A DNA stretch of 35,388 bases from Chitinophagaceae bacterium. GTDB taxonomy: Bacteria; Bacteroidota; Bacteroidia; Chitinophagales; Chitinophagaceae. Shown piece by piece: positions 1 to 35,388 of the stretch. The translations under genes were made by a program, and so were the position numbers. Location: contig SEAD01000040.1 in assembly GCA_004173355.1 (NCBI GenBank), positions 1-35,388 on the forward strand. Direction: 5' to 3'. The notes below the pieces were generated by a model that had not been told where the DNA came from, ran no database searches, and was given only the letters and a program-made list of their open reading frames with translations. Each line of letters begins with the position of its first letter. The first letter of the stretch is position 1.

Positions 1-68
1 TAACCGCAAGTGGGGGCCTTTGGCCGGCGGAGCGGGAAAGCCATGTGGCTTCGAAACGGTATTCGGAC

Positions 69-1664
69 TCAGGCCTCCTCTTTATGTATCTCCGAAGTAA
101 AATGAAACTTAATATCCGGGTTATTCGAAATCTCCGTATTCAGGAACCATTCGCTTTGCGCCAGGAACACCATCTGGTCATCCTTATCCGCCGCAATATT
201 CGTCTGCTTAAACCGCGCGAAATCTTCCAGCTTCTGTTTATTGGTGCTCGTCAGCCAGCAGGCTTTGTAAAAAGGCATTGAATTAAATACCACCGACGCA
301 CCATACTCATGCAGCAGCCGGTACTGGATCACTTCAAACTGCAGTTCACCCACACAACCGATAATCTTTTTTGTACCACCGTACTGGGTAAACAACTGCG
401 CCACTCCCTCATCCGTCAGCTGCATGAGTCCCTTCTCCAGCTGTTTGGTTTTCATCGGGTCCTTGTTTACCACTTCCTTAAAGATCTCGGGGGAAAAAGA
501 AGGGATCCCGGTGAAATAAAAATCCTCCCCTTCGGTCAGTGTATCACCGATCTTGAAATTACCGGTATCAAACAAACCCACCACATCACCGGCATAGGCA
601 TCTTCAATAATGCTTTTGTCGCGTGCCATGAATGAATAGGGATTGCTGAAGCGCACATCCTTGTCGAGGCGTACATGATGGAAGTATTTATTCCTTTCAA
701 ACCTGCCCGAACAAACCCGCAGGAACGCAATCCGGTCGCGATGTTTGGGGTCAAGGTTTGCATGGATCTTGAAAATGAAACCGCTCAGTTTGTCTTCTTC
801 CACATCCACTTCACGTGTAGTGGTGGCGCGGCTTTTCGGGGTGGGTGCAATCCGGATAAATGTATCCAGCATCTCCTTTACCCCGAAATTATTGATGGCA
901 CTGCCAAAGAACACCGGGGCAACCAGACCCGCCTGGTAGTCTTCCACATTCAGCTGGCCATGTACCATATCCACCAGCTCCACGTCCTCACGAAGCTGTT
1001 TTGCATCCGTGTCACCGAGCTTCTGGTCCACGATCGGTTCACCAAGATCCGTGACCGCCAGGGTGTCTTCCCCCTGCCCCTTTGTATTGGCCGTAAACAG
1101 CACGAGGTTTTTATCATACAGGTTGTACACCCCTTTAAAATCCTTCCCGCTGTTGATCGGCCAGCTCATGGGATGCAGGCTGAGCTTGAGCTCCTTTTCA
1201 ATTTCCTCCAGGAGGTCAAACCTGTTTTTACCATCCCGGTCCATCTTGTTCACAAAAACAATCACCGGCGTATCCCGCATGCGGCAAACCTCCATCAGCC
1301 TCCTGGTCTGGTCCTCCACCCCATTCACACTATCCACCACCAGGATCACACTATCCACCGCCGTCAGGGTCCGGTACGTATCCTCGGCAAAATCCTTGTG
1401 ACCGGGCGTATCGAGGAGATTGATCAGCGTGTTGTTGTACTCAAAACTCATCACCGAAGTGGCCACCGAGATACCCCGCTGCCGCTCTATTTCCATAAAG
1501 TCGGAGGTTGCGTGCTTCTTGATCTTATTGCTCTTCACCGCCCCGGCCACCTGGATGGCACCACCAAACAGGAGGAATTTCTCCGTAAGCGTGGTTTTAC
1601 CGGCATCGGGGTGACTGATAATCGCGAATGTGCGCCTGCGTTGGACCTCGTTGTGATACTTCAT
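69..1664 (-). CDS. prfC: Peptide chain release factor 3 (RF3)
   Basis: RF3 is a cytoplasmic translational GTPase that recycles RF1/RF2 from the ribosome after termination. The protein is 531 residues from the chosen start, close to the usual 525-530. The G1 loop SHPDAGKTT (about residues 17-25), the G3 motif DTPGHKDF and the G4 motif NKMDRD are all readable, together with the RF3-typical [12 protein letters not shown] switch region. The open frame extends further upstream, but that extension is basic, lacks homology-like character and overlaps the divergent gene, so the ATG at 1664 (MKYHNEV) is preferred. A -7 box TACCTTTG on the minus strand (1705-1712) lies about 40 bases upstream. It is divergent from the ABC permease. 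Recognition is by family motifs; confidence is high. Confidence 0.96.
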
Positions 1665-1704
1665 AAAATTCCTGCGCGACCGGGGCCGCGGTTTTTTGAG
1701 GCGG

Positions 1705-1740
1705 CAAAGGTAACAATTAGCGGCCAATCGGCTACATTTG
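1705..1740. promoter_or_regulatory. Back-to-back promoters for prfC and the ABC permease
   Basis: Two perfect matches to the Bacteroidota -7 consensus TAnnTTTG face away from each other: TACCTTTG on the minus strand (1705-1712) serving prfC, and TACATTTG on the plus strand (1733-1740) serving the permease. They are 20 bases apart. The plus box ends only three bases before the ATG at 1744, so that transcript would have little or no leader. Confidence 0.6.
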
Positions 1741-1743
1741 CCC

Positions 1744-2997
1744 ATGATCCGTCGCAGTTTCGGCATTATCGTCAGCAGCTTCAGGATGGCCCTGCTTGAG
1801 CTTTGGAAAAATAAGCTCCGGACATTCCTTTCCCTTTTCGGGATCACGATCGGGATTTTCTGCATTATCAGTGTCATGGCACTCACCAGCAGCCTCGAAC
1901 AGAATCTCAAAAATGAGATCAACAGCATCGGCTCCAACACCCTTTACCTCGACAAGTGGGAATACACGGCAGGACCCAATGACCGCCCCTGGTGGTTTTA
2001 CCTCAACCGTCCGGTGCCCCGTTTCGCTGAAATAAAAGAAATAAAAGAACGCAGTCCCGATGCCCGTTACGCGGCATTCCGCATACAGATCACTACCGAA
2101 GTAGATTATAGCGGCAACCAGCTTTCCGGCGTCAAGGTGTATGGCATCAGCGAAGACTTTTCCGGCATCCAGCCCCTTGAATATTCGGAGGGCCGTTATT
2201 TCAGCAATGCAGAGTTTGACCTCGGCACCAATGTGATCATTATCGGTAACGAAATAGCAGAACAGCTGTATGGCGGACCCGCCCAGTCACTGGAAAAAGA
2301 AATCAATGTCAAAGGCCGTCGCCTGCGGATTGTCGGCGTGATAAAAAAACAGGGTAAACAAATGATCGGTGGCTGGGATTTCGACCAGTCAGTGATGATC
2401 CCGTACCGGTATGCCCGTTCCATCATGAACGAAGACAAGGCCGATCCGGTTATCATCATCAAAGGCAGCGAAACCATGACCAGCAAAGCACTCAAAGATG
2501 AGCTCACCGGCACGGTCAGGGCGATCCACAAACTCAGCCCCACCAAGGAAGACGACTTTTCCCTGAACGATATCAGCGACCTTTCGGCCTCCATTTCCGA
2601 AGCATTTGTGAGTGTCAACATCGGTGGTTTCGCCATCACCGGACTGTCACTGATCGTAGGCATGTTTGGCGTTGCCAATATCATGTTCGTGTCCGTCCGC
2701 GAACGCACCAGCCAGATTGGCCTGAAAAAAGCCATCGGTGCCAAAAGACGGGTAATCCTCACCGAATTCCTGCTTGAATCCACCTTCCTTTCCATCATCG
2801 GGGGACTAATCGGGTTACTGCTTGTCTTTATCCTGGCAAAAGCCGTCTCGGGCCTGCTTCCCTTCCCCGTTTTCATTTCGCTGAACAGCATGCTGGTGGC
2901 AATCGGCGTCTGCATCGCCGTGGGTGTGCTCGCCGGCTTCATCCCCGCATCACAGGCCTCCCGCCTCGATCCGGTGGTCGCGATCCGGAGTAAATAA
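1744..2997 (+). CDS. MacB/FtsX-type ABC transporter permease
   Basis: This is an inner-membrane permease subunit of the MacB/LolC superfamily, whose members use ATP hydrolysis by a separate ATPase to drive mechanotransmission and export at the envelope. The 417-residue protein shows the typical order: an N-terminal transmembrane helix after a [18 protein letters not shown] motif, a long periplasmic MacB core (about residues 50-270), and a C-terminal FtsX domain of three helices with [15 protein letters not shown] between the first two. The cognate ATPase gene is not beside it, so the partner must be encoded elsewhere. A TTG six bases upstream is also open, but it lies inside the -7 box TACATTTG, so the ATG at 1744 is chosen. 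The exported substrate cannot be told from sequence. Confidence 0.92.
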
Positions 2998-3002
2998 TCA
3001 CT

Positions 3003-3010
3003 TAATTTTG
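3003..3010 (+). promoter_or_regulatory. -7 promoter box of tsaD
   Basis: TAATTTTG is an exact TAnnTTTG match five bases before the tsaD ATG and directly after the permease stop. With the usual -7 to start-site distance the mRNA would begin at or next to the initiator codon, suggesting a leaderless or very short-leader transcript. Confidence 0.55.
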
Positions 3011-3015
3011 CGGAA

Positions 3016-4059
3016 ATGCCTGTAACTATCCTCGCTATAGAATCTTCCTGCGACGAAACATCCGCGTCGGTCTGCGTGGACGGTAAAATCCTGTCGAATT
3101 TTATCGCCAACCAGGCGATACACGAACGCTTTGGTGGGGTGGTTCCCGAACTCGCTTCCCGGGCACATATGCAGAACATTGTACCCGTTGTCAGCGAAGC
3201 CCTGAAAACCGCAGGCATTTCCCCATCCGGCCTCGATGCAATTGCATTTACCCAGGCACCGGGACTGATCGGCTCATTACTGGTGGGTTCACAATTCGCC
3301 AAGTCCATGGCGCTGGGCCTTGGCAAACCCCTCATTGCCGTCCATCACATGCAGGCACATGTCCTGGCAAACCTGATTCCTGAACGACGCCCCTCCTTTC
3401 CCTTCCTCTGCCTGACGGTCAGCGGCGGGCATACACAGATCGTGCTCTGCCAGTCACCCTCCCGGCTGACGATCCTGGGGGAGACGATCGACGATGCGGC
3501 GGGGGAAGCATTTGATAAATCAGCGAAGCTCCTTGGACTGCCATACCCGGGCGGGCCATTGATCGATAAATATGCAAAGACCGGGAATCCGGACCGGTTC
3601 CGGTTTCCCGAACCCAAAATTGCGGGACTGGATTTCAGTTTCAGCGGACTGAAAACCTCCATCCTCTATTTCCTGCAGAACGCAGGAACCAGCCTGGTGT
3701 ATAAAGAGGAATTCCGCGCCACGGAGGAAGAACGGAAAACATTTATCGAAACAAACCTGCCCGATATCTGTGCATCTATCCAGCAACGTATTGTAACGAT
3801 CCTTCTCAACAAACTGAAAAAAGCAGCCGAGGAAACAGGCATCAACGAACTCTGTCTCGCTGGTGGAGTATCGGCCAACAGTGGACTTCGCGAGTCATTC
3901 GGGCAACTGGGACGCGACAAAGGCTGGAACACTTACATCCCCGCTTTCGAATATTGCACCGATAACGCCGCCATGATCGCCATCACCGGATACCATAAAT
4001 TCCTCGCGGGCGACTTCGCACCACTCTCCGTTGGCACGGCTGCGAGGGCAGAATTTTAA
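3016..4059 (+). CDS. tsaD: tRNA N6-adenosine threonylcarbamoyltransferase TsaD
   Basis: TsaD transfers the threonylcarbamoyl group from TC-AMP to A37 of ANN-decoding tRNAs (t6A synthesis), acting with TsaB, TsaE and TsaC in the cytoplasm. The protein has 347 residues, normal for the family. The N-terminal ESSCDETS motif, the VPELASRAH segment, the metal-binding HHMQAH motif with His111 and His115, the SGGHTQ motif and the late LAGGVSANSGLR motif are all present. It is essential in many bacteria. It lies 18 bases after the permease stop with its own -7 box and is followed two bases later by the methyltransferase gene, so the two tRNA-modification genes probably form an operon. Confidence 0.98.
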   Translation: MPVTILAIESSCDETSASVCVDGKILSNFIANQAIHERFGGVVPELASRAHMQNIVPVVSEALKTAGISPSGLDAIAFTQAPGLIGSLLVGSQFAKSMALGLGKPLIAVHHMQAHVLANLIPERRPSFPFLCLTVSGGHTQIVLCQSPSRLTILGETIDDAAGEAFDKSAKLLGLPYPGGPLIDKYAKTGNPDRFRFPEPKIAGLDFSFSGLKTSILYFLQNAGTSLVYKEEFRATEEERKTFIETNLPDICASIQQRIVTILLNKLKKAAEETGINELCLAGGVSANSGLRESFGQLGRDKGWNTYIPAFEYCTDNAAMIAITGYHKFLAGDFAPLSVGTAARAEF

Positions 4060-4061
4060 CC

Positions 4062-4820
4062 ATGGGCAACAGTTATTTCCAGTTCAAACAGTTCCGGATC
4101 GACCAGGACCGCACAGCCATGAAAGTCACTACCGACGGGTGCCTCCTGGGCGCATGGGCGGCTTCAGTCATCGGGGAAAATGATGTCCCTGTAACCAGCT
4201 CCTCCCCCGCACAAAATCGCATCCTCGATATCGGTGCAGGTACAGGATTGCTGAGCCTCATGCTCGCCCAGGCAAGTAACTATTCCATCGATGCCATTGA
4301 AATCGATGAGCAGGCTGCGATACAGGCAGACGAAAATTTTGCAAACAGCAAATGGAGTGAACGGCTATCCATTATCCACTCCGATGTGAAAACCTTTGCC
4401 GGCGAGCAGGCCTACCAGGTCATCATCAGTAATCCACCTTTTTACGAGAACGAACTGAAATCGGGAAACACACCAAAAGACACAGCCCACCACGATGAGG
4501 GCCTTTCCCTCGCAGCATTGTTTTATGCCATTGACCAGAACCTGTCCGACGATGGAAAGTTATTTTTACTCCTACCGGTAAAACGGGAAGCAGACCTACA
4601 GAAACTCATGAACCTCTATGGGTTTTCCACGGACGAAAAAGTGTTGGTAAAACAAACCACCGCACATAGTCCATTCCGGATCATCATACTGGCATCCCGT
4701 GTGCAAAAATCCGGGGAAGCTTACCCGGCAAAGGTTTCAGAAGAATCAATAAAAGACGGAAACGGCGGATACACCGAATGGTTCAGCAACCTGCTGGAAC
4801 CATACTATCTCGCGTTGTGA
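4062..4820 (+). CDS. trmN: tRNA1(Val) A37 N6-methyltransferase, TrmN6/YfiC type
   Basis: This is a SAM-dependent N6-adenine methyltransferase of the YfiC family, which modifies A37 of tRNA1(Val). The SAM-binding motif DIGAGTG lies at residues 56-62 and the catalytic NPPF motif at 124-127, followed by YENELKSG as in YfiC homologues. The N-terminal FxFKQFxIxQDRxAMKVTTDG signature is characteristic of this group. Its length of 252 residues fits. It starts two bases after tsaD, consistent with a shared transcript for tRNA A37 modification. The exact target tRNA is inferred from the family rather than seen. Confidence 0.9.
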   Translation: MGNSYFQFKQFRIDQDRTAMKVTTDGCLLGAWAASVIGENDVPVTSSSPAQNRILDIGAGTGLLSLMLAQASNYSIDAIEIDEQAAIQADENFANSKWSERLSIIHSDVKTFAGEQAYQVIISNPPFYENELKSGNTPKDTAHHDEGLSLAALFYAIDQNLSDDGKLFLLLPVKREADLQKLMNLYGFSTDEKVLVKQTTAHSPFRIIILASRVQKSGEAYPAKVSEESIKDGNGGYTEWFSNLLEPYYLAL

Positions 4821-4830
4821 TCCGGGATGC

Positions 4831-6033
4831 CTATTTCCCATCGGCATAATCCTGCAGGTAACCGAAGTCCTTCCCCAGTTTACCCGCAGCCGCCATCGTG
4901 GCGCGCTCGATGATCGGCGACCCACCTTTCACGAGGTCATCCAGGATAAATTTAATCAGCTGCTCCCCGAAATACCGGGATGCATCCCTCGGCAACTCAT
5001 TGGGCAGGTTACCGACAGCCATTACATCGATGGAGTTGCCTTTGTACGGCGCCACTTTCTGCAGGCTTTCCTTGTCGATGCCATATACCGGATCCTCAAT
5101 GGTCTGGTCACCCACATTAATGGGCACAGACCCATCGGCATCATCGGTAATATCAGCAATGGTCTGGATTATAAAATTGGATGACTGTGCATCGGTTTTT
5201 TCAAAAAGCCGCGGCACTGTTTTGTCCCAGTACACGCCGTTCATCAGGATATCCGTCTGTTCGGTATACGGGAGGAAACGCGATTTGTACTGCCCGGGAT
5301 TGTCATGGAAGTCGCTCCTGCTATAGGTTCCATTATCCCGGTGTTCATACAGGTCTGCCCCTTTAAGATGCGTATAAACCGGGTAGGAGAAACGGCGTTT
5401 CAGGTAATCATCAGGTTCCACTTCATGGATACCCATCAGGTTCATCACTTCCACGATCCCATGTCCCACCCTTCCCGAACCCGTCACCGCAATCTTTACA
5501 TTGGGCAACCGTATCCCGAAATAGGTATGGATCAGTTCACGGAAACTTTTCTCCTTGTACACCCGCCCGAGCCTGAATAATCCGGTGCGTTCACCATAAG
5601 CCATGATGCCATTGTGCGCCCCGACCACACCGGCAAAAAACCCGAATCCGATAATCCGCTGTCCGTCCTCATGTTCGAGGCATTCATAGTCAACCAGCCG
5701 GATATTGCTGTCAAGGATTGTCCGCAGCAACAACTGGTTGTGGGGTTGTTTTTTTTTGGTATGGGAGAAAAACAGATACGTCTTGCCAGCGATCAGCTGC
5801 GACGGGGGTACTTCTTTTATACCCAACAGGATATCACATTCGCTGAGGTCTTCCACTACCTCCACGCCTGCTTTCGTGTATTCACGATCAGTGAAACAGC
5901 GTTCGGGCGATGATTGTGCCACTACGGTCACATCCGGTGAATTTTTCTGGATCCATTTGCATTGCGCAGGAGTCAGTGCCACACGATTATCTGCCGGTAT
6001 CTTTCCTTCCCTGATCAGGCCAATCTTTACCAT
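4831..6033 (-). CDS. Saccharopine dehydrogenase / lysine-ketoglutarate reductase-like oxidoreductase
   Basis: This cytoplasmic NAD(P)-dependent oxidoreductase belongs to the alanine dehydrogenase/PNT fold. The N-terminus IGLIREGKIPADNRVALTP is the AlaDH/PNT signature, KTYLFFSHTKKKQ and RLVDYECLEHEDGQRIIGFG resemble the lysine-ketoglutarate reductase half of saccharopine-pathway enzymes, and VTGSGRVGHGIVE is the dinucleotide-binding loop. It therefore probably makes or cleaves saccharopine or a related secondary amine; the direction is not determinable. The 400-residue form beginning MVKIGLIREGK (ATG at 6033) is chosen. A longer form from 6096 would translate through a perfect inverted repeat and adds no conserved sequence. 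It is convergent with the methyltransferase gene and follows the AhpD-like gene on the same strand. Confidence 0.8.
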   Translation of the reverse strand: MVKIGLIREGKIPADNRVALTPAQCKWIQKNSPDVTVVAQSSPERCFTDREYTKAGVEVVEDLSECDILLGIKEVPPSQLIAGKTYLFFSHTKKKQPHNQLLLRTILDSNIRLVDYECLEHEDGQRIIGFGFFAGVVGAHNGIMAYGERTGLFRLGRVYKEKSFRELIHTYFGIRLPNVKIAVTGSGRVGHGIVEVMNLMGIHEVEPDDYLKRRFSYPVYTHLKGADLYEHRDNGTYSRSDFHDNPGQYKSRFLPYTEQTDILMNGVYWDKTVPRLFEKTDAQSSNFIIQTIADITDDADGSVPINVGDQTIEDPVYGIDKESLQKVAPYKGNSIDVMAVGNLPNELPRDASRYFGEQLIKFILDDLVKGGSPIIERATMAAAGKLGKDFGYLQDYADGK

Positions 6034-6043
6034 CCCATTCTGT

Positions 6044-6085
6044 TTTACAACCACCGCGGGTAATCCGCAGGTGGTTGTAAAGTTA
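6044..6085 (-). promoter_or_regulatory. Hairpin/palindrome with -7-like box ahead of the saccharopine dehydrogenase gene
   Basis: TTTACAACCACC (6044-6055) and its perfect complement GGTGGTTGTAAA (6070-6081) flank a 14-base centre holding another GCGG/CCGC pair. On the minus strand a -7-like box TAACTTTA (6078-6085) overlaps the upstream arm, and the gene start follows 11 bases after the other arm. No T-tract follows on the minus strand, so this is more likely an operator or leader structure than a terminator. Confidence 0.55.
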
Positions 6086-6113
6086 AATGGATTCACCGAC
6101 GATCCCGCGGCTT

Positions 6114-6548
6114 TTACACAGGCATCATACCCGTGCTGATCGCGATCCGGTTCCAGGAATTGATGACCACCACAGCCATGATAATTTCCGCAGTTCCCTT
6201 TTCACCAAAATGTTTTACCGCTCCTGCGAAAACGGCATCTGACACGTGACCGGAAATTGCAGTTACCTGTTCGGTAAGCGCCAGCAGGGCCTGTTCCCGT
6301 TCATTAAAAAAAGGGGTATCCCTCCATGCACTTACCGTGTACAGCCGTTGTTCGGTCTCGCCTTTTTTGCGGGCATCTTTCGTATGCATATCGAGACAGT
6401 ATGCACAGCCATTCAGCTGGGAGGCGCGGATCTTTACGAGCTCGGTCTCCAGCGGACTGAGTGAGGTACTGGCGCTGAGTGCGGAGATCTCCAGCATCTG
6501 CTGGTAAGCCTGGGGATACACTTTGAAAAAATTGAAACGTTGTTCCAT
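6114..6548 (-). CDS. AhpD-like carboxymuconolactone decarboxylase family protein
   Basis: This is a small alkylhydroperoxidase-like protein of the CMD/AhpD fold; members of this type are usually redox proteins that reduce peroxides. From the ATG at 6548 it has 144 residues. The redox motif CAYCLDMH gives Cys48, Cys51 and His55, the CxxC plus proton-relay histidine typical of AhpD. An upstream ATG in frame adds ten residues without family resemblance. It lies 60 bases downstream of a Crp/Fnr regulator on the same strand, a pairing common in Bacteroidota, suggesting that the regulator controls it. The physiological substrate is unknown. Confidence 0.9.
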   Translation of the reverse strand: MEQRFNFFKVYPQAYQQMLEISALSASTSLSPLETELVKIRASQLNGCAYCLDMHTKDARKKGETEQRLYTVSAWRDTPFFNEREQALLALTEQVTAISGHVSDAVFAGAVKHFGEKGTAEIIMAVVVINSWNRIAISTGMMPV

Positions 6549-6608
6549 GATTGATTTGTTTAGGACACAAATCTCCATGGGAAACAGGGTCGTTCCACTT
6601 AACCTGGA

Positions 6609-7187
6609 TTAAGAAAGCTTTCTTTTGCCGCGGACTTTACTCAGGAACTCTGGTGTCATCCCGAGATAAGAGGCCAGCATGTACTGTGGTACCCGCTGCA
6701 CGAAATCGGGATAACGGCTCACAAACAGGTGATACATTTCTTCCCTCGAACCAGTGAAAATAAAGTTTACCCGGTTGATGGCCGCTGCATAGGCGCGTTG
6801 CATCAGGATCCTGAAATAACTTTCAAAACGGGGAACCTGTTCAAACAGTTTATCCCGCTCCGGCAGGTCAAGTACCAGGACAACTGCATCGTCCACGGCA
6901 TCGATGTAAAATCCGGAGGCCTTCCCGGTGTCAAGACTCTGGTAGTCGCACATCCACCAGTCAGGCAACGCAAACTGCAACACCTGTTCGGAACCATTGG
7001 GTTTTAGTTTGTACAACCGGAGTGAACCACTGAGCACGAAGTACAGTGAGGTACTGGGCTGGGATGGTTTCAGCAATACCTGTTTCTTCGGCAGTTCCCG
7101 GCAACGGACGGCTTCCGCTATCTGTTGGCCTTCTTCAACGGAAAGCTGTACAAAGCGTGCAATATGGCTCAGGAGTTTCTCATGCAT
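6609..7187 (-). CDS. Crp/Fnr family transcriptional regulator
   Basis: The protein has 192 residues, the common length of Bacteroidota Crp/Fnr regulators. The N-terminal cyclic-nucleotide-binding-like beta-roll covers about residues 20-115 (KKQVLLKPSQPSTSLYFVLSG, then LRLYK). The C-terminal helix-turn-helix reads PQYMLASYLGMTPEFLSKVR. No Fnr-type cysteine cluster is present, so iron-sulfur oxygen sensing is not supported, and the ligand is unknown. A perfect -7 box TACATTTG (minus strand, 7219-7226) lies about 30 bases upstream. The gene directly downstream encodes an AhpD-like protein, its probable target. Confidence 0.9.
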   Translation of the reverse strand: MHEKLLSHIARFVQLSVEEGQQIAEAVRCRELPKKQVLLKPSQPSTSLYFVLSGSLRLYKLKPNGSEQVLQFALPDWWMCDYQSLDTGKASGFYIDAVDDAVVLVLDLPERDKLFEQVPRFESYFRILMQRAYAAAINRVNFIFTGSREEMYHLFVSRYPDFVQRVPQYMLASYLGMTPEFLSKVRGKRKLS

Positions 7188-7203
7188 AACGGGCGGGAAT
7201 GGT

Positions 7204-7226
7204 TAAATTTGCGTCTGGCAAATGTA
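7204..7226. promoter_or_regulatory. Overlapping divergent -7 boxes
   Basis: TAAATTTG on the plus strand (7204-7211) and TACATTTG on the minus strand (7219-7226) both match TAnnTTTG exactly. The minus box fits the Crp/Fnr gene. The plus box points toward the microprotein candidate at 7233 and tRNA-Leu at 7353. Because the two promoters are interleaved, transcription from one could hinder the other. Confidence 0.55.
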
Positions 7227-7232
7227 CCGGAC

Positions 7233-7295
7233 ATGAAAAAATTCTTCTCCATCCTGCGCAAAATTTTTCTCCCGAAGAAAAGTTGTTGCCGTTAA
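7233..7295 (+). CDS. Possible basic microprotein, 20 residues
   Basis: A short open frame reads MKKFFSILRKIFLPKKSCCR and stops with TAA. It carries seven Lys/Arg residues interspersed with Phe, Ile and Leu, which looks like an amphipathic, membrane-binding peptide, and it ends in a Cys-Cys-Arg. A perfect plus-strand -7 box (TAAATTTG) lies 21 bases before the ATG, and a four-codon frame (ATG at 7222) ends in an overlapping ATGA at this start. It sits ahead of tRNA-Leu. Length alone makes a chance frame possible. I do not recognise a family, and no function is claimed. Confidence 0.33.
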   Translation: MKKFFSILRKIFLPKKSCCR

Positions 7296-7352
7296 AAGAC
7301 GTAATATTGCCAGCCCAATCCGGATACGGAGCGGGTTTCGCGGAGTTAACAG

Positions 7353-7434
7353 GCCCAGGTGGCGAAACTGGTAGACGCAGCAGACTCAAAATCTGCCGCC
7401 GCAAGGTGTATCGGTTCGATTCCGATCCTGGGCA
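7353..7434 (+). tRNA. tRNA-Leu, anticodon CAA
   Basis: The cloverleaf can be drawn completely: acceptor GCCCAGG pairs with CCTGGGC (7427-7433) with discriminator A. A D-arm GCG/CGC encloses AAACTGGTAGA, and the anticodon stem GCAGA/TCTGC has loop CTCAAAA giving CAA at 7387-7389. The variable arm is long (class II, as in leucine tRNAs), and the T-arm ATCGG/CCGAT encloses TTCGATT. CCA is not encoded. It reads leucine codon UUG. Confidence 0.97.
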
Positions 7435-7438
7435 CAGA

Positions 7439-7473
7439 AAAAGGGAAACCGGTTTATATCGGTTTCCCTTTTT
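7439..7473 (+). terminator. Intrinsic terminator after tRNA-Leu
   Basis: GGGAAACCG (7443-7451) pairs perfectly with CGGTTTCCC (7460-7468) across an eight-base loop, followed by five T. An A-run before the stem makes the structure usable on the other strand too. It ends the tRNA transcript. Confidence 0.9.
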
Positions 7474-7525
7474 GCATATTTCACCCACCTTTTTGCGCTG
7501 CACAGGGCCAGCATCGGAGTCCCAT

Positions 7526-8572
7526 TTATTTCAGGACCCTGATCAGGTATGGATCGGTCAGTACATATTGTATTTCAAGCCGTGAACCTTTTGTGTATCG
7601 GGCACTGATATTGTCAATGATCCGGTAGAATGTCTGGCCGTCTACCACGTACTCCAGCAAGGCATCATTATGCGGTTTGTTCCTGTTGTACCTGCCGCCC
7701 GATTCATATTCCCGGACCGCTTTGACAATGGCCGTGGTTGTTGCACCGGGTGCTGTTTCTACCAGTTGCGCGGCGTGCTCTTCCCCTGTAACCATCATGA
7801 CTATATACCCCGCGATAAGCAACAATAAGGGAATGATGACCAGCAACAACCACAGGTTGTTTCCCTTTTTCTTCCGTCCCTGGAAATCATTCATTTTTTT
7901 GCTGATATAGCCGGAACTGAACAACAGGGCATTCAGCAGCAGGCCAGCGCTTACCGTACTTATTATCGCGACTGCATCCGGGAATGCCTCATTCCTGTAT
8001 CCGTAACGGTAGGTAGTGTAGTACCCGGTAGCCAGATACAGCAATACTACCAGGCCCAGCAACAGTTTATTCCGGTAAAATGCCAGGCAGCAGAAAAGGA
8101 ACAGGGAAATACTACCTGTGATCATCAACACATCAAAAAACGTAAACCCTTCATTGAAGTACCCGTTCCTGCTGATATTATACGCAGCCCCTATTGCTAG
8201 AGGGGCAAGTATAGCCGAAGCCAGCAAAACAATAACCCTGGCCTTTTTATTCCACTGTTGTTTCCTCGTTTTCTTCTCTTTGCCATTGGCTGTCGGCACC
8301 AGTACAATCCCGCCCATGTACGCTTCATCCGCATGACACTCATACCCCTTCACATAACAGGTGTGCTCCTTTCCATTGACCCTGGTTGATTCATTATAGG
8401 AAACAAACCCACCGGATAAAGACTCGTTGGAAAAAGAAAGTTTCTGTCCGTCCCGGTTTACCGCCACCTTCATACAAAGTTCACACAGTCGTTCCGGGTA
8501 CCGTGTGCTGTAAGGGATCTCCCTGTTGCAGGTAAAACAATTGCTGTCGTTTCCCGTTTCAGTTTTAGTCAT
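7526..8572 (-). CDS. Zinc-ribbon membrane protein with DUF3592-like C-terminus
   Basis: I do not recognise a named family for the whole protein. It has 348 residues. The N-terminus carries two CxxC knuckles (Cys12/Cys15 and Cys30/Cys33), consistent with a zinc ribbon, followed by another Cys-rich stretch around HTCYVKGYECHADEA. About four hydrophobic helices follow between residues 112 and 220, then a basic loop (GRKKKGNN), another helix (LWLLLVIIPLLLLIAGYIVMM in part), and a soluble C-terminal domain containing VVDGQTFYRIIDN and SRLEIQYVLTDPYLIRV, resembling DUF3592 beta-sandwich domains. It is monocistronic, convergent with the tRNA-Leu unit and divergent from the EamA permease. Topology and family assignments are inferred by eye. 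Confidence 0.75.
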   Translation of the reverse strand: MTKTETGNDSNCFTCNREIPYSTRYPERLCELCMKVAVNRDGQKLSFSNESLSGGFVSYNESTRVNGKEHTCYVKGYECHADEAYMGGIVLVPTANGKEKKTRKQQWNKKARVIVLLASAILAPLAIGAAYNISRNGYFNEGFTFFDVLMITGSISLFLFCCLAFYRNKLLLGLVVLLYLATGYYTTYRYGYRNEAFPDAVAIISTVSAGLLLNALLFSSGYISKKMNDFQGRKKKGNNLWLLLVIIPLLLLIAGYIVMMVTGEEHAAQLVETAPGATTTAIVKAVREYESGGRYNRNKPHNDALLEYVVDGQTFYRIIDNISARYTKGSRLEIQYVLTDPYLIRVLK

Positions 8573-8681
8573 TGGTAAAAATGTTTCGCCGGGTACAGAA
8601 ATGACCCTCGCGATACTTGGGAAAATAGTTCATTTTTCCCTCAGGCCGGTAGCACAACAGCAATAATCTGCGCTAATTCTC

Positions 8682-8689
8682 TAATTTTA
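8682..8689 (+). promoter_or_regulatory. -7-like box of the EamA permease gene
   Basis: TAATTTTA matches seven of eight positions of TAnnTTTG and lies about 40 bases before the TTG start of the permease gene, within the AT-rich divergent spacer that also separates it from the zinc-ribbon gene. Confidence 0.35.
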
Positions 8690-8728
8690 TCCGGGATTTA
8701 TCTTACTGACGGATAACCCACCAACAAC

Positions 8729-9652
8729 TTGAAGAATTTCAAATATTACCTGGCCGCTATATCCGCTTTTGCTATCTGGGGTTCATTTGCGCTCGTGCTG
8801 AAACCGATCCATGACTGGCCTTCCCTCGATATACTTTTTTACCGGGTTTTTATCTGCGCGGTAGTGATGAGCAGTATTTCCCTTTTATTTAAACGGAAGA
8901 AATTAGCCGGGAACATCCGGCAGTTCAGGGAGCTGCCCGCAGGCAGGAAACGATCTATAGCCTGGCTCAACATCGCCGGCAGTGTGTTCCTGACTGCCAA
9001 CTGGCTCTCTTTCATTTTTGTAATGAACCATATCAGCGTGCGCGCCACCTCAGTGGCTTACCTGATCTGTCCGATCCTGACCACCATCCTTGCGTTTTTT
9101 ATCCTGCGGGAAAAACTGACGCGACTGCAATGGTTTTCCGTCGCGCTCAGTTGCCTTGCCTGTGTGATACTGTCCTACAACAATTTGCGGAACATCGTAT
9201 ACAGTACCGTAATCGGACTAACCTATGCCTGTTACCTTATCACCCAGAAAAGTAACCAGGGTTTTGACAAATTCCTGGTGCTGAATGTACATATGTTACT
9301 ATCCGCCCTGGTACTCATCCCGTTTTTCCCGGCGTTTGCCGGACCCGTTCCGGTTGACCTGAAATTCTACGGGTTGGTGGCCGTTATCGCAGTCGCATAT
9401 ACCATCCTCCCCTTATTCCTGAACCTCTATGCACTCGGCGGGATCAATTCCTCATCCGTTGGCACCCTGATGAATATCAATCCGATCATTGTATTTGTGT
9501 TGTCAGTGGCAGTTTATCACGAGCCGCTAGATTCAGCGCAGGTCTTCTGTTATTCGCTGATTTTTCTTGCAGTGGTCTTATTCAATATCAGCAACTTCCG
9601 GCAGCTGCAGGGTAAAAAATCCGGACAAACTGGTGAGACAACCGCGGTGTAA
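8729..9652 (+). CDS. EamA/DMT superfamily transporter
   Basis: This is an inner-membrane permease of the drug/metabolite transporter superfamily. The protein has 307 residues with about ten hydrophobic helices in two EamA repeats (about 5-140 and 155-285). The start motif AISAFAIWGSFALVLKPI, with the conserved W in helix 1, resembles RarD/EamA proteins, and the second repeat ends with ILPLFLNLYALGGINSSSVGTL and a family-typical GTLMNINPI loop. The initiation codon is TTG; the next ATG lies inside the second helix and would delete helix 1, so TTG is well supported. Export of a metabolite or amino acid is likely from the family, but the substrate is not readable. Confidence 0.92.
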   Translation: MKNFKYYLAAISAFAIWGSFALVLKPIHDWPSLDILFYRVFICAVVMSSISLLFKRKKLAGNIRQFRELPAGRKRSIAWLNIAGSVFLTANWLSFIFVMNHISVRATSVAYLICPILTTILAFFILREKLTRLQWFSVALSCLACVILSYNNLRNIVYSTVIGLTYACYLITQKSNQGFDKFLVLNVHMLLSALVLIPFFPAFAGPVPVDLKFYGLVAVIAVAYTILPLFLNLYALGGINSSSVGTLMNINPIIVFVLSVAVYHEPLDSAQVFCYSLIFLAVVLFNISNFRQLQGKKSGQTGETTAV

Positions 9653-9720
9653 TCATCCACGGGGCTGCAAACCAACGTGACATTTATTGGGGAAGAGATC
9701 GCAGTCAGAAGCAGGGAACG

Positions 9721-10401
9721 TCAGGCCTTTTCATGCGAATACACCGCAAACAGCTTCCAGAACCGGCGAACGATTCCAAAATCAAAAGCATGTTTCTTAA
9801 AATCATTCAGCACGAGCTCAATCCGGGTGCCCGACACTTCATACTGGCCGATCATGATCTCCGGACCCGCGACATATAACCCGGGCTTGCCATCACAGAG
9901 ATGCACATTCTCACGGGTCAGTTCCTCAAACACCAGCACATCATTCATCCGGTAGTCGGGGAGCGACTGGTGATGGGGAATATTATTATTAAAGGAAACA
10001 CCCAACAAATTGTTGTTACTGGTTTCGGGTAAAACCAGCTTCGGGAAACCAGACACATCCTCAAAGGCCAGCTCATTCCGCACCCCACGCATAAAAACAT
10101 TGTCACTGATAAACGGAACCTCGCGCAACTGCAGGTTGATAATCCGGTTTTCATCCTCCAGCAACAAATCCCCCTCGTATTGCAGGACCTCATTTACAGA
10201 AAGCGTATCAGAAACAAATTTATTTAGCGGTATGCAAAAATAATTGGCAATTTTAATTACAGTTTCCAGCTTTGGCTCCGCCCTGTTTTCCTCATACGAG
10301 GAGATATTCCCCCTGGTCAACTCAAATAAATCAGCAAACGCCTGCTGGCTAAGGTTTTTAGCCGTTCTTATCTTTTTTATATTGGATCCTGTTCGCAGCA
10401 T
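9721..10401 (-). CDS. XRE-family regulator with S24/LexA-like C-terminal domain
   Basis: The protein has 226 residues. The N-terminal helix-turn-helix (about residues 6-62, core LSQQAFADLFELTRGNISSYE) is of the XRE/Cro-CI type. The C-terminal half (about 95-205) follows the CI/LexA S24 beta-fold pattern (DYRMNDVLVFEE, DGKPGLYVAG). However, where active repressors have a GDSM serine and a catalytic lysine, it reads SFNNN and MIGQYEV, so self-cleavage is unlikely and the domain probably serves dimerisation or sensing. It is transcribed away from the PspA-flotillin-ATPase gene set. Its -7 box TATATTTG (10452-10459 minus) abuts a palindrome, arguing for autoregulation and control of the neighbouring operon. 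Confidence 0.88.
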   Translation of the reverse strand: MLRTGSNIKKIRTAKNLSQQAFADLFELTRGNISSYEENRAEPKLETVIKIANYFCIPLNKFVSDTLSVNEVLQYEGDLLLEDENRIINLQLREVPFISDNVFMRGVRNELAFEDVSGFPKLVLPETSNNNLLGVSFNNNIPHHQSLPDYRMNDVLVFEELTRENVHLCDGKPGLYVAGPEIMIGQYEVSGTRIELVLNDFKKHAFDFGIVRRFWKLFAVYSHEKA

Positions 10402-10436
10402 AATGTTAAACGAAAGTGCAAATATTTTTACCCTAA

Positions 10437-10453
10437 TGCAAATATTATTTGCA
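10437..10453. promoter_or_regulatory. 17-bp palindromic operator candidate
   Basis: TGCAAATA and TATTTGCA form a perfect palindrome around one central T. A further TGCAAATA half-site lies at 10417-10424, and CCCTA/TAGGG repeats bracket the core. On the minus strand it touches the regulator gene's -7 box (TATATTTG). On the plus strand its TTTG (10448-10451) is 20 bases from a -7-like TAAATTCG (10472-10479), so a bound repressor could control both directions. Confidence 0.6.
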
Positions 10454-10499
10454 AATATAGGGTTTGTTCCCTAAATTCGTTTTAAAATAAACAATATCG

Positions 10500-10892
10500 A
10501 TGGATTTCATGTCCACCATACAGGATTTTGCCATTCAGGCCGGTTGCCGGATTGTCTATCGTAATGAACAGACGGGCATCCTCAAACTCGAGAGTGAGGA
10601 AGACGGCATCCATAACCTGATCATCGGCATCGCGCCCCCTATCCTCATCATGGAGCAATACCTTTTTACATTCCGCGAGGATAATGTGGGGATGTTCAAA
10701 CAACTGCTCCAGAAAAACCGCGACATGATCCATGGCGCCTTTGTGATCAATGAGGAAGGCAACAAGGTCCTGTTCCGGTACACTATGCAGCTCGAAAACA
10801 TCAATTTCAATGAATTTGATGGCGCCATCAATTCACTGGGCCTGATGCTGAGCGAATACTATCAACAAATCATTAATTTTTCAAAATTGTAG
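10500..10892 (+). CDS. YbjN / CesT-Tir chaperone-like small protein
   Basis: The protein has 130 residues without a signal peptide or membrane helix, so it is probably cytoplasmic. The alternating beta strands (CRIVYRNEQTGILKLESEE, HNLIIGIAPPILIMEQYLF, KVLFRYTMQLENI) followed by C-terminal helices resemble the YbjN/type III chaperone-like fold. This is an inference from pattern, not a recognised signature motif. It is the first gene of the set and ends four bases before pspA, so the two are almost certainly co-transcribed and translationally coupled. A role as partner or chaperone of PspA or of the large ATPase is plausible but unproven. A -7-like box TAAATTCG lies about 20 bases upstream. 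Confidence 0.7.
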   Translation: MDFMSTIQDFAIQAGCRIVYRNEQTGILKLESEEDGIHNLIIGIAPPILIMEQYLFTFREDNVGMFKQLLQKNRDMIHGAFVINEEGNKVLFRYTMQLENINFNEFDGAINSLGLMLSEYYQQIINFSKL

Positions 10893-10896
10893 TCTT

Positions 10897-11601
10897 ATGA
10901 ATCTTTTTAAACGAATCTTCCGGATCGGACAGGCGGAGATCCATGCTGCGGTTGAAAAAATGGAAGACCCGGTAAAAATGACCGAACAGGGTCTCCGGGA
11001 ATTACGGGATGATCTTGCCCAGGCCACCGAGGCTTATGCCCAGGTAAAAGCATTGGCAATCCGTACGGAAAACGAACAGGTTATCTGCCAGAAAGAATCG
11101 CTCAACTACGCCGAAAAAGCTATCTTGATCATGCAAAAGGCGCAGCACGGCGATGTGGAAATCAGCAAGGCTGAACAACTGGCAAGGGAAGCCCTGTCAC
11201 TCCGCCGGCAGTATTTTACCGATGCGGAAAACCTCGGTGTACAGGTGATTGCACACCAGCAGAGCTCACAGGAAATGCTGGGTAATATCAGCATCCTGAA
11301 AGAGAACCTGGTCAAGTGGGAAAGGGAACTGAAAACACTCAAGGCAAGGGTGAAAGTGAGCAAGGCCACACAGCAGGTGAACAAACAACTGGCGCAGATG
11401 GATACCAATGGCACTATCGCCATGCTGGAACGGATGAAGGAAAAAGTGGAAGACCAGGAAGCCCTGTCAAAAGCCTATGGTGAAATAGCAAGGGACAAAC
11501 ACACGTTGAAAGATGAACTGGACAAAGTGCTCAAAGACGATACATCGACGATTGAAAAAGATCTCGCCGCGATCAAGACCAAACTGGGCATGACCCCATA
11601 G
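10897..11601 (+). CDS. pspA: PspA/IM30 family protein
   Basis: PspA/Vipp1/IM30 proteins are ESCRT-III-like peripheral membrane proteins that assemble on stressed inner membranes and remodel them. The protein has 234 residues, nearly all helical. The N-terminus MNLFKRIFRIGQAEIHAAVE is the amphipathic membrane-binding helix, MEDPVKMTEQGLRELRDDL is the canonical start of the coiled-coil hairpin, and the rest is long coiled coil to about residue 225. It starts four bases after the YbjN-like gene and precedes an OB-fold membrane protein and a flotillin, an arrangement reported for PSP-type systems in other bacteria. No PspF-like regulator is adjacent; the divergent XRE protein probably takes that role. 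Confidence 0.95.
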   Translation: MNLFKRIFRIGQAEIHAAVEKMEDPVKMTEQGLRELRDDLAQATEAYAQVKALAIRTENEQVICQKESLNYAEKAILIMQKAQHGDVEISKAEQLAREALSLRRQYFTDAENLGVQVIAHQQSSQEMLGNISILKENLVKWERELKTLKARVKVSKATQQVNKQLAQMDTNGTIAMLERMKEKVEDQEALSKAYGEIARDKHTLKDELDKVLKDDTSTIEKDLAAIKTKLGMTP

Positions 11602-11641
11602 GTTCTTACCCAAAACCGGCAACCATTAAACCTTAACAGAA

Positions 11642-11656
11642 GTCCGCGCTGCGGAC
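11642..11656 (+). other. Small GC-rich hairpin between pspA and the yqiJ-like gene
   Basis: GTCCGC and GCGGAC pair perfectly around a three-base loop in the 76-base gap after pspA. There is no following T-tract, so it is not a standard terminator. It lies about 20 bases before a TTG start and could stabilise the pspA mRNA end or tune expression of the next gene. Confidence 0.35.
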
Positions 11657-11677
11657 CGCCACCAAAACATCCAACCA

Positions 11678-12361
11678 TTGAGCCTGACTGACCTGCTTTT
11701 CCATCCGCTCTCCAATGCCATCATGACCGTACTTACGGCTGTGACCGCGCTGTACTGGGTATTTTCCTTTGTCGCCGGCGACTTCCTGGGTGATATGGAT
11801 TTTGCCCCTGAAATCGATGGCGCCGTGGAAGTAGATACCTCGGCCGATATTGATGGCGGCGAATCAGGGGCAGAGCAGGGTTTTTTTTCGAAAGCACTCG
11901 AATTTGTCAACGTAGGCAAGGTTCCATTCATGATCGTCTACAGCATATTCAAGTTCATCGCCTGGATCATTACCCTTGGCAGTTCACTTATTTTCCACCT
12001 GGCCAACTGGGGATGGAAATCAGCACTGATCCTGATACCCGTATTTTTCATCGCGTTCCTGGCCACCCGGTTCGCTACAAAACCACTGGTTCGTATGTAC
12101 AAGACAATGGGATACAACGGAGAGGACTCGCATGACCTGATCGGACGGGTGGCCAAAATGCGCTCCGCCATCACCGGTGACAAAATCGGAGCGGCCGAGC
12201 TCCTGATCCGTAATGACCTCATCCGTATCAGCGTCAAGAGCAAAACCGGACAGCCTATCGAATACAATTCGGATGTGATGATCGCCGATGAATCCGTTGA
12301 CAAACGATATTATTACGTAGTACCTGAAATAACACTCGACAATATCCTGGCAAAGGGCTGA
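11678..12361 (+). CDS. YqiJ/NfeD-like OB-fold membrane protein
   Basis: This is an inner-membrane protein of 227 residues, partner of a downstream flotillin as in the E. coli YqiJ-YqiK pair. The N-terminus has a hydrophobic helix (AIMTVLTAVTALYWVFSFVAG), then an acidic stretch rich in D and E. Two more helices follow (PFMIVYSIFKFIAWIITL; SALILIPVFFIAFLATRFA), and a C-terminal beta-rich segment from about residue 145 (GRVAKMRSAI, AAELLIRNDLIRISVKSK) is consistent with an OB fold as in NfeD proteins. The start is TTG at 11678; the first internal ATG would cut into the first helix. NfeD-type proteins usually act with SPFH/flotillin scaffolds in membrane microdomains. Confidence 0.85.
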   Translation: MSLTDLLFHPLSNAIMTVLTAVTALYWVFSFVAGDFLGDMDFAPEIDGAVEVDTSADIDGGESGAEQGFFSKALEFVNVGKVPFMIVYSIFKFIAWIITLGSSLIFHLANWGWKSALILIPVFFIAFLATRFATKPLVRMYKTMGYNGEDSHDLIGRVAKMRSAITGDKIGAAELLIRNDLIRISVKSKTGQPIEYNSDVMIADESVDKRYYYVVPEITLDNILAKG

Positions 12362-12424
12362 CCTGAAACGCGCCCGGGAAAACAATTCCAGAACTGATTA
12401 CATAACCATCAACCCAACCTTACC

Positions 12425-14452
12425 ATGTTTGACGCTTTAGGAGGACTCACAGTCATTATCATCGGAAGCGTAGCCTTCCTTTTATTCATCATCCTGGCCG
12501 CATTCGCGACTTTCTATAAAAAGATCCCGCAGGGAAAAGCAATCGTACGCACAGGCGTGGGCGGTGGGAAGGTCGCATTCAACCAGGGTATGTACGTAAT
12601 CCCGATCCTCCACAAAATGGAGATCATGGATATTTCGGTGAAAAAACTGCAGATTAACCGGATGGAACAGGAAGGCCTGATCTGTAAAGACAATATCCGG
12701 GCAGATATCAAGGTGGCATTCTTTGTCCGTGTCAATAAAAGTGTAGACGATGTACTCAACGTGGCGCAGATCATCGGTACCGAACGTGCAAGTGATGGCG
12801 AGACACTCACCACCCTCTTCGAGGCAAAATTTTCGGAGGCCCTGAAAACGGTTGGAAAAAAATTCGACTTCATCGCCCTCTATGAAGCACGCCGGGAATT
12901 CCGCAACGAGATCCTCGATATCATCGGCACCGACCTGAATGGTTATATCCTCGACGACTGCGCAATTGACTACCTCGAACAGACAGAAATGAAATTCATG
13001 AGCCCGGGAAATATCCTCGACTCAGAAGGTATCCGCAAAATCACGGAACTGACTGCCGCCCAGAACATGAATGCCAACCTCATCCGCCGCGAGGAGGAAA
13101 AGGTGATAAAAAAACAGAACGTGGAAGCACGTGAAGCGATCCTCGAACTGGAACGCCAGCTGGCCGAAAAAGAAGAAAAACAAAAACGCGAGATCGAAAA
13201 CGTGAAGTCACGCGAGTACGCCGAAATCCTCAAAGTCCGCGAAGAGGAACGACTGAAATCCGAAACCGTACGGATCAAAACCGATGAAAGTCTCGCCGTA
13301 CAGGAAGAAAATAAACTGCGCCAGATCATCATCGCAGCCAAAAACAAACAGCGGACCGACGCAGTGGAAACAGAACGTGTGGAAAAAGACCGCGCACTCG
13401 AAGCCACTGAACGCGAAAAGATCGTAACCCTTGCCCAGATTGAAAAGGAACGCAATATAGAAGTCGAACGCAAAAATATCCAGGATGTGATCCGCGAAAG
13501 GGTGAAACTGGAAAAAGGGGTCACTGAAGAACAGCAGAACATGAAGGATATCGAATCTTTCCGTACCGCTGAACGCGACAAATCAGTAGGTATCACCGAC
13601 GCAAGCCGTGTCGCTGAAGAGAAACTCATTTACACAGTCAAAGCCGCCGAAGCAGAGAAAAAAGCCGCCGAAGAACGGGCGAAACAACTCGTGATCGACG
13701 CGGAGGCGAAAAAAGAAGCCGCCACCAAGGAAGCCGAAGCGCGCAAAGTACTTGCAGAAGCAACTGCCCGTGAGGAAGCAACAATTGGTCTCTCTGAAGC
13801 AGAAGTGATGATTGCAAAAGCGGAAGCGGCCGAACGGCAGGGTATGGTAGATGCTGGTATCGTTGAAAAAATGGCCGAAGCAAAACGGAAAGAAGGACTC
13901 GCCGAAGCGGAAGTGGTACGTGAGAAATCATTCGCCGAAGCCGCAGGCATCGAACAGAAAGCCGAAGCCATGAAGAAACTGGATGGGGTTGGCAAGGATC
14001 ACGAAGAGTTCAAACTCCTCCTGCAAAAAGACAAGGATATCGCACTCGCCCATATCAATGTCAACAAGGACATCGCGGTCGCGCAGGCCGATGTACTGGG
14101 TACTGCACTGAAGACGGCAAAAATTGATATCGTAGGTGGCGAAACCATGTTCTTCGAAAATATCGTGAAGCAGATCTCCAATGCCAAAGGATTTGACCGC
14201 CTGATCAACGAAAGCGAAAACGCAACAGCCATCAAAAACGCAATCCTCGATGGTGACGGCAACCCGCTGGAGAAAATCAGGACCTTTGCAGAGAAATACA
14301 ATATTTCCAGCAATGACCTTAAAAACCTGACCATCTCGGGCCTCCTGCTGAAGATGCAGGCCAACAGCTCAGAAGATGACCGCACCTCGCTGTTCGATCT
14401 GACCAGGATCGCCAACAGCCTTGGGTTGTCAAACAAGAAACTGAATTCCTAA
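12425..14452 (+). CDS. Flotillin family (SPFH/Band-7) protein, YqiK type
   Basis: Flotillins oligomerise on the inner membrane and organise functional microdomains. The protein has 675 residues, longer than E. coli YqiK. An N-terminal membrane helix lies at about 9-29 (VIIIGSVAFLLFIILAAFATF). The SPFH domain covers about 30-200 (QGKAIVRTGVGGGKVAFNQG, then KDNIRADIKVAFFVRV). A very long Glu/Lys/Ala-rich coiled coil runs from about 210 to 545 with the flotillin-type EA repeats (AEAAERQGM, KAEAMKKL). The C-terminal 130 residues are less repetitive. The gene follows the OB-fold protein by 63 bases and precedes the large ATPase by 75 bases on the same strand, so all belong to one functional set. 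Confidence 0.95.
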   Translation: MFDALGGLTVIIIGSVAFLLFIILAAFATFYKKIPQGKAIVRTGVGGGKVAFNQGMYVIPILHKMEIMDISVKKLQINRMEQEGLICKDNIRADIKVAFFVRVNKSVDDVLNVAQIIGTERASDGETLTTLFEAKFSEALKTVGKKFDFIALYEARREFRNEILDIIGTDLNGYILDDCAIDYLEQTEMKFMSPGNILDSEGIRKITELTAAQNMNANLIRREEEKVIKKQNVEAREAILELERQLAEKEEKQKREIENVKSREYAEILKVREEERLKSETVRIKTDESLAVQEENKLRQIIIAAKNKQRTDAVETERVEKDRALEATEREKIVTLAQIEKERNIEVERKNIQDVIRERVKLEKGVTEEQQNMKDIESFRTAERDKSVGITDASRVAEEKLIYTVKAAEAEKKAAEERAKQLVIDAEAKKEAATKEAEARKVLAEATAREEATIGLSEAEVMIAKAEAAERQGMVDAGIVEKMAEAKRKEGLAEAEVVREKSFAEAAGIEQKAEAMKKLDGVGKDHEEFKLLLQKDKDIALAHINVNKDIAVAQADVLGTALKTAKIDIVGGETMFFENIVKQISNAKGFDRLINESENATAIKNAILDGDGNPLEKIRTFAEKYNISSNDLKNLTISGLLLKMQANSSEDDRTSLFDLTRIANSLGLSNKKLNS

Positions 14453-14527
14453 CACGTGAAATAAACAGTAATACAGGTCGTAGTCCCCGTGACTGCGGCC
14501 GGTATTATCCGTTTCCCTTGTCAGTAT

Positions 14528-17500
14528 ATGGAAGTAAAACCTACAGGACAGGCTCCGGGACTGGATTCCGGCACTTATGGCATTATCAGGGGCCGGCTGG
14601 AAGAACAGCGGACCGATCTCGCGTCGCGACTGGCCAGACTCAATACCGCCCGTCATGAGATCTTCAGCTCGGGGGGATTTGAACTGATCGCCAACCAGCG
14701 CATCACCACCGAAAACCACGGCGTGGCGCGGGGACTGACCGCACTCGGGGACCTCTGCATCTTTGGCTATAATGTGCAGTTTGGCCTGAGGGAGGATATC
14801 CGCCTCAGTGATGTATTCAGTATCTACCGTTTCACCAGCGACCATTTCGATCCGCAGCCACTCACCCTGATCGAAGACCCGCAGTTCATCACCGACTTTA
14901 CCAATCTCTACAAGTACTACCGCGATTCGCTCTTTGCAAAATTCATCAGCAGCGGCACTTACCTGTACATGATCTTCCAAACCAGCAAAAACACCGACGA
15001 CCGTAAGGCGTTCAAATGGCTGGTGAAAAATAATACGCTGCAATATATCGACGACCGGAGCCTGCAGGAAGTAAACCGTGCACCGCAGTTCGACTTCCAG
15101 TGGACCCGCACCAGCCTGGAAGACCGCCGTCTCGGTGTACACCCGCATATTTCCATCCTCGATAAACTGTTTATCGAAGCGATCGGTGGCGATATCACAT
15201 TCAAGATAGAAAACAATACCGCAACAGGAAGGGGGATCTACCATGAGCCGGTGATGAACAAGGACCAGCAGCTGGATGATGCCGAATATTACTATGCGGA
15301 CCTCGGCAACCTGCTTGCCATCAAAATCAGGCCTTACCAGGAAGAGGCACGTGCTTATATCTACAACGTCCGCACACGTGAAGTGCAGCCCATCAAAACC
15401 TTGCTGGACGCAGGTATCCTGCTGCCTGATAACCAGGGCGTGATTTTTCCCAATGGATACTACCTGCAGAACGGCGAATACCGGATTTTTGAAACGGACC
15501 TGGCCGGACTTGAATTCGTGCGCAGCATCCCGTCTCCGAACGGTGAGGATTTTATGTATGTGTTTTACCATACCGGCATGAATACATACGTGCTCATGTC
15601 ATACAATATCATTTCACACCAGGTCGAAACGCCGATCACCTGCAACGGCTATACCGTTTTCCCCGATGGGAAACTGGTTTATTTCCGTTCGGAAAACGAA
15701 CCCGTGCGTCATCATCAGGTACAGATCTGGGAGACGCCCTACACCGCTGTGCTGCAGGAAAATACCGGCATGCAGGATAACGTGCTGTTCAAAATCGGCA
15801 ACAAGGATATCGTGAGCGCAATGTCGGAAAGCCATGAAATACTGCAGTTGCTCGGTAAGGAAGACTCCTTCTCGCGGTTGTATGAAGACATCAGCAAAAA
15901 AGCAAATGACCTGCTCGACTCCTATTTCTGGATCGCCGACGAAGCCACCTTCAACCTCGCCGCCCCACTGAAGCAGGTGCGCGATATTGCTGCCACCGCC
16001 ATCGACGAATTCGCCCGCGTGCAGGAGCAACGCCAGCATGCCCGCGACTCAATGGCTGCCATGCAGAAAAAAGTGGACCAGCTGGTAGTCGATATAAAAA
16101 ATGCTGTGATCGTGTCGCTGGACGAACTGGTGAAACTGCTCGCTTCGGTGCGCACCATGCAGGGAGCCGTGATCGATCTTGGCAATGTCAGGTACATTGA
16201 AAGTGCAGCCGTGACACAACTCGGCGAAACGCTCGACAAATACAATGGCGACCTCTCCCAGGATACCATCAACTTCCTGCTGAAGGAACAGTCGCTCCTG
16301 CCCTACGAACAAAAGGTCAGCGCACAGAAAGCCGCCGTGGCAAAGGTCACAAAAGTGATCGAGGCAAAGGACATCGATGCGGGCATCAATGGTATCGCGG
16401 GGGAACTCGAGATGCTGATCGATATCCTCAACAGCCTCAAAATTGAAGACAGTACACAAAGCACAGGGATCATCGAAAAGATCTCCCTCATTTTTGCCTC
16501 ACTCAATGAAGTAAAGGCCGACCTGATCCGCACCACTACTGCTCTGCGTGAAAAGGAAGCGGGGAGCGAGTTCCATGCACAACTCACCCTGCTGGAGCAG
16601 GGCGTGGTGAGTTTTCTCGACCTGTCCACCAGTCCCGATAAAGCAGAAAACTATTTCACCAAGGCCAGCGTGCAGGTGGAAGAACTGGAAAGCCGTTTCG
16701 CCGACTTCCCCGAGTTTGTGGTTAAAATAGCCGACAAACGGGATGAGATCATCCGCGCGTTCAATGTCAAAAAAGAAATGCTGGTTGCGGCGATCAACAA
16801 ACGCACCTCATCCATTGAGCAGATCGGTCTCCGTGTTTTAAAAAATATCGAAAACAAAGCTGCGTCTTTTGACAGCCGTGAACAGATCTATGCATTCTTC
16901 TCCGCCGACCTCATGATCGGCAAAGTGCGCAGCCTCGCGGCCGAGCTTGCCACACTCGGTGACGTGGCAAAAGCGGAAAACCTGGAAAACCTGCTTAAAC
17001 TCTCACAGGAAGAAGCAATCCGCACGCTGAAAGACAAAACCGAACTCTTTGTAGATGGACAGAATATCATTGCCCTGGGCGACCATAAGTTTGTGGTCAA
17101 CAAACAGGTGCTGGACCTCGGCATCGTGCGCCGTGAAAACAAACTTTTTTACCATCTCAGCGGTACAGGTTTTTATAAGGAAGTAAACGCAGAGGAACTA
17201 TACAGGCACAAAGAGGTCTGGGAACAGGAGATCATTTCAGAAAACAACCAGGTGTACCGTGGCGAATACCTGGCCTGGGATGCTTACCAGGCCGGCCTTT
17301 CGCAGCCGGCGGGCTGGGATGCTGCCGCTTATATAAACGAACGGGTCGAGCGGGATTATGCCGCCGGTTATCTCAAAGGTGTGCACAATACCGATGGGCT
17401 TGCCATTTACATCCAGCTGAAATCGCTTGCTGACGAACTGGGTATCCTGCGTTATCCTCCGGCAGTACGGGCTGCGGCACACCGTTTCTGGTTTGCACTG

Positions 17501-19375
17501 GATGAACCCACACGCCAGAAATTACAGCAACTGACCAGCGCGGCACAGTCCATCGAATCCAGTTTTCCCGGCAGCCGCCAGTACCAGTTTGTAACCGATG
17601 AAATCAAACGGCAGTTAAACGCCACTCCTTTGCTCACCACCCTCACCGCGTATCCCGGAGAGATCGCCGGGTACCTGTACCGCGAATTTTCCACCGCAAA
17701 AGTTTTCAGCGCCAGCCAGCAGGCAATAGCGATCAGGAAAGCATTCAATGATTTCCTGGTCCGTGGTAAAAAACTCGAACTCTTCCGCCAGGATACTGAG
17801 CATCCGGCATTCAGCATAGCTGAACGAGCCATGGTGATCGAGAACTGGGTGCATGCATTTACCATTCAATCCGGCACCAGCAGTTTTTATATTCCCGAAG
17901 TGGTTTCGCTCCTGCTTTTCCGCGATTATAATTTCCATGAACGTACAGCCGATGCACACCGGACGGTCACCGGCCTGAAAGGCACCCATCCCGTAATATA
18001 TGAACAGCAATACCAACTGGACTTCCATGCCTTCACGGAAAAAATGGCCGTATACCATGATACAGTGGTACCGGCGTTTACGGCGTTTAACCAGCTGAAA
18101 TCGAAATTATCCGCAGCCTACCGGACGCAACTCAAAATCAGTGAATTCGAACCAAAGGTGCTGAGTTCGTTTGTCCGTAACCGGCTGATTAACGAAGTAT
18201 ACTTCCCCCTCATCGGAACCAACCTCGCCAAACAGATCGGTAGTGCAGGTGATGATAAACGGACCTCCAGGATGGGGATGCTGCTGCTGATCTCACCTCC
18301 CGGTTATGGTAAGACAACGCTGATGGAATACCTGGCAAAAACCATGGGACTTCATTTTGTAAAGATCAATGGTCCGACCATCGGGCACAGCATTACTTCC
18401 ATCGACCCGGTGGAAGCGAGTACATCCGGTGCCAGGGAAGAACTGAAAAAAATCAACCTTGCGCTCGAAATGGCGGACAACGTGATGTTGTACCTCGACG
18501 ATATCCAGCACTGCGGTGCGGAGTTTCTCCAGAAATTTATTGCGCTTGCCGATGGCCAGCGGAAGATGGACGGAATTTTTGAAGGCGTCAGCCGCACCTA
18601 TGATCTCCGCGGCAAACGTTTCTGTATTGTAATGGCCGGCAACCCTTATACGGAAAGCGGCGAGCAGTTCAAGATCCCTGACATGCTGGCCAACAGGGCC
18701 GATGTGTATAACCTGGGTGACGTGATCGGGTCGACTGAACAATTGTTCAACCTCAGCCTCGTGGAAAATGCGGTAGCCGAAAACCGATACCTGCAACGCA
18801 TCACCAACAGGAGTTTTGATGACCTGTACAAACTGGTCAGCTATATCGAAACCAGTTCGGAGATGCTGCCTGCCCTCGAAGGAAACTATGCCGGCCAGGA
18901 AGTGGAAGATGCCATTGCGGTGCTGCGGCATATCATGGCCATCCGCAACCTCGTGGTCAGGGTCAACCAGCAATACATCGCGAGTGCCGCAATGAAAGAC
19001 CGCTACCGGACAGAACCCGCATTCAAACTGCAGGGATCTTACCGGAACATGAATAAAATGGTCGGAAAACTCGTGCCGCTGATGAATAGCGCGGAAGTAG
19101 ATACCCTGATGTTGTCCCATTACGAAGGCGAATCACAAACGCTCACTTCCGATGCCGAAGCAAACCTGCTCAAACTGAAAGAACTGATGGGTAACCAGGA
19201 CGCGAAGGAAAAGGAAAGATGGGAACAGATCAGGACAATTTTCCGGAAGAATAACCGCTTTGGCGGACTCGACGGGGCCGATACATCCGGACAGATGCTG
19301 GTGCAGCTGAGTAGTTTCAACGAACATCTTGAAGCCATCGCAGCCGCCATCAACCAGGCAAAAGGCAGTAAATGA
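14528..19375 (+). CDS. Very large AAA+ ATPase, DUF3686 type (annotated in databases as DNA repair ATPase)
   Basis: The protein has 1615 residues from ATG 14528 (a GTG at 14489 would add 13). The first ~420 residues are beta-rich with repeated short strand-turn units and match my recollection of the DUF3686 region. Residues ~440-860 are largely coiled coil. Residues ~1235-1480 form one AAA+ domain with Walker A PPGYGKTT (Lys1262), Walker B MLYLDDIQH (Asp1324/Asp1325) and a sensor-like MAGNPYTE. No signal peptide or membrane helix is evident, so it is probably cytoplasmic or membrane-associated through partners. The database name 'DNA repair ATPase' rests on weak similarity. Its fixed place after PspA, NfeD-like and flotillin genes suggests an AAA+ remodeller of the membrane assembly. 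The actual activity is unknown. Confidence 0.88.
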   Translation: MEVKPTGQAPGLDSGTYGIIRGRLEEQRTDLASRLARLNTARHEIFSSGGFELIANQRITTENHGVARGLTALGDLCIFGYNVQFGLREDIRLSDVFSIYRFTSDHFDPQPLTLIEDPQFITDFTNLYKYYRDSLFAKFISSGTYLYMIFQTSKNTDDRKAFKWLVKNNTLQYIDDRSLQEVNRAPQFDFQWTRTSLEDRRLGVHPHISILDKLFIEAIGGDITFKIENNTATGRGIYHEPVMNKDQQLDDAEYYYADLGNLLAIKIRPYQEEARAYIYNVRTREVQPIKTLLDAGILLPDNQGVIFPNGYYLQNGEYRIFETDLAGLEFVRSIPSPNGEDFMYVFYHTGMNTYVLMSYNIISHQVETPITCNGYTVFPDGKLVYFRSENEPVRHHQVQIWETPYTAVLQENTGMQDNVLFKIGNKDIVSAMSESHEILQLLGKEDSFSRLYEDISKKANDLLDSYFWIADEATFNLAAPLKQVRDIAATAIDEFARVQEQRQHARDSMAAMQKKVDQLVVDIKNAVIVSLDELVKLLASVRTMQGAVIDLGNVRYIESAAVTQLGETLDKYNGDLSQDTINFLLKEQSLLPYEQKVSAQKAAVAKVTKVIEAKDIDAGINGIAGELEMLIDILNSLKIEDSTQSTGIIEKISLIFASLNEVKADLIRTTTALREKEAGSEFHAQLTLLEQGVVSFLDLSTSPDKAENYFTKASVQVEELESRFADFPEFVVKIADKRDEIIRAFNVKKEMLVAAINKRTSSIEQIGLRVLKNIENKAASFDSREQIYAFFSADLMIGKVRSLAAELATLGDVAKAENLENLLKLSQEEAIRTLKDKTELFVDGQNIIALGDHKFVVNKQVLDLGIVRRENKLFYHLSGTGFYKEVNAEELYRHKEVWEQEIISENNQVYRGEYLAWDAYQAGLSQPAGWDAAAYINERVERDYAAGYLKGVHNTDGLAIYIQLKSLADELGILRYPPAVRAAAHRFWFALDEPTRQKLQQLTSAAQSIESSFPGSRQYQFVTDEIKRQLNATPLLTTLTAYPGEIAGYLYREFSTAKVFSASQQAIAIRKAFNDFLVRGKKLELFRQDTEHPAFSIAERAMVIENWVHAFTIQSGTSSFYIPEVVSLLLFRDYNFHERTADAHRTVTGLKGTHPVIYEQQYQLDFHAFTEKMAVYHDTVVPAFTAFNQLKSKLSAAYRTQLKISEFEPKVLSSFVRNRLINEVYFPLIGTNLAKQIGSAGDDKRTSRMGMLLLISPPGYGKTTLMEYLAKTMGLHFVKINGPTIGHSITSIDPVEASTSGAREELKKINLALEMADNVMLYLDDIQHCGAEFLQKFIALADGQRKMDGIFEGVSRTYDLRGKRFCIVMAGNPYTESGEQFKIPDMLANRADVYNLGDVIGSTEQLFNLSLVENAVAENRYLQRITNRSFDDLYKLVSYIETSSEMLPALEGNYAGQEVEDAIAVLRHIMAIRNLVVRVNQQYIASAAMKDRYRTEPAFKLQGSYRNMNKMVGKLVPLMNSAEVDTLMLSHYEGESQTLTSDAEANLLKLKELMGNQDAKEKERWEQIRTIFRKNNRFGGLDGADTSGQMLVQLSSFNEHLEAIAAAINQAKGSK

Positions 19376-19402
19376 TCAACGGGGTCAACGTTTTCAGGCT
19401 AC

Positions 19403-19972
19403 CTAGATCTTGAGATGTTTGATCGGGGGACCGACGCTGTGGAAACCATGTTGGTTGCGCAGTGCTTCCCTTTCCTGCTCGGTGGCATTCTTCAGCTTTC
19501 CTTCCGAAGCAAGTTTGAAGAACGCCTCCATCTTCCCTGCGGGCTGGAAACCCATCAGCAGCCGGGCTTCACCTTCGCCGTTCTTGTGGAATGCATGGGG
19601 CACACCACGGGGTCCAAATACAAAATCACCTTTTGCGGCGGTGAAATCTTTTCCGCCGACGCGGAACAGGAAATCCCCTTCGAGCACGTACCACCATTCA
19701 TCCTGCTCATCATGGATATGGTAGGAAGGTCCGCCTTCTTTTACCCGTGTAGACTCAAAAATGTATAAGTCATTATCAGTATCGGTACCCGCCACCTTGG
19801 TATAAAAGGTATCACCTTCCATAAGCGACAGGGGAAGCCCGGCCCTGTCCTTGCCGCTGGCGATTTTAAACCCGGTTTTGTCACGTGTGAAAACACCGGC
19901 GAGTGCCCTTACAGGCAGCATAGCCAGTGTGCCGGCAGTCGCCAGCAATCCCATAAATTTCTTGCGATCCAT
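19403..19972 (-). CDS. Secreted cupin-domain protein
   Basis: From ATG 19972 the protein has 189 residues. A signal sequence with a basic start and hydrophobic core (KKFMGLLATAGTLAMLPVRALA) predicts export, possibly to the periplasm. A single cupin_2 domain follows. Cupin motif 1 is intact (Gly81, His85, His87, Glu92, Gly99, in YHIHDEQDEWWYVLEG), and motif 2 reads GDFVFGPRGVPHAFH, so a metal centre is likely. The frame continues 16 residues upstream, but the signal peptide start at MDRKKF is far more convincing. It is convergent with the large ATPase gene and follows the DUF2167 gene after a terminator. The substrate is unknown. Confidence 0.88.
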   Translation of the reverse strand: MDRKKFMGLLATAGTLAMLPVRALAGVFTRDKTGFKIASGKDRAGLPLSLMEGDTFYTKVAGTDTDNDLYIFESTRVKEGGPSYHIHDEQDEWWYVLEGDFLFRVGGKDFTAAKGDFVFGPRGVPHAFHKNGEGEARLLMGFQPAGKMEAFFKLASEGKLKNATEQEREALRNQHGFHSVGPPIKHLKI

Positions 19973-20038
19973 AGTTGTAGTGTTGAACAGGAAATTACAG
20001 TTATTCCCTGCACCGGACAATCACCTGTTCGTGGTACG

Positions 20039-20064
20039 AAAAAAGGCCACCCGCAGGCGACCTT
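20039..20064 (-). terminator. Terminator after the DUF2167 gene
   Basis: On the minus strand a nine-pair stem with two G-T wobbles (AAGGTCGCC with GGTGGCCTT, loop TGCG) is followed by six T. It lies 24 bases beyond the DUF2167 stop and separates that gene from the cupin gene. Confidence 0.8.
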
Positions 20065-20087
20065 CACTATCCATTCAATGTTGTGGT

Positions 20088-21044
20088 TTACACCGCAGGG
20101 GGGATCGGCGTCTGGTCGTTGGACGGGACCGGCGCCGGTTCGTATACGTACTCCTCCTCTTTCTTTTTCCTGCCGGTAATAAAGCGCCAGATGGCGCCAC
20201 CAGCAAGGGCTATACCGAGAAAGATAAACTTTGCAAATTTTGCCAGCACTGCAAACAACCCAACTTTTGCAGCAAGTTTCCCTGCCACCAGGGTGCCAAC
20301 GGTCCATGCCGCAACATTATCCGTACCCGAATCAAAATCGCTGTAGCGGTTGCCTTTCGTAAAACTCCCGATAGCCAGTACATCATTCATATGGGCATTG
20401 ACACTGTCCAGTGAACCCATTGACGACACGGCCTGCATGATGAGTACCCCTTTGCGGCCAAGCACACGGATGTCATAGTTGAGCGTATTGTCCTCGGTTC
20501 CGTCGATTGAATATTCCTTCGCCCAGTGTAATACTTTTTTATCCTTGTCATAATAAGGCCTGGCTGCCCAGCCTACCAGGTGAAGCTGGTCAAGACCCAA
20601 TCTGGCCCGCTCCTTATTTTCTTCAACGTTGCTTTCCTTTAATTGCCTGAGCAGGTCATCATAGTCCATATCGGCTGCTTCGCCGTCCTTCACATAACCC
20701 ATCCCTTCATAAGTCACCACATATGCATAAGAAGAGAGTATCGCAAATTCATCAGCAGGCAGGATCAAACCGAGTACGGATGTACCGGAAGGAGGATTAC
20801 CCCAAAGGTCTTCCACTACCCGTTTCGCATCTTTCGCACCAAGGAATTTAAAATTTGAAGGGATGTCCATCAGGATCTCACCATTTTCCAGTGTCACCTT
20901 TCCGGTCTGGTAGTGCAGTGTTTTTTCAACAGAGTCGATCCTTGCAAGGTAAGCGGCAACTTCGGCGGTGGAGTCACCCGGTTCTTTTGCCAGCGCGGCA
21001 AAACCCAGCAGCAACATGCTGCAGAGCAGGAAGTAATGTTTCAT
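20088..21044 (-). CDS. DUF2167 family membrane-anchored protein
   Basis: The protein has 318 residues. It begins with a signal peptide (MKHYFLLCSMLLLGFAALA) and continues with a soluble domain in which GEILMDIPSNFKFLGAKDAKRVVEDLWGNPP (read in parts), YEGMGYVKD and WAARPYYDKDKKVLHWAKE are typical of DUF2167. Near the C-terminus one hydrophobic stretch (FAKFIFLGIALAGGAIW) is a membrane anchor, followed by a basic cluster GRKKKEEE and a Pro-rich tail. The bulk would face the periplasm with a short cytoplasmic tail. The function of the family is not established. It is divergent from the SusR-like gene and has its own terminator. Confidence 0.88.
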   Translation of the reverse strand: MKHYFLLCSMLLLGFAALAKEPGDSTAEVAAYLARIDSVEKTLHYQTGKVTLENGEILMDIPSNFKFLGAKDAKRVVEDLWGNPPSGTSVLGLILPADEFAILSSYAYVVTYEGMGYVKDGEAADMDYDDLLRQLKESNVEENKERARLGLDQLHLVGWAARPYYDKDKKVLHWAKEYSIDGTEDNTLNYDIRVLGRKGVLIMQAVSSMGSLDSVNAHMNDVLAIGSFTKGNRYSDFDSGTDNVAAWTVGTLVAGKLAAKVGLFAVLAKFAKFIFLGIALAGGAIWRFITGRKKKEEEYVYEPAPVPSNDQTPIPPAV

Positions 21045-21093
21045 GGTGGTTGTCGGTTTTGGTTTAGGGCGTCAAGATAGAAAAATATTTGAA

Positions 21094-21101
21094 TAGATTT
21101 G
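21094..21101 (+). promoter_or_regulatory. -7 promoter box of the susR-like gene
   Basis: TAGATTTG is an exact match to TAnnTTTG, 41 bases before the ATG at 21143, giving a leader of roughly 35 bases. It lies in the 98-base divergent spacer shared with the DUF2167 gene. Confidence 0.5.
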
Positions 21102-21142
21102 CCTGCCGGTAACTGCAAACAGCACCTGCTGCCATTTGAATT

Positions 21143-22786
21143 ATGAAACGATCACTGATCTTATTTTTTTTCATCATACACAACTGCCTTCCGCTGAAAG
21201 CCGGGACTGACAGCCTCCTGCAACAACTGGCCGCTACCATGAAAAAATCAGCGACTTATGATGCGGCCAAGGAAAAACAGATCGCGGCACTGAAATCACA
21301 ATTGGCTTCGTACCCTCCCACACAGGCCGATGCAATCTTCCGTCTCACCAACCGCATTTATGCACAGTACCAGATCTTCAATTACGATTCAGCTTTCCGG
21401 TATGCGGGACAACTGGTACGCCTCTCCAATACTTCAGGTAATAATGACCAGCAGGTACAATCGCGTCTCAACATCAGTTTTATCCTTCTCTCGGCCGGTC
21501 TTTACAAGGAGACCTTCGATTCACTCAGTGCCCTGCGCCGCTATTCCATACCCGACTCCCTGAAAGCGGGATATTACAGTCTCTGGGGACGTTATTACTA
21601 TGATCTTGCGGGTTATGCCAATGACAGGTACCATTCGCTTGACTACGACACCATCGGTCACCGGTATATCGATTCCGCATTAAACTGGTTCCCCGCCGGA
21701 TCATTTGAACATGATTATTACACCGGTCTTATCAATTACAAAAAAGGGTTTATCGAAATCGCCTTCTCCTGGTTTACCAGGATCCTGCAACGCCCTGCAC
21801 TCAGTGACCATGAACTCGCACTCACCGCTTCCACCCTCAGCGGGATCTACCAGCAGAAAGGGAATACGGACGAATCGATCCGACTGCTGGTAGCGGCAAG
21901 TGAAGCAGATATCCGTTCCTCCACCAAGGAAACCGGTGCCATTTTCCACCTCGCCGAATTGCTGTATAAAAAAGGGGACCTCAAAAACGCAGCACTCTGC
22001 ATCGAAAACGGTATTGCCAATGCCGAATCATACGGGGCACGCCAGCGGAAAATCCAGGCCAGTTCGATCCTCCCGCTGATCGAAGGCGAACGCATCAACG
22101 GGATCGAGGCGCAGCGAAACCTGCTGTTCAGGTATGCGGCAATCGTCACCGCCCTGGTCCTCCTGCTGGCACTCCTGGGTTATATCATCCTCAAACAAAA
22201 CCGCAAACTTAAACGGACCCGGCAGGCGCTCACCGAAGCCAACGACCGGAAACAGGTGATCAACGAGGAACTCGCGCGCACCAATGCCGCCCTGCAGGTG
22301 GTCAATGAAAAAATGGAAGAGGCTAACAAGATCAAGGAGGAATACATTGGGTACTTCTTTGATATTGACTCTGCTTTTTTCGCGCGGCTGGATAAGATCA
22401 AACAGACTATTGACCAGAAACTGGCCGACCGCCGGTATGAGGACATCCGTTTTTTCCTCAATAAAATTGATGCAAAAAAAGAAAAACAGGACCTGCTCAG
22501 CAGCTTCGATAAAATCTTCCTGAAACTCTTCCCGCATTTTGTACAGGAAGTGAACGCACTGCTCCGTCCCGACGAACAGATCCGGCTGAAAGACCACGAG
22601 CTGCTCAACACCGACCTGCGCATCTTTGCGCTGATCCGGATGGGACTGACCGACACCGAAAAGATCGCCGGCATCCTCGAGTACTCGGTCAAGACAATCT
22701 ACAGCTACAAGTCAAAAATGAAACACCGTTCCTTCCTGCCCAGCGAGGAATTCGAGGAGCGGGTCATGCAGATTAAAACGCTCTGA
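21143..22786 (+). CDS. susR: SusR-like membrane regulator (TPR, DUF6377-type)
   Basis: This transmembrane transcription activator of the SusR kind senses maltooligosaccharides in the periplasm and turns on sus genes. The protein has 547 residues, the size of SusR. A signal sequence (MKRSLILFFFIIHNCLPLKA) precedes a helical TPR-like sensor region (about 25-315). One membrane helix lies at about 326-350 (YAAIVTALVLLLALLGYIIL), followed by a coiled coil (KRTRQALTEAND to NKIKEEY). The C-terminal DNA-binding region has a LuxR/sigma-like helix-turn-helix (TDTEKIAGILEYSVKTIYSYKSK in parts, about 493-525). It lies directly upstream of susC/D/E and an amylase gene on the same strand, so these are the likely targets. 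The symbol is by homology and context. Confidence 0.85.
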   Translation: MKRSLILFFFIIHNCLPLKAGTDSLLQQLAATMKKSATYDAAKEKQIAALKSQLASYPPTQADAIFRLTNRIYAQYQIFNYDSAFRYAGQLVRLSNTSGNNDQQVQSRLNISFILLSAGLYKETFDSLSALRRYSIPDSLKAGYYSLWGRYYYDLAGYANDRYHSLDYDTIGHRYIDSALNWFPAGSFEHDYYTGLINYKKGFIEIAFSWFTRILQRPALSDHELALTASTLSGIYQQKGNTDESIRLLVAASEADIRSSTKETGAIFHLAELLYKKGDLKNAALCIENGIANAESYGARQRKIQASSILPLIEGERINGIEAQRNLLFRYAAIVTALVLLLALLGYIILKQNRKLKRTRQALTEANDRKQVINEELARTNAALQVVNEKMEEANKIKEEYIGYFFDIDSAFFARLDKIKQTIDQKLADRRYEDIRFFLNKIDAKKEKQDLLSSFDKIFLKLFPHFVQEVNALLRPDEQIRLKDHELLNTDLRIFALIRMGLTDTEKIAGILEYSVKTIYSYKSKMKHRSFLPSEEFEERVMQIKTL

Positions 22787-22861
22787 CCATCGGGTGAGCC
22801 CGGCACATCCCTCCCGTCACCAACAAAACGAAGCCCTCACGGCTCCATTTTCATTCTATAC

Positions 22862-22901
22862 TATATTTTTACAATATAAAAGCAATTCATTCATTTACAA
22901 T
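22862..22901 (+). promoter_or_regulatory. AT-rich promoter/operator region upstream of susC
   Basis: A -7-like box TATATTTT (22862-22869) overlaps a perfect inverted repeat TATATT/AATATA (22862-22878, five-base centre). The octamer TTTACAAT occurs twice, at 22868-22875 and 22894-22901, 26 bases apart. This is the most promoter-like part of the 237-base gap between the susR-like gene and susC, and the repeats are candidates for regulator binding. Confidence 0.4.
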
Positions 22902-22915
22902 GACATGGATTTTGG

Positions 22916-22943
22916 AAATTCCGGAAACCGGCCGGAATTTTTT
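22916..22943 (+). terminator. Terminator-like hairpin in the susC leader (possible attenuator)
   Basis: AAATTCCGG (22916-22924) pairs perfectly with CCGGAATTT (22932-22940) over a seven-base loop, and the run of T continues to 22943. It lies 130 bases beyond the susR-like stop and about 80 bases before the susC ATG. It could end susR transcription late, or attenuate a transcript starting near 22875. Confidence 0.55.
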
Positions 22944-23023
22944 CCATTATCGCTCTAAAACTTGGGTCGCGCAGTGCACCATCGTTCCTTTAGAACCTGA
23001 CTGCTTAAACCCAAACTTGTCAT

Positions 23024-25969
23024 ATGTACAAAAAAGTAAAAATGGCCCTGGCGGTAACCCTGCTGGTGCTTTCCCTGGGCAGCTCCGCCCAGGACCCGGC
23101 CGTAACCGGTACCGTGCGCGACGATAAAGGTATCCCGGTTGCCGGTGCCTCGATCCAGCTGCAGGGCACCAGCCGCGGTACGACTTCTGACCCCAAAGGT
23201 TCCTTTTCCATCACAGCCCCGGCAAACGGGAAACTGCTGGTCACGTTCATCGGATTCGACAGCCTGCTGGTGGACGTCCGCCCCGTTCTTGACATTGTGC
23301 TCGTACCATCCACCACTACCCTTACCGACCTGGTTGTGATCGGTTACGGGACGCAACGACGTACGCAACTGACCGGCGCCGTGGCAACCGTCGGTGCAAA
23401 AGACTTCCAGCGGGGAGCCATCACCACTCCTGAACAACTGATCAGTGGCAAAGTGGCGGGGGTGTCCATCACCTCCAATGGCGGTGCACCGGGTTCCGGG
23501 AGTGTGATCCGCATCCGCGGCGGGGCATCCCTCAACGGGAGCAACGATCCGCTGATTGTAGTGGACGGTGTGCCACTGAGCGGCAACAATATCTACGGAT
23601 CTTCCAACACGCTCAGCCTGATCAACCCGTCAGACATCGAATCATTTACCATCCTAAAGGATGCCGCCTCCACAGCCATTTACGGATCACGGGCATCGAA
23701 CGGGGTCATCCTGATCACCACCCGCAAGGGACGCTCCGGAAAACCAACCGTCAGTTTCAACACACAGGTATCCATGGCGCGGCTGGCCAAAAAAATGGAT
23801 GTACAGTCGGCCGGCGAATTCCGGCAGTATGTGGATTCGATCGGCTCCGGCACGTATGACAACGTGAACACATTCAAATCACTGCTGGGTGATGCAAACA
23901 CCGACTGGCAGGATGAAATTTACCAGACTGCGGTGAGTACCGACAATAACATCAGTATCGCTGGTTCTGTCAAAAACCTGCCCTACCGCGTATCACTTGG
24001 TTACCTCAACCAGGACGGGATCCTGCGCACCGACAACCTGCAGCGGTTCACGGGTGGCATCAGTCTGAGTCCCCGTTTCTTCAACAACCACCTCAAAGTG
24101 GATCTCAACATCAAGGGGGCCTACAACAAAACCCGATTCGCAAATGGCGGCGCCATCAGCTCGGCCGTCTATTTCGATCCCACACAACCCGTGCGCGATC
24201 CGGCCTCGCCCTATGGCGGTTATTATGAGTGGGCAGCGTATGATGCAGCATCACAGACTTTCACACTCAATAAACTGGCACCCCGCAATCCCTCGGCCCT
24301 GCTCGACCTGTACGATAACCGCAGCGAAGTGCAGCGCAGTTACGGTAACCTGCAACTGGATTATAGTTTCCATTTCCTCCCGGAACTGCATGCCAACCTC
24401 AACCTCGGGTATGATGTGGCCAAAGGTGAAGGCAAAACCAATGTGCCTGTTGAAGCCGCACAGAATTTCCTGGAAGGCGGACAGCGCAACAGGTATTCCA
24501 ATAAAATCAACAACAAAGTCCTTGAGTTTTATCTCAACTACAACCGCGACCTGAAATCACTGAAAAGTAATATCAGCGCAACCGCCGGTTACGGGTATTA
24601 CAACAACGTATCGACCAACGATTTTTACCCCAACATCCGCGCTAACGGCGATACTATCCCCGGCAGCAAACCGATTTTCCGGATGGACAAACCAGAGAAC
24701 ACCCTGATCTCCTACTATGCCCGTGCGATCTATACCTACAACGACAAATACATCCTCGCGGCATCCCTGCGTACTGATGGATCATCCCGGTATGCACCGG
24801 ATACCCGCTGGGGCACATTCCCGTCGGTGGGACTGACCTGGCGTGTCAACCGCGAAGCGTTCCTGAAGGAATCAAAAAGCCTCTCCGACCTGAAAGTCCG
24901 CGCCAGTTACGGTGTTACGGGCAACCAGGACGGTATCAGCAATTATCCCTACCAGCCGGTATACTCCCTCAGCAGTCCGGGTTCGGATGTGCAGTTCGGC
25001 AACACCTATTACAGCATGGGTACCCCGGCAGCTTATGATGCGGATATCAAATGGGAACAGACGTCCTCGTACAATATCGGGCTCGACTTCGGTTTCCTCA
25101 ACAACCGCATCAGTGGTACACTCGATTTCTATTTCAAGAAAACAAAGGACCTGCTCAATGTAATCCCGGTGCCAGCGGGGTCAAACTTCGACAGCCGTTT
25201 GCTCACCAACGTGGGTAATGTGGAAAACAAGGGTGTGGAATTCCAGCTGAATGCCAACCCGGTTCGTACCAGTAAAATCAACTGGGATGTGAGTTTCAAC
25301 GTAACCTACAATGAAAACAAGGTCACAAAACTGACCGCAACGGAAGATCCTGACTATGCAGGTACCCTTGTTGACCAGACACGCATCCACTCCGTGGGAT
25401 ATCCTGCCTATTCATTTTATGTATACCGTCAGCAATACCTCAATGGCCGGCCGGTGGAAGGCGTATTTGCCGACCTCAACGAAGATGGTGTGATCAACCA
25501 GCAGGACCTGGTGCATTATAAATCGCCGTTCCCGAAATTCTTCTATGGATTCTCCACGCAGTTAACCGTACAGAAATGGACCCTGAGCACCGTACTGCGG
25601 GCCAACACCGGCAATTACATGTACAACGGGATCTACACGGGTGCAATCAATTCAAATATCCTGAACCCGCTTGGTTATCTCGCCAACAGCCTGCGTGATG
25701 TATATAATACAGGATGGAACGCATCCAATCCCCAATCGGATTATTACATCGAGAACGCCTCATTCCTGCGGATGGATAACCTCGGGCTGTCCTACAATGC
25801 CGGCTCAGTCCTCCGCGACAAAGTCAGGCTCCAGGTATCGGCCAATTGCCAGAACGTATTCGTGACCAGCAAATACCGTGGCACAGATCCCGAGATTTTC
25901 GGCGGGGTTGACAATACGATCTACCCGCGTCCGCGCACGTTTGTACTCGGACTAAACCTTCAATTCTAA
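23024..25969 (+). CDS. susC: SusC/RagA family TonB-dependent outer-membrane transporter
   Basis: This is an outer-membrane beta-barrel that imports oligosaccharides using TonB energy, working as a pair with the SusD lid. The protein has 981 residues, within the family range. After the signal peptide (about 1-22) comes a carboxypeptidase-regulatory-like domain (about 26-95, TGTVRDDKGIPVAGASIQLQ). Next is the SusC hallmark LVVIGYGTQRRTQLTGAV, the plug (LISGKVAGVSI, VIRIRGGASLNGSNDPLIVV, VDGVP, then ILKDAASTAIYGSRASNGVI), and the barrel, ending in a terminal Phe (LGLNLQF) as needed for outer-membrane assembly. It follows the SusR-like regulator and precedes susD by 18 bases. The starch or maltodextrin specificity is inferred from neighbouring genes. 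Confidence 0.96.
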   Translation: MYKKVKMALAVTLLVLSLGSSAQDPAVTGTVRDDKGIPVAGASIQLQGTSRGTTSDPKGSFSITAPANGKLLVTFIGFDSLLVDVRPVLDIVLVPSTTTLTDLVVIGYGTQRRTQLTGAVATVGAKDFQRGAITTPEQLISGKVAGVSITSNGGAPGSGSVIRIRGGASLNGSNDPLIVVDGVPLSGNNIYGSSNTLSLINPSDIESFTILKDAASTAIYGSRASNGVILITTRKGRSGKPTVSFNTQVSMARLAKKMDVQSAGEFRQYVDSIGSGTYDNVNTFKSLLGDANTDWQDEIYQTAVSTDNNISIAGSVKNLPYRVSLGYLNQDGILRTDNLQRFTGGISLSPRFFNNHLKVDLNIKGAYNKTRFANGGAISSAVYFDPTQPVRDPASPYGGYYEWAAYDAASQTFTLNKLAPRNPSALLDLYDNRSEVQRSYGNLQLDYSFHFLPELHANLNLGYDVAKGEGKTNVPVEAAQNFLEGGQRNRYSNKINNKVLEFYLNYNRDLKSLKSNISATAGYGYYNNVSTNDFYPNIRANGDTIPGSKPIFRMDKPENTLISYYARAIYTYNDKYILAASLRTDGSSRYAPDTRWGTFPSVGLTWRVNREAFLKESKSLSDLKVRASYGVTGNQDGISNYPYQPVYSLSSPGSDVQFGNTYYSMGTPAAYDADIKWEQTSSYNIGLDFGFLNNRISGTLDFYFKKTKDLLNVIPVPAGSNFDSRLLTNVGNVENKGVEFQLNANPVRTSKINWDVSFNVTYNENKVTKLTATEDPDYAGTLVDQTRIHSVGYPAYSFYVYRQQYLNGRPVEGVFADLNEDGVINQQDLVHYKSPFPKFFYGFSTQLTVQKWTLSTVLRANTGNYMYNGIYTGAINSNILNPLGYLANSLRDVYNTGWNASNPQSDYYIENASFLRMDNLGLSYNAGSVLRDKVRLQVSANCQNVFVTSKYRGTDPEIFGGVDNTIYPRPRTFVLGLNLQF

Positions 25970-25987
25970 CCCAACGATTGTTTTATT

Positions 25988-27580
25988 ATGAATAAGAATA
26001 TTGTAAAACAGGGTATGCTGGGACTGGCCACTGTACTGGCTTTCAGCTCCTGCCATAAAGACCTCGATCTCCGTCCGCTGAATTCAAATACATCGGAAAA
26101 ACAATACAGCACCGCCCTCGGGTACAAACAGGTACTCGCAAAAGTATACGGCGCGTACAGTCTTGCCAGCAGCGGCGGTACCAGCGTACCCGACGTCAGC
26201 ATCGCAGGCATCAGCGACCCGGCAACAACCGATTTCCTGCGGGCCTTCTGGAATATGCAGGAACTGACAACCGATGAAGCAATCTGCGCCTGGAATGACC
26301 CCATCCTCCAGGCATTCCACAACATGAACTGGGCTTCATCCAATATTTTCATCAATGCGCTGTACTCGCGTTCCGTTTTCCAGATCACCGTGGCCAATGA
26401 ACTCATCCGCGAAAGCACAGATGAAAAAATTGAAAGCCGTGGCCTGAAGGGAAGCGAGAGTGATATCCGCAACTTCCGCAACGAAGCCCGGTTCCTTCGC
26501 GCTTTCCAGTACTGGGTACTGATGGATGCATTTGCCAATCCTCCCTTTGTTACCGAAGCAGACCCGATCGGGAAATACATCCCGCCGCAGATCAGCCGGG
26601 CCGAACTTTTCACGTATGTGGAAGCGGAACTCAAAGACCTTGAAACCCTGCTCCCAGCGGCGCATGCCAACGAATATGGCCGGGCGGACCAGGCAGCCGC
26701 ACAGGCCCTGCTGGCAAGGCTTTACCTCAATGCAGAAGTGTACACGGGCACAGCCAGGTTTACCGATGCCATCACCTATTCGCAAAAAGTGATCAGTAGC
26801 GGGTATAGTCTCAAAAGCGATTACAAAACACTGTTCATGAGTGATAACCACCTGGACAACCCGGAGGTGATCCTTGCAATCCCTTATGATGCGATCAACA
26901 GCGCCAACTACGGTGGCACCACCTTTCTCACCTGCTCGGCACACGGAACCAATGTAACCGACAACCAGAAGTATGGTATCCCGGGTGGCGGATGGTTGGG
27001 TAACCGCAGTACCAAAAACCTTCCACAGGCATTCGGTGACTATAGCGGCAACGCTGATAAACGTGCGCTCTTCGGACCAGGTAACCTCGAGATCAATGAT
27101 GTAATCGTCTTTAACGATGGCATCGGTGTATATAAATTCAACAACCAGACATCCGCCGGTACCACGCCACCATCACCCAATGGTGTGCTGGTGAGTGTTG
27201 ACTTCCCATTATTCCGCCTTGCGGAAATGTACCTTGTGTATGCCGAAGCCGTGCTGCGTGGTGGCACGGGTGGCAGCAATGCCACAGCCCTCAGTTACTT
27301 CAACCTGCTGCGCGCACGGGGTTATGGCAACAACAACGGGAATGTACCGGCCATCCAGTTGCAGGATATAATCAGCGAACGTTCCCGTGAGCTGTACTGG
27401 GAAGGGTTCCGGCGGACAGACCTCATCCGCTTCAACCAGTTCACCGGCAGCTCGTATCTCTGGCCATGGAAAGGCGGGGTACGCACCGGCACCGGCGTGG
27501 ATGACCGTTTCAATATTTTTCCCATTCCGGCATCCGACCTGCTGTCGAATCCCAACCTCACCCAGAACCCCGGTTATTAA
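25988..27580 (+). CDS. susD: SusD/RagB family surface glycan-binding lipoprotein
   Basis: This cell-surface lipoprotein binds oligosaccharides and forms the lid of the SusC barrel. The protein has 530 residues. The signal sequence ends in a lipobox (LAFSSC, Cys21). The TPR-rich SusD core is visible in RNFRNEARFLRAFQYWVLMD and QAAAQALLARLYLNAEVY, and the C-terminal signature reads ERSRELYWEGFRRTDLIRF followed by FPIPASDLLSNPNLTQNPGY. Three features favour co-expression with the transporter: it starts 18 bases after susC, it is followed 20 bases later by the susE-like gene, and the codon style is the same. Ligand specificity is inferred from the adjacent amylase. Confidence 0.96.
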   Translation: MNKNIVKQGMLGLATVLAFSSCHKDLDLRPLNSNTSEKQYSTALGYKQVLAKVYGAYSLASSGGTSVPDVSIAGISDPATTDFLRAFWNMQELTTDEAICAWNDPILQAFHNMNWASSNIFINALYSRSVFQITVANELIRESTDEKIESRGLKGSESDIRNFRNEARFLRAFQYWVLMDAFANPPFVTEADPIGKYIPPQISRAELFTYVEAELKDLETLLPAAHANEYGRADQAAAQALLARLYLNAEVYTGTARFTDAITYSQKVISSGYSLKSDYKTLFMSDNHLDNPEVILAIPYDAINSANYGGTTFLTCSAHGTNVTDNQKYGIPGGGWLGNRSTKNLPQAFGDYSGNADKRALFGPGNLEINDVIVFNDGIGVYKFNNQTSAGTTPPSPNGVLVSVDFPLFRLAEMYLVYAEAVLRGGTGGSNATALSYFNLLRARGYGNNNGNVPAIQLQDIISERSRELYWEGFRRTDLIRFNQFTGSSYLWPWKGGVRTGTGVDDRFNIFPIPASDLLSNPNLTQNPGY

Positions 27581-27600
27581 CGGACAAAACCAAACACATT

Positions 27601-28704
27601 ATGCGCACAATATTCAAAACGATTTTCCTGCTGGCGATGACGGCCCTGCTGGTGCAATCGTGCAAAAAAGACGAAACCAGGTTTGAACTGCACAACGGAA
27701 GTTTCGAAACGGCCACGGCATTCACTGCTTCCGCACCCGCTATCATCCTTGAACCATCCAACGACAACGACACCGTGCTGCGCTTCAGCTGGCCGGTGGC
27801 CGATTTCGGATCCAATGAAGTGGTTTCATACAGCCTGGAGTTTACATCTGTGGGTGACACCTCGGCTGCCTACCACTGGGGACTGGCAAAAACATTTATC
27901 CTCGGCCCGGCAAAAACAACCCATGCATTTACCGGTAAGGAAATAAATAACTATCTCAATGAGATGGGTTTTGCCACCGGCACTCCCAATGATATTGTAT
28001 TCCGTGTGAAGGCCGGAGTGATCCAGTACAACGGGGCCGCATCGTCCGTTCCCGCAGTGTACAGCAATGCCGCCGGGGTGGATATCAGCTCTTATGCCAT
28101 GAGCCTGTATGTACCTGGCGATTACCAGGGCTGGTCGCCGGCCACCGCCCCGCAACTCGCTCCGGTCACTGGGCGTCCGGGCCTGTTCGAAGGGTTTGTG
28201 TTTATGGAAGCAGCCGGGCAGCATTATTTCAAATACACCAACGCACCGGACTGGAACCATACCAACTACGGCGATGGCGGCAATGGTACATTCAGTACCG
28301 ATGGTGCAGCGGCGGGACTGTCGGTACCCGATGGCGGATACTATGAACTTACGGCCAACCTCAACAGCAACCGCTGGACTGCGGTGAAAACCAGCTGGGG
28401 TATTATCGGTGATGCAAGTCCGGGTGGGTGGAACAATGATACCCCGATGGTGTATGATCCGGTGACGCAAACCTGGAAAGTCACACTCGCCATGGTCAGC
28501 AATGGCTCCTGGAAATTCAGGGCCAATGGCAGCTGGGATATCAATTTCGGGATCGACAACAATGGCAGGCTCTTTTACGCAGACAATCCATTCTTCGGAT
28601 CGGTGCCGCTCAACAACCTGACCGTTCCGGAAAATGGCAGCTATACCATCACACTCGATCTCCATATCCCCGGACATTACACCTACACCGCTGTTAAAAA
28701 CTGA
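27601..28704 (+). CDS. susE: SusE/SusF-like starch-binding outer-membrane lipoprotein
   Basis: The protein has 367 residues with an N-terminal lipoprotein signal (MRTIFKTIFLLAMTALLVQSC, Cys21). An Ig-like SusE N-terminal domain follows (about 28-150, with a fibronectin-like WPVADFG and YSLEFTS). Two tandem starch-binding modules are seen: the first around LYVPGDYQGWSPATAPQL to NSNRWTAVK, the second around GIIGDASPGGWNNDTPM to GHYTYTAVKN. Both carry the aromatic residues typical of SusE/SusF carbohydrate-binding modules. It would sit on the cell surface and hold starch near the SusC/SusD complex and the amylase. It starts 20 bases after susD and 28 bases before the amylase gene. Confidence 0.9.
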   Translation: MRTIFKTIFLLAMTALLVQSCKKDETRFELHNGSFETATAFTASAPAIILEPSNDNDTVLRFSWPVADFGSNEVVSYSLEFTSVGDTSAAYHWGLAKTFILGPAKTTHAFTGKEINNYLNEMGFATGTPNDIVFRVKAGVIQYNGAASSVPAVYSNAAGVDISSYAMSLYVPGDYQGWSPATAPQLAPVTGRPGLFEGFVFMEAAGQHYFKYTNAPDWNHTNYGDGGNGTFSTDGAAAGLSVPDGGYYELTANLNSNRWTAVKTSWGIIGDASPGGWNNDTPMVYDPVTQTWKVTLAMVSNGSWKFRANGSWDINFGIDNNGRLFYADNPFFGSVPLNNLTVPENGSYTITLDLHIPGHYTYTAVKN

Positions 28705-28732
28705 TTCAACGCCGTAAGGCGAAGTATTTACT

Positions 28733-30118
28733 ATGATAACAAATAAGCACATGAATATTTTTCCCGTGCTGCTCTGGATCCTCTTATCCTGCAGCAAAAC
28801 GAACAGCCCAGGCACCACCAACCCTCCCGTTGATCCGCCACCGGCAGATCCGCAATACGGCACCCCGTTCAATGCTGTACCGGATCCGGCAGACGCGGCC
28901 ATCTACCAGGTCAATACCCGGGCATTCAGTGCCAGCGGTGATTTCAGGGGAGTACAGGCACGGCTTGATTCCATCCGCGCACTCGGCATCAACGTCCTTT
29001 ACCTGATGCCGGTCTACCCCGTAGGCACGGTGAAATCGGTCAACTCACCCTATTGTATACGGGACTATAATTCGGTGGCGGCTGAATTCGGCACGCTCAC
29101 GGACCTGCGCAACCTGGTGGATGCCGCGCATACAAAAGGTATGGCAGTGATCCTCGACTGGGTGGCCAACCATACGGCCTGGGATCATCCGTGGACCAGT
29201 AAAAAGACCTGGTACAAACAGGATGTGAACGGCAATCTTGTACCACCTGCCGGCACAGGATGGAATGATGTGGTGGCACTGAATTTCCTGAACCAGGATA
29301 TGCGGAAGGAAATGATCAGCTCGATGAAGAAATGGGTGTTCGAGGCAAATATCGACGGCTTCCGTTTTGATGCTGCCGATTTTGTGCCGGCGGACTTCTG
29401 GAAACAGGCACTTGATTCCCTGAAAAAAATCAGCACCCATAAATTGCTGCTCTTTGCAGAAGGAACGCGTGCGGATCATTTCATATCCGGGTTCCAGCTT
29501 AAGTATGGTATGGGTTTCTATTACACCATGAAAGAACGGGTGTATGCCACATCGGGTTCCGTGAAGGCGATAGACTCGGTCAATAATGCCGAGTACCAGA
29601 ATTCGACATCGGCAAACCGGGTGGTACGTTATATTTCCAACCATGATGTCAATCTCTCGGATGGCACGGTCAGCGAGGTATACAGCAGCAATGCAGGTGC
29701 ACTCAGTGCATTTGTGGTATCGGGTTGCCTGCAGAGTGTGCCGATGATCTACGCCGGGCAGGAGATTGGATACCCCGTGCGGCTGAATTATTTCAACAAC
29801 AGCACACCGATCAGCTGGACACCGAATCCCGCACTCACGGAATCCTATAAAAAAATTATCGGTTTCCGCAACAGCAGCAATGCGCTGAAAAACGGCACGC
29901 TCCAGTCGTTCAGCGATGACGACGTGTCAGTGTTTACAAAAACGGCGGCTTCGGAAAAAGTACTGGTGATTGCCAGCCTGCGCAACACCGCAAAGACTTA
30001 CAGTGTACCGGAATCACTCAGGGGTGAATGGAAGAACACGGCAGATGGTACATCAATCACAACCGGCGCCAGTGTGACCCTCGACCCGTTCCAGTATTAT
30101 ATCCTGTTGAAGAACTAG
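28733..30118 (+). CDS. GH13 alpha-amylase family lipoprotein
   Basis: This is a glycoside hydrolase of family 13 acting on alpha-1,4-glucans. The protein has 461 residues from ATG 28733; a second in-frame ATG at 28751 could equally start the signal peptide. The signal ends in a lipobox (ILLSC), so it is probably surface- or membrane-anchored like SusG. The GH13 conserved regions are intact: DWVANHT (142-148), GFRFDAAD with nucleophile Asp213, general acid Glu243 in LLLFAEGTR, and SNHD with Asp305. It lacks the starch-binding insert that makes SusG longer (about 690 residues), so it is a minimal form. It is last in the sus-type gene set and is followed by a strong terminator. Confidence 0.94.
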   Translation: MITNKHMNIFPVLLWILLSCSKTNSPGTTNPPVDPPPADPQYGTPFNAVPDPADAAIYQVNTRAFSASGDFRGVQARLDSIRALGINVLYLMPVYPVGTVKSVNSPYCIRDYNSVAAEFGTLTDLRNLVDAAHTKGMAVILDWVANHTAWDHPWTSKKTWYKQDVNGNLVPPAGTGWNDVVALNFLNQDMRKEMISSMKKWVFEANIDGFRFDAADFVPADFWKQALDSLKKISTHKLLLFAEGTRADHFISGFQLKYGMGFYYTMKERVYATSGSVKAIDSVNNAEYQNSTSANRVVRYISNHDVNLSDGTVSEVYSSNAGALSAFVVSGCLQSVPMIYAGQEIGYPVRLNYFNNSTPISWTPNPALTESYKKIIGFRNSSNALKNGTLQSFSDDDVSVFTKTAASEKVLVIASLRNTAKTYSVPESLRGEWKNTADGTSITTGASVTLDPFQYYILLKN

Positions 30119-30146
30119 CGATAAGCAAGCGTTAGACAATCGGAGG

Positions 30147-30175
30147 GCCGGCAGTAATGCCGGCTTTTTATTTTT
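30147..30175 (+). terminator. Intrinsic terminator ending the sus-type operon
   Basis: GCCGGC (30147-30152) and GCCGGC (30159-30164) form a perfect stem around AGTAAT, followed by a T-rich tract (TTTTTATTTTT). It lies 28 bases after the amylase stop and overlaps the end of the convergent fructokinase gene. Confidence 0.92.
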
Positions 30176-31052
30176 CCCCCAGCACTTCTTCCGCGTTGTA
30201 AGAAGGCCATGCACCTTTCTGTGTTGCCACAAAGGAACCCAGACGGCAGGCAGCTTCCACCGCCTGTTCCACCGGCCTGCCTTTCGACACAGAGTACAGG
30301 AATGCCGCAAGGAACGAATCCCCGCTGCCGATCGTATCTGCCACCTGCACTTTGAAACCCGGATGGCTCGCCCATTTGCCATTGTAATAAACCAGGGCGC
30401 CGTTCGCACCACGGGTGACCAGTACGGAATCGATCCCGAAACGGTCGCGCAGCAGGCTGACCTGGTCTTCCATATTTTGTGCGTCACCATACCAGCCACT
30501 CACCAGTTCAAGTTCCTCCTCATTCATTTTCAGGATATCAGCAGACTTCAACAGGGTTTCCAGTGTGTCCTTGTGGTAGTGCGGTGCACGGAGGTTGATG
30601 TCAAGGATTTTTTTGTTTGCATGCTCCAGCAACTCAAGCAGCGCCGCGCGGGATTGCGGATGCCGGGCCACCAGGCTGCCGTAAATAAAGTATCCCGACG
30701 CCTGCACCAGTTTGACCAGTGAAGGCAGCACCGTAATATGATCCCATGCAGCGTCTTCAGCAAATACATATTTCATATCGCCGTTCGCCTGGGGAATCGC
30801 ATTGACCACACCCGTGGGGATGGCCGGGTCAACCTGCACATGGGTAGTATCCACATGCAGCGAGTGCAGGATCGATACCAGTTCATCCCCACGCTCATCC
30901 GACCCAAGCCGGGTGATCAGTTGCGGTGCCAGTCCCAGTGTGTGCAGGTGGTAGGCTACATTCATCGGTGCCCCGCCGGGCACGGCACCGGTTGGCAGGA
31001 TATCCCAGAGGATTTCCCCGAAACAGACTACAGGTTTTGATTCTTCTTTCAT
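30168..31052 (-). CDS. PfkB-family carbohydrate kinase (fructokinase type)
   Basis: This is a cytoplasmic sugar kinase of the ribokinase/PfkB family. The protein has 294 residues. The N-terminus VVCFGEILWDILPTG and PGGAPMNVAYHLHTLG are the fructokinase-type signature, where the GGAP N-A segment binds the sugar. The C-terminal DTIGSGDSFLAAFL holds the catalytic base Asp245 in GSGD. Fructose is the likely substrate by resemblance to bacterial fructokinases, but other sugars cannot be excluded. It has its own perfect -7 box just upstream. It converges on the amylase operon, which makes a shared carbohydrate role possible but not proven. Confidence 0.93.
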   Translation of the reverse strand: MKEESKPVVCFGEILWDILPTGAVPGGAPMNVAYHLHTLGLAPQLITRLGSDERGDELVSILHSLHVDTTHVQVDPAIPTGVVNAIPQANGDMKYVFAEDAAWDHITVLPSLVKLVQASGYFIYGSLVARHPQSRAALLELLEHANKKILDINLRAPHYHKDTLETLLKSADILKMNEEELELVSGWYGDAQNMEDQVSLLRDRFGIDSVLVTRGANGALVYYNGKWASHPGFKVQVADTIGSGDSFLAAFLYSVSKGRPVEQAVEAACRLGSFVATQKGAWPSYNAEEVLGEK

Positions 31053-31069
31053 ATGACTTTCTCTTCACC

Positions 31070-31077
31070 CAAATGTA
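31070..31077 (-). promoter_or_regulatory. -7 promoter box of the fructokinase gene
   Basis: TACATTTG on the minus strand matches TAnnTTTG exactly, 18 bases upstream of the fructokinase start and in the 29-base gap after the hydroxyacid dehydrogenase stop. The kinase can therefore be transcribed independently of its upstream neighbour. Confidence 0.55.
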
Positions 31078-31081
31078 ATAA

Positions 31082-32044
31082 TTAAAGACTAACGGGATTC
31101 GGCAATTCCCGTCCCTCCGCAGCTGCAAGCAGGTTCATCGCTGCAACACGGGCCATGGCATCACGCGCTTCCACGGTGGCCGAACCGATATGTGGCAGCA
31201 CAGCCACATTGGGAAGGTCGAGCAGCGGATTACCGGGATCCATCGGTTCGGGATTGGTTACATCAAGTCCAGCACCCCAGATCTGTTTGTCAAGCAATGC
31301 CTGGAGCAGGTCGGCTTCATTGTGTAATCCGCCTCGGCCGGTATTGATAAAAATGGAAGAAGGTTTCATTTTACCGAATACCTCTTTATTGAACAACCCG
31401 CGTGTCTGCGCGGTGAGTGTTGCATGTACAGACAGCACATCCGACTGTTCCAGCAGTTCATCAAACGAAACATACCGCGCACCCAGTTGCTGCTCAGCAA
31501 CTGGATTGATATTCCGGTTGTGGTAAATTACTTTCATCCCATATGCACCCTGGCAACGTTTTGCGAGCTCGAGTCCGATGGCACCCAGTCCAAATACACC
31601 CAGGGTCTTACCCGTCAGCTCGACACCAAGATTGGAAGTGGGATCATAAAAACCCCATTTCCCGGCAGCGATCTGTTTATGCAGGTAAAAAGCTTTCCTT
31701 GATACAGAGAGCAGCAGGAGGAATGCAGTGTCAGCCGTTGCAGCGCTGAGTACATCCGGGGTGTTGCTCACCGGCACACCGGCACTGGCTGCGGCTTTCA
31801 GGTCTACATGGTCATATCCCACAGAATACAGCGCTACTACTTTCAGGTGACCGCAGGACCGGAAAAATGCCGCATCGAGTTTATTGTGACCGGCACTCAG
31901 CAGTGCTTCATGCTTCAGGCACTCAGCAATCAGTTCTTCCGGGGTAAGTTCGCGTTTCCCGCTATAGACAGTGAGCGTATGGCCAGCTTCGCGAAGAAGG
32001 CCGAGACCTGCTTCGGGTAAAACACGGGTAACGAAAATTTTCAT
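31082..32044 (-). CDS. D-2-hydroxyacid dehydrogenase (glyoxylate/hydroxypyruvate reductase-like)
   Basis: This is a cytoplasmic NAD(P)H-dependent oxidoreductase of the D-isomer-specific 2-hydroxyacid dehydrogenase family. The protein has 320 residues. The Rossmann loop reads GVFGLGAIGLELAKR, the substrate-binding segment SVGYDHVDLKAAASAGV is typical of D-glycerate/glyoxylate reductases, and the catalytic triad is Arg237 (NTGRGGL), Glu266 (DVTNPEP) and His285 (PHIGSAT). Reduction of hydroxypyruvate or glyoxylate is most likely by family. It lies 29 bases upstream of the fructokinase gene, which has its own promoter box. Its ATG is preceded within a few bases by a weak -7-like TAAATTGC. Confidence 0.92.
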   Translation of the reverse strand: MKIFVTRVLPEAGLGLLREAGHTLTVYSGKRELTPEELIAECLKHEALLSAGHNKLDAAFFRSCGHLKVVALYSVGYDHVDLKAAASAGVPVSNTPDVLSAATADTAFLLLLSVSRKAFYLHKQIAAGKWGFYDPTSNLGVELTGKTLGVFGLGAIGLELAKRCQGAYGMKVIYHNRNINPVAEQQLGARYVSFDELLEQSDVLSVHATLTAQTRGLFNKEVFGKMKPSSIFINTGRGGLHNEADLLQALLDKQIWGAGLDVTNPEPMDPGNPLLDLPNVAVLPHIGSATVEARDAMARVAAMNLLAAAEGRELPNPVSL

Positions 32045-32089
32045 GCCCGCAATTTACCACAACATACAGGTATAAAAAAGTTAAGGATG

Positions 32090-32998
32090 TTATCCTGCCG
32101 GTGACAGGTTAAACTTCAGTGCATCCTGGAAAATGCGCATTTTACTGTACAGTGTCTTGCGGCTGATCTTGAGTATCTCGGCCGCTTTTCTTTTATTATT
32201 CTGTGTTTCGTAAAGTGTTTTGCAGATCAGGTCGTACTCCGCTTTCAGTACCGCTTTTTTAAGGAACTGCGGATCATGGGCCTGGTACGAACGGACGGTT
32301 GCGGGTAAGAGGCGGAGCGAAACCGGTTCGCCATTGGTGCCAAGGAATACCGCATCACGTACGAGGTCCCGCAGCTCGGGAATATTCCCCGGCCATGCAT
32401 ATTCATTCAGGGCCTGTGTGGCCGCTTCGTCAAATCCCGGAATGGTACGGTTCCATTCAAGATTTGTTTTTGCGAGAAAATAATTGAGGAAAAACTGCAC
32501 GTTCACCGGATGGTTGCGAAGCTGCGGCAGGTGCAGGGTTTCGCGATCCTTCAACGAAAGCAGCTGGCCTGCGGGATTCCGGAGACCTCCCTGGCGGCTC
32601 ACCCCCGTGATGATGCGGCAGTCAAGTATCAGGCTGATGCGTTGCAACAATAATTCCTCTTCGGTGTCCGACAGGTCGTCGAGATTATTGATCCATACCG
32701 TGCCACCGCGGATAGCATCCAGCAACCCCTCGGCTGCCAGTTGTTGCAGGTCGGCAAACTCGCGCCGGATGGGGTATGAGAGTTCAAGCAATGGCGAATG
32801 CGATGGCGAGGAAAGACAGTTGATGATCAGGAAGGGACGTTCATTCCGCGGACCCAGGTCATGAATCAGTTCGGCAATCCATTCCTTCCCTGCATCTTTC
32901 GGGGCTACCAGCACAACCGGCAGCTCACTCATCGCAATACGGTTTATTTCTTCGGGCAGCCCACTGTCTGTTTTATGGCTCAGCACTTGACTTTGCAT
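32090..32998 (-). CDS. Degenerate NtrC-like AAA regulator with Fis-type helix-turn-helix
   Basis: The protein has 303 residues from ATG 32998. The layout is that of a sigma-54 activator without receiver domain: an AAA core (about 15-240) and a C-terminal Fis-type HTH (NKRKAAEILKISRKTLYSKM). Yet key elements are missing. Walker A is APKDAGKE (32-39), the Walker B acidic pair is replaced by Asn104/Asn105 in GGTVWINN, and the GAFTGA loop that contacts sigma-54 is absent. The WPGNIPELRDLVRDAV motif of the lid is kept. It probably cannot hydrolyse ATP or activate sigma-54 and may act as a plain DNA-binding regulator. A longer start at 33070 adds 24 unconvincing residues. Confidence 0.82.
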   Translation of the reverse strand: MQSQVLSHKTDSGLPEEINRIAMSELPVVLVAPKDAGKEWIAELIHDLGPRNERPFLIINCLSSPSHSPLLELSYPIRREFADLQQLAAEGLLDAIRGGTVWINNLDDLSDTEEELLLQRISLILDCRIITGVSRQGGLRNPAGQLLSLKDRETLHLPQLRNHPVNVQFFLNYFLAKTNLEWNRTIPGFDEAATQALNEYAWPGNIPELRDLVRDAVFLGTNGEPVSLRLLPATVRSYQAHDPQFLKKAVLKAEYDLICKTLYETQNNKRKAAEILKISRKTLYSKMRIFQDALKFNLSPAG

Positions 32999-33084
32999 AT
33001 TAAATTTTTTTAAGCACCCCTCATTACAACAATGGCTATGCCGGGCATGGATAAATACGGCTTTCGGCATTGAGGGCTTTGAAA

Positions 33085-33102
33085 ATCAGGGATTTCCCTG
33101 AT
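33085..33102. promoter_or_regulatory. 18-bp perfect palindrome
   Basis: ATCAGGGA and TCCCTGAT are perfect complements around a TT centre. The palindrome lies 87 bases upstream of the degenerate NtrC-like regulator start (minus) and 154 bases before the next plus-strand gene. Short arms and central position in a divergent spacer suggest a dimer-binding operator rather than an RNA hairpin. Confidence 0.5.
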
Positions 33103-33255
33103 GGATTGTTTCGCTGTTAAAACAGGCTCCGCCTGCGGAAAGCTTTTACCAGGGGGAAGCGGGTGAACCCTGTGTGGGCAAGGGTTTCCGCAACGGCAGG
33201 ATTCTTGTCGGAACATTGACGCGCGGATTCACCGCTGGTTCCTAAAAAATGAAAC

Positions 33256-33669
33256 ATGATCAATTCATCCGGGATGCAGTTGTTTGAGCTGATGATACTC
33301 GCCATCCCGATAGCCTGCATAGCATGGACGGTGACACATGAAGAGGTCTTCCGTGAACCGAGGGAATATTGTGTCGGGCAGTCAAAAAAAGGCCGGCTGC
33401 CAAAACGGAAATTCTTTTACCTGTTTACCTGTGAGTATTGTTTCAGCCACTACGTTACCCTCGGGCTCCTCGCGCTGACAAAATTCAAACTTCTCTATCC
33501 GGACTGGAAAGGCTACCTGATTGCATTTTTCGCGCTGGTCTGGGTCGCAAATATTTACATGGGTCTGTATGCCCGCATCCGCATCGATATCAAAAAAGAC
33601 AAAGTCATTATCGCGGAAAAGGAGCAGATTATCCGGGAAGCGGCGGAATCCCCGGAAAAACCGGATTAG
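33256..33669 (+). CDS. Small membrane protein with CxxC motif (DUF1360-like)
   Basis: The protein has 137 residues. One hydrophobic helix at the N-terminus (LFELMILAIPIACIAWTV) is followed by a basic loop, then FTCEYCFSHYVTLGLLAL, a CxxC-H motif leading into a second helix, and a third helix at about 92-112 (GYLIAFFALVWVANIYMGLY). The tail is charged and helical. The CxxC followed by a helix recalls DUF1360-type membrane proteins, but I do not recognise it firmly. A second in-frame ATG at 33274 is possible. It stands alone between the NtrC-like regulator (divergent) and the antiporter (same strand, 185 bases on). Confidence 0.7.
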   Translation: MINSSGMQLFELMILAIPIACIAWTVTHEEVFREPREYCVGQSKKGRLPKRKFFYLFTCEYCFSHYVTLGLLALTKFKLLYPDWKGYLIAFFALVWVANIYMGLYARIRIDIKKDKVIIAEKEQIIREAAESPEKPD

Positions 33670-33807
33670 GCCGGATCCCCTTCCCAGAGCGCGTTTCATC
33701 CCACTGGTATTATTGAATTGTGAACTGGTTCACAGACAGATTGCCGATCCGTCAGAAAATGTTATTTTCGGTCGATTCGTCCGGCCGTTGCCGGGCGCCC
33801 ATAACGG

Positions 33808-33842
33808 TTGACATCTTACCAGAACCTGCCATTTACTATTTG
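33808..33842 (+). promoter_or_regulatory. Possible promoter of the antiporter gene
   Basis: A TTG at 33808-33810 and a -7-like TACTATTTG at 33834-33842 (one base longer than TAnnTTTG) have roughly the Bacteroidota -33/-7 spacing. The box ends 12 bases before the antiporter ATG. Confidence 0.35.
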
Positions 33843-33854
33843 AACCAGTGATAC

Positions 33855-35388
33855 ATGAAGAAGTACAGGTCACTTATTTTTTATATCGTTACGATCCTGG
33901 GCTTTTCCGGAATCATTTACTGGGTTATGGGCAATGGTGCTGGCCTTGAAGACGGGAAAATGACGGGTTTTGTACCACAACTCACCGCATCCACCTGGGA
34001 CCAGTTCAAGGATGCCTATCATCATAACCTTACCAATCCGCTAGCCATTCTCCTGTTGCAGATCCTGACTATTATCCTTGTAGCAAGGATCTTCGGTTGG
34101 CTTTGTAAAAAAATCCGGCAGCCAACAGTGATTGGTGAAATCATGGCGGGTATATTCCTGGGGCCTTCCTTCGTGGGAATGTACCTGCCGGAGTTTTCGG
34201 GGTTTCTTTTCCCCGTCAAATCATTACCCAACCTGCAGTTCCTGAGCCAGATCGGATTGATCCTCTTTATGTATGTGGTCGGAATGGAGCTCGACCTGAA
34301 ATACCTGCGCAACAAAGCAAAGGATGCAATCGTGGTCAGTCATGCGAGTATCATCTTCCCTTTCACACTCGGGATCGGACTCGCCTATTATACCTATACC
34401 ACATACGCCCCGGAAAATATCAACTTCCTTTCATTTGCCCTGTTCATGGGCATCGCCATGAGTATTACCGCCTTTCCCGTGCTGGCAAGGATTGTACAGG
34501 AACGTGGTCTGACTAAAACAAAACTGGGCTCCATCGTGATCACCTGTGCTGCCGCCGATGATATCACGGCCTGGTGTATCCTCGCTGCGGTAATTGCGAT
34601 CGTGAAAGCGGGTTCGGTCACCAGTGCACTGTTTACCATCCTGATGGCCGTAGCCTATGTGGTGATCATGCTCAATGTGGTGCAGCCCTTCCTTAAAAGG
34701 ATGGGCGACAAATACGCAAGCAAGGAAATGATCAGCAAACCCGTAGTGGCGATCTTCTTCCTGACGCTGCTGTCTTCCGCCTATATTACCGAAGTGATCG
34801 GGATCCATGCACTCTTCGGCGCATTCATGGCAGGTGTGATCATGCCTGCGCGTTCCAATTTCAGGAGCATCTTTATCGAAAAAGTGGAAGACGTGTCCCT
34901 CGTCCTGCTGTTGCCACTCTTTTTTGTATTTACCGGATTACGCACCCAGATCAACCTGCTCAACGATGGCAATATGTGGTGGGTATGTGTGGCAATTATC
35001 GCAGTTGCCGTCACCGGCAAGTTTTTCGGGAGTATGGTCGCCGCGCGTTTCGTGGGGCAATCCTGGAAAGACAGTTTTTCCATCGGTGCGCTGATGAATA
35101 CCCGGGGACTGATGGAACTGATCGTGCTGAATATCGGGTACGACCTGGGTGTACTCTCCCCTTCCATTTTTGCGATGCTGGTGATCATGGCGCTGGTGAC
35201 CACGTTCATGACCGGACCCGCGCTCGACATCATCAATAAAATCTGGCCGGAGAAAAAACCGGCAACCGGGGTGCCGGATAAAAAAAGGCTTTACAATATC
35301 CTGCTTACATTCCGCCTGCCGGCAAAAGGGGTCCGCCTGCTCCGGCTCGCCAATAATTTTGTGGCAAAGTCAATGGGCAACTCCATGG
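33855..35388 (+). CDS. Cation:proton antiporter (CPA2/KefB-like), 3' end cut by the window
   Basis: This is an inner-membrane Na+/H+ or K+/H+ exchanger of the CPA2 family. The frame is open from ATG 33855 to the window end without a stop: 511 codons are visible. After an N-terminal helix and a short periplasmic-like stretch, the Na_H_Exchanger domain (about 55-450) has 11-13 helices. Readable motifs are RQPTVIGEIMAGIFLGPS, FMYVVGMELDL, MSITAFPVLARI, the ion-site CAAADDITAW with two Asp, and MNTRGLMELIVLNIG. The last visible 50 residues are soluble and may begin a C-terminal regulatory domain. The transported ion cannot be determined from the sequence. Confidence 0.93.
   Translation, partial: MKKYRSLIFYIVTILGFSGIIYWVMGNGAGLEDGKMTGFVPQLTASTWDQFKDAYHHNLTNPLAILLLQILTIILVARIFGWLCKKIRQPTVIGEIMAGIFLGPSFVGMYLPEFSGFLFPVKSLPNLQFLSQIGLILFMYVVGMELDLKYLRNKAKDAIVVSHASIIFPFTLGIGLAYYTYTTYAPENINFLSFALFMGIAMSITAFPVLARIVQERGLTKTKLGSIVITCAAADDITAWCILAAVIAIVKAGSVTSALFTILMAVAYVVIMLNVVQPFLKRMGDKYASKEMISKPVVAIFFLTLLSSAYITEVIGIHALFGAFMAGVIMPARSNFRSIFIEKVEDVSLVLLLPLFFVFTGLRTQINLLNDGNMWWVCVAIIAVAVTGKFFGSMVAARFVGQSWKDSFSIGALMNTRGLMELIVLNIGYDLGVLSPSIFAMLVIMALVTTFMTGPALDIINKIWPEKKPATGVPDKKRLYNILLTFRLPAKGVRLLRLANNFVAKSMGNSM

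What the first reader, a model, noticed from the sequence alone, without database searches (positions are those of the whole stretch)
9721..19375. PspA - OB-fold membrane protein - flotillin - giant AAA+ ATPase cassette with a dedicated divergent regulator
Six genes form a coherent unit: an XRE/S24-like regulator, then on the other strand a YbjN/CesT-like protein, PspA, a YqiJ/NfeD-like protein, a flotillin and a 1615-residue AAA+ protein. Seen: gene order, 4-base gap to pspA, common strand, family motifs. Known: PspA remodels membranes like ESCRT-III, and flotillin/NfeD pairs organise microdomains. Inferred: the AAA+ protein acts on PspA or flotillin polymers as Vps4 acts on ESCRT-III, making this a membrane-repair machine without PspF, PspB or PspC.
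Basis: partly seen in the sequence, partly recalled or inferred. Interest (0 to 1): 0.82.

Follow-up and report, generated by a model that had tools for sequence, protein, structure and literature searches.

The report
Known flotillin–PspA operon, new operator
This is a bacterial membrane-stress gene set that was described in 2024; the new parts are a dedicated regulator with conserved DNA sites, and signs that its large ATPase belongs first to flotillin rather than to PspA.

Summary
The six genes are real and in the order described. The cassette is in print: Ravi et al. 2024 (PMC11237479, passages) describe CesT/Tir–PspA with YqiJ, a band-7/flotillin protein and an AAA+ ATPase behind a coiled coil and β-propeller. 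What I add: (1) The divergent XRE regulator belongs to it: present in 31 of 31 named loci with cesT–pspA, in 1 of 30 without. (2) The regulator–cesT gap holds an inverted repeat, GCWAA-N5-TTWGC, exact in 27 of 42 gaps against 0.14 expected; window site 10438-10452. (3) The ATPase's constant neighbour is flotillin (60 of 61 loci), not PspA (31 of 61); in 13 of 30 genomes without PspA at the cassette no PspA was found at all. (4) The modelled AAA+ module has a hairpin before sensor 1 and fits MoxR-type ATPases (CbbQ, NorQ) best, although by sequence Pfam's AAA model scores highest. Most likely: a repressor-controlled flotillin/NfeD scaffold with its own remodelling ATPase, to which Bacteroidota joined a PspA–CesT arm. 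No step of the mechanism is shown by experiment here. 'Vps4 for PspA' is weakened, not excluded.

The parts
9721..10401 (-). Divergent regulator: XRE helix-turn-helix, C-terminal part S24/LexA-like in homologues
   Evidence: HTH_3 1.7e-11; HTH shared by 43 cassette regulators, L013 and L045 being the same contig; Peptidase_S24 over its cut-off in L065, below it in L032, L034 and L086, not matched in L013 or the window protein
10348..10362 (.). Exact GCWAA-N5-TTWGC site inside the regulator gene
   Evidence: not exact at this place in the same-genus homologue L014
10418..10432 (.). One-mismatch copy of the repeat
10438..10452 (.). Predicted operator, exact GCWAA-N5-TTWGC inverted repeat (17-mer 10437-10453)
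   Evidence: one of two exact 17-mers in the genome; the other lies inside a 1181-codon frame
10500..10892 (+). CesT/Tir-like protein, 130 aa
   Evidence: CesT_Tir_1 4e-44
10897..11601 (+). PspA/IM30 protein, 234 aa
   Evidence: PspA_IM30 1.1e-38; the only PspA match in the genome
11678..12361 (+). YqiJ/NfeD2-like membrane protein (TTG start)
   Evidence: YqiJ_N 22.6 bits, cut-off 23; alignment of 16 homologues
12425..14452 (+). Flotillin (SPFH protein), 675 aa
   Evidence: Band_7 7.8e-12 on the N-terminal part; Band_7 also found here by the genome search
14528..19375 (+). DUF3686 AAA+ ATPase, 1615 aa from ATG (1628 aa from GTG at 14489)
   Evidence: DUF3686 4.7e-163, DUF7902 8.3e-23, AAA 1.6e-8
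14669..15739 (+). β-propeller of the ATPase (residues about 48-404), after a coiled-coil helix
   Evidence: Model pLDDT 90.3, pTM 0.88; WD40-type matches, modest: Z 8.5, rmsd 5.8, 224 aligned
18155..19195 (+). AAA+ module (residues about 1210-1556): Walker A PPGYGKTT, Walker B LYLDDIQH, hairpin before the sensor-1 strand
   Evidence: Model pLDDT 83.9, pTM 0.69; CbbQ Z 17.5, rmsd 3.7, 253 aligned; many invariant residues in 33 sequences

Best explanation
A Bacteroidota member of the published CesT/Tir–PspA–YqiJ–flotillin–AAA+ operon class. Shown here: gene content and order, their conservation, the co-occurrence of the regulator with the CesT–PspA pair, a conserved inverted repeat in the control region, and models of a MoxR/dynein-like AAA+ module and a β-propeller. 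Inferred: YqiJ and flotillin build a membrane scaffold or cage; the ATPase docks by its propeller and remodels that scaffold or clients held in it; PspA, kept in check by the CesT-like protein, is a membrane-binding polymer that in Bacteroidota was joined to the scaffold to patch or reshape stressed membrane. The regulator is taken to be a repressor that binds GCWAA-N5-TTWGC before cesT and often again inside its own gene. Its S24-like part mostly lacks the catalytic Ser, so release should come from a signal or a partner rather than from self-cleavage.
For: Same order in 10 of 10 cassettes. Of 61 named loci with at least 6 kb upstream: 31 full set, 25 YqiJ+flotillin+ATPase only, flotillin in 60. 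Regulator with cesT–pspA 31 of 31 against 1 of 30 (Fisher 1.4e-16, rows related). The PspA label needs 4 changes on a 70-row ATPase tree, shuffled mean 22.7. Repeat. Folds. Published relative in P. aeruginosa: bacA-bacF gave RT-PCR products across each junction, and a bacA transposon mutant had the five partner proteins 6.1- to 13.5-fold up (passages); BacB is PspA-like; PA14_16160 is called a short NfeD and PA14_16180 an SPFH protein; BacA–BacB is predicted to interact.
Against: No binding, expression or phenotype data here. In P. aeruginosa, deleting single or multiple paFlo genes gave no pronounced phenotype, and bacA there has a putative sigma-54 site, not this operator. Pfam's AAA model scores above AAA_5 (35.5 against 25.9 bits) and the PDB sequence matches near the P-loop are Rix7 and VCP-like. 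No VWA partner, usual for MoxR ATPases (recalled), among the proteins scanned. 9 of 42 loci lack the exact repeat within 350 nt of the regulator start. PspA is not adjacent in 3 of the 16 Bacteroidota genomes with the ATPase found. ATPase and PspA are still associated across the class: 8 of 8 against 21 of 239.
Confidence: 0.6

Rival explanations
1. One reading: the ATPase works on PspA polymers as Vps4 works on ESCRT-III, and flotillin/YqiJ only mark the place.
For: pspA is in the cassette in 31 of 61 loci; 8 of 8 ATPase-bearing genomes in a class sample of 247 have PspA, against 21 of 239 without the ATPase; Pfam's AAA model is the best sequence match of the module; Ravi et al. suggest ESCRT-like roles.
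Against: ATPase with flotillin but no PspA in several phyla; 13 of 30 such genomes have no PspA match (many of them MAGs); hairpin before sensor 1 and MoxR-type best fold matches; no MIT match.
Confidence: 0.15
2. The operon is an assembly aid: flotillin, CesT-like protein and ATPase together chaperone other membrane complexes, and no member of the cassette is the substrate.
For: MoxR-type fold, a group known for complex maturation (recalled); Ravi et al. propose chaperone-like roles; a PMC13086221 passage says S. aureus FloA stabilises unfolded proteins.
Against: No constant client gene: the genes between flotillin and ATPase in 18 loci are mostly unrelated to one another; flanks beyond the cassette were not compared systematically.
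Confidence: 0.2
3. DNA-repair ATPase, as the Pfam and NCBI names say.
For: Names only.
Against: Neighbours are membrane proteins in 60 of 61 loci.
Confidence: 0.03

Closest known systems
CesT/Tir–PspA operon with band-7/flotillin, YqiJ and AAA+ (Ravi et al. 2024, PMC11237479; passages seen)
   Same: The five + strand genes and the AAA+ architecture (coiled coil, β-propeller, AAA+); short operons with YqiJ, flotillin and in some cases the ATPase are described there too.
   Different: The words XRE, LexA, S24 and MoxR do not occur in its main text, and the two uses of cHTH concern Actinobacteria. Figures and supplements were not seen, so a regulator may be drawn there.
P. aeruginosa bacABCDEF (Wallart et al. 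2024, PMC10948618; passages seen)
   Same: CesT-like (YjfI), PspA, NfeD and SPFH genes in the same order, co-transcribed.
   Different: DUF2170-type CesT, putative sigma-54 promoter; the passages do not say what BacE and BacF are.
Classical PspF–PspABC
   Same: PspA.
   Different: No PspB, PspC or PspF among the ten proteins scanned at the locus.
SPFH2–NfeD2 pairs YqiK–YqiJ and YuaG–YuaF (PMC2636767, passages)
   Same: Flotillin next to a YqiJ-type NfeD protein.
   Different: No giant ATPase; the words PspA and ATPase do not occur in that text.
MoxR AAA+ ATPases CbbQ and NorQ
   Same: Best fold matches of the AAA+ module.
   Different: Giant protein with β-propeller; no VWA partner found.

Membership tests
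CesT/Tir–PspA–YqiJ–flotillin–AAA+ operon (Ravi 2024) | Adjacent CesT/Tir and PspA genes | tested here: met
[quoted passage not shown]
   Band_7 7.8e-12; 46-90% identity to 19 aligned homologues (49% lowest). Transmembrane segment and coiled coil judged by eye
CesT/Tir–PspA–YqiJ–flotillin–AAA+ operon (Ravi 2024) | AAA+ with N-terminal coiled coil and β-propeller | tested here: met
CesT/Tir–PspA–YqiJ–flotillin–AAA+ operon (Ravi 2024) | YqiJ/YuaF-type 3TM protein | tested here: inconclusive
   YqiJ_N 22.6 bits, cut-off 23; place and alignment fit; TM segments not computed
Vps4 / classic AAA clade | No pre-sensor-1 hairpin, second region of homology (features recalled) | tested here: not met
   Hairpin at model residues 506-511/514-519 before the sensor-1 strand 525-531; the usual second region of homology not seen by eye. 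Against: Pfam AAA is the best sequence match
Vps4 / classic AAA clade | N-terminal MIT domain | tested here: not met
   No MIT match up to E 0.1; N-terminal 490 residues model as coiled coil, β-propeller and helices
MoxR AAA+ | MoxR-type AAA+ fold | tested here: met
   CbbQ Z 17.5, NorQ Z 17.2, dynein 15.3; fold only, identity 11-14%
MoxR AAA+ | VWA-domain partner encoded nearby (recalled) | tested here: not met
   No VWA match among the ten proteins scanned; other genes of the window were not scanned
Self-cleaving S24/LexA repressors | Catalytic Ser and Lys (columns recalled) | tested here: not met
   Ser in 1 of 35 rows with a residue in that column (L018), Lys in 0 of 42; in 14 rows a Lys lies one position later, so the Lys reading depends on the alignment. 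The window row has neither
Classical Psp (PspF–PspABC) | PspB, PspC or PspF at the locus | tested here: not met
   None among the ten proteins scanned; no PspB in the genome; PspC domains only elsewhere

The most novel reading that the evidence does not exclude
The DUF3686 protein is a bacterial AAA+ machine dedicated to flotillin/NfeD scaffolds and spread over many phyla. In Bacteroidota a PspA–CesT arm was added together with its own, mostly non-cleaving XRE/S24-like repressor, which acts at conserved operators before cesT and often inside its own gene; the added set is later lost whole or in part.
Probability: 0.35. Interest if true: 0.72.

Novelty: new member of a known kind. Interest (0 to 1): 0.45.

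Why it matters
For SPFH proteins of the HflK/C and YbbK kinds a partner AAA+ protease, FtsH, is reported (passages); for the flotillin/YqiJ pair a dedicated ATPase beside it in 60 of 61 loci gives a concrete candidate motor. The predicted operator gives a direct handle: bind it, remove it, and find what signal opens the PspA branch. The question moves from 'Vps4 for PspA' to 'what does the ATPase do to flotillin'.

Tried and rejected
Vps4 analogy: tested by clade features and co-occurrence; membership not met, working likeness kept as a rival. No Vps4 row is among the 50 rows shown, but a missing row proves nothing. DNA-repair name: no support in the neighbourhood. Full-length flotillin: no Pfam match, one sub-threshold NCBIfam match at E 0.076, no PDB sequence match; the N-terminal part alone gave Band_7. 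β-propeller profile against PDB sequences: 0 matches. Profile of the regulators' C-terminal part (21 of 43 rows): LexA best, only at E 0.16. PADLOC: HTH-type rows for the regulator, otherwise nothing below E 0.004. 'PspA in Bacteroidia occurs only with this ATPase' looked true in the phylum sample (8 of 8 over the cut-off in the class) but failed in the class sample, where 21 of 239 ATPase-free genomes have PspA. Seventh core gene: the gaps over 300 bases between flotillin and ATPase in 18 loci hold mostly unrelated frames; four pairs are alike (L016–L065, L026–L069, L033–L097 and a duplication in L037). Regulon beyond the cassette: exact 17-mers in nine other genomes number 0-5, the reversed-pattern control 1-4, so no wider regulon is visible; imperfect sites were not counted. 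Papers: DUF3686, 0; other searches.
Full report
What is there. Six genes lie at 9721-19375 as described. Pfam names the regulator's HTH, CesT_Tir_1 (4e-44), PspA_IM30 (1.1e-38), a near-threshold YqiJ_N, and in the ATPase DUF3686 (4.7e-163), DUF7902 and AAA. The flotillin is seen by Pfam only when its N-terminal 262 residues are scanned alone, Band_7 7.8e-12. The genome has one PspA match, two Band_7 matches, no PspB match and one frame with two PspC domains elsewhere, besides a third match below the cut-off.

Conservation near home. DUF3686 is uncommon: 4 of 59 genomes in the relatives sample, 8 of 296 in the phylum sample and 8 of 247 in the class sample, the window's genome counted in each. 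The samples overlap and together hold 16 genomes with the ATPase. PspA lies close by in 13: eleven from the cassettes read (the window) and G425 and G585 by position only. In G376, G448 and G555, all of one family, it lies elsewhere. The ten other cassettes read whole (L013-L022) have all six genes in this order with the regulator divergent; in L014 the cesT frame found covers only its second half.

Wider sample. Sixteen have under 6 kb upstream of the ATPase and three gave no ATPase frame; these 19 were set aside, leaving 61 (matches of 40 bits or more). Of 61: full set 31; YqiJ+flotillin 25; flotillin only 3; regulator+YqiJ+flotillin 1 (L040, Chryseobacterium aahli); none 1 (L074). Flotillin is there in 60, YqiJ in 57, PspA in 31. 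The profiles were built from Bacteroidota, so distant CesT types would be missed. All 31 full sets are Bacteroidota by their record titles. The loci without cesT–pspA are Planctomycetota, Verrucomicrobiota, Bacillota, Kiritimatiellota, Thermodesulfobacteriota and some Bacteroidota. On a quick tree of 70 ATPase modules the PspA label needs 4 changes, against 22.7 in shuffles; the tree does not tell gain from loss. Five plasmid records out of 12 hits were opened. Hymenobacter DG25B reads 'LexA family regulator', 'molecular chaperone Tir', PspA, DUF1449, hypothetical, 'DNA repair ATPase'. A Streptomyces record has flotillin and ATPase with no PspA annotated in the stretch. Plasmid pQBR103 has a long operon YjfI–PspA–…–SPFH–ATPase. 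The Deinococcus neighbours are annotated as hypothetical and the Vibrio stretch has no annotation.

Is PspA needed? In the 30 genomes whose cassette lacks pspA, 17 have a PspA match at E 0.001 or better, 14 of them over the cut-off, and 13 have none. Many are MAGs, so absence is not proof. In the class sample ATPase and PspA remain associated: 8 of 8 against 21 of 239 (Fisher 1.4e-8, which ignores kinship). So flotillin is the constant partner and PspA a frequent one.

Regulator. The 43 cassette regulators collected (L013 and L045 being one contig) share a closely similar HTH but not the C-terminal part. Peptidase_S24 is over its cut-off in L065 (33.6 bits, cut-off 23.3), below it in L032, L034 and L086, and not matched in L013 or the window protein. 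In the alignment the catalytic Ser column holds Ser in 1 of 35 rows with a residue there (L018) and mostly Glu or Ile; the Lys column holds Lys in 0 of 42, but in 14 rows a Lys lies one position later. So self-cleavage looks unlikely, most firmly for the Ser. The regulator is present in 31 of 31 loci with cesT–pspA and in 1 of 30 without.

Operator. The regulator–cesT gap holds GCWAA-N5-TTWGC, exact in 27 of 42 regions against a resampled mean of 0.14 (maximum 2); with one mismatch 32 of 42 against 2.2 (maximum 8). Of spacers 0-12, spacer 5 gives 27 regions, 11 gives 1, 12 gives 2 and the rest none. Measured over 350 nt from the regulator start, it is exact in 33 of 42 loci, and also in the window; of the nine misses L013 and L045 are one contig. 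Three of the misses, the Hymenobacter clade (L016, L065, L068), have GCTCA-N5-TGAGC, changed on both sides. L040, without cesT–pspA, keeps an exact site. Control: 28 loci without PspA, 420 bases around the yqiJ (or flotillin) start, 1 hit in 11,760 bp. The window's genome has two exact 17-mers, the cassette site and one inside a 1181-codon frame. Eight of nine other genomes have one at the cassette, with totals near the reversed-pattern control.

Sites in the regulator gene. 25 of 43 regulator genes hold an exact repeat, against 0.24 expected; L084's lies in an over-long annotated start, leaving 24. Other cassette genes have 4 in 703,989 bp. Many of these sites spell the conserved residues ANYFS, so protein conservation explains part. 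But the Ser codon there is AGC in 19 of 20 (13% in other cassette genes), while three other conserved Ser positions have AGC in 15 of 37, 0 of 23 and 2 of 15. Related rows make the formal P value too strong. In the Chryseobacterium-type genes the site lies elsewhere (327). The window's own in-gene site (10348-10362) is not exact in L014, so it is weakly supported.

ATPase. The C-terminal 775 residues with 33 sequences give pLDDT 83.9 and pTM 0.69, with a hairpin (506-511, 514-519) between the helix after Walker B and the sensor-1 strand 525-531. VIA-align: CbbQ Z 17.5 (rmsd 3.7, 253 aligned), NorQ 17.2, dynein 15.3, Rea1 14.3. Foldseek's top rows are RuvB, MCM and NorQ, with low query TM-scores. 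Against this, Pfam's AAA scores above AAA_5, and PDB sequence matches are Rix7 and VCP-like around the P-loop. The N-terminal 490 residues model as coiled coil plus β-propeller (pLDDT 90.3, pTM 0.88); the matches are WD40-type but modest (Z 8.5, rmsd 5.8).

Prior art. Ravi et al. 2024 describe this operon and its short forms and propose ESCRT-like, chaperone-like roles (passages). Popp et al. 2022 note band-7, NfeD and HTH genes near pspA in several phyla (passages). The P. aeruginosa bac operon is a studied relative (passages). In the main texts of Ravi and Popp the words XRE and LexA do not occur; figures and supplements were not seen, and the paper library is partial.

Judgement. A member of a published system, with a regulatory layer that I did not find described and a better-supported partner for the ATPase. 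The mechanism remains inference.

Noticed in passing
L040:6012-9712: Chryseobacterium aahli has no cesT–pspA match at the cassette but keeps the regulator and an exact operator.
   Followed up: partly
L055:9866-19828: In a Gimesia MAG the DUF3686 ATPase frame runs on to 3320 aa; the long C-terminal part has no Pfam match up to E 1.
   Followed up: no
L013:9769-10320: Extra 183-aa frame, weakly Band_7-like (E 0.078), between yqiJ and flotillin in a Sphingobacteriales MAG.
   Followed up: no
L030:9986-14833: Dysgonomonas capnocytophagoides: the ATPase is split over two frames; regulator, cesT and pspA not found at the locus.
   Followed up: no
L160 (plasmid pQBR103): Merged long operon joining YjfI–PspA–DUF2491–DUF350–DUF1190–glutathionylspermidine synthase to SPFH and the ATPase.
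   Followed up: no
window 10458-10473: Terminator-like hairpin on the + strand between the operator and cesT; could be leader attenuation or chance.
   Followed up: no
window 20088-21044 and 21143-22786: DUF2167 (2.6e-81) and DUF6377 (1.6e-81) proteins downstream of the cassette.
   Followed up: no
window 7353-7435: tRNA-Leu (caa) upstream of the cassette.
   Followed up: no
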